NCBI GenBank assembly: GCA_029265615.1
Contig: JAJUIB010000018.1
Location: 1 to 54,871 of the forward strand
DNA from: Spirochaetota bacterium
GTDB lineage: Bacteria > Spirochaetota > Spirochaetia > Treponematales > Rectinemataceae
Length of the DNA stretch: 54,871 bases
Reading direction: 5' to 3'
Shown: positions 1 to 54,871 of the stretch, piece by piece
Layout: the number at the start of each line of letters is the position of its first letter
Position numbering within the stretch: position 1 is the first letter of the stretch
Notes under the pieces: model-generated
Told to the model about the DNA's origin: nothing
The model's database searches: none
What the model saw: only the letters and a program-made list of their open reading frames with translations
Translations under genes and position numbers: made by a program

Positions 1-810
1 AAGCAGCAGGAGTTCTACGCGGCTTTCGGCCTTCCGATCTATCAAGGCTACGGTCTTACGGAGGCGGCGCCGATTATCTCCTCGAATACGCCGCGCCGAC
101 ACAAGTACGGTACCTCGGGGGTCGTCGCGCCCTCCGTCGAATGCACGATACGGCGGCCTGACGGTAGCCTCTGTGCGGTGGGCGAGACCGGCGAGATCGT
201 CATCCGGGGCGGCAATGTGATGAAGGGGTATTTTAAAAACCCCGAGGCGACGGCGCAGGCGCTTCGCGATGGATGGCTTTGGACGGGAGACCTTGCGTAC
301 TTCGACGCTGACGGGTTCCTCGTCGTGGTTGGCCGCGAAAAGGCGCTCCTTATCGCCGAAGATGGGGAGAAATACAGCCCTGAGGACATCGAGGAGGCGG
401 TTACCTTCTCCACGGATGTGATCGACCAGATCATGGCCTACTGCGATCATAAAAAATACACGACCGCGCTTGTGACGCTCGACGAGACGAAGGTGAAGCG
501 CCTTATTAAGGACAGGGGCATCTCGAGTGCCGAGGCCCTCCTTGCGGCGCTCAAGGAGGAGTTCTATCGCTTCCGCGCGGATCCCAAGGCAAAAAAGGTC
601 CAGGGGACCTGGGTGCCCGCCTGCTTCCAGATCCTGCCTGAAGCCTTTAGCGACAAGGATGGCACGGTCAATTCGACGATGAAGATCGTGCGCCACCGGA
701 TCGTTCTGGTTCATCGCGCGGTCATCGACTACGCCTACACGCCCGAGGGCTCGAAGACGGAGAACCCACGCAACCTCGAGGTGCTACGGAAGCTCTTCAA
801 ACTGCCCTGA
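1..810 (+). CDS. Acyl-CoA synthetase / AMP-forming ligase, C-terminal part
   Basis: The frame is open from the first base, so only the last 269 residues are present. This is the C-terminal half of an adenylate-forming enzyme that activates a carboxylate, probably a fatty acid, to acyl-AMP and then acyl-CoA. Visible core motifs are YQGYGLTEAAP near residue 13 (ATP/adenylate loop), WTGDLAYFDADG with the conserved Asp, VVGREKALLIAEDGEKYSPEDIE (hinge), and near the end NSTMKIVRHR, which supplies the A10 lysine. Met replaces the usual Gly before that Lys. The internal stretch between hinge and A10 suits long-chain acyl-CoA synthetases better than acetyl-CoA synthetase. Substrate cannot be decided from this fragment. 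A hairpin follows the stop. Confidence 0.88.
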   Translation, partial: KQQEFYAAFGLPIYQGYGLTEAAPIISSNTPRRHKYGTSGVVAPSVECTIRRPDGSLCAVGETGEIVIRGGNVMKGYFKNPEATAQALRDGWLWTGDLAYFDADGFLVVVGREKALLIAEDGEKYSPEDIEEAVTFSTDVIDQIMAYCDHKKYTTALVTLDETKVKRLIKDRGISSAEALLAALKEEFYRFRADPKAKKVQGTWVPACFQILPEAFSDKDGTVNSTMKIVRHRIVLVHRAVIDYAYTPEGSKTENPRNLEVLRKLFKLP

Positions 811-819
811 CCGACTGTG

Positions 820-844
820 GGCCCGGATTTCTTAAGTCCGGGCC
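820..844 (+). terminator. Putative terminator of the acyl-CoA synthetase gene
   Basis: An 8-bp GC-rich stem, GGCCCGGA at 820-827 with TCCGGGCC at 837-844, starts 10 nt after the stop codon. Three weaker inner pairs close a tight loop. Only a short T-poor tail follows, so factor-independent termination is plausible but not certain. Confidence 0.5.
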
Positions 845-965
845 TTAAACCAGGGTCGCACAACGCGGCCTTGTCCTAAGGCGGAAAATCGACAAACCGC
901 CCCTCCTCCACTAAACTAAGGTGGTGCGCCGCGCGGGGTAGCCAGCGGCGCGTGTGGAGGAAGAC

Positions 966-2804
966 ATGCGGCTTCGTGTAAAACAATCGCTCTATCTCGG
1001 ACTTCCCATGGCGCGTGCGCTCGTTGGTATGGCGCTCACCGTGATTAGTCAGAGCCGGAACAGCCTTTCCCGGCTCTATATCCAGGCCGCGGAACAGATC
1101 GCCCAGGCGCGGGCGGATGAGGTGTCCCGCTGGCTTTCCGGCAAGCTCCTTGCCGCCCAGCGGGGGGCACAGGACCGCGAGGTGCGGAGCTTCGATCCTC
1201 AAAGCATTTTCCGCTACCTGGAGGACCGCGCATCGACCCCAGATCCCGAGGTCGAACTTGAGTTTTTCGCTCGCAAAAACGGCGATTACTGGACTACAAA
1301 AAAGGCATCGGGCAATGTCGCTGACCGCGACTACTTCAAGGCGGTGATCGAGCGCGGCGCGGAGACCTACATCGGCAATGCGGTGATCTCCCGATCGACG
1401 GGTAAACCCATAATCAATGTCGCAGCCGCCGTGAAAAACGCAGCTGGTGCGACCGAGGGCCTTTACGCTTTTTCGGTCGGTCTTGATGCTGTTTCCGCGA
1501 TGGCGGGCACGGTCAAGCTCGGCGCGAATGGCTATGCGGTGATCGTCGACGGCAACATTCTTCTCATCGCGCATCCCCGCGAAGAGCTCCGCATGAAAGT
1601 GAGTTTTAAGGAGCCCGCCAAGCTGGGCTACAAAAACCTTGAGCCGGGCATAGCTAAAATCGAGCGAGGCGAGGCGGGGAGCCAGGTGTTTATCGACGAC
1701 AAGGGCGTTGAGAAGCTTTTTGTGTTCGCGCCGATCGCGGGGACGCCCGGCTGGGCCTTTGGCATCATCGTTCCGATGGAGGACATCCACGCGCCCGCTG
1801 CGGCACTTGGGCGATCGCTTTCTCTGATTGCGGGCCTTGTCATCGTCGTCCTCGTCGCGCTCATCCTCGTCATTGTCGAACGTCTTGTGCGGCCGATTGG
1901 TTTCATGACGCAGGCGCTCGCTGTCTTTGCCGCGGGCGATCTCTCGCTTTCGGGCATCGATTCCCGCGAGCGGGCGCGCATTTCAGCCCGGAATGACGAG
2001 CTTGGTTCCATGGGCCGCGCACTCGACACGCTCTATGACAAACTCCTCGACTTTACGGGGCAGGTGAAAACGGCCGCCGCCCAGGTCGCTTCGGGCTCGC
2101 AGGCGATCAGCGAGACGAGCCAGGAGATGTCCCAGGGCGCGACCGAGCAGGCTGCGAGCGCGGAGGAGGTTTCCGCGAGCCTCGAGGAGGCGGCGTCGAC
2201 GACGCACTCGAACGCGGACAATGCGGCACAGACCGAAGCGATCGCGGTCAAGGCGGCTGCGAGCGCCGAAAAGGCCGGCCTTGCCGTGAGCGAGGCAGTG
2301 GCGGCGATGAAGGAGATAGCGAGCCGCATCTCGATCATCGAGGAGATCGCGCGCAACACCAACCTTCTTGCACTCAATGCGGCGATCGAAGCGGCGCGTG
2401 CAGGCGAGGCAGGCAAAGGCTTCGCAGTCGTTGCAAGCGAAGTGCGCAAGCTCGCCGAACGGAGCGCCAAGGCCGCCGCGGAAATTTCGGAGCTCTCCGC
2501 TAAGAGCGGGGTGGTCGCCGACGAGGCGGGCGCGTTGGTCGCCGAAACCATTCCCGCGATCAAGCGCACGGCCGACCTCGTCCGCGAGATTGCCGCGGCG
2601 AGCGCCGAACAGAAGCAGGGCATTGACCAGATCAGCTCGGCGCTCAGCCAGCTCGATGGCGTGATCCAGGCGAACGCCTCAGCAAGCGAGGAGCTTGCCG
2701 GCATGTCGGAGGAGCTCGCCGCCCAGGCCGCGAATCTCCAGGCGACCGCCGCCTACTTCCGCACCGCGGAGGAGGAGTCGCGTGCGCTCATAGGGCCTCA
2801 GTAA
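966..2804 (+). CDS. Methyl-accepting chemotaxis protein with periplasmic dCache-like sensor
   Basis: A 612-aa transmembrane chemoreceptor that should control CheA through CheW. It has an N-terminal membrane segment (about residues 9-28), a large extracytoplasmic double-Cache-like domain (about 40-275), a strong second membrane helix (about 280-302, rich in Val/Leu/Ile), a HAMP linker and a long coiled-coil signalling domain. The hairpin tip reads [20 protein letters not shown] followed by [20 protein letters not shown], the typical MCP tip. Ala/Glu/Gln-rich heptads on both sides offer methylation sites. No C-terminal CheR-tethering pentapeptide is visible. The ATG follows GGAGGAAG; a GTG four codons upstream lacks this spacing. 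Its stop overlaps the convergent peptidase gene by 7 bp. The ligand is unknown. Confidence 0.93.
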
Positions 2805-4081
2805 GCGGGGAGGCCTGAGTACCAGTCGGCGAGAGCGCGGTCCACAGTGCGACGGGCCTCGGCGAGAGCGGCATCGGCCGCACCGCCGCTCGTCGCGATT
2901 GCCGCAAGTGCCCGCTCCGCGGCCTCGCCCAGGAGTCCTTCGGTCTCGTCGCGGCCTGCGACAAAGCCAGGATCGAGGGACAGGCGCCCAGCCAGCGTCC
3001 TTCGAATCCAGGTGTGCTGGCGTTCCCAGTGGGCATAGGCCGACCCTGCGTCCTCGGTGTAGTCATAGCCGGTCCAGAGCGGGATGAACTCTCCCCGGGC
3101 AAGGAGGATTGGCTTGAATACCGAAATGCAGGGGTACGAACTGCCCGTGAACCAGAGAATCGCGGCGCCCTCTGCACGGTATTCGAGAGCGATACTCGCC
3201 GTTGTTGCTGAGTTTGAGGGAAATGCGCCTGCGTGGACACAGGGGCTTTCAAGGCTGCCGCGACGGCGGGGATCATAGGCCCCGTGGCTACGGAGTGCGG
3301 CGAACAGGGCACGGCGGTCGAGCATACCCCGTGCCGATTCGAGCGCAGCACGGGTGAGGCTCCTTCGGACATCGCCCTTCGTGAAGCGGAGGAAGAAGCG
3401 ATTTTCCACATAGCGCCGCCAAGATTCCTTGTGCCCGCGGCGTCCCGGATCGGCCTCGTCCGAGCATGCGGCACGTTCGTTTACCGGCGCGATGGCCTTC
3501 CGCGTTTCCGCGTCAAGCCGCTTGTAGTCCTCTTCGATGGAGTAGGCGTTGGAAATTGTTGCAACATCGCCGGCGTGCCGCCATGCCCAGCGGTGGCCGG
3601 CTGTTTCGAGCACATAGGCGTTCGACGCATCGGCGATGATGAAGGAGTTGTCATAAAAAAGCCGGCCGCGGTAGGCTCCGTTGCCTCCCTGTCCGAGCGA
3701 CTCGATCGTGGCGGCAAGCCAATCGCGAGCCTCTTCCGCGTTTGCCGCGGTGGTGAGAGCGGCGCGAAGAAGGTCCATGCCGAGGGGGCCCTCCGGGGCA
3801 GGCCTCCAGCGCGAAAACACCGCCTCGTTGCCGATAGCGACGCCTTTTTCATTGACGCCCGCCTCGCCGCCCGCCATCCAGGATGGTTTTGACAGCGCGT
3901 AGGCGAAGCCCCGGTCCTGGCCCGGATAGACGCGAGATCCCACCGTAATGCGCTCGGTGGGCGGCCGTCGCGGAATCAGGCAGAGCGCCTGGGGTTCATC
4001 GGGATGACGATCCGAGTTTTTCGCGAACCACGATCTCCCATCGGGGGAGAGGGCCGGGCTTGCGTAGAGCGTATCACACAT
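2798..4081 (-). CDS. C69 family (secernin/dipeptidase-like) Ntn hydrolase
   Basis: A 427-aa protein starting MCDTLYASP. In the C69/secernin group of N-terminal nucleophile hydrolases, Cys2 is the catalytic nucleophile exposed by removal of Met1, and it is present here. Other family-like blocks are the early [11 protein letters not shown], the [19 protein letters not shown] segment near residue 70, and [10 protein letters not shown]. No signal peptide is seen, so a cytoplasmic peptidase or amidohydrolase is likely. The ATG is preceded by GAGGTG at a good distance. The gene faces the chemoreceptor and overlaps its end by 7 bp, so the two share a terminator region. The substrate cannot be inferred. 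Confidence 0.85.
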
Positions 4082-4168
4082 GGGACACCTCGCTTTATCT
4101 ACGAAGCATAGCCCGTGCCGTGTATGCGGGCAAGGGCAGCATCCGCGAAGCGCAAGCGGGGCAGCGAG

Positions 4169-4597
4169 CTACAGGTCCTTCGAGTAGAGATTAATGTCGG
4201 TACGGAATTTCCAGCCCTGGCTCTTCCAGAAAGCGGCGCCTAGTTCGTTACCGGCGATCACCATGAGGTGGCATTTTTCCACGCCGGAGGCTTTGAGAGC
4301 AGCGAGGGCCTGGTTAACAAGCGCCTTCCCAAGGCCGCGGCGGCGATGCGTCTCATCGACGGCGAGATGATAGAGGTAGCCTCTGCGCGAGTCGGAACCG
4401 CAGAGGATTGTGCCGACGAGGGCCGTCGTGTCGCGGACGCGGGCTACAAACGAAAGGCCTTCGTTGCGTGCAAGGAAGCTTTCTATGCGCTCCCTTGTGT
4501 CGGCTGCGGAGAGGCCCATCCCTGGCGTGCGGTCCCAGAGCGCACGGGCGGCATCGTAGTCGCATGCACAGAAAGGCTCAATGCGGTAGTCATCCAT
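4169..4597 (-). CDS. GNAT family N-acetyltransferase
   Basis: A 142-aa single-domain acetyltransferase. The acetyl-CoA pyrophosphate-binding motif A is clear: HLAVDETHRRRGLGKALV (about residues 77-94), with the R/Q-x-x-G-x-G/A pattern as RRRGLGKAL. A C-terminal AAFWKSQGWK matches the usual motif B. The fold is diagnostic, but the acceptor amine is not. The first codons overlap the end of the upstream acetyltransferase by 8 bp, so the two are translated as an operon with the small basic protein that starts at 5386. Confidence 0.9.
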   Translation of the reverse strand: MDDYRIEPFCACDYDAARALWDRTPGMGLSAADTRERIESFLARNEGLSFVARVRDTTALVGTILCGSDSRRGYLYHLAVDETHRRRGLGKALVNQALAALKASGVEKCHLMVIAGNELGAAFWKSQGWKFRTDINLYSKDL

Positions 4598-5165
4598 AGG
4601 CTACACTCTCCCTTGGCACCATGTGCGGCGTCGAAGTTTTGTGAACCATGGCCCCGCGCGCACTACCGGGCTCGTCGAGGCGGAGCACCATGAGTCGGCG
4701 GAAAGGCCGGAAGCCGAGGCTGACGTAGAGCGGTTCGGCGTCGGGATAGGCATGAAGCGCAAGCCTGAAAAGGCCGCGCGCGCGCGAAGTGGCGATGAGG
4801 CGCTGCATGAGCGTGCGGGCAAGCCCGCGGCCGCGAAAAGCAGGATCGACATAGAGGCCGGAAACATAGCCCTCGAGCCGAGGTGCGGAGTTGTCTGCGG
4901 CTTTCCGCGCACGCGCGGGCTTAAGACGGAGCTCGACCGTTCCGCAGGGACTGCCCGCCGCCAGGCAGAGCCACGCGAGGGTCGTTTCGCGTGCGAGGCT
5001 GCGGCCGACATAAGATGCATACCAGGCGCGAAATTCATCCTCGTCGGCTAGACCGCCTGTTTTTACGAGGCGAATGAAGGCAAGCCGCAGGTCGGCGAGG
5101 ACCGCCGCGTCGCATAGGGATGCGGCGCGAAGCTCGATCGCCCCCGGGTGTGACGTCGCGTTCAT
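4590..5165 (-). CDS. GNAT family N-acetyltransferase
   Basis: A 191-aa GNAT protein, distinct in sequence from its downstream neighbour. Motif A is GLYVDPAFRGRGLARTLMQR (about residues 103-122), followed by RLALHAYPDAEPLYVSLGFR as motif B. The start codon overlaps the stop of the preceding small gene as ATGA, and its own end overlaps the next GNAT start. Three genes therefore form one tightly coupled unit. Tandem unrelated GNATs may modify different targets. Substrates are unknown. Confidence 0.9.
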   Translation of the reverse strand: MNATSHPGAIELRAASLCDAAVLADLRLAFIRLVKTGGLADEDEFRAWYASYVGRSLARETTLAWLCLAAGSPCGTVELRLKPARARKAADNSAPRLEGYVSGLYVDPAFRGRGLARTLMQRLIATSRARGLFRLALHAYPDAEPLYVSLGFRPFRRLMVLRLDEPGSARGAMVHKTSTPHMVPRESVAYG

Positions 5166-5386
5166 GTACCGCGCTCCTCCCCATCAGGATGCTGCGGTGT
5201 GGGGCGGAGATCAGGCTGAGGCGGCGCGTCCTTAGTCTCCGCGGCGCCGGTAACGGCGATGTCGGTACCGGCGATGCCCTCGTCGTGGTGCCTTCGCTCA
5301 AGTTTCCGCGCCGCCTTCTCTTCCTGTTTCTTTTTGCGCTCGAGCTCTTTGCGCCGTTTTTCGCTCGAATATTGGTTGGGCCGCAC
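5162..5386 (-). CDS. Small highly charged basic protein of unknown function
   Basis: A 74-aa protein, first gene of a three-gene unit with two GNAT acetyltransferases. It opens with RPNQYSSEKRRKELERKKKQ and continues as a Lys/Arg/Glu-rich helix to about residue 35, then a Pro/Asp/Thr-rich tail. The start is GTG and is fixed by a perfect AAGGAGGA a few bases upstream. The N-terminal half resembles small 'RPNQYS...' proteins I have seen in other bacteria, but no function is established. Nucleic-acid binding is possible from composition only. It overlaps the next start as ATGA. Confidence 0.7.
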   Translation of the reverse strand: MRPNQYSSEKRRKELERKKKQEEKAARKLERRHHDEGIAGTDIAVTGAAETKDAPPQPDLRPTPQHPDGEERGT

Positions 5387-5463
5387 GCTTCCTCCTTATG
5401 ACCGGGTCGCGCAGGGCCCGCAGGAACACTCTAGCACTCCGGCGTCGGCGGCGGAAGATGGCT

Positions 5464-7125
5464 TCAGCGCAATTCCCGTAGCGATTCGGCGATCGAGAGG
5501 CCGTAGTCGCCGATTTTTTCGACGTGCCTGACAAGATCGATAAAGAGAAGCTCGGTTTTGACGTCCGCGCCGGCCTTAAGGCGCTTCCTGGCTTTCTTTT
5601 TGAGCGAGCTGCGGAAGTCATCGAGTTTTTGCTCGTAGTCGGCCGCGAGGGCGAGCTCATCGGCGCTGATCGGCCGTGCGGCGTTCTCTTCGACAAAGCG
5701 GAGAAAATTCTCCGCAAGGAGCGTGTAGGGCGCAAGCTCGTCGAGTTCATCGGCGTCGAACTTAAGGCCTTTGTGCTCCCGTCGGTCAAGTACGAGCGCA
5801 AGGCTCATGCAGGCGTCGGTGATGTTCTCAAGTTCGTCGACGACACGGAGCATGCGGCCGATGTCGGCCTGGGTTCCGTCCGAGACGTTTTGGCGCGTGA
5901 CTTCGAGGAGGAAGCGCGCGAGCTCTTCCTGCATCTGGTCCGCATAGCCTTCTTCTGTGCGGAACCATTCAAGCTCGGCGGCAAGATCGGCGGGAGGCGT
6001 TTTGAGGTTGGCGCGGAAACGCGCGAACATGGAGCGCGCAAGCCCCGCCATATCGGCGATCTCTTTGCGTGCGGCGATGAGATTGAGTTCCGGGGAGCTT
6101 ACGAGGGGCGCGGCGACATAGGCGATGCGCGCCGCAGCCGCCTCGGCGCGGCCGGGCTTTACGAGCCGCTCGATGCCGCGAGCAAAGAGGGAGATGAAGG
6201 GGAAGAGGAGAACCGTGTTGATCGTATTGAAGAGAGTGTGGAGCATCGCGATGTGGGTTGCGATGGCGAGCTCTGGCGCGCCGGGCGTGACAAGGTCGAC
6301 AAGGGCGAGAAAGGGCTTGAAAAAGAGGATCGCCCATATTGTGCCGAGCACGTTGAAGAGGAGGTGCGCCATGGCCGCGCGGCGGGCGTTGACCTTGGTA
6401 CCGATCGAGGAAAGGAGGGCGTCGATCGTTGTGCCGATGTTGCAGCCGAGGACGAGGGCCGCCGCCATGGGGAAGCCGATGACGCCTTCGACCGCGAGGG
6501 TGATGACGATCGCGGTCGAGGCGCTTGACGAGTGGATAAGCATGGTGAGGAGGGCGCCCGCCGCCGCAAAGGCGATAGTGGAGAGCGCGCCATAGCCGCC
6601 AAGGCGCTCGAGAAAGCGGAGCGTCGCCGCATCCGGCGCGGGTATGGCATGGGAAAGATATTTAAGGCCGAGGAAGAGCAGGCCGAAGCCGATAAGCGCC
6701 TCGCCGTAGTCCCGCGTTCGGCCTTTTCGCTGCGCGAAGGTCATGATGAAGCCGATACCGACGCAGGGTATGGCCATCGCGGCGATATCAAATTTAAAGC
6801 CGACGAGGGAGACGATCCACGCCGTGACCGTCGTGCCGATGTTGGCGCCCATGATGACGCCGATAGCCTGCACAAGCGTGAGGAGTCCGGCGTTGACGAA
6901 GGAGACGACCATCACCGTCGAAGCCGAGGAGGACTGGATGATGCCCGTGACGACAAACCCGGTAAGCACGGCCGAGAACGAGTTGCGGGTCATGTACCCG
7001 AGCGCTCGTTTCAAGTTGTCGCCAGCGGCTCGTTGGAGGCCGTCGCTTAAGATTTTCATGCCATAGAGGAAGAGGCCGAGCGAACCGATGAGGTTGAAAG
7101 ACGTGAGGAGGATGGTTGGGATCAT
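5464..7125 (-). CDS. Na+/phosphate cotransporter family protein with PhoU-like tail
   Basis: A 553-aa inner-membrane protein. The N-terminal two thirds contain the two inverted Na/Pi-cotransporter repeats, recognisable by two QSSSAST/HSSSAST boxes (GIIQSSSASTVMVV and LIHSSSASTAIVIT), each followed by a GxNIGTT motif (MGANIGTTVTAW and LGCNIGTTIDAL). The C-terminal about 200 residues are hydrophilic and helical, like a PhoU domain. The start ATG follows AAAGGAAC. The family imports phosphate with sodium, and the PhoU-like tail is usually regulatory. It is transcribed alone, divergent from the exported-protein gene at 7276. Confidence 0.92.
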   Translation of the reverse strand: MIPTILLTSFNLIGSLGLFLYGMKILSDGLQRAAGDNLKRALGYMTRNSFSAVLTGFVVTGIIQSSSASTVMVVSFVNAGLLTLVQAIGVIMGANIGTTVTAWIVSLVGFKFDIAAMAIPCVGIGFIMTFAQRKGRTRDYGEALIGFGLLFLGLKYLSHAIPAPDAATLRFLERLGGYGALSTIAFAAAGALLTMLIHSSSASTAIVITLAVEGVIGFPMAAALVLGCNIGTTIDALLSSIGTKVNARRAAMAHLLFNVLGTIWAILFFKPFLALVDLVTPGAPELAIATHIAMLHTLFNTINTVLLFPFISLFARGIERLVKPGRAEAAAARIAYVAAPLVSSPELNLIAARKEIADMAGLARSMFARFRANLKTPPADLAAELEWFRTEEGYADQMQEELARFLLEVTRQNVSDGTQADIGRMLRVVDELENITDACMSLALVLDRREHKGLKFDADELDELAPYTLLAENFLRFVEENAARPISADELALAADYEQKLDDFRSSLKKKARKRLKAGADVKTELLFIDLVRHVEKIGDYGLSIAESLRELR

Positions 7126-7237
7126 CGCCGTTCCTTTGGGCGTGCGCGGGGGGATGACGGCCCACTGACCGTTTCTTGACGGCTTTTTAACATGCCATTG
7201 ACAAAAGGGGAAGCGGCCGGAAACTCGGCAGAGACGG

Positions 7238-7267
7238 CTGACGCAACGGGGCATGCCGCGCTATCCT
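7238..7267 (+). promoter_or_regulatory. Candidate promoter, leaderless type
   Basis: CTGACG at 7238-7243, an 18-bp spacer and TATCCT at 7262-7267. The ATG at 7276 comes 8 nt after the -10 and there is no Shine-Dalgarno sequence. Confidence 0.4.
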
Positions 7268-7275
7268 TTAGTCCC

Positions 7276-8109
7276 ATGAACGCGAATATGCACGGCCGCT
7301 TCTTCGCGGCGACGAAGAGGCGCCCACTGTGCCTTCTGGCACTCGCTCTGCTCACACTTCCGCTTCGCGCCCTAGCGGCACCGCTCCCCGGCCTGGTGGG
7401 GCTTATTCCCGAGGCCGCCACCGCCGAGCTTGCCCTCGAGGGCAGGGCGGTGCGGAGCGGGTTTGGTACGGCCGCTCCCGCGCTTCTGCCGCGCCATCCC
7501 GCGGCCGAGACCATCCGCGCGGCGCTTGCGACCGAGCCGCGGACGGTGCTCGTGGAAGCGATCTTTCTCTACGGACGACCCGCTCCCACAGACGGTGCTG
7601 CGGAGTTCCGGACGCTCTACGGGCTCTTGCGCGCTGTTAGTAGCCTCGAGGGCATCGAATACTGGTCGGAAAGCCGCAAGACAATGCGAACGTTTTACGC
7701 CGAGTCCTATAGGATTGACGGTCCTGAGACACGCCGTCGCCTTCCAGACGAGGCACTTGGGCCGGGGCCGCTACCGTCCGAGGAGGCGATCTTCGTGTTT
7801 CAGCGAGACCTCTCCTTCGGTGCGAACGTCTACCGCTACGCCTTTCGGGCCTTGCCCGGCGCCATCGCCCTCGAGTCGAGCAATCTGACGCGGATGAGCT
7901 ATGGACTTGTCCCGGTGCTGGGTCCGGACAAGCTCCGCGTTCGCCTCCTCGTGATTCCCGCTGCGGAGGGCATTCTTTTTTACGTCGCGAGCGCCGCTGA
8001 TGCCGCGTCCGTGCCCGGCCTTAAGGCCAAGCTCGAAAGCTCCTTCGCCAATCGAGCCGAGGCGCTTTTCCGCTGGTTTTCGCGGAGCCTCTCGAGCGCC
8101 GCGCGGTGA
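7276..8109 (+). CDS. Exported protein of unknown function, DUF6675-like
   Basis: A 277-aa protein with a signal peptide: basic start, then a Leu/Ala core (about residues 17-32) ending near LRALAAP. The mature part contains SSLEGIEYWSESRKTMRTFY and later FQRDLSFGANVYRYAFRALP. That pattern resembles a family of exported proteins I associate with Treponema (DUF6675, from memory). No catalytic motif is evident. It probably resides in the periplasm, perhaps near the envelope. The ATG lies 8 nt after a possible -10 box and has no ribosome-binding site; an ATG at 7288 is an alternative. It ends 13 bp from the convergent purD stop. Confidence 0.65.
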   Translation: MNANMHGRFFAATKRRPLCLLALALLTLPLRALAAPLPGLVGLIPEAATAELALEGRAVRSGFGTAAPALLPRHPAAETIRAALATEPRTVLVEAIFLYGRPAPTDGAAEFRTLYGLLRAVSSLEGIEYWSESRKTMRTFYAESYRIDGPETRRRLPDEALGPGPLPSEEAIFVFQRDLSFGANVYRYAFRALPGAIALESSNLTRMSYGLVPVLGPDKLRVRLLVIPAAEGILFYVASAADAASVPGLKAKLESSFANRAEALFRWFSRSLSSAAR

Positions 8110-8122
8110 AGTACTTCGCGGA

Positions 8123-9520
8123 TCACTTTCCAAATATGCGTTCACCGATGTCGGGACGGAACCAGGCTCCTTCGAAGTGGACGCGCCGCGCAAGATCGTA
8201 GGCGCGGTCGCGCGCGAGCTGCCAGCTGTCGCCAATGCCGACGGCGGTAAATGACCGCCCGCCGCCGGTTCTGAGGCGGCCCTCGGCATCGCGCGCTGTC
8301 GCCGCGTGGAAGAGGAGGGCGGTGGGCTCCGCTTCGCCTGAGCGCGGAGGCGGGAGCGCCTCCGCTTCGGGCCGCCCCGCATCGGCGGCACGGTCGGCTT
8401 CGCCAAGATCCACCGGCAGTCCCTTGGGGTGGGCGATGGGGTAGCCGGGCGCCGCAATGACAACGCCGCAACTCGTCCTTGCGGAGAAGCGTGGAGTCGG
8501 CACCTTTCCCTGGGCGATCGCCGCACAGAGCTCCTCGAAGGAGCTCTCGAGGCGGGGGAGGAGGGACTGGGTTTCGGGGTCGCCGAAGCGGACATTGTAC
8601 TCAAGAAGTTTGGGTCCGTCCGCAGTTGCCATGATGCCGAAAAAGAGGACGCCCCGGTACGCAAGACCATCCGCTTCCATTCCCGCAAAACTCGGCGCGA
8701 CGATGGTCCGTTCGATCTCCGCCATGAGCGATGCATCCGCGAAGGGGAGAGGAGAGACGGCCCCCATGCCGCCGGTGTTGGGGCCGCGGTCTCCCGCAAG
8801 GGCCTTTTTGTGGTCGGCCGCCGGCTCAAGCAGGGCGTAGCCGGTTTCGGTGCAGAGGGCGAAGACCGAAAGCTCGCGACCCTCGAGAAATTCCTCCGCA
8901 AGGAGCTCGTCGCTTTCAAGGACCGCTTCGCCAAACGAGCGGAGCTCCGCAGGATCGTCGGATTCGAGGACGCCCTTCCCCGCGGCAAGGCCGGATTTTT
9001 TGAGGACGAGGCGGCGGCCGCGGTTTTCATCGAGAAAGCGGCGGAGTTCCGCCTGTCCCGTTGCGGGGGCAAAACGCGCGGTTGCCGCACAGGGGATGCC
9101 CCGGCGCTCCGCGAAGGCGCGGGCGAAGGCCTTGCTCGCCTCAAGCGCGGCCGCTTTTCGCGGCGGACCGAAGGCAGGGATGCCCGCTTCCTGGAGCGCG
9201 TCTACCAGGCCTGCGGCGAGTGGCTGTTCGGGGCCGACAAGGACGAGCTCTATGCCCAGCTCGCGGCAGGCCGCGACGACTGCGGCGCCGTCTTTGGGGT
9301 CGAGGGGGAGGTTCCGCGCAAGACCCGCAGTGCCCGCCGAACCGGGAGCGCAGAACAGGCCTTCGACGTGCGATTCGCCGCGGCGAACTGCGCCACGGAG
9401 TCGGCCGATGAGGCTACGCCTGTGTTGCGCGCTGGGCGTGGCGCTACGCGTGGCGCTACGCGCCAGCGCCCAGAGCATCGCGTGCTCGCGGCCGCCATTG
9501 CCGATGACGAGTGTGTTCAT
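8123..9520 (-). CDS. purD: Phosphoribosylamine-glycine ligase (GAR synthetase)
   Basis: A 465-aa ATP-grasp enzyme catalysing the second step of purine synthesis, joining glycine to phosphoribosylamine. The N-terminal VIGNGGREHAM, GPEQPLAAGLVDAL, RLVLKKSGLAAGKGV, GPNTGGMGAVSPLPFAD and EYNVRFGDPETQ are all PurD signatures. Last gene of purF-purM-purN-purD; its ATG overlaps the purN stop as ATGA. Oddity: about 28-30 Arg/Ser/Ala-rich residues are inserted in frame after residue 21, between the first helix and the second strand, where PurD normally continues directly to the xxVFVAPGNAG element (here GLFCAPGSAG). The insertion includes a 12-bp tandem repeat. Confidence 0.95.
   Translation of the reverse strand: MNTLVIGNGGREHAMLWALARSATRSATPSAQHRRSLIGRLRGAVRRGESHVEGLFCAPGSAGTAGLARNLPLDPKDGAAVVAACRELGIELVLVGPEQPLAAGLVDALQEAGIPAFGPPRKAAALEASKAFARAFAERRGIPCAATARFAPATGQAELRRFLDENRGRRLVLKKSGLAAGKGVLESDDPAELRSFGEAVLESDELLAEEFLEGRELSVFALCTETGYALLEPAADHKKALAGDRGPNTGGMGAVSPLPFADASLMAEIERTIVAPSFAGMEADGLAYRGVLFFGIMATADGPKLLEYNVRFGDPETQSLLPRLESSFEELCAAIAQGKVPTPRFSARTSCGVVIAAPGYPIAHPKGLPVDLGEADRAADAGRPEAEALPPPRSGEAEPTALLFHAATARDAEGRLRTGGGRSFTAVGIGDSWQLARDRAYDLARRVHFEGAWFRPDIGERIFGK
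9438..9461. repeat. 12-bp tandem duplication inside purD
   Basis: GTGGCGCTACGC occurs twice head to tail (9438-9449, 9450-9461) inside an imperfect palindrome at about 9432-9473. It encodes part of the extra Arg/Ser/Ala-rich segment of PurD and keeps the reading frame. Confidence 0.85.
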
Positions 9521-10170
9521 GCCTTCCTCCTCGCCTCGAGCTCATCGAGGAGCCCGAGGACCGCGCGGGGGTAGAGCCGATGTTCGAGCGCGTGCACCCG
9601 CGCCTCAATCGCCGAAAGATCCTCCCCGACATCCGCCTGGAATTCACTCTGGGCGATGAGCGGGCCGGTGTCCATACCTGCGTCGACAAAATGCACGCTG
9701 ACGCCGAAACGGCGCTCGCCCGCCTCGAAGGCGCGGCGGATCGCGTCTGCGCCGGGCCAGGCGGGGAGGAGCGAGGGGTGGATGTTGACGATGCGACCCT
9801 CCCAGCGCGCGACAAAGGCGGGCGAGAGCAGGCGCATGAATCCGGCGAGGGCGAGAAGCTCGGCGCCGGATGCTCGGAGTGCCTCGTTGATTTCCGCCTC
9901 GGCGGCATCGCGGGCCGCCAGAACCTCGCGGGGCCGTCCTGGGCCCGCGTAGGGGACATACCGCGCGGGAACGCCGAGGGCCTGGGCTCGCGCCGCGGCG
10001 TAGGCCGCCTTGCGGTCGTACACAAGGAGCACGCATTCGTGGCGCGGCGCGGTAGCCGCATCCTCCGCCACCGGCTCGCCGTGGCGGGGGGTGGGTTGTC
10101 GCCTCAGCGCTTCGACAAGGGCCTGGAAATTCGACCCATTGCCGCTTGCAAGGACGGCGAGTTTAGCCAC
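9517..10170 (-). CDS. purN: Phosphoribosylglycinamide formyltransferase (GART)
   Basis: A 217-aa enzyme that transfers a formyl group from 10-formyl-THF to GAR, third step of purine synthesis. LAVLASGNGSNFQAL at the N-terminus is the phosphate-binding loop. NIHPSLLPAWPG carries the catalytic Asn and His, and FVDAGMDTGPLI the catalytic Asp. An insertion after the first helix (about residues 25-45) makes it slightly longer than E. coli PurN. I take GTG at 10170 (MAKLAVLAS), which overlaps the purM stop by 8 bp. A TTG at 10185 would add five residues. No strong ribosome-binding site is seen, so translational coupling is likely. Confidence 0.93.
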   Translation of the reverse strand: MAKLAVLASGNGSNFQALVEALRRQPTPRHGEPVAEDAATAPRHECVLLVYDRKAAYAAARAQALGVPARYVPYAGPGRPREVLAARDAAEAEINEALRASGAELLALAGFMRLLSPAFVARWEGRIVNIHPSLLPAWPGADAIRRAFEAGERRFGVSVHFVDAGMDTGPLIAQSEFQADVGEDLSAIEARVHALEHRLYPRAVLGLLDELEARRKA

Positions 10171-11125
10171 GGATGACGCGGCCAACGCGGAAGAGCTCGA
10201 CGCCTTCCGTCTTAGCGACGGCGCGGAGCTCCTCCTCGTCCTCGGGTTTCACGACGAGCGCCATGCCGATGCCCATGTTGAAGACCGCGCGCATTTCGGA
10301 CTCCGCGACATTGCCGCCTTTGCGGATCCGGTCGAAAACGGGCGGTTCGGGCCAGTCCCAGCTGAACTCGGCCCGAAGGCCTTTAGGGAGCACGCGGTCG
10401 ACGTTGCCGGAAAGTCCCGAGCCGGTGATGTGGGCAGCCGCAGCGACCTTGCCTGTGCCGATGAGGGCAAGGAGTTCTCGGACATAGATCCGAGTCGGGA
10501 CGAGGAGTTCCTCCCATGCCGCGCGATCATCGGGATCGACGCACTTCCGCGCCAGACTGTAGCCGTTTGAGTGGACGCCCGAACTCGGCATGCCGAGGAC
10601 GAGGTCTCCCGCGGCAATGCGTTCGAGGCGGGGGAGCGCCTTGGCTCGATCGACGACGCCGACTGCGAAGCCCGCAAGATCGAGGTCGTCTTCCGCATAG
10701 AGGTCAGGCATCTCTGCGGTTTCGCCGCCTGTAAGTTCGCAACCGGCGATTTCGCAGCCTTTTACAACCCCCTGGATCACCGCGTGGAGAACTTCCTCGC
10801 GGATTTTGCCACAGGCGATGTAGTCGAGGAATTGAAGCGGCTTGGCCCCGCAGACTGCGAGGTCGTTGACGCTCATCGCGACAAGGTCGATGCCGACGGT
10901 GTCCCATTTCCCGAGCCGCTTAGCGACGAGGAGCTTCGTCCCCACGCCGTCTGTGCAGGTGAGAAGAAGCGGCTCCGCGTAGCCCCTGAGGTCGAGCGGC
11001 GCACCGCCTGCAAAACCGCCAAGACCGCGTGATACCGCGGGCGAGGGGATGCCCTTGATGAACTCCGCGAAGTCGTCGCCCTTTTTGATCGAGACGCCCG
11101 CCTTTTCGTAGTCGAGTCCGCTCAT
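10163..11125 (-). CDS. purM: Phosphoribosylformylglycinamidine cyclo-ligase (AIR synthetase)
   Basis: A 320-aa enzyme catalysing ATP-dependent ring closure of FGAM to AIR. Family marks are LDYEKAGVSIKKGD at the start, CTDGVGTKLLVA, GIDLVAMSVNDLAVCGAKP (metal/ATP site), ELTGGETAEMPDLY and GMPSSGVHSNGYSLARK. The ATG overlaps the purF stop as ATGA, and the ribosome-binding site is GGAAGGA inside purF. Second gene of the purine operon. The window has no purL/purS/purQ, so the FGAM-forming step must be encoded elsewhere. Confidence 0.96.
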   Translation of the reverse strand: MSGLDYEKAGVSIKKGDDFAEFIKGIPSPAVSRGLGGFAGGAPLDLRGYAEPLLLTCTDGVGTKLLVAKRLGKWDTVGIDLVAMSVNDLAVCGAKPLQFLDYIACGKIREEVLHAVIQGVVKGCEIAGCELTGGETAEMPDLYAEDDLDLAGFAVGVVDRAKALPRLERIAAGDLVLGMPSSGVHSNGYSLARKCVDPDDRAAWEELLVPTRIYVRELLALIGTGKVAAAAHITGSGLSGNVDRVLPKGLRAEFSWDWPEPPVFDRIRKGGNVAESEMRAVFNMGIGMALVVKPEDEEELRAVAKTEGVELFRVGRVIRG

Positions 11126-12573
11126 TGTCCTTCCTTTTCGCCTACATCCGGACGGAAAGGGTGGTTTCCATCGAAGCAGGCAGAACAATATCCTTGGGAA
11201 TGTCCGAGCCCCGAAAGGAGCCGATCCACGGGGAGGAAGCGTGCTGAATCCGCGCCGACCTCGCGGGCGATGCCTGCGGCGTCGAGGCGGTTCGAGATAA
11301 GCTCATCTCGAGAGGGGATGTCGATGCCGTAGTAGCAGGGCCATTTGAGTTCCGGCGCCGCGAGGCGGAGGTGGACCTCCTTGGCGCCCGCTTCGCGGAG
11401 CAGGCCCACAATAATGCGGCTCGTGGTGCCGCGCACGAGGGAGTCGTCGATCATTACGACGCGCTTACCCGCGACGACCTCGGGAACCGCGTGGAGCTTG
11501 AGCCGCGCGGCAAGCTCGCGCTGGTCCTTGGTCGGCATGATGAAACTCCGCCCTGCATAGTGGCTTCGGGCGAGGCCGAAATCAAAGGGAAGTCCTGCGC
11601 GACGCGCATAGCCGATCGCGGCGATATTGCCCGAGTCCGGAACGGGGACGACGACATCGGCGCGAAGGCCCGCCGCCTCGTCGAGTTCGGCAAGCATCTC
11701 CCCAAGGCGCACGCGGGCGCCGTGCACTGACTCGCCGAACACCTCAGAGTCGGGTCGTGCGAAATAGATGAGCTCGAAGACGCAGGCGCGGCGCGGCAGG
11801 CGCGGTTCGAGAAAAAAGGAGCGGGATCCTGCACGGTCGACGATAAGCACCTCGCCAGGTGCGATCTCGCGGAAGGGCATGGGACCGACCGCATGGAGGG
11901 CGCAGGTCTCCGAGGCGACATAGGTCGCACCGCCTTTTTCGCCTACGTAGAGCGGCCGAAAGCCCGAAGGGTCGCGGATGGCGACGAGCGCGCCTTCGTG
12001 CATGAGGACGAGGCTGTAGGCCCCTTCGAGGGGGGCGAGGGCCTCGCGGAGAAAGTCCTCGCGCGTCCCCTCGCGCGAACGCGAAATGAGGTGGAGGACG
12101 AGTTCGGAATCGGCGGTGCCCTGAAAAATCGAACCGGCGGCCGTGAGCTCCTTGCGGAGGCGGCCGCCGTTTGACAGGTTCCCGTTGTGGGCAAGCGCAA
12201 GCCGGCCCTTGTTGCAGTCCACGACGATGGGCTGGGCGTTCTGTAGCCCGCCTCCGCCGGCCGTGGAATAGCGCACATGGCCGATGCCGAGCCGCGAGCG
12301 GCGTTCTTCCCGAAGGAAGCGCCCAAGCACGGGAGCGACCATGCCGAGATCCTTGTACCCGCGGTGACGGCCGTCTTCCTCCCATGCCACACCGCAACTT
12401 TCCTGGCCGCGGTGCTGGAGGGAAAACAGCATATAAAAGAGACGTTCGGGAACGTTGAGGGGATCGGGTGAAAAAAGCCCAGCCACACCGCAGTGGTGGC
12501 CCAGGGCAGAACAAGGCTCGTTTTCTGCAAGGGGGTCCGAAGCGGGCTGATGGATGAGGTCGAGAGGCTCCAT
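11122..12573 (-). CDS. purF: Amidophosphoribosyltransferase
   Basis: A 483-aa enzyme for the committed step of purine synthesis, making phosphoribosylamine from PRPP and glutamine. An N-terminal Ntn glutaminase domain is preceded by a 27-residue propeptide. The sequence CGVAGLFSP places the nucleophile at Cys28 after autocleavage. The PRTase domain has the PRPP loop VVMIDDSLVRGTTS. Cysteines in ACVFELIYF, WPCYYGIDIPS and a C-terminal CSAC match the positions that bind a 4Fe-4S cluster in the Bacillus-type enzyme, so an oxygen-labile cluster is expected. First gene of the operon. No obvious ribosome-binding site precedes the chosen ATG; another ATG lies five codons upstream. Confidence 0.95.
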   Translation of the reverse strand: MEPLDLIHQPASDPLAENEPCSALGHHCGVAGLFSPDPLNVPERLFYMLFSLQHRGQESCGVAWEEDGRHRGYKDLGMVAPVLGRFLREERRSRLGIGHVRYSTAGGGGLQNAQPIVVDCNKGRLALAHNGNLSNGGRLRKELTAAGSIFQGTADSELVLHLISRSREGTREDFLREALAPLEGAYSLVLMHEGALVAIRDPSGFRPLYVGEKGGATYVASETCALHAVGPMPFREIAPGEVLIVDRAGSRSFFLEPRLPRRACVFELIYFARPDSEVFGESVHGARVRLGEMLAELDEAAGLRADVVVPVPDSGNIAAIGYARRAGLPFDFGLARSHYAGRSFIMPTKDQRELAARLKLHAVPEVVAGKRVVMIDDSLVRGTTSRIIVGLLREAGAKEVHLRLAAPELKWPCYYGIDIPSRDELISNRLDAAGIAREVGADSARFLPVDRLLSGLGHSQGYCSACFDGNHPFRPDVGEKEGQ

Positions 12574-12604
12574 GCGCGGTTCTAACACGCCCCGCGCGCG
12601 AAGG

Positions 12605-14293
12605 TCAAGGCGCTCTAAAGTTGTTCGACTCTTCCTCCTCGGTTAGCAGTTCGACGGGGGCGCTTTCCGTGTCCGGGGCCGCGGCGGCGGCACTTTCCGC
12701 GCCCGCGAGGGCGCCGGGGAGGGGCGTCTTCACATAGGCGAAGTTGCGTAGCACCTTGACGAGGGTGGCGATGCGGTCGCGGCTCGCCTGGATCTGGGCG
12801 AGGATTTCGCGGTTACGCGCACCGCCGAAGCCGCGGATGTTGGTCACAAGTTCGGGGCTCGCGCGTCGCGCATCCGCAAGCAGTTCGGTGAGCGCCTCGC
12901 CGAGCATGGCGAAGAGCCCGGCCTCGTCCTCGACGATCTCTTTGGCGCGGCCGTTTAAGGCGTCGACAAGCCGCGACAGAAACGAGGCGATGTCCTTGCC
13001 GCGGCGAAGCTCGTCCACATAGCGCCGCATCGCGACAATGGAGACTCGGCCGTTGCCGAGAAGCTGCTCCTCGAAGTCGGCGATGCGGCCGGCGGTACGC
13101 TCGCACTGGTAGAGCACGTTGGCGAGATTATTCTGGAAGCCCTTGTTGTCGAAATACCCTTCGACGAGGAGGCGTTTGATCGGTTCCTTGATCGCGGGCT
13201 CAAAGACATCGTGGACGAAGGTTTTGAGGATGCGGAGCGGCTTCACATACGAAAAGCCGTTCGGGCTTTCCCGGCGGAGAAGGGCGTCGTTTTCGTCGTT
13301 GTAGCCCTCGATCTCCTGTATCTCCCCCTCGCCGAACAGGACCTTGATGTCGGCGGCGACGGCGCTTTCGTGGCGTTCGCGCTGAATGCGCTCGCGATCC
13401 TTTTCGAACTGCTGGGCGAGGCGACGGCGGTAGGACTCCACATAGTCGCGTCGTTCGCGATCGGTCGCGGGCAAGAGGTAAGGATCGCCCGCCGACGCCC
13501 GGGCAAGTGCGAGGAGGATTTCGGGCGAGAGCTTGGTTGTGGAAAGCTCGGCGAGGCGGGCAACGAGCTTTTCGAGCTTCTTTCGCTTGCTCTCGTCCGC
13601 GCCGCCTGAGGTTTTTCGGTCAAGGAGGCGGAGGAGGTTCGCCGTAAGTTCCGCGGAGAATCTGAAGCCCTCAAGGAGGTAGTACAGATCGACAATTTCT
13701 GGCTGGGCCTGCTCGCCCTCCACGGGCGAAAATTCGGGCCGGCGGTTCGGCGTGTCGAGCGAGAGGCCCGGGTCGAAGAGCCCGAGGAGCCGTTCGTAAT
13801 CATGGCGGCAGAGTTCGATAAACCGCTCGATCTCTCCGAGTTCGAGATTGATTTCGCGCGCGGCGAGCGCCTCGACCTCGCCGAGGAACTCCTCGAAGGA
13901 GCGTGCGATGGCATCGAGCTCGCGCTCGGGGTCGAGAGAGGTCCGTAGGCGCTCGGCCATCGCTTCGTAGGCGAAGGAAGCCTTGCGCTCCTGGGTGCCC
14001 TGCGGAAGGCGGCACTCGATGAGGTAGTCGAAAAAGCGCTGCGCGACGCGGGCATCGCTTGCGGCGACGGTGGCGCGCGCAAGGTCGGCGAGGGGCTTGA
14101 GTGCGGCACAAAAGGCGAGGAGCGCCTGGGCGAAGCCGGGCAACACGAGATTCTGTTTCGGCTTGTAGCAGGGCGGCCGGAACGAGCCGAGAAAGTCGTA
14201 GATTTTCTTGAGCTCGGCCCGACGGCGGGCCTCCTCGGGGTCGCGGGAAAAGATGCGCGCAAAAAACGCTTTTATCAATGAAATGAGGCCCAT
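12605..14293 (-). CDS. DUF5312-like spirochaetal protein of unknown function
   Basis: A 562-aa, mostly helical, charged protein without signal peptide. The N-terminus is an amphipathic/hydrophobic helix (LISLIKAFFARIFSRD) that might touch the membrane. The rest is rich in Leu/Glu/Arg with probable coiled coils, and the tail (about 530-562) is acidic and disordered. I recall a family of this length and opening in Treponema (DUF5312); this is memory, not a search result. No catalytic motif can be named. The ATG sits 6 nt after TACAAT with a TTTACG -35, so the mRNA may be leaderless. It lies 31 bp upstream of purF on the same strand, so some read-through into the purine operon is possible. Confidence 0.7.
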   Translation of the reverse strand: MGLISLIKAFFARIFSRDPEEARRRAELKKIYDFLGSFRPPCYKPKQNLVLPGFAQALLAFCAALKPLADLARATVAASDARVAQRFFDYLIECRLPQGTQERKASFAYEAMAERLRTSLDPERELDAIARSFEEFLGEVEALAAREINLELGEIERFIELCRHDYERLLGLFDPGLSLDTPNRRPEFSPVEGEQAQPEIVDLYYLLEGFRFSAELTANLLRLLDRKTSGGADESKRKKLEKLVARLAELSTTKLSPEILLALARASAGDPYLLPATDRERRDYVESYRRRLAQQFEKDRERIQRERHESAVAADIKVLFGEGEIQEIEGYNDENDALLRRESPNGFSYVKPLRILKTFVHDVFEPAIKEPIKRLLVEGYFDNKGFQNNLANVLYQCERTAGRIADFEEQLLGNGRVSIVAMRRYVDELRRGKDIASFLSRLVDALNGRAKEIVEDEAGLFAMLGEALTELLADARRASPELVTNIRGFGGARNREILAQIQASRDRIATLVKVLRNFAYVKTPLPGALAGAESAAAAAPDTESAPVELLTEEEESNNFRAP

Positions 14294-14299
14294 GGGGCT

Positions 14300-14328
14300 A
14301 TTGTAGGGCGAGATCTGCGCCGCGTAAA
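14300..14328 (-). promoter_or_regulatory. Leaderless-type promoter of the DUF5312-like gene
   Basis: On the minus strand: TTTACG (14323-14328), 17-bp spacer, TACAAT (14300-14305), 6 nt, then ATG at 14293. No Shine-Dalgarno sequence. Confidence 0.55.
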
Positions 14329-14370
14329 GCGTGCCTCATGCGCATGCACGCGCCACAGACGGCGCAGGGT

Positions 14371-14868
14371 CTAGCGCGGAGAAGTCCTGAGATAAAAGGG
14401 CTCAGGTCCCGGGGAGAAGAGACGTATCGCTGCCTCCGCCTCGGCGCGGGAGCCGAGCAGGCGTCGCTCCGCAAGGATCGGCGCACGCAGTCTGAGAGCC
14501 AGGGCGATCGCGTCCGAGGGGCGCACCTCGCGGGCGGCCCGGCGGAGTCCGCGGCGGTAGACGAGGCGTGCAAGGGGCGCCGATGCGCCGTGTTCAAGGC
14601 GTGCGACTCCCTCTGGATCACCGTACAGCTCCGCGCGTTCAAGGAGGAGCCCGCTTTCGCGGAAGATATCCGCAAGGAGATCGTGCGTGAGCGGGCGGGG
14701 GGGCGAAATGCCTTCAAGCTCGATGATGATGGCGCTCGCCTCGAAGGGACCGACCGGCACCGGCAACCCCGCCTCGCCCTCGCCGTCTACGAGGAGGACG
14801 AGGGGCGCGCCCTCGCCCGGGGCGACGAAAACGCCATGCACGCGCACATCCACGAAGTCCTTGTCCAT
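14371..14868 (-). CDS. Bifunctional nuclease (BFN/DUF151) domain protein
   Basis: A 165-aa protein with a BFN domain over its first two thirds: VRVHGVFVAPGEGAPLVLLVDGEG, then GPFEASAIIIELEGISPPRPLTHDLL, which are the family's best conserved stretches (a GxxEAxAI helix and a PxPRPxTHDLL block). DUF151 proteins are small cytoplasmic proteins; nuclease activity was reported for plant members, while the bacterial role is unsettled. Here an Arg-rich C-terminus follows (RGLRRAAREVRPSDAIALALR, split by a loop), including the SDAIALALR segment typical of the family. ATG is 7 nt after TATACT, with no ribosome-binding site. Confidence 0.85.
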   Translation of the reverse strand: MDKDFVDVRVHGVFVAPGEGAPLVLLVDGEGEAGLPVPVGPFEASAIIIELEGISPPRPLTHDLLADIFRESGLLLERAELYGDPEGVARLEHGASAPLARLVYRRGLRRAAREVRPSDAIALALRLRAPILAERRLLGSRAEAEAAIRLFSPGPEPFYLRTSPR

Positions 14869-14875
14869 AGCTAGG

Positions 14876-14904
14876 AGTATAACCCGCGCATGCGCCGCTT
14901 TCAG
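14876..14904 (-). promoter_or_regulatory. Leaderless-type promoter of the BFN-domain gene
   Basis: On the minus strand: CTGAAA (14899-14904), 17-bp spacer, TATACT (14876-14881), 7 nt, ATG at 14868. Confidence 0.55.
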
Positions 14905-14951
14905 GTTCAAGGCAGGCGCTGAAGCCGGAGCCGCCAGAGTAAGCGAGTCTA

Positions 14952-14980
14952 TTGACACCTCTAGGGCCGCCGCCTAGACT
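14952..14980 (+). promoter_or_regulatory. Sigma-70-type promoter of cheR-cheB
   Basis: TTGACA (14952-14957), exactly 17 bp, TAGACT (14975-14980), then a T-run and ACGATAG. The expected start of transcription is near 14987, giving a leader of about 45 nt before cheR. The enolase promoter at 20088 has the same plan and a similar TTTTTACG tract. Confidence 0.75.
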
Positions 14981-15030
14981 TTTTTACGATAGCCGCCCCG
15001 GGTGCGTGGGCGGGGAAGGGCGCCGCGGGC

Positions 15031-15846
15031 ATGTCCGACTTTCTTTCTGACGCCGACTTTGAACTGTACCGGAAACTCATCTACGACGAGAGCGGCATAC
15101 ATTTTTCCGCGACCAATCGTTCGATCCTCGAGAGCCGGCTCAAGGAGCGGCTCCGCGAGAAAAAACTCGAAAGCCTTGGCGCGTACTACGAACTCATCCG
15201 TAAGGACAAGGAAGAGCTCAAAACCCTCCTCGATTCGGTGACGACCAATCTGACGCGATTTTTCCGCAACCAGCCGCACTTTGACGCCCTTGAGCACTAT
15301 GTGGTGCCGGAGCTGATGAAGCTCCGCGGCGTCGGTGGGGACCGCAAGCTGCGTTTTTGGAGCGCCGGCTGTTCGACGGGCGAGGAGCCCTATACGATCG
15401 CGATGCTCCTTAAGGAAATTCTTCCGGTCGGATGGACCTGCGAGGTGGTGGCGAGCGATATCTCCCTCAAGTCGCTTATGGTCGGCAAAGAGGGGTTTTA
15501 CCCGGACAGCCGCATCCAGGGTATTCCCGAAGCCTATCTTGCAAAATACTTCGAACGAAAGCCTTCAGGCTACCAGATCAAGGATGAGGTGAAAAAGCTC
15601 GTCCGCTTCGACTACCACAATCTCAAAAACGACTCGGGCCTCCGTGGCCTTGATTGCGTGTTCTGTCGCAACGTCCTCATCTATTTCGACGAGGCCGCGC
15701 AGAAGGCGACGATCGAGCGATTTTGGGAGGCCATGGCCCCTAAGTCCTTTCTATTCATCGGGCATTCTGAGTCGCTGTTCGGGATGAACACGAGGTTCGA
15801 ATTCGTGAAGACCGACTGGGCCTGCTTTTACAAGAAGAGCATCTAG
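15031..15846 (+). CDS. cheR: Chemotaxis protein methyltransferase CheR
   Basis: A 271-aa SAM-dependent methyltransferase that methylates glutamates of chemoreceptors. The N-terminal helical CheR domain (about 1-75) contains LYRKLIYDESGIHFSATNR, and TNLTRFFRNQPHFDAL is the linker motif. The SAM-binding domain has FWSAGCSTGEEPYTIAMLL and later DCVFCRNVLIYFDEA. Length and order are standard, with no TPR extension. cheB follows after 9 bp, so the two reciprocal adaptation enzymes share one transcript from the TTGACA/TAGACT promoter. GGGGAAGGG upstream of the ATG may be the ribosome-binding site. Confidence 0.96.
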   Translation: MSDFLSDADFELYRKLIYDESGIHFSATNRSILESRLKERLREKKLESLGAYYELIRKDKEELKTLLDSVTTNLTRFFRNQPHFDALEHYVVPELMKLRGVGGDRKLRFWSAGCSTGEEPYTIAMLLKEILPVGWTCEVVASDISLKSLMVGKEGFYPDSRIQGIPEAYLAKYFERKPSGYQIKDEVKKLVRFDYHNLKNDSGLRGLDCVFCRNVLIYFDEAAQKATIERFWEAMAPKSFLFIGHSESLFGMNTRFEFVKTDWACFYKKSI

Positions 15847-15855
15847 GGGGATTAC

Positions 15856-16980
15856 GTGCCGGATCCGGTCTCTGTTCTTGTTGTCGATGATTCTGCGCTC
15901 ATGCGCAACCTGGTTTCTAAAATCATCGAGGCCACGCCAGGGCTCAAGGTCGCGGACAAGGCGATGAACGGCCTATTCGCACTCCAGAAGATACCCAAGT
16001 GCGATCCCGACGTCATTGTGCTCGATATCGAGATGCCGGAGATGAACGGCATCGAGTTTTTGAAGGAGCGCAAGCGGCTCGGCATCGAGGTGCCCGTCAT
16101 CATCCTTTCCTCCGTTGCCAAGGAGGGGGCGGCGGTGACGATGGAAGCCCTCGCGCTCGGCGCGGCGGATTTCATCACGAAGCCTTCCGGTTCTGTGTCG
16201 TCCGACATCCATACGGTTGCGGCTGAGCTTGCGCGGCTCCTCCTTGCCTTCGGCGCCGACTATCGCAAGCGGAAGGGCAAGACGCCGCCTGCATACGAGT
16301 TCGAGGCGCCGGAGCGCTTTTTCGAACCAGCTCCCCTCCTCGAGCGGAAGGTCCGTGAGGCGCCACCGCCGCCGCCAAAATCCGCGCGGCAGCCGGGCCC
16401 CATCGAGATCATCGCCATCGGCATTTCTACTGGAGGCCCGAATGCGCTCCGCGAGGTGTTTGCGCGGATCGATGCCGATCTGCCCCAGCCGGTGGTGGTG
16501 GTCCAGCACATGCCGCCCGGGTTCACCGAGGAGTTCGCCCGCAGTCTCGACCGCATCTGCCCCCTCGAGGTGAAGGAAGCCGCCGAGGGGGATCTCCTTA
16601 AGCCCGGCAGGGTGCTTATCGCCCCCGGTGACAAGCATCTCGAGGTTGAAAAGCGGCCCCTCGGCGCCGTCGCGCACCTTTCCGACGCGCCGCCCGTGAA
16701 CGGCCATCGTCCGAGTGCGGATGTGCTCTTTGCGAGTGTTGCGAAGGCTTATGGAAACCGCGCGCTTGGCGTCATCATGACGGGTATGGGACGCGACGGC
16801 GCCCGCGAGCTCGGCTCCATCTACCGGGAGGGGGGCATCACGCTAGGGCAGGACGAAGCCTCGAGCATCGTGTACGGCATGCCCAAGGCCGCCTTTGAGC
16901 TCGGGCATGTGACCGAGCAGGTTTCCCTTGCCGAGATGGCGGGTGCGATCTCACGCCTTGCAAAGCAATATCGTCCTTGA
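15856..16980 (+). CDS. cheB: Chemotaxis response regulator protein-glutamate methylesterase CheB
   Basis: A 374-aa two-domain protein. The receiver domain (about 1-120) has the acidic pair DD at 11-12, phospho-acceptor Asp57 in VLDIEMPEMNG, and the Lys in FITKPSG. After a Pro-rich linker, the methylesterase domain (from about 185) shows the catalytic triad in context: Ser in GISTGGPNALR, His in VQHMPPGFTEEF, and Asp in MGRDGARELG. It removes receptor methyl groups and deamidates Gln when phosphorylated by CheA. The start is GTG after AGGGGG. A strong bidirectional hairpin pair follows the stop. No cheA, cheW or cheY is in the window. Confidence 0.96.
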   Translation: MPDPVSVLVVDDSALMRNLVSKIIEATPGLKVADKAMNGLFALQKIPKCDPDVIVLDIEMPEMNGIEFLKERKRLGIEVPVIILSSVAKEGAAVTMEALALGAADFITKPSGSVSSDIHTVAAELARLLLAFGADYRKRKGKTPPAYEFEAPERFFEPAPLLERKVREAPPPPPKSARQPGPIEIIAIGISTGGPNALREVFARIDADLPQPVVVVQHMPPGFTEEFARSLDRICPLEVKEAAEGDLLKPGRVLIAPGDKHLEVEKRPLGAVAHLSDAPPVNGHRPSADVLFASVAKAYGNRALGVIMTGMGRDGARELGSIYREGGITLGQDEASSIVYGMPKAAFELGHVTEQVSLAEMAGAISRLAKQYRP

Positions 16981-17047
16981 AGTCCGCACGGGGCGCGGAC
17001 TCATATAATGAGCGGGCCGCCCGGATCTAACTCCGGACGGCCCGCTC
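16981..17047. terminator. Bidirectional terminator between cheB and nfu
   Basis: Two hairpins fill the 90-bp gap between convergent stops. One is AGTCCGC/GCGGACT (16981-16987 with 16995-17001). The larger one pairs 17010-17019 with 17038-17047 (10 bp) and continues, after one C/A mismatch, with CCGGA/TCCGG, around a 6-nt loop. Confidence 0.7.
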
Positions 17048-17070
17048 TGCCAGGCTTGCGGCCCGGGCGG

Positions 17071-17295
17071 TCATGCCTGGACGACTTCCTTCACCTCGGG
17101 GATGACCTTTTTGAGGTAGCTTTCCACCCCCTGCTTGAGGGTCATGACGGCCATGGGGCAGGAGCCGCAGGCGCCCGTGAGGCGGACCTTCACGGTGCCA
17201 TCCTCCGCCACGTCGACGAGCTCTATATCGCCGCCGTCCGCCTGGAGGGAGGGGCGCACGTCCTGGATTGCGCGCAGGACTTTCTCCTTCAGCAT
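17071..17295 (-). CDS. NifU-like C-terminal domain protein (Nfu-type Fe-S scaffold)
   Basis: A 74-aa protein consisting only of the NFU domain. The CxxC pair in LTGACGSCPMAVMTLKQGVE is the Fe-S ligand motif, and SLQADGGDIELVDV is the conserved N-terminal half. Such stand-alone proteins carry 4Fe-4S clusters and pass them to targets in the cytoplasm; in this segment PurF would be one possible client (inference). The start is well set by GAAGGAGA. Monocistronic, ending at the double-hairpin terminator shared with cheB. Confidence 0.93.
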   Translation of the reverse strand: MLKEKVLRAIQDVRPSLQADGGDIELVDVAEDGTVKVRLTGACGSCPMAVMTLKQGVESYLKKVIPEVKEVVQA

Positions 17296-17431
17296 CGGGT
17301 TCTCCTTCCCGGTAAATGTAGCGGCCTTCCCTTTCTGCGGTCAAGCTGGCACCGCGAGGCGGCTTGCGGCCTCGTCTGGTCGAGGGCGGCATCGTATGCT
17401 ATGATAGCGCCACTTCCGCGGAGAGGGTCCG

Positions 17432-18286
17432 ATGGCACGCACAATTGTATTTGTCAACCAGAAGGGCGGAGTCGGCAAAACGACCACCGCCATCAATCTT
17501 GGGGCCTACCTCGCCTTGAAGGGCAAGCGTACCCTCCTCGTCGACTACGACCCGCAGGCGAACTGCACAAGTGGCGTGGGCGGTGTCCACGGCGCCAAAG
17601 GCGTCTACGAGGTTCTATCCGGTTCCGCGACCATGGCCGAGACGATCCAGCCGACGAAAGTGGAAAACCTTTCGCTCGTGCCCTCATCCATAGACCTTTC
17701 GGGGGCGACGGTCGAGCTCGTCGACAAGGAAGATTCGAACGGGTACCTGAAACGCGCGCTTGAGCCGGTGCTCCCCTCATACGACTATGTGCTCATCGAC
17801 TGTCCCCCCTCTCTTGGCGTCCTTACCCTCAACGGCCTCGTCGCCGCGGATGAGGTTCTCATCCCGCTCCAGTGTGAGTATTTCGCGCTTGAGGGCCTGT
17901 CGCTCATTCTGAAGACGGTGAGTCTTGTCCAGAAGAGCATCAATCCCCGCCTTGCGGTCGGCGGCATTGTCTTCACGATGTACGACTCGCGGACCAAGCT
18001 CGCCCAGGAGGTCGTCCAGCAGGTGTCAGACTATTTCAAGGACCGCGTGTTCAGGACTATTGTGCCGCGCAACGTGCGCCTTTCCGAGGCGCCGTCCCAT
18101 GGCCTTCCGGTCTGCCTCTATGACCCCTCCTGCATCGGAGCGAAGAGCTATGACTCCCTAGCTCGCGAACTTATCGCGCGGGTGGAGGGCGGCGAGGCGG
18201 GCGAACTCGCCGGGCCCGGCGCGAAAGCGGCCGGCACCGAGGAGCCCGGCCTGTTCGCCGAACTGCGGCGGGGCTCCAATGGCTAA
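17432..18286 (+). CDS. parA: Chromosome partitioning ATPase ParA/Soj
   Basis: A 284-aa deviant-Walker ATPase. QKGGVGKTTTAINLG (about 10-24) has the signature Lys and the P-loop Lys. VDYDPQANCTSGVG and YDYVLIDCPPSLG are the switch regions. Length is that of chromosomal Soj-type ParA without an N-terminal HTH. It should bind DNA when ATP-loaded and be stimulated by ParB. The C-terminal about 25 residues are Gly/Ala/Glu-rich and poorly conserved. GGAGAGGG precedes the ATG. parB starts inside its last codons, so the pair is translationally coupled. Confidence 0.95.
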   Translation: MARTIVFVNQKGGVGKTTTAINLGAYLALKGKRTLLVDYDPQANCTSGVGGVHGAKGVYEVLSGSATMAETIQPTKVENLSLVPSSIDLSGATVELVDKEDSNGYLKRALEPVLPSYDYVLIDCPPSLGVLTLNGLVAADEVLIPLQCEYFALEGLSLILKTVSLVQKSINPRLAVGGIVFTMYDSRTKLAQEVVQQVSDYFKDRVFRTIVPRNVRLSEAPSHGLPVCLYDPSCIGAKSYDSLARELIARVEGGEAGELAGPGAKAAGTEEPGLFAELRRGSNG

Positions 18287-19283
18287 GCAATTCGGTCTTG
18301 GCAAGGGGCTTGGCGCCCTCATTCCCGATCCCGAGCCGGTTCCGGTGCATCCGGAGCAGGCGGCCACGGATGCCACCCGCGCCGGTCCGAACGGCCAGGA
18401 AGCCGCCCCCGCTCGAGGGCTAGGGGGCTTGCCTTCTGGCGGATCCGCCCAGGGTACGGGCGTCCGCGCGGGCGGCATTCTGCGCGTGCCGCTTGGGCGT
18501 GTCGAACCCAATCCCGATCAGCCGCGGAAAAACTTTTCCGAGGCCTCCATAGCCGAGCTTGCCGAGTCGATCAAGCGGCATGGGCTCATCCAGCCCATTA
18601 TTGTGGAGGAGGCCGGGAACGAGCACTACCGCATCGTCGCGGGCGAGCGGCGCTGGCGCGCCGCAGGCGTGGCTGGACTCCGTGAAATTCCCGTCATCGT
18701 GCGCACATTCACGGCGGAAAAGCGCCTTGAGATAGCCCTCATCGAAAACGTCCAACGCGAAGATCTCAATCCGGTCGAGGAGGCCGAGGCCTATCGCGCG
18801 CTCATGGATCTGACCGGCTGTACGCAGGAGGAGGTCGCCGACAAGGTGGGTAAGAGCCGCTCGGCGGTCGCCAACGCGCTCCGCCTCCTCAAGCTACCGC
18901 CCGCCGCCCTTGCCGCGCTCAAGGACGGGGCCATCAGCGCCGGCCACGCGCGCGCCCTGCTTTCCGTGCAGGAGCCCTCCTCCCGCGAGCTTCTTTTGAC
19001 CCGCCTCCTTGCGGAGGAGCTTTCCGTCCGCCAGGCCGAGGCGGCGGCTCAGGATTTGAATCGTGGCCAGCGGCACAATACCGCCCGTGTCGTCGCGGGC
19101 GAGCCGAAGCCCGCGGAGGCGCGGGAGCCGGAAATCGTCGAGCTCGAAGGCCGGCTTATCGGCGCCTTTGGCACCAAGGTCACCGTGAAGGGGGATTCCC
19201 GGCGCGGCACGATACACATCGACTACTATTCGCTTGAGGACCTTGAGCGGATACTTGACGTCGTCTCAGGCGGAGGACGCTAG
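18279..19283 (+). CDS. parB: Chromosome partitioning protein ParB/Spo0J
   Basis: A 334-aa ParB family protein. The N-terminus FGLGKGLGALIP is the segment that contacts and stimulates ParA. After a variable linker comes the ParB/CTPase domain with VEPNPDQPRKNF and VAGERRWRAAGVAGL (GERR is the CTP-binding box), then a helix-turn-helix (TQEEVADKVGKSRSAVANAL) for parS recognition, and a C-terminal dimerisation region. It overlaps parA by 8 bp. I could not find a canonical parS 16-mer near the operon by eye. Confidence 0.95.
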   Translation: MAKQFGLGKGLGALIPDPEPVPVHPEQAATDATRAGPNGQEAAPARGLGGLPSGGSAQGTGVRAGGILRVPLGRVEPNPDQPRKNFSEASIAELAESIKRHGLIQPIIVEEAGNEHYRIVAGERRWRAAGVAGLREIPVIVRTFTAEKRLEIALIENVQREDLNPVEEAEAYRALMDLTGCTQEEVADKVGKSRSAVANALRLLKLPPAALAALKDGAISAGHARALLSVQEPSSRELLLTRLLAEELSVRQAEAAAQDLNRGQRHNTARVVAGEPKPAEAREPEIVELEGRLIGAFGTKVTVKGDSRRGTIHIDYYSLEDLERILDVVSGGGR

Positions 19284-19285
19284 GG

Positions 19286-20011
19286 ATGTGGCGGGCTATT
19301 CGCGCGCGCCGCGTCGCCGTGGCCCTTCTCCTTCTCGCCGTGCCGCCCGCTTTCGCGCGCAGTGGTCGCGCGGCGGCGCCTGCCCCATTCGCCGACGGTC
19401 CCTTCGCGGTGCGCTACGGCATCCCCGCGGGAACCGATCTTGCCGCACTTGTGGACAAGCCGCGCCTCGTTGCGATGAACGTGGAGACGAGTCGCGATCC
19501 AGAGACGGGCGACACTTTGCTTGCGGGTTTTGGCGAGGCGCATGCCGTGTTCCCCCTGCCGCTTCAAGCCATTGCGGCGCTTCTCGACGATCCGGTGCGG
19601 CATAAAACGGGCCAGCCCGCGATCCGCGAGGTGCGGCTTGAACTCCGTGAGGCTTCCCGTTCGATCTGTTACGAAGATATAGGCATATCCTTTCTCGGGC
19701 TTGAGTTCGGCGCGCGCACACGCTCCGAGATATTCCGCGAGGAGCTTCCGGGGGGCGCGCTTGGGTATCGCGCGCGGCTCATTGAGTGCGTCGAAGGAAA
19801 CGTTGCCGCCTCGCGGAGCTCGTGGTACCTCGAGCCTGTGGTTGTGGATGGTCGGGACTGCACCTATGTCCGTATTTTCTCGAACCCCCGCCTGCGCAAT
19901 CCCGTGCCGGGAACCGCTGCGATCGTCACACTTTTCACGCCGGGGCAGCTCTTTTCCATGCTCGAGCGGACGGCAAAGGCGGTCTTTGCGACGCTGGCGC
20001 GCTCGCCCTGA
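19286..20011 (+). CDS. Exported protein of unknown function
   Basis: A 241-aa protein beginning two bases after the parB stop, so probably co-transcribed with parAB. The basic MWRAIRARR followed by an Ala/Leu core (about 11-25) and AFARSGRAAAP looks like a cleavable signal peptide. The mature part is predicted to be beta-rich, with no recognised motif. SICYEDIGISFLGLEFGART (about 130-149) is the most regular section. Its place after parAB may be positional only. I do not recognise the family. Confidence 0.65.
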   Translation: MWRAIRARRVAVALLLLAVPPAFARSGRAAAPAPFADGPFAVRYGIPAGTDLAALVDKPRLVAMNVETSRDPETGDTLLAGFGEAHAVFPLPLQAIAALLDDPVRHKTGQPAIREVRLELREASRSICYEDIGISFLGLEFGARTRSEIFREELPGGALGYRARLIECVEGNVAASRSSWYLEPVVVDGRDCTYVRIFSNPRLRNPVPGTAAIVTLFTPGQLFSMLERTAKAVFATLARSP

Positions 20012-20063
20012 GTCTCCTGTGCGGGTGACCCGATGCGCCCCCCGTGGCGTGACGCGCAAATAA

Positions 20064-21455
<1,392 letters not shown>

Positions 21456-21466
21456 TTGCCTCTCAA

Positions 21467-21502
21467 GCCCAGCACGCGGCTTGCCAGGGCCGCGCGCTGG
21501 GC
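21467..21502 (+). terminator. Hairpin after enolase, overlapping the next promoter
   Basis: A 14-nt arm GCCCAGCACGCGGC (21467-21480) pairs with GCCGCGCGCTGGGC (21489-21502) with a single mismatch. The 8-nt loop contains TTGCCA, the -35 of the following gene. There is no T-run. Confidence 0.55.
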
Positions 21503-21510
21503 GCTATGCT
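21481..21510 (+). promoter_or_regulatory. Leaderless-type promoter of the SNF2 gene
   Basis: TTGCCA (21481-21486), 18-bp spacer, TATGCT (21505-21510), 7 nt, ATG at 21518. This spacing matches other leaderless starts in the window and argues that 21518 is the true start although a frameshift follows. Confidence 0.6.
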
Positions 21511-21517
21511 CGGACAC

Positions 21518-24400
21518 ATGGAAACGACGCCCCCCGGCGGGGAAGGCTCCCGAAGGCAAAGGTCGCGGAGCCTGAGCGTTTCGTCACACCTGCGGCCGTA
21601 GCGGCGCGGCCAGCGGTAGCCCGCAACCCCCGCATCTTTCTCCGCGCATGGAAAAGCGACGAGGGCCCGCGCCTTGCGATTGTCGACCAGCGCGGCGAGC
21701 CTGTTTCTCCCGATTACCGGCGCTTCGAGGGCGCCCTGCGCGAGTTCGCCGCGGAGAGTAGCCGCGCACGTTCCGTGTTTGTCTGGAACTCAGGCGAAAA
21801 GCCCTTTGCGGAGGGCATCGAGCCGACCGAGCGTCTCGTGGCGCTCGGTTGCGAGGCCGGCATCCTGGTGGATGAGCACTACCGACCGGTCGCGGCCGCG
21901 GGGAGCGACCGCCTTGTTTTTGCCATAGCTACACTTGATGTGGGGCGCGTGAGCGCGCGCCCCCTTCCCCTCTCCGCGCTCGAGGAAGGCTGCCCCGCCA
22001 CGGCCGCTGACGCTGCCGCGACAGGACGGGACGACCTTCTTGCGCGCGGGCCGCGGCATGTGCTCTTTCGCGGTCGGCTCTGCGAGGTGGGCGATCTTGG
22101 GCCCGAGTGGCGGGCGCTTGACGGCGAGCCCGCCCTGCTCAAGTCCGCAGACCTTCCGTTCCTTCTTTCGACCCTCCTCTCCCGCTTTCCGGGTGTCGAG
22201 CCCTGGCGCGAGGGCTACACGATCCAGCGCGGCCGTGCGCGCATCGTGCGGCCTGCTCTCCTTTTTCGCGAGATAGACGCCTATGGCTACCTGCATGTGC
22301 GCCCCTTCGGCTATGTCGAGGGCTTCCCGCCCGGCTTTGTCGAGGATGGCGCGCTCTCGCGGGTTGTGGAGATCGACGAGGCGGAGCGCACGATCACCGT
22401 ATCCGACCTTTTGTTCTCCCGCATCGCCGACGAGGAGTTTCGCCTGCGGGTGCGCCAGGCGGGAAAGCGGGCGCAGCAGGCGGTCTTCGAAGATGGGGGA
22501 CGGCTCATCTTCGACCCAGACTTCGCAGGCGAGTTCCTGTCCTCCACGATGCGCGAGCTCATGGCGCGCTTTGCCCTTTTTGAGGCGGACAAGCTCGCCC
22601 GCTACCGCATTGTCACGACGCGTCCGAAGCTCCGCTTCCGCTTCAGCGCGGGGATTAATTATCTCGGTGGCGAGGCCCAGATCGAGATAGGAGGCGAGCT
22701 ACGGGACTTTGACGACTTCCTCCTCGAATACGAACGCGATGGCTACGTCACCCTTGCGGACGGCGCACGGGCCTATCCCGAATCGCGCGACATCGAGCGC
22801 TATCGCCGCCTCCTCACCAAAGTTGCAAAAAAGGCGGGCAAGGAAAAGGGCCGCTACGCCATCTCCGAATTCGACCTTCCCGCCCTCGAGCGCGAGGCCG
22901 TCATCGAGGCGCCCGACGAGCGCTGGGAGCGGGCCCAGGCTTTTTTTCACGGCTTCAACGCGCTTGCCGAGGATCACACCGAGGCGGGGCCGGGTATCGA
23001 GGGAGGCGAACTCCGCGGTTACCAGCGCTACGGCGTCCGCTGGATCTCGTGGCTTGCACAGCACGGCCGGAACGGCTGCCTCGCCGATGAAATGGGGCTT
23101 GGAAAGACTATCCAGACGATTGCGGCCCTGCGCCTGTGGCGGCGCGAGGCGGGTGCTCGGGACGAGGGGCCCGTACTCATCGTGATGCCTCGCTCGCTCC
23201 TCTTCAACTGGCAGGCGGAGTTCGCCCGCCACGCGCCTGAGTTTCGCGTCGTCCTCCACCACGGGACGGAGCGGGGGGACGAGCTTCCGGAAAACGGGGC
23301 GGCGTGTAGCCTCGTCGTGCTTACAAGTTATGCGACGCTGAAGGAACGACTTTGAGCTCTTTAAAGGACGCGATTTTTCCTGGCTTATCCTCGATGAGGC
23401 TCAGTCGATCAAGACGGTGGGGACGCAGACGCGCGACGCTGTCGTCGCGCTCCGTGCGCGCCGCCGCCTTGCGCTTTCGGGTACGCCGATGGAAAATCAC
23501 CTCGGCGAGCTGTGGAGCCTCTTCGACTTTCTCGAGCCCGAATTTTTCGGCGGGAGCACGGAATTCACCCGCCGCTGGAAGACGCCCATCGAGGCGGGAG
23601 ACGAGGATGCCCTGCGCGATCCCAAAGCGCGGATCTATCCTTTCATGCTCAGGCGGAAAAAGGCGGAGGTGCTCGCCGACCTGCCGCCGCGCACCGAGCA
23701 GACAGCCCTTGTGGAGCTTGAGCCCGAGCACTTCAAAGCCTACGACCTCCGCCGCCTCGAGCTCAAGGACAAGATCGAGCGTGCCGTTGCACGCGATGGC
23801 TTTGCCAAGAGCGGCATGCTGATTCTTGCAGCGCTCACGGAGCTCAGGCGCCTTGCTTCGATCCCCGAGGCGGAGGGGGAATGGTCCGGCGTTTCCGCTA
23901 AGCGGATCTACCTCCGTGAGAATTTGCTTGATCTGGTCGAGAGCGGGCACAAGGCGCTCATCTTCACCAACTGGCTTGCGAGCGTCGATCTCGTTGCGGA
24001 GGACCTTTCTGGCCTCGGCATCGGAAACCTCGTGATGACGGGGGCGACCTTTGACCGTGCGGGCCTCGTCGAACGCTTCCAGTCCGATCCGACTATCGGC
24101 GCATTTACCATGACGCTCAAAACTGGCGGCCTTGGCCTCACCCTCACCGCGGCCGACTATGTGTTCATCCTCGATCCCTGGTGGAATCGCGCCGCCGAGG
24201 CCCAGGCGATCGACCGGACGCACCGCATCGGCCAGGTGAATCCGGTCTTCTGTTACCGGCTCATCGCCAAGGGCACGATCGAGGAGCGGATGCTCGAACT
24301 TCAGGAGCGCAAGGCGGGGATTGCATCCGCCGTGCTCGCCTCCGATGCCGAGGCGGCGAAGCGCCTCGATGCCGACGATATCACCTTCCTTCTGGGGTGA
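21518..24400 (+). pseudogene. SNF2-family DEAD/DEAH helicase, interrupted by frameshifts
   Basis: About 960 aa when conceptually repaired. The N-terminal half is the poorly conserved SNF2-associated region. The ATPase core has motif I DEMGLGKTIQTIA, II LILDEAQSIKT, III LALSGTPMENHLGELWSLF, then the C-terminal helicase lobe with TGGLGLTLTAADYVFILDPW and EAQAIDRTHRIGQ (V/VI). The reading frame breaks twice. After the ATG a six-C run (21530-21535) lacks one C needed to join the main frame. At 23341-23350 one extra A turns LKDDFELF into a stop at 23353-23355. Every helicase motif is intact in the two frames, so this is either recent inactivation or sequence error. The annotated alternative is two genes, 21481-23355 and about 23357-24400. 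Confidence 0.85.
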
Positions 24401-24402
24401 CT

Positions 24403-25596
24403 ATGGCGACGCAGTACGACGTGTTCCGGGGCGGGAACCGGAAGGCGACACGCCGCGACGCTACGCAGACAGCGCGGCTTGCCGAAGTTCTTGGCGGATA
24501 CTCCGTATCGCGCCTCGGGGGATTTTTCCATGCACTCACCGGCGAGGTGAGGGTTCCAGCCCCCAAGGCGCGTCTTGTCGAGGTGCTCGCCCAGCGCTTC
24601 GACATCCAGACTGCGGAAGAATATGCGGCTTTTTGCTCGCGGCTCCCCTCGCATGTGGTCGCGGCGGTCGAGCGGGGGATTTTCGATGAGTGGATTAGAG
24701 TCGCCGAGCTTGAAAAACTCTACGGCGGCCCAATCCTGTATGTTGAAGAACGGCGCGGCTGGTATCCCATGCGTGCGGTGAGGCTCCAGCCCGACGCGCG
24801 GCTTGAGTTTTTCGAATGTGATCGGCAGGGGGCGAACCTGCGCCTTGAGGGCTGGATGCGCGAGCGTTTTCTGCCCTTTGTGGAAAAGCCACGCGCCTGG
24901 GTGCCAGCCCCCCGCGCCGGCCCCTCTGGTGAAACCTGGGCCGCCGATGACGTCGTTTCCGTCTCTCTGCCGCTCCTCCGCGCCGCGCTCAAAAGTCACT
25001 ATGAGGGTATGTCCCGCCTCGATATTGCCCGAAAAGGGCTTAAAAAGACCGATATCGCCAAGCTCCGCGCGGTAAGCGGCATGCCGCCCTTCCCTCGCGC
25101 GAGGGCCTATGGCCTTGATTCCATCGAGCTTTTGGCACGTTTTTGGCGCTCTTTGATTTCGGGCACGAGGCCGAAGCAGTCGTCGGCAAAGCCGACGGCA
25201 GTGCCGATGGGCTCCGAGCGCTGACGCTTTACGGAGGCGCGCTTTATCGAGGGCTGCGATACGCCCAAAAAGATCGAAGCGCGCATCGCGGATTTTAAGC
25301 GGCTTATCAACCCTGAGCCCTCGCCGCGCTGGCAGTCGTTTTTTTCAGGTGTCCTTACGCGGGCCAGCGTGCTCCCCGCGTTCAAGGCTGCGGTGCTCAT
25401 CCCCCTCCCTGTGGATCCGGAGATCCGCAGGATATTCACCGAGCGGCCCAGGATCCGCACCTTGGTGCGGCGGGTCGAAGACGGCTCGGTCGTGGTTCAG
25501 GCGGATCAGTTTGCAACGCTCGTGAGGCTTCTTGCGGCGGAGGGCTTTTGGGCGCCGGATCTCAAAAAACCGATCCGGCACTACTGCACCGAGTGA
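24403..25596 (+). pseudogene. Conserved partner of the SNF2 helicase, unknown function, frameshifted
   Basis: Starts 3 bp after the SNF2 stop. Intact from ATG to about residue 245: an N-terminal region with RRDATQTARLAEVLGGYSVS and a middle part with GPILYVEERRGWYPMRAVRL. Frame 1 then loses sense after a five-T run (25140-25144). The sense continues in frame 3 (LALFDFGHEAEAVVGKADG) and returns to frame 1 near 25233-25245, running to the stop at 25594-25596 (C-terminus FWAPDLKKPIRHYCTE). One missing T and one extra base would restore about 395 aa. In the unrepaired frame there is a TGA at 25222-25224. I do not recognise the family. Close coupling suggests it works with the helicase. Confidence 0.7.
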
Positions 25597-25639
25597 TCCT
25601 CGGCCTGCGCGGAGCTGAGGGCGAAGCCTGCATCCATCT

Positions 25640-26686
25640 TTAGGCGCGGGCCTCGGCATAGGTCTCGCGGAAGGCGCGGGCCGCAAGTTCCACCCGCGCG
25701 GCGTCGACCCAGTAGTGCGTGACGAAGCGGAATGCCCCTTCGTGCGGCGGATTGATGAGGACGCCGCGCCGGCGCATGCCTTCTTCCATGCGCGCCGCGA
25801 AGCGCTCCGTCGCGCCCGAGAAGGCGGCCTTAAAAAAGACCATGTTGATCTCCACGCTGCCCGCATCGAGAACGATGCCCGGGATGTCGGCGAGGAGGGA
25901 TGCGAGGCGGCGTGCGTTACCGTGATCCTCGGCGAGGCGTGCGGTCATGCGCTCGAGGGCGACAAGGCCCGCGGCGGCAAGAACGCCCGCCTGTCTGAGC
26001 CCGCCACCCAACACCTTGCGCTTTTTCCGGGCGGCCGCGATGAAGTCCCGCGGTCCTGCCAGGATCGAGCCGACGGGAGCGCAAAGCCCCTTCGAGAGAC
26101 AGAACATCACCGAGTCCGCGCGCGCGGCGATCTGCGCGGCCTCCACGCCGAGTGCCGCCGCCGCGTTGAAGAGCCTCGCGCCGTCGAGATGGACGGGAAG
26201 GCCGCGCGCCTGCGCAAGCGCGTAGACCGCGTCCATGGCGGAAAGCGGCACCACACGGCCGGAGGAGTGGGCGTTTTCCACGCAGATGAGTGAGGTGAGG
26301 GGGTGATGGATGTCCTCTTCGCGGATCCGTTCGCGGATGGCATCGGGTGCAAGGATGCCGGTGGCCGCGGGGATGGGGCGGATCTGGACGCCAGCGATAA
26401 CCGCGGCGCCGCCTGCCTCGTGCTGGACGATGTGGCAGTCTTCACCGAGAATCACCTCGCTACCGCGCGGACACCAGGTGAACAGCGCAAGTTGGTTACC
26501 GAAGGTTCCGGAGGGGACAAAGAGCGCGGCTTCTTTACCGACGCGCTCGGCCGCGCGTGATTCAAGTTCGTTGACGCTTGGGTCATCGCCGTAGACGTCG
26601 TCGCCGACGGGGGCGGCGGCCATGGCGCTACGCATCTCGGGCGTGGGCCAGGTTACCGTGTCTGAACGCAGATCGATAAATGTCAT
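25640..26686 (-). CDS. Low-specificity L-threonine aldolase
   Basis: A 348-aa PLP enzyme of the beta-eliminating lyase group that cleaves threonine or allo-threonine to glycine and acetaldehyde. [19 protein letters not shown] at the start and [16 protein letters not shown] are highly characteristic. [18 protein letters not shown] holds the Asp that binds the PLP ring, and [12 protein letters not shown] the Schiff-base Lys. Length is normal. ATG is 7 nt after TACACT with a TTGCCC -35 and no ribosome-binding site, suggesting a leaderless transcript. It converges on the SNF2 partner gene with a 43-bp gap. Confidence 0.94.
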
Positions 26687-26693
26687 GCCGGAA

Positions 26694-26723
26694 AGTGTAA
26701 ACTGTCGGACGCGTGGCGGGCAA
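26694..26723 (-). promoter_or_regulatory. Leaderless-type promoter of threonine aldolase
   Basis: On the minus strand: TTGCCC (26718-26723), 18-bp spacer, TACACT (26694-26699), 7 nt, ATG at 26686. Confidence 0.55.
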
Positions 26724-26743
26724 GGCGCGGTGCGCCGGACGCC

Positions 26744-27454
26744 TTAGCCCTCCGAGGATTCCCTGCGGAGGAGGGCCTCGAGCTCGGCAAGGATCATCGC
26801 AGTGGCGCCCCACACGAGGCGTCGTCCCGCATGATACCCGGGCACGTCGAGGCATCTACCGCCGAGATCCACGGCTGCGCAGATGCGCTTCTTAGGATCG
26901 AGGAGTCCCAAAAGGCGAAAGGAGAGAACCCCTTCGAGCTCCGGAGTGGCGGGGCGTATCGCGGGCGTGAAATCGAGCGCAGCGACAAAGGGCTGCACCA
27001 CGAAGCCCGATGGTGGCACACGGAGCGGTGAGAGCGCGCCGAGCGGCCGTATCGCGGCGAGGGTCGCAGAGTCGAGGCCGAGCTCCTCCTGTGTTTCGCG
27101 GAGGGCCGCGGCAAGTGGGACCTCGCCTGGCTCGAGCGTGCCGCCCGGGAGGCCGATTTCACCGCGGTGTCGCCCGAGGTGTGGGCTTCGTTTGACGAGG
27201 GGAAAGGCCGCACCGCGCAGCCCAGGATGCACAAGGATGAGGACCGCCGCCTCGCGCCAAGACTCGCCCTCGGGAGGAACTTCTGGGAGACCGCGGCGAT
27301 ACGGGGGGAGCATGCGCTCCTGGGCGGCGCGACCGGGAAGGAGGGCGGCGGATGCCGGTGCATGAGGGGGAGCAAGCTCGCGCGCAAGTACATCGAGGAG
27401 GGCGCGCTCCTTTTCTGAGAAGCCTAGAGTCGATTCCGGCAAAGACCGCTTCAT
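26744..27454 (-). CDS. Nudix hydrolase, CoA pyrophosphatase type
   Basis: A 236-aa protein. The Nudix box GGTLEPGEVPLAAALRETQEELGLD has all conserved Gly/Glu/Arg positions. Just before it, LVKRSPHLGRHRGEIGLPGG matches the extra motif of the CoA-diphosphatase subgroup (NudL/UPF0035: L-S-x-H-x-G-E-x-x-x-P-G-G). It should therefore cleave CoA or acyl-CoA to 3',5'-ADP and phosphopantetheine in the cytoplasm. The start is 28 bp downstream of the CNNM gene stop on the same strand, so the two are likely co-transcribed. No strong ribosome-binding site is evident at the chosen ATG. Confidence 0.9.
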   Translation of the reverse strand: MKRSLPESTLGFSEKERALLDVLARELAPPHAPASAALLPGRAAQERMLPPYRRGLPEVPPEGESWREAAVLILVHPGLRGAAFPLVKRSPHLGRHRGEIGLPGGTLEPGEVPLAAALRETQEELGLDSATLAAIRPLGALSPLRVPPSGFVVQPFVAALDFTPAIRPATPELEGVLSFRLLGLLDPKKRICAAVDLGGRCLDVPGYHAGRRLVWGATAMILAELEALLRRESSEG

Positions 27455-27482
27455 TGTGCAGGCCCGAGCGCAATCACGGCGC

Positions 27483-28811
27483 TCAACTCCACAGTGTCTC
27501 GGGCGGCTCGGACTCGTTGTGCTCCGGCGGGAGCTTCGAGACGAGGAGCTTGTCGATGCGGTTCCCGTCCATGTCGACGACCTCGATGAGGCAACCGTCC
27601 CAGCGGCAGGTTTCTCCGGCGCGGGGGATGGAACCCATGCGGTCGAGTACGAGGCCTGCGACGGTTTCGTATTCCCCCGCAAGGAGCCCAGGATCGAGGC
27701 CGAGTTCCTCGACGAAGCGGTCGATGGGGAGGGCGCCGTCGACAAGCCAGCTTCCGTCGTCGCGGCGGATCGCGCCGGGTTCATCTTCGTCCTCGGATCC
27801 GGGCAGGTCGCCTACAACCGCCTCCATGAGGTCGGCGAGCGTGACGAGTCCCGACAGCCCCGCATATTCGTCGAGGATGAGCGCGGTCTTGGCCTCGCCG
27901 GCCTTGAGCGCGGAAAAGGCTTTGAGCGCGCTCATGCTCTCGGGAACGCACACGGGTTTTTTGAGAAGCTTGCGGACGTCGATGCGCTCACCCTGCGCGG
28001 ATGCGGCAAGGTACTCCTTGACGGGGAGCATGCCGACGACCCGATCGAGTTCGCCGTCGACCGCCGGGAGGTAGGCGTAGCGGGCGTTTGCGAGGACACC
28101 CTGGTGGATCGTTGCCTCGTCGTCGGCGAGGTTTATGTAGGCGAGCTCGGTGCGCGGCGTCATGAGCGAGGTGACGCGCCGGTCGCCGAGGCCGAGGACG
28201 CCCTCGACCATCTTGCGCTCGCGGTCCTCGAAAACGCCCGCTTCCGCCCCTTGGGCGATGAGGACCTTGACCTCTTCTTCGGTCACGGGTGGCTCGTCCT
28301 CGCGGGATGCGCCGAGGGCGCGGATAACGAGCTCGGTTGTGGCCGAGAGAAGGCGGGCCACCGGCGAGAAAAGGATGGCGAAAAATCTAATGGGGCGGAT
28401 CACCGCCGCGGCGATTTGCTCGGGACGCGCCAGGGCGAGGTTCTTCGGCACGAGTTCGCCAAAGACCACGGAAAAGAACGTGGTGACAATGACAACGATG
28501 CCGAGCGAAAGCGGGGCCGCGATCGGCGCGAGCACCGCACTTGCCGCAAAGCCCCGTTCAAGCTGGTTAGCAATGGTCGCACCGCCGAGAGCGCCGGTGA
28601 GGGTGCCAACCAGCGTGATCGCCACCTGGATGGTCGAAAGAAAGCGCGAAGGGCTTTCGGCGGTTTCGAGTGCAAGGCGGTAGGCTTTGCGCCCCTGCTC
28701 CGCTTCGTGGCGGAGGCGCGCCTTGCGCGCGGAGACAACCGCCATTTCGGAAAGCGAAAAAAAACCGTTTACGAGGATGAGGCAAAACAGGACAAGGAGC
28801 TCAGCGGTCAT
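27483..28811 (-). CDS. CNNM/CBS-domain membrane protein (HlyC/CorC family)
   Basis: A 442-aa protein: an N-terminal CNNM domain with about three or four membrane helices (LVLFCLILVNGFFSLSEMAV at the start, FFSVVFGELVPKNLALARPE later), paired CBS domains around MTPRTELAYINLADDE and KTALILDEYAGLSGLVTL, then a CorC_HlyC C-terminal domain with DDGSWLVDGALPIDRFVEEL. These motifs are typical. Family members are linked to magnesium and cobalt efflux; haemolysin names are historical. Position before a CoA-type Nudix hydrolase has no obvious meaning. A 150-nt leader with a strong hairpin precedes the ribosome-binding site CGGAGG. Confidence 0.92.
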   Translation of the reverse strand: MTAELLVLFCLILVNGFFSLSEMAVVSARKARLRHEAEQGRKAYRLALETAESPSRFLSTIQVAITLVGTLTGALGGATIANQLERGFAASAVLAPIAAPLSLGIVVIVTTFFSVVFGELVPKNLALARPEQIAAAVIRPIRFFAILFSPVARLLSATTELVIRALGASREDEPPVTEEEVKVLIAQGAEAGVFEDRERKMVEGVLGLGDRRVTSLMTPRTELAYINLADDEATIHQGVLANARYAYLPAVDGELDRVVGMLPVKEYLAASAQGERIDVRKLLKKPVCVPESMSALKAFSALKAGEAKTALILDEYAGLSGLVTLADLMEAVVGDLPGSEDEDEPGAIRRDDGSWLVDGALPIDRFVEELGLDPGLLAGEYETVAGLVLDRMGSIPRAGETCRWDGCLIEVVDMDGNRIDKLLVSKLPPEHNESEPPETLWS

Positions 28812-28841
28812 GGCGACCTCCGAGCGTAAAACGCTTGCTTC

Positions 28842-28885
28842 GCCGCGCCATCCCGAAAGGATGAATCCCTAGGGGATGGCGCGGC
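28842..28885 (-). promoter_or_regulatory. Strong hairpin in the 5' leader of the CNNM gene
   Basis: A 13-bp perfect stem (28842-28854 with 28873-28885, core CGCGCCATCCC) encloses an 18-nt loop that can form a small GGAT/ATCC inner stem. It ends about 30 nt before the start codon, so it could act as an attenuator or a sensor element. No known riboswitch consensus was recognised. Confidence 0.5.
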
Positions 28886-28971
28886 CGTCGGTGTTCGCTC
28901 GACGGGGGTTGGGGGTCAGCGTCGGCAGGTGCCGTGTGCGATGGCGAGTGGTCGTTATCCATGATGCATAA

Positions 28972-29001
28972 GGAATACCACGACACCGCCGCCTGCGTCA
29001 A
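28972..29001 (-). promoter_or_regulatory. Candidate promoter of the CNNM gene
   Basis: On the minus strand: TTGACG (28996-29001), 18-bp spacer, TATTCC (28972-28977). The predicted leader is about 150 nt and includes the hairpin at 28842-28885. Confidence 0.5.
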
Positions 29002-29003
29002 AT

Positions 29004-29028
29004 CGCCCCGCGGAGGAGGCGCGGGGCG
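29004..29028 (-). terminator. Putative terminator of the queuosine-precursor transporter gene
   Basis: A perfect 9-bp GC stem, CGCCCCGCG (29004-29012) with CGCGGGGCG (29020-29028), lies 24 bp after the stop at 29052. On the minus strand it is followed by a short ATTTG tract. Confidence 0.55.
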
Positions 29029-29051
29029 GCAGGCTGGCTCAAGGCGGGGCC

Positions 29052-29795
29052 TTAAGCCTCTTCCGCCTGGCGCTCAAATCCAAAGGGGTTGAGTGACACC
29101 CCGCGGTCGTACACGTCGACGCCCTCCGCTTTTTTGAGGCGGCCGACGACCAGGTAGGTGAAGGGCGTCATCGCCGCCTCGACGCCGCATTTGAAGAGGT
29201 AGTTCGTGAGGACGAGGGTGAGAAAGAGCTCCCAGGCGAAGACTCCCGCCGCACTTGCGACGAGGACGAAGACCACGGTGTCGACGAGTTCGCCTATCAG
29301 CGTCGAGCCGATCGTGCGCGCCCAGAGCATACGTCCCTCCATCGCGACCTTCATTTTCGAAAGGACGGCGGAGTTTGCGAATTCTCCGGCCCAATAGGCA
29401 AGAAGGCTTGCGAGGACAATGCCGCCCGAACTCATGCCACCGAGGATGGCATCGAAGGCTGCCTGGCCGGCGTAACCCTGCCACGCGGCCTCGCCGGGGA
29501 GTACGCGGACGGCCCAGAGGACAAGGGCGGTGGCCGCGAGCGCGACGAAGCCCGTCCAGATGACGCGGCGCGAGGCCTTGAAGCCGTAGACCTCGGTGAG
29601 GATATCGCCAAAGATGTATGAGAGCGGGAAAAGCAGGGTGCCGCCGTCGAAGGCCATTCTGACGCCGAAGAGGCTGAAGCCCAGGTCGATGATCTTGGCG
29701 GAGGAGGCGACGTTGCTTACGATGAGGGTGGCGACGAAGGTCGCCATCACGAGGTCAAGGTGGCGGAACTGTTTGGGGACGGACGAAGACTCCAC
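29052..29795 (-). CDS. Queuosine precursor transporter (YhhQ/VUT family)
   Basis: A 247-aa integral membrane protein with about six helices. Recognition rests on IVSNVASSAKIIDL (helix 1), the FPLSYIFGDILTEVYGFKAS block, which is the signature of the family, and later TIGSTLIGELVDTVVFVLVA. E. coli YhhQ imports preQ0/preQ1 for tRNA queuosine. The start is GTG six bases after AAGGAG; upstream in-frame ATG codons lie in sequence with no coding character. The leader contains AAAACAAGGAG, reminiscent of the 3' part of a preQ1-I aptamer, but the rest of the aptamer was not found. Confidence 0.92.
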   Translation of the reverse strand: MESSSVPKQFRHLDLVMATFVATLIVSNVASSAKIIDLGFSLFGVRMAFDGGTLLFPLSYIFGDILTEVYGFKASRRVIWTGFVALAATALVLWAVRVLPGEAAWQGYAGQAAFDAILGGMSSGGIVLASLLAYWAGEFANSAVLSKMKVAMEGRMLWARTIGSTLIGELVDTVVFVLVASAAGVFAWELFLTLVLTNYLFKCGVEAAMTPFTYLVVGRLKKAEGVDVYDRGVSLNPFGFERQAEEA

Positions 29796-29968
29796 GGGAA
29801 GCTCCTTGTTTTGGTGAGGCGGGTGGGAATCGGGCCTGAAGAGAATCAGGCGCGAAACGACCGCCGTCGTCCTTCGGTAGATGCATAGAGCCGGCGGACG
29901 ACTACCGACGGCCGCGAGCATAGCATTTTACCGAAGTTTCGCCAGCCTGCCGCCGCAGCGGAGCGGGG

Positions 29969-30112
29969 CTACAGGCGGCGGCCGAGCTCCTTGAGCGAGG
30001 CCGTGAGGTAGGCCATCGCCTTGAGCTTCCGGAAGCCCTCGTCGAGGTAGAGGCCGAGGGCCCGCGTGATGCGGACCCGGTAGGCGCCGAGTGCTTCTTC
30101 GTCCCTCGTTAT
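29969..30112 (-). CDS. Possible small protein (47 aa) starting at ATA, or a gene remnant
   Basis: The sequence after the TspO-like stop continues in the same frame for 53 codons with coding-like composition. The last part reads GLYLDEGFRKLKAMAYLTAS and LKELGRRL, an amphipathic basic helix. No ATG, GTG or TTG start exists at a useful place. However, an ATA at 30110-30112 lies exactly 7 nt after CATACT (30120-30125 on the minus strand), the same geometry as the leaderless genes nearby. It may be a small protein with an unusual start, or the 3' remnant of a longer gene. Function unknown. Confidence 0.35.
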   Translation of the reverse strand: MTRDEEALGAYRVRITRALGLYLDEGFRKLKAMAYLTASLKELGRRL

Positions 30113-30127
30113 GCGCCCGAGTATGGC

Positions 30128-30991
30128 CTAGGCGCCGACCTCGCGCCGATAGGAGCGTAGCCGCTCTACGGCGACCGCGCCGAGAATGGAGAGGCCCGCC
30201 GCCGCCGCCGCAATCCAGACCGGCGCTGAGTAGGCGGGGTCGACGCTCATCCGCTTGATGACGATGCCCGCGTAGGCCCAGACGACGACGATGGGCGTCG
30301 CGATCGCGCCGCGTCCGAGTGCGTAATAGAGGGCGAGTGCGAGGCCCGCCGCAATGGCGGCCACCGCCCAAATCCGCGGATCGAGGCCGAAGCCGTCCCA
30401 GCCGAAGTCGACGAGGAAGGCGGTGACGTTGGCGATCGTCGCGACGAGAATCCACCCCAAGTAGACACGGATCGGCACGCTGAGGAAAAAGCGTCGCGCG
30501 CGGTCGGCCGCGGTGCGCGACGGCGGTGATACTTCGCCTGCATCGAATCGGAGCGTGATCCGCTCTTCGAGGGCGACAAGGGTGTAGAGGATGACGAGCA
30601 TGAGGAAAAGCGCGGCGAGGATATCACGCCAGTGCCAGGCGATGATCCAGGCGGCATTTGCAAGGGCGTTTGCAATGAAGAGGAGCCCGTCGCCGCGCTC
30701 CCATCCGGCTGGGCGGGCCGCATCGCGCTTTCCGAAGACCTCCGCAAGGAGGGCAACGACATACCCAGCGAGGAGGGGGTAGATGAGCCCCCAGATCGCA
30801 AAGGTGAGGCCGGCCGGAACAAAAAGGTTGGGGAGCGCGTCGGAAAGCTCGCCCGTCGTGCTACCGTTCAAGGGCAGGGCGTTTGCAAGCGTGTTGGTGG
30901 CGACCATGATGCCGAAGGCGAGCGTCGACCCGAGGGCGAGGAGGCGGACGCCGCGGCGGGACTGATCCTGGGAATCGCTTAATCCGTTTAT
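30128..30991 (-). CDS. TspO/MBR-like multi-span membrane protein, apparent ATA start
   Basis: With the start at 30991 the protein is 287 aa with about seven hydrophobic segments. LPNLFVPAGLTFAIWGLIYP (about 52-71) is the hallmark of TspO-related tryptophan-rich sensory proteins in their longer form, and NTLANALPLNGSTTGELSD precedes it, as usual. The first ATG in frame (30907) would cut the first membrane helix in half. An N-terminal extension of 28 codons restores it (NGLSDSQDQ, then RRGVRLLALGSTLAFGI). That extension begins with ATA at 30989-30991, placed six bases after AAGGAA. Either ATA initiates, or an ATG has been lost. Ligand and role unknown. Confidence 0.75.
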   Translation of the reverse strand: MNGLSDSQDQSRRGVRLLALGSTLAFGIMVATNTLANALPLNGSTTGELSDALPNLFVPAGLTFAIWGLIYPLLAGYVVALLAEVFGKRDAARPAGWERGDGLLFIANALANAAWIIAWHWRDILAALFLMLVILYTLVALEERITLRFDAGEVSPPSRTAADRARRFFLSVPIRVYLGWILVATIANVTAFLVDFGWDGFGLDPRIWAVAAIAAGLALALYYALGRGAIATPIVVVWAYAGIVIKRMSVDPAYSAPVWIAAAAAGLSILGAVAVERLRSYRREVGA

Positions 30992-31097
30992 CGTGGCTTC
31001 CTTAAGCTGGGCGCCAGGGCATGCATGTGCGCCCGCTACTTACAGGCTAATGCAGGACGTCGCGCGATGAAAGAGCCCTGAAGGCGTTCCAGGACGC

Positions 31098-31126
31098 TTG
31101 CCGCCGTCCCTCGCCGCGGGTATCAT
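31098..31126 (+). promoter_or_regulatory. Leaderless-type promoter of tag
   Basis: TTGCCG (31098-31103), 17-bp spacer, TATCAT (31121-31126), 7 nt, ATG at 31134. No Shine-Dalgarno sequence. Confidence 0.6.
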
Positions 31127-31133
31127 CGGGGTC

Positions 31134-31703
31134 ATGCAGCGTTGCCCCTGGTGCGGCACCGACCCCCTCTATATTGCCTATCACGACGAGGAGTGGGGCA
31201 CGCCCGTGCGCGACGAGCGGAAGCACTTCGAATTTCTCCTTCTCGAGACCCAGCAGGCTGGCCTTTCGTGGCTCACGATTCTCAGGAAGCGCGAGGCCTA
31301 CCGCCGCGCATTCGCAGACTTTGATCCCGAGGCGGTCGCCCGCTTCGGCGACAAGGATGTCGAGCGCCTTCTCGGCGATGCGGGCATCGTGCGCAATCGG
31401 CGCAAAATCGAGGCGGCGGTGCGCAACGCCCGCGCGTTTCTCGCCGTCGCCGAGGAGAAGGGCTCGTTCGGCGAGCATCTGTGGAATTTCGTCGATGGCC
31501 GCCCTCTCCGGAACGCCTGGCGCTCTCCCGCCGAGCTACCCGTCACCACGCCGCTTTCCGACCGTATCGCCGCCGATCTTAAGGCCCGCGGCTTTGCCTT
31601 TGTCGGCTCGACCACCATCTACGCGCATGTGCAGGCCGTCGGCCTCGTCAATGATCACCTCGTATCCTGCTTCCGCTGGGCCGAACTTGGCGCCGCGGAG
31701 TAG
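31134..31703 (+). CDS. tag: DNA-3-methyladenine glycosylase I
   Basis: A 189-aa base-excision repair enzyme that removes 3-methyladenine. The start MQRCPWCG carries the zinc ligand Cys4, YHDEEWG carries His17, and LLLETQQAGLSW has Glu38; these three positions coincide with the E. coli Tag numbering. A further His and Cys near the C-terminus (NDHLVSC) complete the zinc site. Length and order are standard. The nitroreductase gene starts 11 bp after its stop with its own AAGGAG, so they probably form an operon from the TTGCCG/TATCAT promoter. Confidence 0.95.
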   Translation: MQRCPWCGTDPLYIAYHDEEWGTPVRDERKHFEFLLLETQQAGLSWLTILRKREAYRRAFADFDPEAVARFGDKDVERLLGDAGIVRNRRKIEAAVRNARAFLAVAEEKGSFGEHLWNFVDGRPLRNAWRSPAELPVTTPLSDRIAADLKARGFAFVGSTTIYAHVQAVGLVNDHLVSCFRWAELGAAE

Positions 31704-31714
31704 AAGGAGCAATC

Positions 31715-32599
31715 ATGCGTCTTTCCTTTGACGCGGTCCGCGCCCGCCACTCCGTCCGTAGCTACGATGCCGTAGCACTTGGCGGCGCGGAAATCGAGGC
31801 CCTGAAGGCTGCCTTCGACGAAGCGCTCCCCGCGCCCTTCGGCACCCGCCCCCGCTTCGCCCTTGTCGCCGCGGACGAGGGCGGACGTGCCGCGCGGATG
31901 GGGACCTACGGGCTCATTTCCGGTGCCCCCGCCTACGTGGTCGGCGCTGCCCCGCTTGCGCCGGGTGGCATGGAGGACTTTGGCTACGCGATGGAGGGCA
32001 TCGTCTTGCGCGCAACGGAGCTCGGACTTGGCTCCTGCTGGCTTGGCGGGGTCTTCGACCGGGGCCGTGCGGCACGCGCGCTCGGCCTCGGCGCGGGGGA
32101 AGTGGTTGCCGCCGCCCTTGCCCTTGGGCGGCCGGCGGAGCGGCGGAGCCTTGCGGATCGGGTTGTCGCTGGTGCCACGGGGGCTCGGGGGAGAAAGCGC
32201 CCCGATGAACTCTTTTTCGCAGCCCCTGATCCATCAGTTTCATCGGGGGCCGCGGCCTGGCCTCTTCTGCCGCCGGATTCGCCCTGGCGTCGCGCTCCGC
32301 TTGCTGACCTTCTTGAGGCGGTGCGCCTCGCACCCTCCGCCTCGAACAAGCAGCCCTGGCGCCTCGTCCTCGAGACTGGCGCCCGGCCCTCGCTCCATCT
32401 CTATCTGCACGAAGACAGCGTCTACAACAAGGCTCTTGCCCCCGTGCACATACAGCGTGTCGACATGGGCATTGCGATGCGGCACATCGAGGTGGCGGCG
32501 CTCGTGCACGGCCTTGGCGGCGCCTGGCGCCGCCATGATCCAGACCCCTACGCGGCCCCGGCGCCGCAGCTGTACATCGCAAGCTTTCATTTCGCCTAA
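31715..32599 (+). CDS. Nitroreductase family protein (tandem half-domains)
   Basis: A 294-aa flavin-dependent oxidoreductase-like protein. It starts with SFDAVRARHSVRSYDA, the N-terminal FMN-contact pattern of nitroreductases. The middle contains ATELGLGSCWLGGVFDRG. The C-terminal half has VRLAPSASNKQPWRLVLE, the core FMN-binding block, and ends in an HxE-containing region (HIEVAALVHGLGG). The order of these blocks fits the 'putative TM nitroreductase' subfamily rather than NfsB. Physiological substrate unknown. AAGGAG is placed 6 nt before the ATG. Confidence 0.87.
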   Translation: MRLSFDAVRARHSVRSYDAVALGGAEIEALKAAFDEALPAPFGTRPRFALVAADEGGRAARMGTYGLISGAPAYVVGAAPLAPGGMEDFGYAMEGIVLRATELGLGSCWLGGVFDRGRAARALGLGAGEVVAAALALGRPAERRSLADRVVAGATGARGRKRPDELFFAAPDPSVSSGAAAWPLLPPDSPWRRAPLADLLEAVRLAPSASNKQPWRLVLETGARPSLHLYLHEDSVYNKALAPVHIQRVDMGIAMRHIEVAALVHGLGGAWRRHDPDPYAAPAPQLYIASFHFA

Positions 32600-32695
32600 C
32601 GCGTCGCGCAGGAGCCCTCCTGGGGACCTTTAAGGCGCGCTGTCGGCGAAACCGCTCCTAAAGGTATACCGGTGCGATATGCTGGGCGCGCAAAT

Positions 32696-32724
32696 TTGAC
32701 AGCGGATGAAGCATGCATTATGTT
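32696..32724 (+). promoter_or_regulatory. Promoter of ferritin
   Basis: TTGACA (32696-32701), 17-bp spacer, TATGTT (32719-32724). The predicted start is near 32731, giving a 31-nt leader with AAAGGAG. Confidence 0.75.
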
Positions 32725-32738
32725 AGCTATGTCTAACA
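32721..32738 (+). promoter_or_regulatory. Candidate operator over the ferritin -10/+1
   Basis: A perfect inverted repeat TGTTAG-N6-CTAACA overlaps the -10 hexamer and the start of transcription, a typical repressor position. It does not fit the classical Fur box or the DtxR spacing well. Confidence 0.5.
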
Positions 32739-32761
32739 AAGACTCGTCGAAAGGAGCTACC

Positions 32762-33292
32762 ATGATTACGAAGCGCATGGCCGATCGCATTAACCTCCAG
32801 ATTAATCGCGAAATGTACTCCGCCTACCTCTACATGGCGATGTCCGCGCGCATGGCCGAGGCGGGCTACAAGGGGATCGCGAACTGGCTCATGGTCCAGT
32901 ATCACGAAGAGATGTTCCATGCGATGAAGCTCTACGGGTATCTCCAGGACCAGGGCGCGAGTGTCGTTCTTGAGGCGATTGCCAGGCCGGACTTCAAGGA
33001 GACTGGGGTAAAGGAGCTCTTTCAGCACGTCCTTGAGCACGAGAAGGGCGTGAGCGCGAGCATCCGGGAAATCGCCGCCCTCGCGCGCGAAGAGAAGGAT
33101 TACGCCACCGAGGCCTTCATTGCGTGGTATATCAGCGAGCAGGTTGAAGAGGAAAAAAACGCCACAGAGATTCTCCAGACGATCGACCTTCTTGGCGATT
33201 CGGCGCAAGGCAATTTCATGCTCAACATCGAGCTGGGTAAGCGGAAGCTCACAGTTCCTGTGAATTTTGCTGAGCTGGGCGGCGCAGATTAA
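32762..33292 (+). CDS. Non-haem ferritin
   Basis: A 176-aa iron-storage protein expected to form a 24-mer cage. The ferroxidase residues fall at the same numbers as in E. coli FtnA: Glu17, Glu50, His53, Glu94, Gln127 and Glu130, so oxidation of Fe(II) should be intact. The chain opens MITKRMADRINLQINREMYS and is full length. AAAGGAG is 6 nt before the ATG. The gene stands alone behind a strong TTGACA/TATGTT promoter with an inverted repeat over the -10, so iron- or redox-dependent repression is likely. Its stop overlaps the convergent kinase by 4 bp. Confidence 0.96.
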   Translation: MITKRMADRINLQINREMYSAYLYMAMSARMAEAGYKGIANWLMVQYHEEMFHAMKLYGYLQDQGASVVLEAIARPDFKETGVKELFQHVLEHEKGVSASIREIAALAREEKDYATEAFIAWYISEQVEEEKNATEILQTIDLLGDSAQGNFMLNIELGKRKLTVPVNFAELGGAD

Positions 33293-34176
33293 GGTTGGTT
33301 GGGCCGCGCCTGACCTGGCGCGGCGAGGGCGGGTGTTGCCGTGATGTGCACCTCTCCTTCCCATGTATCGGACAGGTCGCGAAAGGCAATAGCCCCGCCG
33401 GGTCCGCCCGCAAGCGCTCTGAAAATGCGGAAATGCGCGGACTTTCCGCCGGCGGCCCGGATATGGAGGAGGGCTTCCGCGCCGCCGGGAATCTCAAGGC
33501 TTAGACTGATCCGGGCCTGATTGGGCGCTTGAGCAGCCTCGGCAATCGTTCCCGCGACGAGCACGCCGGCGAGAATCGCTGCGTCGAGGTCGGCGACTGC
33601 CGGAGCCAGTTCGAGGCGCGGCGGTTCCTGGGCCCCGAAGTGCGCGGCGGCATCGCGTGCGAGTTCTGCGAGGTAGGCTGAAAGGTCGACCCCCGCGTAG
33701 GCGCCCGCTTCGTAGCTCCGATCCAAGGCGAGCGACATGGCGCGGATCGCGGCGCGCGATGCTTCGAAGGCCGCACGGGCCTCCCCCGCCTCGAGCTCCT
33801 CGGCGAGGAGGGTTTGAAGGCTCGTCATCACCTGCAGGTTGTTGCGTACGCGATGGTGCACCTCGTGGAGTAGCGCCGACTGTTCTGCGATGCGCCGTTT
33901 GAGTTCGGCTTCCAGCGCGGCGCGCCGCGCAAGTTCGTCTGAGACGAGGCTGTAGAGGAGGATCGCCGTAACGAGTACGAAGATCCAGCCCTTGAGGGTG
34001 GAGATAATGACCATAGCGCGCGAACTCGGGAAGAGGAGGAGGACCTGGTCGGAAAAAAGGATCCAGGCTCCCGCAAAGAGGGCGTACTGGAGTGTGATTC
34101 TGAGCGCTGCTTTCGGGTTTGATGAGGCCTCACCCCGTGTCGCAGCGTTTTTCTGTATTCTCGGCGCGCGATCCAT
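33289..34176 (-). CDS. Membrane sensor histidine kinase-like protein with degenerate ATPase domain
   Basis: A 295-aa protein with two closely spaced membrane helices (about 27-47 and 57-80, FVLVTAILLYSLV in the second) and then a HisKA_2-type dimerisation helix: LLHEVHHRVRNNLQVMTSLQ, with the predicted phospho-His in EVHHRVRNNLQ. The following domain has the expected length start (LDRSYEAGAYAGVDLSAYL), but the N-box Asn/Lys/His cluster and the DxGxG loop of HATPase_c are not visible where they should be. It may be inactive as a kinase or act as a partner. No response regulator is adjacent. Leaderless-type start after AATACT. Confidence 0.8.
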   Translation of the reverse strand: MDRAPRIQKNAATRGEASSNPKAALRITLQYALFAGAWILFSDQVLLLFPSSRAMVIISTLKGWIFVLVTAILLYSLVSDELARRAALEAELKRRIAEQSALLHEVHHRVRNNLQVMTSLQTLLAEELEAGEARAAFEASRAAIRAMSLALDRSYEAGAYAGVDLSAYLAELARDAAAHFGAQEPPRLELAPAVADLDAAILAGVLVAGTIAEAAQAPNQARISLSLEIPGGAEALLHIRAAGGKSAHFRIFRALAGGPGGAIAFRDLSDTWEGEVHITATPALAAPGQARPNQP

Positions 34177-34183
34177 GCCAGTA

Positions 34184-34212
34184 AGTATTGTCTCTGGCGC
34201 TTCTCATGGCAA
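34184..34212 (-). promoter_or_regulatory. Leaderless-type promoter of the kinase-like gene
   Basis: On the minus strand: TTGCCA (34207-34212), 17-bp spacer, AATACT (34184-34189), 7 nt, ATG at 34176. Confidence 0.55.
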
Positions 34213-34268
34213 GAATGTTCCCAGAGCTCCCGGGGCCGGCCCCGGGGACAGGGAAAGGAGTTTTCCCC

Positions 34269-34784
34269 ATGCGTTTGTGGTCGCTACATCCCCGCTATCT
34301 CGATGCGAAGGGCCTAACCGCCTGTTGGCGTGAGGGGCTTCTCGCGCGGAAGGTGCTTGCGGGGGCGACGCGCGGTTATCGGAATCATCCCCAGCTACAG
34401 CGCTTCCGCGCCGCGCCTGACCCGGGTGCGGCGCTCGTTGCGCTGTTGTGGGAGCTTGTGCGCGAGGCCGAGCGTCGCGGCTACCGCTTTGATCCTTCGC
34501 GGATTTTCGCCTCCGGAGAGGCTCAAGATGCGGCACGATACGCGGCGCACGAAGCGCAGGTTCCCCCGATCCCGGTGACCCGTGGCCAGCTTGCCTACGA
34601 GCGCGAGCTCCTTCTTACAAAACTCGAGCGCCGCGACCCCCTTACTGCCGCGCACCTCGCCCGCGAGGCCGAAGCCGAGCCCTCGCCGGTTTTCATCCCC
34701 GTGGAGGGGGATATCGAAGCCTGGGAGCGTGTCATCCCCGAGGTCGCCGCGCGTCGTACGCACATCCGCCTCGATAAAGCCTGA
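34269..34784 (+). CDS. Pyrimidine-dimer DNA glycosylase (Pyr_excise)-like protein
   Basis: A 171-aa protein beginning MRLWSLHPRYLDAKGL, followed by REGLLARKVLAGATRGYRNHPQ. This opening is typical of bacterial proteins grouped with phage T4 endonuclease V (PF03013). T4 enzyme uses the amine of Thr2 and Glu23; here residue 2 is Arg, so the same chemistry is not assured and these bacterial relatives have no firm function. AAAGGAG stands 8 nt before the ATG. Divergent from the kinase-like gene; only about 90 bp separate the two starts. Confidence 0.75.
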   Translation: MRLWSLHPRYLDAKGLTACWREGLLARKVLAGATRGYRNHPQLQRFRAAPDPGAALVALLWELVREAERRGYRFDPSRIFASGEAQDAARYAAHEAQVPPIPVTRGQLAYERELLLTKLERRDPLTAAHLAREAEAEPSPVFIPVEGDIEAWERVIPEVAARRTHIRLDKA

Positions 34785-34814
34785 GGCGCCTGCGCGGCGT
34801 GGCGCTGGGCGCTC

Positions 34815-35492
34815 TCAAACTATGATCCAGCCTGCATCGGCCGCACCGCAACGAGACCTGAGGAGTTCCGCGAAAAACGTGGCGCAGGACGCAAGGTCCC
34901 GGGAGTCTTCTGTGATAGGCGCGTAGATGACCCCTGCGACGTCGCGGCACTCTGCAAAGACTTTGGTCGCCATTGCATCTTTCACGGGATTGCCGCAGGC
35001 CTCCCAGCGCCCCGCCACCTGACGGCGGACGAGGAGGAGATCCTCAAGGGCGATTTCCTGCCCCGAGGGGTTAAAAATGTAGGATTCGCCTGCGCACCCG
35101 CGGGAGAGGCGGAGTTCGGGGCCGGTTTTCGCAAGGTCGAAAATGCTCGCAGGGTAACCGTAGGCGAGGCTCGCCGCGTTGTTGACATCCACGGGGCCGT
35201 TGACGAGGGGGAAACTTCCCTCGAGCGCCGCCGCGAGGAGGTATTCGCTCGATGGCTTGGCGCGGCCCGCAGGCTTGTAGTTCCCGTAGCGGAGCATGTC
35301 ACGCACGGCGGTCTTGCGCGGCACGCTCAGAAAGGCCTCGCCTGTGGTGCGGACGCGTGTAAGAAGTTCCGCAAGCTCGGGAAAGGCTTCGGCGCTCGGC
35401 GGGCAGGAGGGAAGTCCGAGTCCCCAGACGAGCGCGGCGCGCACCCTGCGCGGCTCGAGAGCAGGGTCGTAGTCGAGGTGAGGGCGTTGCAT
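34815..35492 (-). CDS. B3/B4 (tRNA-synthetase editing-like) domain protein
   Basis: A 225-aa protein. The core LRYGNYKPAGRAKPSSEYLL followed by GSFPLVNGPVDVNNAASLAYG is the B3/4 domain known from the editing region of phenylalanyl-tRNA synthetase beta and from free-standing relatives. The free-standing proteins may hydrolyse misacylated tRNA or modify small molecules, but this is not established. No membrane segments. ATG is 6 nt after TATCAT with no ribosome-binding site. It converges with the Pyr_excise-like gene (30-bp gap). Confidence 0.8.
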   Translation of the reverse strand: MQRPHLDYDPALEPRRVRAALVWGLGLPSCPPSAEAFPELAELLTRVRTTGEAFLSVPRKTAVRDMLRYGNYKPAGRAKPSSEYLLAAALEGSFPLVNGPVDVNNAASLAYGYPASIFDLAKTGPELRLSRGCAGESYIFNPSGQEIALEDLLLVRRQVAGRWEACGNPVKDAMATKVFAECRDVAGVIYAPITEDSRDLASCATFFAELLRSRCGAADAGWIIV

Positions 35493-35498
35493 GGCGCA

Positions 35499-35528
35499 AT
35501 GATACGCCGACCGAGCCTGAGGCGTCGA
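35499..35528 (-). promoter_or_regulatory. Leaderless-type promoter of the B3/4 gene
   Basis: On the minus strand: TCGACG (35523-35528), 18-bp spacer, TATCAT (35499-35504), 6 nt, ATG at 35492. Confidence 0.5.
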
Positions 35529-35534
35529 GGCCTT

Positions 35535-36002
35535 TTAGGGAACGCGGCGCCCCAGGTACTCGGAAAAATCGAGCGGCACGGGGTGGTACTCGCGCTCCAT
35601 GAGGGGGCTCGAAATGAGGAAGTCGGCGCTTGAGCGGTTGCAGGCCATGGGAACGTCGTAGAGCACGGCGATCCGGAGCAGGGCTTTCACGTCAACGTCA
35701 TGCGGCTGGGGCGACATCGGGTCCCAGAAAAAGACGACCGCATCGATAGCCCCCTCCGCGATGAGGGCGCCGAGCTGTTGGTCGCCGCCGAGCGGGCCCG
35801 ACTTAAGGCGGCGCACAGACAGCCCGGGCGGCAGGGCGCCGCCGTTTTTGGCAGCGATCGCTTCCTCGACGAGGCGGCCCGTCGTGCCGGTGCAGACGAG
35901 GCGGTGGCGGGCAAGTGTCTTCCAGTTGTATTCGACCCACTCGATGAGCGCGCGCTTTCGATTGTCGTGGGCCACAAGGGCGATAGTTTTCGTCTTGTCC
36001 AT
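35535..36002 (-). CDS. mgsA: Methylglyoxal synthase
   Basis: A 155-aa enzyme that converts dihydroxyacetone phosphate to methylglyoxal and phosphate, a bypass of lower glycolysis when phosphate is short. Recognition: IALVAHDNRK (His12-Asp13), CTGTTGRLVEEA (phosphate loop), SGPLGGDQQ with the catalytic Asp74, and FFWDPMSPQPHDVDVKALLR with His101 and Asp104. All match E. coli MgsA in order and spacing. No clear ribosome-binding site is seen before the ATG. Confidence 0.96.
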   Translation of the reverse strand: MDKTKTIALVAHDNRKRALIEWVEYNWKTLARHRLVCTGTTGRLVEEAIAAKNGGALPPGLSVRRLKSGPLGGDQQLGALIAEGAIDAVVFFWDPMSPQPHDVDVKALLRIAVLYDVPMACNRSSADFLISSPLMEREYHPVPLDFSEYLGRRVP

Positions 36003-36098
36003 GCCTGATTGTTGCGCGCGGGGCGCCCTCGATGCAAGGCCTTGCGCCCTCCGTGCTACGCAGGGCACCGCCGGAGGGTTAGTCGGGCGCGTGGGAGC

Positions 36099-36128
36099 TT
36101 GAAGTTCCGGGGCCGTCTTCGCTAGGCT
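36099..36128 (+). promoter_or_regulatory. Leaderless-type promoter of the 36135 membrane protein
   Basis: TTGAAG (36099-36104), 18-bp spacer, TAGGCT (36123-36128), 6 nt, ATG at 36135. No Shine-Dalgarno sequence. Confidence 0.5.
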
Positions 36129-36134
36129 CGCGGT

Positions 36135-36734
36135 ATGATGCGAACGAACATTCCCTCCGCGCAGCGAGGCTTCCGCGCCGGCGGCGCCCGCGTGCTCGCC
36201 TACCTCCGCGCCCTTGGCTGGGCGCTTGCGGTGGCGCTCGTCATCGGTGGCGCCCTCGCCCTTGTTCAGGCCTTTTTCCATCCCTTCGACTTTGTGATCG
36301 AAGGCGCGGAAAAAAGCCTTGCGGCGATCGACACCACCTTTTCCGCGAGCGCGGTTGCAGGTGTCTCCGTGGGCAGCCTCGTGCTCATCGCTGCTGCCGC
36401 GACGATCCCCCTCTTCAAAAAAGGCGTGCGCCGCCGCCAGTATTTTGTCTCGTTCTGGCGCGGCATCGTCTCTGCGGCGATCTTCCTTGCGACGGACAAA
36501 CTCTACCGCTATGTCCAGTCGCTCGGAATTCTCTATTTCAGTGCCACGCTCGCCCTCTTTCTCGCGGCGACGATTATCCTCGTCGAAATTGTCGCGCGTG
36601 CAGGCAAGGTCGAGGAGGAAGCGGAGCGCCGGACGGAGTTTCTCGCCTCGATCGTCTCAGGTCTCGTCTTCGGACTCCTTGTCCAACTCGGCGAATATCT
36701 GTTCGCCCTCCTCGGGCGGGCGCTCGGCGCCTGA
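36135..36734 (+). CDS. Four-span membrane protein of unknown function
   Basis: A 199-aa protein with a basic N-terminus and four hydrophobic segments: LGWALAVALVIGGALALVQA (about 28-47), AGVSVGSLVLIAAAATIPLF (about 74-93), FSATLALFLAATIILVEIV (about 135-153) and SIVSGLVFGLLVQLGEYLFA (about 172-191). A charged EEEAERR hinge sits before the last one. No recognised domain. The start has a second ATG immediately after (36138). It converges with the TetR gene across 5 bp. Confidence 0.7.
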   Translation: MMRTNIPSAQRGFRAGGARVLAYLRALGWALAVALVIGGALALVQAFFHPFDFVIEGAEKSLAAIDTTFSASAVAGVSVGSLVLIAAAATIPLFKKGVRRRQYFVSFWRGIVSAAIFLATDKLYRYVQSLGILYFSATLALFLAATIILVEIVARAGKVEEEAERRTEFLASIVSGLVFGLLVQLGEYLFALLGRALGA

Positions 36735-36739
36735 GTGCG

Positions 36740-37357
36740 CTAGCCGCGCTTCGTGGGCGCCGGCACGAGAGGCTCGTAGGGGGCGAGGAGCGCGGCGTAG
36801 GCGTCTTCGACGAGGGCGCGAAAGCGCTCCGCGGTTAGTTCGCTCCGCTGGTGCGAGAGGTTCCGCACCAGGCTGTTCGCGAGCACCTCGAAGAGGTAGA
36901 TGCGCCTGTGGAGTTCGTCGAGACGACCGGGGTCGGTGACGAGGGGCGCGGTGCGCGCGAAGATCGAGGCGTACCGCGCGATGAGTTTTTCGTCGCGCTG
37001 GAGGTTGAACAGGTTCGCATCGAAGAGAAAGGCGTAGAGGCGCGGGTTTTCCGCCATGAAGCTGCGGAGATACTCGGCGAAGGCGAGATAGGCGCGGAGG
37101 GGCGAGCCGAATTCCCCGGCGAAGTAGGGCTCGAGCAAGTCGGGGAGCTTCCCCCATACCCGATCCGAGGCGACAAGCGTTGCCTCGCGGAGGATGGCCT
37201 CGCGGTTGTCGTAGTAGTTGTAGAGCGTCATTACGGAGATGCCGAGCGCCGCAGATAGGCGCCGCGTGGAAAAGGCCTCGTAGCCCTCCCGCTCGATGAG
37301 CGATACTGCTCTTTCGATGATCACCATTTTGTCGATAAACGCTTTTTCCCGTGCCAT
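36740..37357 (-). CDS. TetR-family transcriptional regulator
   Basis: A 205-aa protein. The N-terminal helix-turn-helix includes IERAVSLIEREGYEAFSTRR and LGISVMTLYNYYDNREAIL, the typical TetR recognition pattern. The C-terminal ligand domain is variable and helical, with Phe/Leu/Asn-rich PRLYAFLFDANLFNL. Acetate kinase lies upstream on the same strand, 24 bp before the regulator start. Its effector and targets cannot be read from sequence. A GGAG 8 nt before the ATG may serve as ribosome-binding site. Confidence 0.88.
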   Translation of the reverse strand: MAREKAFIDKMVIIERAVSLIEREGYEAFSTRRLSAALGISVMTLYNYYDNREAILREATLVASDRVWGKLPDLLEPYFAGEFGSPLRAYLAFAEYLRSFMAENPRLYAFLFDANLFNLQRDEKLIARYASIFARTAPLVTDPGRLDELHRRIYLFEVLANSLVRNLSHQRSELTAERFRALVEDAYAALLAPYEPLVPAPTKRG

Positions 37358-37381
37358 GCCGTATGCTCCGATGTATGGATC

Positions 37382-38635
<1,254 letters not shown>

Positions 38636-38830
38636 GGTGCGTACCCCTTTCGTCCGCGTCCGCTCTAAGGCCGACGCGGCTATCGTACATAGTAAACCCG
38701 CTTTTCGGTTTTGGGGCGATGAAAAGCGTGCGTGGGGCTAAGAAGCGGCCTCCCCGTACGTTCCCCGCGCACGCTATACTGGGCGGTAGCCCCAGGGGCG
38801 CGTCCACGGGGCGGAGGGAGCCGGGTTGGT

Positions 38831-39604
38831 ATGCGCATTCTTCAGGTTGTCCATTGGGAGCCGCGATTTTCCTACAACAACGCTGCATATTTTTCGCGCC
38901 GCGACGCTAGTGTCGAGACGCTAAAACTCTTCGCCGGCGAGCCAGAGCCCGATCCACGTCACTACGACGCGGTCATCGTGTATGGCGGCTACATGAGTGC
39001 CTATGACGACGCGGGTAACCCCTGGATTCCCGCCGAGCTACGATTTCTCGAATCCTGTCTTAAGGCGGAGCGGCCGGTTCTCGGCATCTGTCTTGGTAGC
39101 CAGCTACTCGCCCGCCTTTTAGGCGCGCGGGTCTATCCGAGCGACGCGCCCGAGTTTGGCTTTAAGCGCCTCAGGCTTACGGAGGCGGGCGCTGAGGATC
39201 CTGCGCTGGGGCGTCTTGCTAATCATCCTTCGCGACACTTTCTTGCGCTCGAATGGCATAACGACGCATGGGACCTTCCCTCGGGTGCGGTCCGCCTGGC
39301 CGAAAGCGATGCGTGGGCGAACGAGGCCTTCCGCTACGGACCGCAGGTGCTCGGGATCCAGTTTCACCTCGAATTCACCCAGGAGCACATGGCGTATGCG
39401 GTGGCACACAACGCTGGAAAGCTGCCCGCCGATCCCGAAGCCGAACCGCCTGAGGCCTTTGCGGCCCCCGGGGCACGCTGGGATGAGCTTGCGGGCAACA
39501 TGGAGCGGCTCCTTGAGGGGTTTCTGGGCGCCAGAATCCTGAGTACGGGTCCCGCAGGGCGCCTATGCGGAAGAGGCATTGTGGAAAATAAAATATCGAT
39601 GTAA
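38831..39604 (+). CDS. Class I glutamine amidotransferase (GMP-synthase-like GATase)
   Basis: A 257-aa stand-alone GATase. VLGICLGSQLLARLLGARVY carries the nucleophilic Cys, and LGIQFHLEFT the catalytic His and Glu. This resembles the YfeJ/GuaA-amidotransferase-like group, which release ammonia for unknown acceptors or hydrolyse gamma-glutamyl compounds. RHFLALEWHNDAWDLP is the usual middle segment. The last about 18 residues are atypical and overlap the promoter of the next gene. Start chosen at MRILQVVHWEP; a TATACT at 38775-38780 may be its -10 with a leader of about 45 nt. Confidence 0.87.
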   Translation: MRILQVVHWEPRFSYNNAAYFSRRDASVETLKLFAGEPEPDPRHYDAVIVYGGYMSAYDDAGNPWIPAELRFLESCLKAERPVLGICLGSQLLARLLGARVYPSDAPEFGFKRLRLTEAGAEDPALGRLANHPSRHFLALEWHNDAWDLPSGAVRLAESDAWANEAFRYGPQVLGIQFHLEFTQEHMAYAVAHNAGKLPADPEAEPPEAFAAPGARWDELAGNMERLLEGFLGARILSTGPAGRLCGRGIVENKISM

Positions 39605-39607
39605 AAT
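39579..39607 (+). promoter_or_regulatory. Promoter of the FAD oxidoreductase gene
   Basis: TTGTGG (39579-39584), 17-bp AT-rich spacer, TAAAAT (39602-39607). It overlaps the end of the GATase gene. A small CCCC/GGGG hairpin follows before the GGAGG ribosome-binding site. Confidence 0.6.
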
Positions 39608-39646
39608 TATTCACTGAAAACCCCAACTCTGGGGTCGGAGGTGGAT

Positions 39647-41152
39647 ATGTACAAGAGTTTCAGGGTGCTGGGCGGCGTACTGCTCGCCGCGGCCCTCCTT
39701 GCGTCCTGCGCAGGAGCCGCTGGCGGTCCGGGGCCGGCCCTCGACGCGGACGTCATCGTGGTCGGCTCGGGCCTCGCGGGCCATGGCGCCGTCTACGGTG
39801 CGCTCGAAAAGGGCGCGCGCGTGCTCCTCATCGAAAAAAACGACAAGCTCGGCGGGACATCGCTCACCTCGACGGGCACGTTCAGTGCCGCAGGCACGCG
39901 CATGCAGAAAGAAAAGGGCATCGTCGATTCCGTTCAGCTCCACATCGACGACATCAACCGCATTGGCCACGGAAAGGCGGATCAGGCGCTCTTGCGCAAG
40001 TTCGCCGAGGAGGCGCCCGGCGTCTGGGAGTGGTTTGTCGATAACGGGCTTGCGCCGAACCCCGCAGGTCCCGTCATCGATCCGGTGCATAGCCCCTATT
40101 CCGTGCCGCGGACCATGACGCCGCTCAAGAACAGCGCAAACGAATATGTCCGGGTGATGGCGGAAAAGGCCAAGGAGAAATACGGCGAACGCCTCTCCGC
40201 GCTGGTGAACACCAAGGTGGTAGGGCTTCTTGTGGAAAAGGGCAGGGTCGTCGGCGTGCGCGCTACAAGCCCCGAGGGCGAGCGGCTTTACCGTGCCAAG
40301 GCGGTCATCCTTGCGACGGGGGGCTATGGTTCGAATCGTGACATGATCAAGAAGTATTCGCCGCGTTATGCGGAGTACCGCACGGTCACCCCGCCTTGGG
40401 CCACGGGCGAAGGCATCGAAATGGCCGCGGCCGCCGGAGCCGCGCTTGTCAACATGGACTATCTCGTTGGTTACTTTGGCGGTATGCCTAAGGCCGCCGA
40501 TCACTACGCCATCGGCTTCGGGGACCTCACCTCGGGATTCGCTGACCGCTGGAAGGGCGAGATCTGGGTTGATGTGAACGGAAAGCGTTTTGTCAACGAG
40601 GACGACGGCGACGAAGACCCGCGGGAGACGGCGATCGACAAGATCAGGGACGGAAAAATACTCATCGTCTTTGACCAGGGCATTCTCGAGGCGAATGGTG
40701 GAAAGACGCCCTTGCGCGACTTCGACGCCCGCCTTGCCCAGGGCTATGCGGTGAAAAAAGCTGATACTCCCGAGGCGCTTGCGGCCGCATTCGGCATAAA
40801 TCCTCAGGGCCTAAGGGAGACCATCGATGCGGTGAGCGCGGCGAGTGCTCAGGGGCAGGCCGATGCCTTCGGCAAGACGAGCGGGATGGCGTTCACGAAG
40901 GGGCCCTACTATGGCGTTCTCTGCTACGGCACGATTTTCATGACGCAGGGCGGCATCAAGGTGGACACGCAGCTCCGCGCACTCGGCAAGGACGGGAAGC
41001 CCGTGCTCGGGCTCTACGCCGCCGGTGAATCGATGGGGACGACGCAGTGGGGCGGCCATGGCTATGCAGGCGGCACGGGTGTCGCCCCGGCCATCGTGTT
41101 CGGCCTCGACGCGGGGCGCGAGGCGGCGCAGTTCGCGAAAACCGGCAGATAA
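39647..41152 (+). CDS. Lipoprotein FAD-dependent oxidoreductase, fumarate-reductase flavoprotein-like
   Basis: A 501-aa exported protein. The signal peptide ends in LLASC, a lipobox, so the mature protein is probably lipid-anchored outside the inner membrane. The FAD_binding_2 domain starts with VIVVGSGLAGHGAVYGALEK and RVLLIEKNDKLGGTS, has AVILATGGYGSN mid-chain, and ends with GLYAAGESMGTTQWGGHGYA. It resembles fumarate/urocanate reductases of the flavocytochrome c group, but lacks haem (CxxCH) and the FMN-binding domain that usually supplies electrons. The acceptor could be fumarate, urocanate or a related enoate. An ApbE gene is 6 kb away. Start ATG chosen; a GTG two codons earlier is possible. 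Confidence 0.88.
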   Translation: MYKSFRVLGGVLLAAALLASCAGAAGGPGPALDADVIVVGSGLAGHGAVYGALEKGARVLLIEKNDKLGGTSLTSTGTFSAAGTRMQKEKGIVDSVQLHIDDINRIGHGKADQALLRKFAEEAPGVWEWFVDNGLAPNPAGPVIDPVHSPYSVPRTMTPLKNSANEYVRVMAEKAKEKYGERLSALVNTKVVGLLVEKGRVVGVRATSPEGERLYRAKAVILATGGYGSNRDMIKKYSPRYAEYRTVTPPWATGEGIEMAAAAGAALVNMDYLVGYFGGMPKAADHYAIGFGDLTSGFADRWKGEIWVDVNGKRFVNEDDGDEDPRETAIDKIRDGKILIVFDQGILEANGGKTPLRDFDARLAQGYAVKKADTPEALAAAFGINPQGLRETIDAVSAASAQGQADAFGKTSGMAFTKGPYYGVLCYGTIFMTQGGIKVDTQLRALGKDGKPVLGLYAAGESMGTTQWGGHGYAGGTGVAPAIVFGLDAGREAAQFAKTGR

Positions 41153-41182
41153 GCGGCGGCGCGGGGATCTTCTCCGCGCCGT

Positions 41183-42913
41183 CTATGCGTCCGCGTGACG
41201 CTCGCGGATCGACTCGAGCGCGGGCCGAACGGCGAGGAGGGCGCGGACGACGGCGGGATCGAAGTGGCTCCCCGAAAGCGCTTCGATCCGCGCAAGCGCT
41301 TCGTCAAAGCTCCAGGCTGGCTTGTAGGGCCGGGCCGAACTCAGTGCATCGAGAACGTCGGCGGCCGCCGCGATGCGTGCGGCGAGCGGGATGGACTCGC
41401 CGCGAAGCCCGCGGGGGTAGCCCGAGCCGTCCCACTTTTCGTGGTGGCCTGCGATGATATCCACGGCGGTGTCGAGGGGTGCGCCCGGGAGATAGCGCGC
41501 GAGCCCCACGTTGATCTCGCGGAAAATCGCGGCACCCATTTCGACATGGGTTTCCATGACGGCGCGTTCCGCGCGGTTGAGCGGCCCCTGCTTAAAGAGG
41601 ATCGCATCGGGGATGCCGATCTTGCCGATATCGTGGAGCGGGGCGAACCAGAGTATCTCCCTAAGCTTGCGCGGCGAAAGCTCAGGCGCATACCGTGGAT
41701 CGTGGGCGAGCTCGCGCGCAACCGCGTGGGCGTAGAGGCTCATGCGTTCGATGTGCTGGCTCGTCTCATTGTCCTTTTGCTCCATGCTCTTCACAAAGCC
41801 GCGGCTCGTCTCCGCAAGGAGGAGCTGGACAACATAGTGGTGGTAGAGCGGGGCCCTGAGTGAGGCGGCAAGGCGCTCTGCGAGCGCCGCGTGGCCGAGA
41901 TTGTAGGCGCGTGGCGCCTGGGCGTTCAGGAAGAGAAAGCCGACGCAGCGTTCGCCGAAGAAGAGCGGGGTGGCGAGCGAGGAGCGGAAGCCTTCCTCGA
42001 GGATGAGCTTAGTCGCCTCCGAAGGCCGCTCGATGGCCGCAAGATCGTCGATAATTCGCGCCGAGCGGCTTTCGGTGAGCCTTGAGAGGCTCGAGGTCGA
42101 AAGCGGCTGGGAAAAACCGACGTCGAGGCGGATGGTGGCCGCCTGGCTTACCGCGCGTTCGGCGACGAGATTTCCTGCCCGGTCGAGGAAGGCGATGGCC
42201 ACGCGCTCCGCGGGAAGAACCCGCCCCAGTGCGGCGGGAAGGCTTTCGAGGAGGGCGTCGAGATCCGCAGCGCCGTGCGTCGTGTCGAGGAGCTCGCGAG
42301 AAAAGGCAAGCTCACTTGCGAGGTTCGCCGCCCTGCGCGCGATGACGCGGGTTTCCTCCCAGCTACCGCCGTCCCAGGCGATGCCGCGGCTTGCGCCGCC
42401 GATCGCCGCCTCGAGATCGTCGATCAGGCTGGAGAGTCCCGCGAAAAGCCTTGTCGCGCGCTGAAGCTGCCGCGCGAGTGCCAGAGCGACCGCGACTGCG
42501 CCAAGCGCAGTCGCCAGGGCGGCGAGCGCGGCGCCGCGCACCATGGCGAGCGAGTGGGCGCGGGTGCGGCTTGTCGTTTCGCGGGCGAGCGCTTTGAGTT
42601 CGCCACGGAGCGCCTCGGGGTCGCTCGCCGTCTCGATGCGTGTGCGAAAACGCTCCGCATCCTCGCCGAGCGCTTCGAACACTCTCGCGCGCGCGGCGTC
42701 GAGGCCTTCTCCGCGCGGGGCGCCGAGAAGGGCGGCGACCGCCGCATTGATGCGCGCAAGCCGGGCGGAGTTTTGCGCATCGATGCGCGGCAGGGCGATG
42801 GAAAAGGTCAGTAGGAGCGTAGCGAAAAGCGCGCATGCGGCGGAAAACACCGCAAGGGTGCGCAGGGCCTTCCGGGCAAGGGTAGATATGCGCGGGGCGC
42901 GAGAAAGCTTCAT
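41183..42913 (-). CDS. HD-GYP phosphodiesterase with transmembrane and GAF domains
   Basis: A 576-aa signalling protein. A membrane helix (about 18-40), a periplasmic helical stretch, a second helix (about 125-145), a GAF-like domain (about 210-350), then HD-GYP (about 370-560). The metal ligands are visible: HDIGKIGIPD, with ETHVEMGAAI, and GHHEKWDGSGYPRGLRGE (HHE and GYP). It should hydrolyse cyclic di-GMP. The GYP motif is complete, so activity is likely. ATG is 7 nt after a perfect TATACT with no ribosome-binding site. It converges with the FAD oxidoreductase. Confidence 0.93.
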   Translation of the reverse strand: MKLSRAPRISTLARKALRTLAVFSAACALFATLLLTFSIALPRIDAQNSARLARINAAVAALLGAPRGEGLDAARARVFEALGEDAERFRTRIETASDPEALRGELKALARETTSRTRAHSLAMVRGAALAALATALGAVAVALALARQLQRATRLFAGLSSLIDDLEAAIGGASRGIAWDGGSWEETRVIARRAANLASELAFSRELLDTTHGAADLDALLESLPAALGRVLPAERVAIAFLDRAGNLVAERAVSQAATIRLDVGFSQPLSTSSLSRLTESRSARIIDDLAAIERPSEATKLILEEGFRSSLATPLFFGERCVGFLFLNAQAPRAYNLGHAALAERLAASLRAPLYHHYVVQLLLAETSRGFVKSMEQKDNETSQHIERMSLYAHAVARELAHDPRYAPELSPRKLREILWFAPLHDIGKIGIPDAILFKQGPLNRAERAVMETHVEMGAAIFREINVGLARYLPGAPLDTAVDIIAGHHEKWDGSGYPRGLRGESIPLAARIAAAADVLDALSSARPYKPAWSFDEALARIEALSGSHFDPAVVRALLAVRPALESIRERHADA

Positions 42914-42920
42914 GGTTGTG

Positions 42921-42926
42921 AGTATA
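42921..42926 (-). promoter_or_regulatory. -10 element of the HD-GYP gene (leaderless type)
   Basis: TATACT on the minus strand, 7 nt before the ATG at 42913. No good -35 is seen at 16-18 bp. Confidence 0.5.
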
Positions 42927-42956
42927 GCCGATTAGGCACGGCGCGAGGAGCGCAGC

Positions 42957-43229
42957 TTAGCCTTCGCGCGGGGCGGTTTCGCGTTCGAGCCAGGCAAGAT
43001 ACTCGAGGGCTTCTTCGCGCGAGGAGCCGCACATGAGCGGCTCAGGCTTGAGGGATGCACAGACCGCCGGACGTGCTTCCTGGCCGTAGAGACGACAGCG
43101 GAAGTCGGGTAAAAGGTGCGGGCAGGGCATGCCCGCGGGCTTACCCGCCGGCATGCCGGGCAGGGCCGAGGATATCGAGGGGGCGATGCAGCAAGCGCCG
43201 CAGCCGGGACGACAGGCGAAGGGCTCCAT
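42957..43229 (-). CDS. YkgJ-like cysteine-cluster protein
   Basis: A 90-aa protein with a Cys pattern typical of the zinc/iron-chelating YkgJ family: CRPGCGACCIAP at the N-terminus, then CPHLL, CRLYGQEARPAVC, and a late Cys before the EALEYLAWLE helix. These proteins bind metal, and some were once linked to Fe-S or zinc handling; activity is unknown. Start taken at MEPFACRPG, where a TATACA -10 lies 8 nt upstream. An ATG 14 codons earlier has no support. Confidence 0.82.
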   Translation of the reverse strand: MEPFACRPGCGACCIAPSISSALPGMPAGKPAGMPCPHLLPDFRCRLYGQEARPAVCASLKPEPLMCGSSREEALEYLAWLERETAPREG

Positions 43230-43237
43230 ACTACTTC

Positions 43238-43243
43238 TGTATA
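43238..43243 (-). promoter_or_regulatory. -10 element of the YkgJ-like gene (leaderless type)
   Basis: TATACA on the minus strand, 8 nt before the ATG at 43229. It lies about 50 bp from the divergent -10 at 43289. Confidence 0.4.
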
Positions 43244-43288
43244 GTAGGTGCAAAACAGCCGCGTTGTGCAAGAAGCCGCCACAGGGCT

Positions 43289-43294
43289 TATAGT
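43289..43294 (+). promoter_or_regulatory. -10 element of the substrate-binding-protein remnant
   Basis: TATAGT, 6 nt before the ATG at 43301. A weak TTGTGC -35 is 19 bp upstream. Confidence 0.4.
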
Positions 43295-43300
43295 AAAGGT

Positions 43301-43793
43301 ATGCGTCGAGGGATGCAGTGTGTCGTACGGATCGCGGGCGGCCTTATACTCATCTGCCTTGGTGTCGCCTGCTCGCGGCCGCTTAAGGTCGGCTTTTCCG
43401 TTGCACTGTCGGGTGTCGATTCCGACACAGGCGTTTCGGGCCGGAACGGCGCGCTTCTTGCGGCCGAGATGCTCGCGGCGCAGGGGCGTCCCGTGCGGCT
43501 CCTTGTCCGTGATGACCGCGACGATCCGGAACGCGCAGGCCGAGTTCGCATCGCGCTACGCCGCGCGCTACGGCGAAGCGCCGAACTTTTCTGCAGTCAT
43601 CGGTGCCGAGGCCCTTTTCGTCCTTGCGGAGGTGACGAGGGCTGGGCGCGATCCTAAAAAGGTCCGGGCGGCGCTTCTTTCGCGCGAATTCGAGGGACTC
43701 CTCGGTCCGCTCCGCTTCGACCGGAACGGCGATGCCGTCCGTCCCTATCGCGTGTTCGAGGTGCGAAACGGCGCTTTCGAGGTCCTGCGGTGA
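43301..43793 (+). pseudogene. Periplasmic (Leu/Ile/Val-type) substrate-binding protein remnant
   Basis: The first frame gives a lipoprotein signal (GLILICLGVACS) and the N-terminal strand-helix of a type I periplasmic binding protein: KVGFSVALSGVDSDTGVSGR, then RPVRLLVRDDRDDPE. Close to 43530-43545 the sense jumps to another frame that gives only the far C-terminus: EFASRYAARYGEAPNFSAVI, then [16 protein letters not shown]. Family members are about 370-400 aa; only about 160 remain. Roughly 200 central residues have been deleted together with a shift of frame. The TGA stop overlaps the GTG of the following kinase, so translation may once have been coupled. Confidence 0.85.
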
Positions 43794-45490
43794 AGCGGGC
43801 CCATTCGATCAGGTCCTACCTGCTCGTCTTTTTTGGGCTCGGCGTCCTCCTGCCGTTCTTGCTCCTCGGCGTTGCGGGGTTTTACGCCGTCGGCACGATC
43901 TCGCGCGCTCAGAGCGAGGAGAAGCTGGCGACGATTCTCCGCGCAACCGCAGGGCGTGCGGCATCCTTCCTCGAAGAGGTCGACCGTGCGCTTCGCGAGG
44001 CGGGCTCGCTCATCGAATGGAACCTGGTTGAAGGGGGCGAAATACCCCTCCTGCTCGACTCACTACGGGGTAGCTATCGGGCGCTTGAGACGGTCCTCGT
44101 CCTCGATGCCGAAGGCCGGGTCGTGGCGATCAGTCCCGACGACAAGGATTTTGTCGGCATAGATCTCTCGCGGCAGGCCTTCTATCGGAGTGCCACAATA
44201 AGCGGCCGATGGTCGGACGCCTTTTTATCGCTACGGACCGGGCGCTCCGTGGTGAGCGTCGATGTCCGGATCGGCCAACGGAGCGTGGTGGGGATCCTCG
44301 ATCTTGAGCGACTGTCGGAGTTCGTCGCGGGTGTGACGCTTGGTAAGGGCGGAGAGGCGCTCATTGCCGATTCGCGGGGCACGATCATCGCAGCTCGAGA
44401 GCGGGAACGCGTTCGACAGCGCGACAATTTCCCCTTCCCTGAGCTACGCGCGGCTACCAGGGGCGCAACGCCGATGTTTGGTGTATTCCGCGCTGAGGAC
44501 CGCGCCTATCGCGCGAGCGCGTTGCGACTTGAGGGGCCTGGCTGGATCGTCGCGCTCTATCAGCCGCTTGCGGAGGCCGATGCGCTGGTGCGCCTGGTTA
44601 TCGCGGGGTTCGTTACCGCGCTGGTGATCGCCCTCGGCGCGATGGCCGCCTTCGTGTGTGGCCTGCGGCGGCGTGTGCTCGCGCCCTTCGCAGGGCTTTC
44701 CCGCGCCGCGGCCCGCGTCTCGGCGGGCGAATATGCCTACGCCGCACCGGAGGTCACGGGCCTTTCCGAGCTCGATGGGCTTGCGCGCGCCTTCGTCGAC
44801 ATGGGTGCCGCGGTGGCCGCCCGGGAAGCCGCGATGCGCGCCGCTGAGGATCGCCTTACCGAGTCGCTTGCGCAAAAGGACGTGCTCCTTCGCGAAATCC
44901 ACCACCGCGTCAAGAACAACCTGCAAATCGTTGCGAGCATCCTCGCGCTTCAAGCCGACGCGGTGCGCGGCGAGGCGGCGGAAACGGCTTTTCTCGAATG
45001 TCAGGCGCGGGTGCAGGCGATGGCCGCCGTGCACGAACGGCTTTACCTTTCCGAGGATATAGCGCGAGTCCCCGCTCGCGAATATTTCGAAACGCTTCTT
45101 GTGATGGCCTTTCAGGCGGATCCGGACAAGCTCGCGCGCATTTCCTGGACGATCGAGGCGGACGACTCCACGCTCGACATCGATCGCGCGGTACCGAGCG
45201 GCCTCATTGTCGCCGAGGCGGTCTCAAACGCGTTAAAGCACGCATTCCCCGCGGGCCGTGCGGGCGCAATCCGTCTGGCCTTCGGCCGCTCGGGGGAAGG
45301 CTATGCGCTGTCGGTGCGGGACGACGGCGTCGGCCCGGGGCGGGGCTTTGAAGAGCGGCGGCCGAACTCGCTCGGTCTCGAGCTTATTGCGGCGCTTGCC
45401 TCACAGCTCAAGGCGCGCACGCGGATCGGCGCGGCGCCGGGTGGCGGCTTCGAGGTCGCGCTCGATTTTCCTGCCGGCGACGGGACTTGA
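43790..45490 (+). CDS. Membrane sensor histidine kinase (dCache, HAMP, HisKA_2, HATPase)
   Basis: A 566-aa kinase. Two membrane helices (about 10-33 and 268-290) flank a Cache-type sensor domain. HAMP follows (ending around 350), then a HisKA_2 helix: [20 protein letters not shown] with the phospho-His in EIHHRVKNN. HATPase_c is complete: the N-box [16 protein letters not shown] and the G-box [15 protein letters not shown] start overlaps the remnant's stop (GTGA). Its old partner was probably the extracellular substrate-binding protein, now deleted. No response regulator adjacent. The last 19 bp overlap tRNA-Leu on the other strand. Confidence 0.93.
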
Positions 45491-45554
45491 ACCCGTACAT
45501 CCTCGCGGACAGCGGATTTTGAGTCCGCCGCGTCTGCCATTCCGCCACGCCGGC
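45472..45554 (-). tRNA. tRNA-Leu (anticodon CAA)
   Basis: An 83-nt cloverleaf on the minus strand. Acceptor GCCGGCG pairs with CGCCGGC plus discriminator A at 45472. Anticodon loop CTCAAAA gives CAA. A long variable arm (class II) sits between the anticodon stem and GGTTCAAGTCC T-loop. CCA is not encoded. The 3' half overlaps the last 19 bp of the convergent histidine kinase gene. Confidence 0.95.
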
Positions 45555-45570
45555 CAGTTTCCAGGCCTTG

Positions 45571-45599
45571 TTTCTACCCTCAAGCGATGCCTTCGTCAA
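45571..45599 (-). promoter_or_regulatory. Promoter of tRNA-Leu
   Basis: On the minus strand: TTGACG (45594-45599), 17-bp spacer, TAGAAA (45571-45576); the tRNA 5' end is at 45554. Confidence 0.6.
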
Positions 45600-45676
45600 G
45601 GCGCTCTCATGCCCCGAGGCCTCCGCTCGCCGACGCCGGGGGGGTGGATATGTGCGTCGACCGCGGCCGTCGCGCC

Positions 45677-45705
45677 TTGCGCCCCGCGGCGCGAGGGAGT
45701 ATGGT
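45677..45705 (+). promoter_or_regulatory. Leaderless-type promoter of the PAP2 gene
   Basis: TTGCGC (45677-45682), 17-bp spacer, TATGGT (45700-45705), 7 nt, ATG at 45713. The ATG at 45701 lies inside the -10. Confidence 0.55.
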
Positions 45706-45712
45706 AGCCAGC

Positions 45713-46600
45713 ATGGACAGCATGCTCGCCTGGGGACTCGACATTGTCCGCCTGACGCAAAGGGCGGCGACTCCCGCTCTGACCTTCCTCATGAAGGGAT
45801 TTACGGCGCTTGGTTCCGAGTGGTTCTATTTCGCCATACTCCCCCTTGTGTACTGGTGTGTCGACCGCCGCCGCGGGGCGCGTCTCGGTCTCGTTTTTTT
45901 CGTCTCCTCTTTTCTCAATCTGTGGCTCAAGGATCTTTGTGCCCAGCCGCGGCCCTATGAACTTGATCCCAAACTCGGCATGGCCCATGAGGCGAGCTAC
46001 GGCCTCCCTTCCGGGCATGCGCAGGGGACGACGGTGTTTTGGGGGCTGGTTGCCCGCGACATAGCCCGGCCCTGGGGGGTGCTCCTTGCGGTTTTCCTGC
46101 CGCTTGTCGTCGGTGTCTCACGGGTGTATCTCGGGGTGCATTTTCCGACCGACGTGTTTGCTGGCTGGGCGCTCGGCCTCGTCATCCTGGCCGCAGATGC
46201 GGTTCTCGGGGAGCGAGCGGAGCGCGGCCTTGCGCGGCTCGATCTGCGTGTCAAGGCGGGGCTTGTCGCGGCGATCGCTTTTGCAATGAACGCGCTCGAT
46301 ATGCGCGACACCTCGGTCTCTGGCGCGTTTTTCGGGGTCGGGCTTGGCTTTGTCTTCGCCCCAAGGCTGGCCGCCTTTTCCGCAAAGGGCCAGCTGGCGC
46401 AGCGCCTACTGCGCTACATCCTCGGCCTTGCCGTGGCGGCATGTCTCTATGTCGGTCTTAAGGCGGTATTCCCCGGCGCGGGCTCGGAGCTCTATGCGCT
46501 TTTTCGCTTTGTCCGCTACGGCGCGCTCGGCGCCTGGGTTTCGCTCGGCGCGCCCTGGGTCTTTCTCAGGCTTGGCTTGGCCGAGCGCGAAGCGACCTGA
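45713..46600 (+). CDS. PAP2-family membrane phosphatase
   Basis: A 295-aa membrane protein with about eight hydrophobic segments. The three phosphatase motifs are complete: KDLCAQPRP, SYGLPSGHAQG and SRVYLGVHFPTDVFAG, which include the catalytic His residues. The family acts on lipid phosphates such as phosphatidate or undecaprenyl diphosphate at the outer leaflet. The extra C-terminal membrane part (about 190-295) is common in spirochaetal members. Start chosen at 45713 because the ATG at 45701 overlaps the -10 hexamer. Confidence 0.9.
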   Translation: MDSMLAWGLDIVRLTQRAATPALTFLMKGFTALGSEWFYFAILPLVYWCVDRRRGARLGLVFFVSSFLNLWLKDLCAQPRPYELDPKLGMAHEASYGLPSGHAQGTTVFWGLVARDIARPWGVLLAVFLPLVVGVSRVYLGVHFPTDVFAGWALGLVILAADAVLGERAERGLARLDLRVKAGLVAAIAFAMNALDMRDTSVSGAFFGVGLGFVFAPRLAAFSAKGQLAQRLLRYILGLAVAACLYVGLKAVFPGAGSELYALFRFVRYGALGAWVSLGAPWVFLRLGLAEREAT

Positions 46601-46654
46601 GGGCGCGCGTCGCCGTCGCGCCCTGTGTGGCCTGCGCGCCGCGCGCTCCGTAGG

Positions 46655-47677
46655 CTACTCGGCGATTTTGTACTTGCTTGTGGTGAGGCTGAAGATTTTG
46701 GAGGCCCCGGCGGTGAGCCAAATCCGGCCCGATTCATCGATGAGGAGCGCCTCGACACCGGGTATGCTTGATGCGAGCGCAAGGCCTTTTTCGCGGCCGA
46801 GCGCGAAAATCGCCGTGTCGAGTCCGTCGGCCAGGGTGCTGGAGCTTGTCGCGACCGTCGCGGACAAAAGGCCATTCCGCACGGGGGCACCGGTGCTTAC
46901 GTCGAGGATGTGGTGGTAGCGCACTCCGTTTTCGATGAAGTAGCGCTCGTAGACGCCCGCCGTTGTCACGGTGATGTCCTTGCCCCGCACAATGCCGATG
47001 TAGTCGCCCCGATCCGAGAGCGGGTCCTGCACGCCGATGCGCCAGTCGCTGCCATCGGCCTTGGCGCCATAGGCGAAAATGTTGCCGCCCAAGTCGATGA
47101 TCGCCGCTTTTACCCGCCGCGCGGCGAGAATGCGCTTCGCTTCGTCGGCGGCGTAGCCTTTGGCAAAGGAGCCCAGATCGAGCGCCATGCCCTTCTCTTC
47201 GAGGAAGACGGTTGATGCCGCTTCGTCGATGCGGACCTTGTGCCAGTCGACGAGGCGGCGCGCGGCCGCGATGTTGGCGGCTGCGGGCACATGCGCAGCT
47301 TCGGTGCCGATGCCCCAGAGCTTGACCAGCGGACCGACGGTCGGATCGACGGCGCCGTTTGAGAGCGCCGCGTACTCAAGGCCACGCTTGACGACATAGA
47401 GCGTGTCGGCGGAAACCTTAACCGGTTCTCTGCCGGCCGCGGCGTTGACGGCGGCGACTTCGGTTCCCTCTTTGTTCGCGCTCATGTGGTCGTCGATTTC
47501 GCGGAGCCGAGCAAAAACCGCGTCGAGCGCCTTGGCGTCGCCGCCGTTTATGAGGCGAACCGAACAGACCGTGCCGAGGACGAACTCCGTGCGCGCCGTC
47601 TCGCCGGAGCCTTGCGCCGTGCAGGATGCAAAAAAGAGCAAGACGGCAAGAGCCGCCGCAAAAAACCGCGTTCTCAT
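46655..47677 (-). CDS. apbE: FAD:protein FMN transferase (ApbE), lipoprotein
   Basis: A 340-aa exported protein with a lipobox, FFASC, at the end of a short signal peptide. ApbE domain marks: FVLGTVCSVRL near the start, ALDLGSFAKGYAADEAKRIL, IIDLGGNIFAYG (FAD site), and HHILDVSTGAPV with the conserved metal and substrate residues. It covalently attaches FMN to Thr in FMN-binding domains of redox proteins outside the membrane. No such target lies next to it; the FAD lipoprotein at 39647 lacks the FMN domain, so another substrate must exist (e.g. Rnf/Nqr or FMN_bind proteins) elsewhere. Confidence 0.94.
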   Translation of the reverse strand: MRTRFFAAALAVLLFFASCTAQGSGETARTEFVLGTVCSVRLINGGDAKALDAVFARLREIDDHMSANKEGTEVAAVNAAAGREPVKVSADTLYVVKRGLEYAALSNGAVDPTVGPLVKLWGIGTEAAHVPAAANIAAARRLVDWHKVRIDEAASTVFLEEKGMALDLGSFAKGYAADEAKRILAARRVKAAIIDLGGNIFAYGAKADGSDWRIGVQDPLSDRGDYIGIVRGKDITVTTAGVYERYFIENGVRYHHILDVSTGAPVRNGLLSATVATSSSTLADGLDTAIFALGREKGLALASSIPGVEALLIDESGRIWLTAGASKIFSLTTSKYKIAE

Positions 47678-47711
47678 GGGTATGAGAGTATGCCGGAAAG
47701 GCTGCGCTTGT

Positions 47712-48389
47712 TCAATGAAGGAGCCGGAGTGCCTCGGCTTCGCGCCCAATCGTTGTGGGCTCGCCGTGGCCTGGGAAAACGCGCGTCTCAGGCGGCAAGC
47801 CGAGGAGGCGTTCCTTGAGTGAGCGGTCGAGTGCCGCATCGTCGGAGTCTGGACAGTCGGTGCGGCCGACGCCGTTCTGGAAGAGTGTGTCGCCGGAGAT
47901 AAGGAGCCCCTGCTCCGCGTTGTGGAGGCAGATCGATCCTGCGCTGTGGCCCGGCGTGTGAATGACCCGCCAGGGCGAGTCCGCAAGAGAAGCGCCGTCT
48001 TCGAGGAGGAGGTCTGGTTCCGGAAGCGGCCGCCAGTAATTTCTGAAAAAGCCGGTCGCGTGAATCGCGGCGAAGCAGCGGCGGTTTGTTTCCTCGCCCC
48101 GTGCTCCAAGATAGGCGGCGTCCCCCGCGTGGATGGCGAGAGGGGGGCGCGTCCCACCTGCCCCGAGCGCCGCCAAAAGTTCGGGAACGGCGGCGATGTG
48201 GTCGAGGTGGCCATGGGTGGCGACGATGAGCACGGGAACGAGGTCCCGCGATTCGAGGAATGCGAGTATCCGTGCGGCTTCGTCGCCGGGATCGACAAGA
48301 ATGCAGGCGTTTCCCTGCTCCGATGCTCGTTCGAGGGGGAGGATGTAGACGTTCTCCCCGATGGGCCCTACCCGGAGGCGTTCGATCAT
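47712..48389 (-). CDS. Metallo-beta-lactamase-fold hydrolase (glyoxalase II-like)
   Basis: A 225-aa protein with the metal-binding THGHLDH motif, further HTPGHSAGSICL, and GDTLFQNGVGRTD with the bridging Asp, and FPGHGEPTTIG with the last His. The pattern and the ENVYILPL start fit hydroxyacylglutathione-hydrolase-like proteins, a broad group of thioester hydrolases. Because methylglyoxal synthase lies elsewhere in the window a role in its detoxification is tempting, but no glyoxalase I is seen. A TAGAGT 9 nt before the ATG may be its -10. Confidence 0.9.
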   Translation of the reverse strand: MIERLRVGPIGENVYILPLERASEQGNACILVDPGDEAARILAFLESRDLVPVLIVATHGHLDHIAAVPELLAALGAGGTRPPLAIHAGDAAYLGARGEETNRRCFAAIHATGFFRNYWRPLPEPDLLLEDGASLADSPWRVIHTPGHSAGSICLHNAEQGLLISGDTLFQNGVGRTDCPDSDDAALDRSLKERLLGLPPETRVFPGHGEPTTIGREAEALRLLH

Positions 48390-48431
48390 GGTATCGTGAC
48401 TCTAGCCGAGCTTAAGCGGCGAGGACAAGCG

Positions 48432-49412
48432 GTGTTTCTGGCGTTCTATGCGGCCCTCGCGGTCGCCCTCGTATTCTATGTGCTCCTCCCCCTTAGCGCT
48501 TTGGCGGGGGAGTCCGCCGCGCATACCCGGCTCCGTGCGTTCGTGACACGGTGCGCCGGCATGCCGCCGCTCACTTATGGCGACCTTATGCGCCATGAAC
48601 GCGCATTCGCTACAGGATCGGGAACCGCCTCTGCTCCCTTATTCCGTCTTGCCGGCACGATCGAGGCGATGGAGGACGAGACGCGGGTCTGGCTACGGGG
48701 GGAGGATGTGTCTGCGCTCGTCGACCTATCGCGGGCAACGCTCTTTGTGCTTGCGCCTGCGGTTGCGGCGCTCCCCCTTGATGCGGCGGCGCGGGCAGAT
48801 TCGGCGACGCGGCTCGACTGGGCACAACTGCATCGGCTTGTGGAAGGAACACGGCTCCTCGTTGCGGGCGCCCTTGCGTGCGAGGATGGTCGCGCGATTT
48901 TTCGCGCGACGCAGGCCGAGCCCCTTCTGGCCGTCTTCTACGATGAGCGGGAAAAGGAACCCTTTCCTGCGTTGATCGCGGGGCTTCGAAGGGGAGGCGT
49001 ACCCAAAAACCGCCTCTTTGCGCTGGCGCTTGCCCTTGGCCATGCGCTTGAAAGCATCGTGCTTTTCGCCTTTGGGCGGCGCGGCGTGCTGCCGACAGTT
49101 CGCACGCTTGCGGCGCTTGCGGCCTTCGCCCCCGTGCTGGCCGTCCTGCCACCGGGGGTAGCCCTTCTTGCGGTGGCGCGGAGGCTTGAGCGGCGGGCGC
49201 GGGCCTACCGCATCGAGCGGGATCTTGCGCGGTTTTGGGCTGCGCTGCGCGGCGAGGCCGCGCCCTGCGCCCATGGTGTGGCATCCCCGGCAGGCAGGCA
49301 GGCAGACGCGCGAGCCCTCCGGCTCTCGTTAGGAGGTGTGTGCCTGGCGGCGCTCGCGCTCGCCCTTAACGCGGTCGCGGCATTCGCGCTCTGGCGGTTT
49401 GTGCAAAGGTGA
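48432..49412 (+). CDS. Membrane protein of unknown function
   Basis: A 326-aa protein. A hydrophobic helix at the N-terminus (FLAFYAALAVALVFYVLLPL), a soluble middle part, then two more membrane segments (about residues 215-255) and a C-terminal one (CLAALALALNAVAAFALW). No recognised domain. The start is ambiguous: GTG at 48432, supported by GAGGA six bases upstream, or GTG at 48396. Open reading upstream to 47922 has no coding character because it is antisense to the MBL hydrolase gene. Confidence 0.6.
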   Translation: MFLAFYAALAVALVFYVLLPLSALAGESAAHTRLRAFVTRCAGMPPLTYGDLMRHERAFATGSGTASAPLFRLAGTIEAMEDETRVWLRGEDVSALVDLSRATLFVLAPAVAALPLDAAARADSATRLDWAQLHRLVEGTRLLVAGALACEDGRAIFRATQAEPLLAVFYDEREKEPFPALIAGLRRGGVPKNRLFALALALGHALESIVLFAFGRRGVLPTVRTLAALAAFAPVLAVLPPGVALLAVARRLERRARAYRIERDLARFWAALRGEAAPCAHGVASPAGRQADARALRLSLGGVCLAALALALNAVAAFALWRFVQR

Positions 49413-49425
49413 GCGCCGCGCCCCC

Positions 49426-50067
49426 TTATGCCTCCGTGTCGGCGGTATCGCCAGGCCGTCGCTCGTTTGCTTCTTCTTCCGCGGACTCGGGCGCGGCCTC
49501 GCCGCGCTTTCTGGCCTTATTGACGACGAGGGCTCGACCACGGAAATCCTTTCCGCTCAGCGCCGCAATGATCCCTTCGGCTTTGTCGGGGGCGATGTCG
49601 ACAAACGAGTAGTTGTCGAAGGAGCGGATATCGCCGATATCCTCGGGCGCGAGGCCTCCCTCCTCGGTGAGAAGGCGGAGCAAGGTGCGGGGGTGGAGAC
49701 GTTGCCGTTTGCCGAGGCCGAAAAACACCGTGGTGCCATCGCCCTGGTAGCGCGGGCGAGGCGCTGCGGTTCGCTGATCGGGAGCCTCCCGCATGGGAGC
49801 ATCACTTCCGTGCGCGGCACGGCCGGACGTGGCGCGTTGCGCGCAATTTGCGCGCGGCCCTCGCGCGGCGCCGCGACTCGTGGCTTCGAGGATGAGGAGG
49901 GCCGCCGCGTAGGAGCGAAGGTGCAAGGGGATTTTCCGCCTGAAGGCCGCGCGAACGACATTGAGAACGAGGGAATCGGCCGGTGCGGCGAGTTCGGTGA
50001 GCAGGCGATCGAGGAGGGCGTCGACGTCCCGGTCGAGGGCGTCCGGCCCCGGACGGTGCTTGGGCAC
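49426..50067 (-). CDS. DbpA RNA-binding-domain protein without helicase core
   Basis: A 213-aa protein. The C-terminal third is the DbpA-type RNA-binding domain, with KRQRLHPRTLLRLLTEEGGL and IGDIRSFDNYSFVDIAPDKA, which normally follows a DEAD-box helicase and binds 23S rRNA hairpin 92. Here no helicase domain exists; the N-terminal 70 residues are helical (DALLDRLLTELAAPADSLVL) and a low-complexity linker follows. Such free-standing domains occur in spirochaetes, perhaps as ribosome-assembly factors. GTG start is set by AAGGAG. The acidic/charged tail (EEEANERRPGD) may be disordered. Confidence 0.85.
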   Translation of the reverse strand: MPKHRPGPDALDRDVDALLDRLLTELAAPADSLVLNVVRAAFRRKIPLHLRSYAAALLILEATSRGAARGPRANCAQRATSGRAAHGSDAPMREAPDQRTAAPRPRYQGDGTTVFFGLGKRQRLHPRTLLRLLTEEGGLAPEDIGDIRSFDNYSFVDIAPDKAEGIIAALSGKDFRGRALVVNKARKRGEAAPESAEEEANERRPGDTADTEA

Positions 50068-50205
50068 GGTGGTACTCCTTAGGATGGCTAACGCTGTTGT
50101 GCCGATTGTGGCCTAAAACGGCGCTCGCCGCAAGCGCCACGCGTGCCGCCGACGCCGCCGGGCTTCTTGCCCGGCGCCCGGCGATCGGGTAGAGTTGAGC
50201 TATCC

Positions 50206-50742
50206 ATGCGTATTCTTCAATTCTGTGCGTTTATTGCCGTTTCCTTCGCGGTCGGGGCGGCGGGCCTTGCGGCCGAAGCTGCGACGGCCATCGCTTCGCC
50301 CTCTGGCCCCGTGGCTCCCCCGCTGGCGCAAGCGCTTTCCTCGCCCCCCCCCCTGCTCCCCGATGACCCCGCCCCCCTCCTTGGACTCGGCCTGTCCGAG
50401 GCCTTCTCGCGGCTGGGCCCCCCCGCCTCTGTTTCCGCATTCCGCGGCGCCGAGGCCTGGCAGGATGATGTGGTCTTTGTGTTCCCCCCGGGTTACTCGC
50501 TGTTTTGGTTCGGCGATCGATTATGGCAGATACGCTTTGGCCCGACCTATGCGGGGTCGCTCTACGGCCTTTTTCTCGGCGACAGCATTGACAAGGTCTA
50601 TTCGCTCCTTGGCGCTCCGTTTTACGAGGTTGAGGGCAGCCTTGTCTATCGCTTACCCTATCGCGGCTACCCGGTCCGCTTAAGGCTCACCATCGAGGGC
50701 GGGCGCATTGTCGACGCCTATCTTTACCGGGCGGATTTTTAG
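50206..50742 (+). CDS. Exported protein of unknown function
   Basis: A 178-aa protein with a signal peptide (LQFCAFIAVSFAVGAAGLAA), a Pro/Ala-rich linker, and a compact mature domain with LYGLFLGDSIDKVYSLLGAP and SLVYRLPYRGYPVRLRL, which is beta-rich and hints at a small periplasmic binding fold. Not recognised. The aroDE start is 9 bp downstream, so the two genes are probably one transcript. Earlier in-frame starts do not give a better signal peptide. Confidence 0.65.
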   Translation: MRILQFCAFIAVSFAVGAAGLAAEAATAIASPSGPVAPPLAQALSSPPPLLPDDPAPLLGLGLSEAFSRLGPPASVSAFRGAEAWQDDVVFVFPPGYSLFWFGDRLWQIRFGPTYAGSLYGLFLGDSIDKVYSLLGAPFYEVEGSLVYRLPYRGYPVRLRLTIEGGRIVDAYLYRADF

Positions 50743-50750
50743 GAGTAGCC

Positions 50751-52247
50751 GTGTCGCTCGTCTGCCTGTCGCTCACCGGTCGGAGCATCGCCGAAGACCT
50801 TGCCGTTCTCGACCTCTACCGCGGTCAGGTTGATCTTGTCGAACTCCGCGCCGACTACCTCGACCCGAGCGAGAAATTCCTCATCCGCTCCTTTCCCGAG
50901 CGCGCCGGCATCCCTGCGATTCTCACCGTGCGCAGGCGCGTGGATGGCGGTGTCTTTGAGGAAGGGGAGGGCGTCCGACTCGTGATGATCGCCAAGGGCC
51001 TTGCGTATGCGCGCGCCAACCGTCTTGCCAACTTCGCCTACGTCGATCTTGAGGCGGACTTCCGCATCCCGGCGGTCGAAGAAGCCTGTCACGCCTTCGG
51101 CACGCGCATCATACGCTCGGTTCATTCGCCCCGCGGCATGCCTGAAAGCCTCGAGGCGCTGTGGGATCGCGTCGCCGAGGTCCCCGACGAGATACCGAAG
51201 GTGGCGGTCGCCTGCGAGGGCGCCGCTGATCTTGCACGGCTTCTCTCCTGGGCGGACACCCTGCCCGCCCGCGAGCACATTGTCGCAGGCATGGGCGATT
51301 ACGGCATCGCGACCCGCATCCTTGCCTCGCGTTCGGGCTCGATGATCGCCTACGCGAGCGCGCTCGATGCGGGACTGCCGCACGCCGCGCCCGGCCATCT
51401 CGATCCCGGCGCGCTCGAGCGGGTGTACCGCATCCGCGAGCTGGGGCCGGCCACCGCCGTCTATGTGCTTGCGGGCGGAAGGAGTGTGACGGGGTCGCGC
51501 TCGCCGCTTCTCCACAATGCGGCATTTCGCGCGGCAAAATTCGATGCGGTGTATGTACCCCTCCCCGCCGAGTCGCCCGAGGCCTTCTTTGCCGCCGCCG
51601 CTGCCGCGGGGGCCGTCGGCGCTTCTGTTACCGTTCCGCTTAAAGAGGCCGTCCTCCCCTTCCTAGTACGGCTGTCGCCCGAGGCCCGCGACATCGGGGC
51701 TTGCAACACCTTACGGCGCGCCGATGAGGGTTGGGAAGGCTATAACACCGACGCCGCGGGTTTCGAGCGCGCCGTCTTCGAGTTCCTGGGAAAAACCGAC
51801 CTGTCGGGCCTCCGCGTCACGCTTGTCGGCGCAGGCGGTGCAGCGCGTGCCGTAGCCTATGTGCTTGCACGAACCGGCGCCTCGTGCATCGTGCTCAACC
51901 GGAGTGTCGCCCGGGCCAAGGCGCTGGCGCGGCGTTACGGCTTCGCATGGGCTGCCTGCGACGAGCGCTCCGCCGAACTGGTGTCGGATCATGCCGACCT
52001 CATTGTCAATGCGACCAGCGTCGGTATGGAGGGGGGGGCGGCGGGGGATCCGCTTGAGTGGTACGATTTTACCGGCCGCGAGGCGGTGTTCGACCTCGTC
52101 TATCGGCCGGAGCGCACGCCGCTCCTTTTACGGGCACGCGCATCCGGCGCCCGCGTGGCGAATGGGTATTCGATGCTCCGCTATCAGGCCGCCGAACAAT
52201 TCCGCATCTGGACGGGCCGTGAGCCGCCGGCCGCCTACTATGAGTGA
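50751..52247 (+). CDS. aroDE: Fused 3-dehydroquinate dehydratase (type I) / shikimate dehydrogenase
   Basis: A 498-aa bifunctional enzyme for steps 3 and 4 of the shikimate pathway. The first about 225 residues are type I AroD; catalytic His125 is in RSVHSPRGM and the Schiff-base Lys150 in EIPKVAVAC. The second part, from about 235, is AroE: GSRSPLLHNAAFRAA (shikimate Ser pair), SVTVPLKEAV with the catalytic Lys, YNTDAAGFERAV with the Asn/Asp, then the NADP loop VGAGGAARAVAYVLA and a C-terminal YSMLRYQAAEQFRIW. The fusion is also known in other spirochaetes, chlamydiae and plants. GTG start after AGGAG. Confidence 0.95.
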   Translation: MSLVCLSLTGRSIAEDLAVLDLYRGQVDLVELRADYLDPSEKFLIRSFPERAGIPAILTVRRRVDGGVFEEGEGVRLVMIAKGLAYARANRLANFAYVDLEADFRIPAVEEACHAFGTRIIRSVHSPRGMPESLEALWDRVAEVPDEIPKVAVACEGAADLARLLSWADTLPAREHIVAGMGDYGIATRILASRSGSMIAYASALDAGLPHAAPGHLDPGALERVYRIRELGPATAVYVLAGGRSVTGSRSPLLHNAAFRAAKFDAVYVPLPAESPEAFFAAAAAAGAVGASVTVPLKEAVLPFLVRLSPEARDIGACNTLRRADEGWEGYNTDAAGFERAVFEFLGKTDLSGLRVTLVGAGGAARAVAYVLARTGASCIVLNRSVARAKALARRYGFAWAACDERSAELVSDHADLIVNATSVGMEGGAAGDPLEWYDFTGREAVFDLVYRPERTPLLLRARASGARVANGYSMLRYQAAEQFRIWTGREPPAAYYE

Positions 52248-52257
52248 GGTAGAGATC

Positions 52258-53133
52258 ATGGCGAAATCCGCCTTTGTTGCAATCGCCGGCCGCCCATCCG
52301 CCGGCAAATCGACCCTTGTCAACGCGCTGTGCGGCGGCAAGGTTTCCATCGTGTCTCCCGTGCCGCAGACGACCCGCAACGCGGTGCGCGGCATCGTCAA
52401 TCGCCCCGAGGGGCAACTCGTGCTCCTCGACACCCCGGGCTTCCATCTCTCCGAAAAGCGGCTCAACCGCATGCTCAAGGATATAGCGGTCGACGCCTTC
52501 GCCGATGCGGATATTGTGCTCTACCTGATCGATGCAAGCCGCGAACCCGGCCCCGAGGAAGAGGCGCTCGCCGCGGCGCTCGCCTCGGTCTCGGCGCGCC
52601 TTATTGCCGCCGCGAATAAGGTCGACGCGAAGGATGCCGATGCGGGGCGCGCGCGCGCCTTTGTCGCTTCCCATTTTCCCGAAGCGCCGTTTTTCGAGAT
52701 TTCCGCGCTTAAGCGCGAGGGCCTTGAAAGCCTTCTTGCCGCGCTGTTCGTACGCGCGGAGGAAGGGCCCGCATGGTATCCTGCGGAGTACTATACCGAC
52801 CAGGAACCGGTGTTCCGCATCGCGGAGATCATCCGCGAGAAAGTCATGCTCCACACGCGCGAGGAGCTACCGCACGCGGTGTACGTCCGGTACGAGGAGA
52901 GCCGTCGCGAGGCGGATGGCGGCCTTGAGGCGAGCTACGATCTTGTCGTCGAACGGGATTCGCAGAAGGGCATCCTCATCGGCAAGGCCGGCTCGATGAT
53001 CAAGCGCATCCGTGAAGAGGCTGAGGCCGACCTTGCGGACATCTTCGACTATCCCGTGCGTCTCAGGCTCAAGGTTGCCGTCGATCCCGACTGGCGGCGC
53101 GATGAAAAACGGCTCAAAGACCTTCTCTTTTGA
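52258..53133 (+). CDS. era: GTPase Era
   Basis: A 291-aa ribosome-assembly GTPase that binds 16S rRNA. G1 is GRPSAGKST (11-19), G2/switch PQTTRNAVRG, G3 DTPGFH, G4 NKVD, and the C-terminal KH domain contains IGKAGSMIKRIREEA. Start chosen at ATG 52258 after GAGGTAGAG; an ATG six codons earlier (52240) overlaps the end of aroDE. Last of a probable operon with aroDE. The stop is followed by an unusual 300-bp non-coding region that leads to the integrase. Confidence 0.96.
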   Translation: MAKSAFVAIAGRPSAGKSTLVNALCGGKVSIVSPVPQTTRNAVRGIVNRPEGQLVLLDTPGFHLSEKRLNRMLKDIAVDAFADADIVLYLIDASREPGPEEEALAAALASVSARLIAAANKVDAKDADAGRARAFVASHFPEAPFFEISALKREGLESLLAALFVRAEEGPAWYPAEYYTDQEPVFRIAEIIREKVMLHTREELPHAVYVRYEESRREADGGLEASYDLVVERDSQKGILIGKAGSMIKRIREEAEADLADIFDYPVRLRLKVAVDPDWRRDEKRLKDLLF

Positions 53134-53175
53134 AGTGCGGAAGGCTCTCCTGCGCCGAGTTGCGGGAAAAATCCC

Positions 53176-53209
53176 TTGCGAAAAAGCCGGGGCGCTTGTA
53201 CGATGTACA
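53176..53209 (+). promoter_or_regulatory. Putative integrase promoter with palindromic operator
   Basis: TTGCGA (53176-53181), 17-bp spacer, TACGAT (53199-53204). The palindrome TGTAC-GAT-GTACA (53197-53209) covers the -10. It looks like a repressor operator; integrase genes are often LexA-controlled, but this is not a known LexA box. The predicted leader is over 200 nt. Confidence 0.5.
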
Positions 53210-53300
53210 CAGCCTGGGGGAGGCGCAATTCGGAGCGCGTTTCGGCCGCCTGAGTTGTGGTGCTAGTGGGGCCTGACGCGTCGGTGTGATCGACACCGGT

Positions 53301-53339
53301 GCGCATCGTGCGTACGCACCTTGTGTACGCATGATGCGC
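53301..53339. repeat. 18-bp stem hairpin upstream of the integrase
   Basis: Arms 53301-53318 and 53322-53339 pair across a 3-nt loop with only two G-T wobbles. The left arm also contains a perfect 12-bp palindrome, GTGCGTACGCAC (53308-53319). No ORF of interest lies in 53134-53431; this hairpin and the promoter are its main contents. Confidence 0.75.
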
Positions 53340-53431
53340 GATCCTGCAATCGCTGCCGAGCGGAAACGACGTATACACGAAAAGGCCGCTATGTTGTGGC
53401 TGGCCGGAACCATCCTGCATCTGGCCGGCTC

Positions 53432-54760
53432 ATGGACGGGCTGGCGTTGGAGCTCGTGGTGCGCGTGAGTATTGTCGGTGCGACGTCCGGATACCTGGCT
53501 GTTTCCTTTCCCTATGACGCCCGGGTTGTAGGGGCGATGCGCGCGGTTCCCGGAGCATATTGGAAGCCCGAGCTTGGCGCCTGGCTTGTGCCTGACAGCT
53601 ACGCCGCAACAGAGCGACTTCTTGCCGCACTCTATGCCCTTGGTTTGTTCAATGTGCCATCCGGCGAGCTACCCCCCGCGCCGTGTCCGCCGTTGTCGCC
53701 GGGCGCCGCCCCTCCTCCCGGCTACCCCGTGGCGAAGCCGTCCCCTTCGGCGCATCCTTCCGGCTACGTAGGAAAAAGCGATGCGAGCGCTGAGTCGCTT
53801 CTTACAGACTATGTGGCCGCCCTTGCCGCCCGGCACTACAGCGCACGCACTGTCAGGGCCTATGAGGCGTGGGTTCGGCGGTTCCTTGCTGCCAACTCTG
53901 CCCGTAGCCCGAATTCGCTGGGGACGAAAGAGATAAATGCGTTTCTTTCCGAGCTTGCGGTACGCGACGACGTAAGCGCCTCGACGCAGAACCAGGCGCT
54001 TGCGGCGATTTTATTTTTGTTTCGGGCTGTGCTCCGCTTCCCCGTCGGCGCCCTTGAGGATGTGGTTCGTGCCAAAAAGCCTGTAAAACTGCCCGTCGTC
54101 TTCAGCCGGGAAGAGGTGCGGCTTGTGCTGTCGCGCCTTAAGGGCGACACGCGCCTTGCTGCGGATCTCTTGTATGGCACGGGCATGCGCCTGTCAGAGT
54201 GTCTATCGCTCCGCGTGCAGGACATCGACTTTGATCGAAACGGGATCACCATACGTGGCGGCAAAGGCGCGAAAGATCGGGTCACCATGCTTCCTACGCG
54301 TCTTGTGGCGCCGCTTAAGCAACACCTTGAAAATGTAAAAGAACTCCATGCGCGCGATCTTGCCGATGGATGGGGGCGCGTCGCACTCCCCGAGGCGCTC
54401 GCGCACAAATTCCCCAATGCCGCCGCAGAGTGGGCCTGGCAGTGGGTGTTTCCCCAAGAGCGCCGCTGGAAGAACTCCGCCACCGGCGAGGAGGGGCGAT
54501 ACCACATGGGTGAGTCTACGCTCCAACGTGCCGTCCATATCGCCATATTGGAGGCGGGGATAACCAAGCATGCAAGTTGCCACACCTTTCGGCATTCCTT
54601 TGCGACGCATCTTTGGGAGAGCGGCCAAGACATACGGACCATCCAGGAGCTTCTTGGGCACGCTGATGTAAAAACAACGATGATCTATACCCATGTCCTG
54701 AACAGGAGCCCTGCGGGGGTGCGTAGTCCCCCCCTCTCGGTCAAGATAGATGTCACCTGA
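53432..54760 (+). CDS. Integron-type tyrosine recombinase (IntI-like) with N-terminal HARP-like domain
   Basis: A 442-aa recombinase. Residues about 10-72 form an extra N-terminal unit with the pattern FPYD...VPGAYWKPELGAWLVPD, like the HARP repeat of SMARCAL1; a Pro-rich linker follows. The SAM-like core-binding domain is about 122-205. The catalytic residues are Arg253, Lys278 or Lys281, His384, Arg387, His410 and Tyr419. Between box I and II it has the insertion diagnostic of integron integrases (EALAHKFPNAAAEWAWQWVF and ESTLQRAVHIAIL). The C-terminus GVRSPP is like other IntI. ATG 53432 is used; GTG 53459 after GGAG gives a slightly shorter protein. The orientation away from era, with an insertion sequence right behind, is described in the findings. 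Confidence 0.9.
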   Translation: MDGLALELVVRVSIVGATSGYLAVSFPYDARVVGAMRAVPGAYWKPELGAWLVPDSYAATERLLAALYALGLFNVPSGELPPAPCPPLSPGAAPPPGYPVAKPSPSAHPSGYVGKSDASAESLLTDYVAALAARHYSARTVRAYEAWVRRFLAANSARSPNSLGTKEINAFLSELAVRDDVSASTQNQALAAILFLFRAVLRFPVGALEDVVRAKKPVKLPVVFSREEVRLVLSRLKGDTRLAADLLYGTGMRLSECLSLRVQDIDFDRNGITIRGGKGAKDRVTMLPTRLVAPLKQHLENVKELHARDLADGWGRVALPEALAHKFPNAAAEWAWQWVFPQERRWKNSATGEEGRYHMGESTLQRAVHIAILEAGITKHASCHTFRHSFATHLWESGQDIRTIQELLGHADVKTTMIYTHVLNRSPAGVRSPPLSVKIDVT

Positions 54761-54778
54761 TCTTGAGTGGGGGTGACA
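54741..54778. repeat. Overlapping inverted repeats at the integrase stop
   Basis: TCAAGAT/ATCTTGA (54741-54747 with 54760-54766) and TGTCACC/GGTGACA (54751-54757 with 54772-54778) interlock over the stop codon. They could be a terminator, an attachment site, or the left end of the following insertion sequence. Confidence 0.6.
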
Positions 54779-54781
54779 GCA

Positions 54782-54871
54782 ATGAGGTACAGTTCGAGGA
54801 TCCGCCAGGCCGTGCTACGCAAGGTCCTGCCGCCGCAAAATCTCGCGGTGCGGGACGTGGCACTGGAGTTC
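54782..54871 (+). CDS. Transposase (IS3-type orfA-like), N-terminal fragment
   Basis: Only 30 codons before the window ends. The start MRYSSRIRQAVLRKVLPP is typical of the small helix-turn-helix protein of IS3-related elements (MRYs-x-x-F/I-x-x-AVLxKxLPP), continuing VRDVALEF. The ATG begins 22 bp after the integrase stop. A GACAGC before it gives only a weak ribosome-binding site. The rest of the insertion sequence is outside the window, so completeness is unknown. Confidence 0.6.
   Translation, partial: MRYSSRIRQAVLRKVLPPQNLAVRDVALEF

Follow-up and report, generated by a model that had tools for sequence, protein, structure and literature searches.

The window (the whole 54,871-nt stretch of DNA that was analysed, contig JAJUIB010000018.1 of a spirochaete of the family Rectinemataceae, here genome G000) closes with a gene for an integron integrase, intI, which is separated from the upstream era gene by an intergenic stretch (53134-53458) that carries a predicted promoter and several hairpins (Table 1). 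The intI product scores 442.6 bits against TIGR02249 (cut-off 265). The GTG codon at 53459 is its likely start, being preceded by a Shine-Dalgarno-like GGAG (53449-53452) and aligning with the N-termini of related integrases, with which the protein shares an N-terminal extension. This extension of about 115 residues (53459-53815) shows an LSVxFPYD...PGxxW...WxIP pattern that is conserved in spirochaete IntIs, and it has no Pfam match over the gathering score. A repeated element sits in the last codons of intI and may part the gene from its attI site and cassette array. Arrays of attC sites are seen in the relatives G073, G034 and G038; the array of G000 is not seen because the contig ends inside this element, before any array is reached.

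Table 1. Features of the intI leader and its surroundings in the window
Feature	Position	Strand	Basis
era, gene upstream of the leader	52258..53133	+	NF000908/TIGR00436
-35 element TTGCGA of the intI/array promoter	53176..53181	+	sequence; spacing to the conserved hairpin as in related integron leaders
TGTAC-GAT-GTACA palindrome, probably incidental	53197..53209		unique in the genome, chance-level, unconserved
-10 element TACGAT	53199..53204	+	17-nt spacer from the -35 element; comparison with related leaders
conserved leader hairpin, LoaP-type UNCG	53224..53260	+	covariance model match, 36.4 bits; covariation over 18 loci
small leader hairpin, 7 pairs	53281..53299	+	predicted fold, -9.6 kcal/mol
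long leader hairpin, 18 pairs as RNA, 3-nt loop, no T-tract	53301..53339	+	fold prediction, shuffles
intI, integron integrase with N-terminal extension	53459..54760	+	TIGR02249; GTG start proposed
repeated element, left end (probably an insertion sequence)	54732..54871	+	140 nt identical to contig C34 of G000, flanks differ

An earlier note on this DNA, made from its letters, had proposed that a promoter and a leader of over 200 nt form a structured control region ahead of the integrase gene, and the comparison with related genomes supports this description, with a predicted leader of about 250 nt up to the likely GTG start. The TTGCGA/TACGAT pair is present at the same position relative to the conserved hairpin as in related leaders. 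A generic promoter scan of the region listed nothing, this pair included; the window promoter is supported because promoter-like pairs precede the hairpin in related integron leaders as well. In those examined, sigma-70-like pairs lie 10-43 nt ahead of the hairpin, and the mean promoter score over 24 leaders is 11.3 versus 9.3 in shuffles (with one row, L137, set on a wrong anchor in this and the palindrome comparison, the L137 promoter being read by eye instead).

The same note had read a TGTAC-N3-GTACA palindrome as a possible operator for a LexA-type repressor. The palindrome does exist and does overlap the -10 element, but it is a chance-level feature that related leaders do not keep. In the 325-bp intergenic stretch, eight pairs of 5-nt arms with a spacer of 0-10 nt are found versus 4.3 expected, a count that 10% of shuffles reach, and 0.41 pairs are expected for a spacer of exactly 3 nt. 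A search of the 2.7-Mb genome for the palindrome returned the window site as the sole exact copy. The regions ahead of recA in 23 genomes from the family contain no copy with fewer than three mismatches, and shuffles of these regions average 3.1-3.7 mismatches, like the real ones. Absence of the motif from other SOS promoters is what the note itself had named as evidence against its LexA reading. In 23 other integron leaders the best fit has 3-5 mismatches, as in shuffles, except for a 1-mismatch copy in L006 (genome G034), which lies within a different inverted repeat and away from the -10 element. We also observe, ahead of the intI promoter of L006, a long inverted repeat, GATGAACAATGTACATCCGTGTACATTGTTCATC, that is probably the end of the preceding gene. 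LexA is encoded in G000; its gene follows closely behind the preceding one with no visible promoter gap (upstream region read by eye), and no convincing candidate for the clade's LexA box emerged from the G000 genome, from the recA upstream regions of the 23 genomes or, by eye, from G000 lexA. LexA-controlled integron integrases are known from other phyla (PMC3108266) and resemble the present case in that regulation acts at the intI promoter; unlike them, the window locus has no recognisable LexA box. Repression of intI by LexA or another repressor bound to the palindrome would fit the overlap with the -10 element, the presence of LexA and this precedent, but it is very improbable because the palindrome is at chance level, unique in the genome, unconserved at intI and absent at recA. 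SOS control of intI through a different site is possible.

The long near-perfect hairpin described in the earlier note, with its inner palindrome, read in the sequence as GTGCGTACGCAC at 53308-53319, and its second TGTACG (53324-53329), is present and goes beyond chance. It forms a 15-bp stem with at most one mismatch, which none of 300 dinucleotide shuffles matches (the best reaches 13), and the RNA of this segment is predicted to fold at -32.8 kcal/mol (z -6.0). A scan found no terminator-like sites within 53100-53500, and a repeat check in G000 found no second genomic copy of the leader.

The feature that is shared with other integrons lies about 20 nt past the -10 element. Comparison of the intI upstream regions of related genomes yielded an invariant string, YGTTWCGGC, with complementary flanks, and these form a common fold that consists of a stem, a bulged A, three variable pairs, a bulged pyrimidine, GU, UUCG and GC. 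In the window the bulges are A 53234 and C 53238, and GU-UUCG-GC occupies 53239-53246; the tetraloop variants of the relatives (UUCG, UACG, UGCG) all fit UNCG. The alignment (A2) comprises all 18 motif-bearing integron leaders of the order then known, which were picked by the string and not by pairing (a previous version, A1, lacked L015, and the string match L018:453 was dropped as having no stem). Standard pairs fill 88.5% of the pair cells versus 58.7% in shuffles, covariation is 0.82 versus 0.24, with none of 500 shuffles reaching the observed value, and both sides change in 11 of the 13 pairs. Sliding the structure along the alignment lowers standard pairs to 41-49%, and RNAalifold recovers the same structure from the 18 leaders. 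A search of 50000-54871 against Rfam gave no matches up to E 1. The conserved hairpin is an RNA element under pairing selection that has no Rfam family. An intrinsic terminator behind it was considered and rejected: there is none in G000, and downstream terminators occur in five of the 18 leaders versus 2.9 expected, which is not significant.

Among 49 integron integrase loci, with classes assigned by hand, 31 have the hairpin near intI and 18 do not; the weak assignments are G128 (15.1 bits), G015 (18.1) and G088 (19.0). In 20 cases the hairpin is upstream of intI on the same strand (in G020 about 850 nt upstream), and in the others it lies beyond the 3' end of intI, nine times on the opposite strand and twice on the same strand. 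These positions are related to the layout of the integron. In G073 and G034, where the hairpin is upstream, many attC copies follow 3' of intI; in G038, where it is downstream and antisense, the attC array is 5' of intI. Directly beyond the 3' end of intI, the G038 locus (L137, 11682-11770) has both the hairpin and a promoter-like pair, and the predicted transcript runs antisense through intI into same-strand cassettes split by three 108-nt attC-like repeats. As read from the sequence, such a transcript could also repress intI. Assembly breaks are expected in repetitive arrays. In all 14 short contigs of the upstream type, and in none of the eight of the antisense type, the 3' end of intI is the one closer to the contig break. 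Hence, given the attC positions and the contig breaks in two opposite layouts, the hairpin tracks the predicted array-directed transcript and not intI itself: it stands before intI when intI and the array are co-directional, and on the opposite strand, beyond the 3' end of intI, when the array is on the other side.

A candidate for the protein partner of this element is LoaP, a NusG paralogue that binds a UNCG-type leader hairpin required for antitermination and that has been found in Spirochaetota (PMC12691694). G000 encodes a LoaP on contig C47 (NF033641, 149.8 bits, cut-off 125), which scores well under the cut-offs for UpxY (54.1 versus 100) and RfaH (30 versus 144.5). At the residues mutated in Bacillus LoaP (PMC12691694 for E40; also R41 and I143), the G000 protein has V at position 40 and keeps R41 and I143. 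The gene that follows loaP looks, by eye, like a nucleotide-sugar dehydratase. The leader of loaP itself (L061, around 1420-1450 of the locus on contig C47) contains CTCGTTTCGGCGCGAG, a related loop without the bulges; this leader has no covariance-model match at E 1, and autoregulation of loaP through the loop is a possibility that its sequence raises.

The covariance model of the hairpin has matches in 76 of 146 related genomes at E 0.01, and LoaP at 100 bits or more, a threshold chosen after the score gap had been seen, is present in 106 of the 146. Both occur in 69 genomes, the hairpin only in seven, LoaP only in 37 and neither in 33 (Fisher p 2e-7, a value that overstates independence as the genomes are kin to one another, with many of them fragmentary; G105, at 105.3 bits with one internal stop, was counted as LoaP-positive). 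The same association is seen at the integrons: LoaP is present at 28 of the 31 loci with the hairpin versus seven of the 18 without (p 2e-4, again among related genomes). The exceptions are G025, G028 and G128, with the hairpin and no LoaP detected, and G129, G059, G085, G032, G037, G105 and G024, with LoaP and no hairpin near intI. In two genomes without LoaP, G064 and G053, IntI shares 94% and 92% identity with the G073 protein and the ribosome-binding site is still present, but the whole leader, including promoter and hairpin, has been replaced. G129, which is LoaP-positive and also has a replaced leader, is a counter-example. Contig C1 of G129 carries three equal-scoring copies of the hairpin (1194485, 1871939, 2673659), which suggests a mobile or duplicated locus.

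Outside the integrons, eight hairpins are located 3.5-6.4 kb from loaP and one 17.8 kb away, all in one family and hence not independent. Others head genes for MurJ or polysaccharide flippases, nucleotidyl transferases and winged-helix regulators (L096, L104, L105, L107, L108), which are probable polysaccharide operons, and some stand ahead of unrelated genes, among them those for a ParA-like ATPase and 3-dehydroquinate synthase. The hairpins of family f5 stand before the 3-dehydroquinate synthase gene (L114) or before genes that were not identified (L112, about 6 kb from loaP).

Of nine Firmicute LoaP loci, one has a rather weak match in the loaP leader (Paenibacillus pinihumi, 22.2 bits, E 0.0014, ahead of an acyltransferase gene), one (L119) has, roughly 0.6 kb ahead of loaP, a structured match on the other strand, and seven have none near loaP. 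When seven whole Firmicute genomes were scanned, the matches included one intergenic hairpin in each of two Thermoanaerobacter at E 0.06, that of T. wiegelii lying about 90 kb from loaP; a second match (L208), in the same genus as G150, appears to be due to chance. The E-values of the model are optimistic, as two matches at E 0.01 were obtained in 40 Bacillus genomes, both in apparently coding DNA, where most matches of the model in these genomes fall.

The distribution of the hairpin bears on the idea that it serves IntI itself as an operator or is an attI or attC-like site for recombination. Folded attC hairpins are recognised by IntI proteins, and the element adjoins intI; yet the GTTRRRY/RYYYAAC core by which attC sites were scanned for is missing from it, the attC arrays are located elsewhere, and the same element heads polysaccharide and other operons with no intI nearby as well as the loaP gene of Paenibacillus, so that a role of this kind is very unlikely. 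A more serious, if still unlikely, alternative is that the hairpin controls the same transcripts through another RNA-binding partner, or by acting on RNA stability or translation. Covariation reveals an RNA element and not its ligand, and the seven genomes with the hairpin and no detected LoaP would be accommodated. Against this stand the association with LoaP over the 146 genomes and the closeness of hairpins to loaP, the loss of the hairpin along with LoaP at near-identical intI genes, and the match in a Firmicute loaP leader together with the published LoaP-bound UNCG hairpin. Translation control in particular fits poorly with a hairpin that is separated from the start codon by about 100-300 nt and, where the layout is antisense, from the first cassette by more than 1 kb.

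The reading that we consider likely is that integron transcripts undergo processive antitermination that depends on LoaP. The region would supply an integron transcript with its promoter and 5' leader, and the nascent RNA would fold into the UNCG hairpin with its bulged A and bulged pyrimidine soon after leaving the promoter. We infer that LoaP, supplied from contig C47, would bind this hairpin and join RNA polymerase, and that the modified polymerase would pass pause or termination signals and continue across intI into the cassette array. The first of these signals would perhaps be the 18-bp hairpin at 53301-53339, which might serve as a pause site or road-block beyond the LoaP-type hairpin. 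According to a review, attC sites do not terminate transcription (PMC8876359), so that the candidate obstacles are long-range polarity or this leader hairpin. The hint of control by attenuation in the earlier note is in line with this proposal and finds support here.

The closest known system is LoaP at the leaders of the dfn and mln clusters of Bacillus velezensis (PMC12691694), which shares with G000 a LoaP-family NusG paralogue, a UNCG-tetraloop hairpin in the 5' leader and a long multi-gene transcript. The target differs, being a spirochaete integron with intI and a cassette array here and a polyketide cluster there; the window leader has no classic intrinsic terminator, and LoaP binding is predicted in our case. 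The window hairpin is likened to that of dfn by the description of the latter as a UNCG-type leader hairpin (PMC12691694), not letter by letter. The layout in which intI is transcribed toward an array 3' of it, as in the window type, is that of the chromosomal integrons of Treponema (PMC3607928); the portion of that report that we used describes no leader RNA or antitermination, whereas the hairpin found here also marks the opposite layout within the same order.

More broadly, recruitment of a NusG paralogue early in a long operon, often one for polysaccharide, is a feature that the RfaH-ops and UpxY systems have in common with the present proposal. RfaH, in contrast, reads non-template DNA at ops (PMC12691694), and the window element is a covarying RNA hairpin. 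No report of LoaP with integrons was found in the open-licence PMC literature, where titles and the opening parts of abstracts also gave nothing relevant on antitermination or termination in integrons or on spirochaete NusG paralogues, and the main text of an integron review (PMC8876359) contains neither 'antiterminat' nor 'NusG'. As far as we found, LoaP-type control is previously unreported for integrons.

The wider proposal, to which we give an even chance, is that LoaP switches entire cassette arrays in Treponematales-like spirochaetes through a hairpin at the start of the cassette transcript, placed before intI or antisense past it, with tens of kilobases of captured genes expressed together, alongside LoaP-controlled polysaccharide operons. 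Integrons are known to stockpile genes, with strong expression from the Pc promoter limited to the first few of them. If the cassette transcript began with a processive antitermination signal, the reading of long chromosomal arrays would be explained and, if the wider proposal is true, the position-dependent fall in cassette expression of classical integrons would be conditional and not fixed. Cassette expression would then be tied to a regulator that is otherwise linked to polysaccharide and antibiotic operons. The covariance model marks probable LoaP targets in spirochaetes, and, in both integron layouts, the hairpin indicates which promoter reads into the array.
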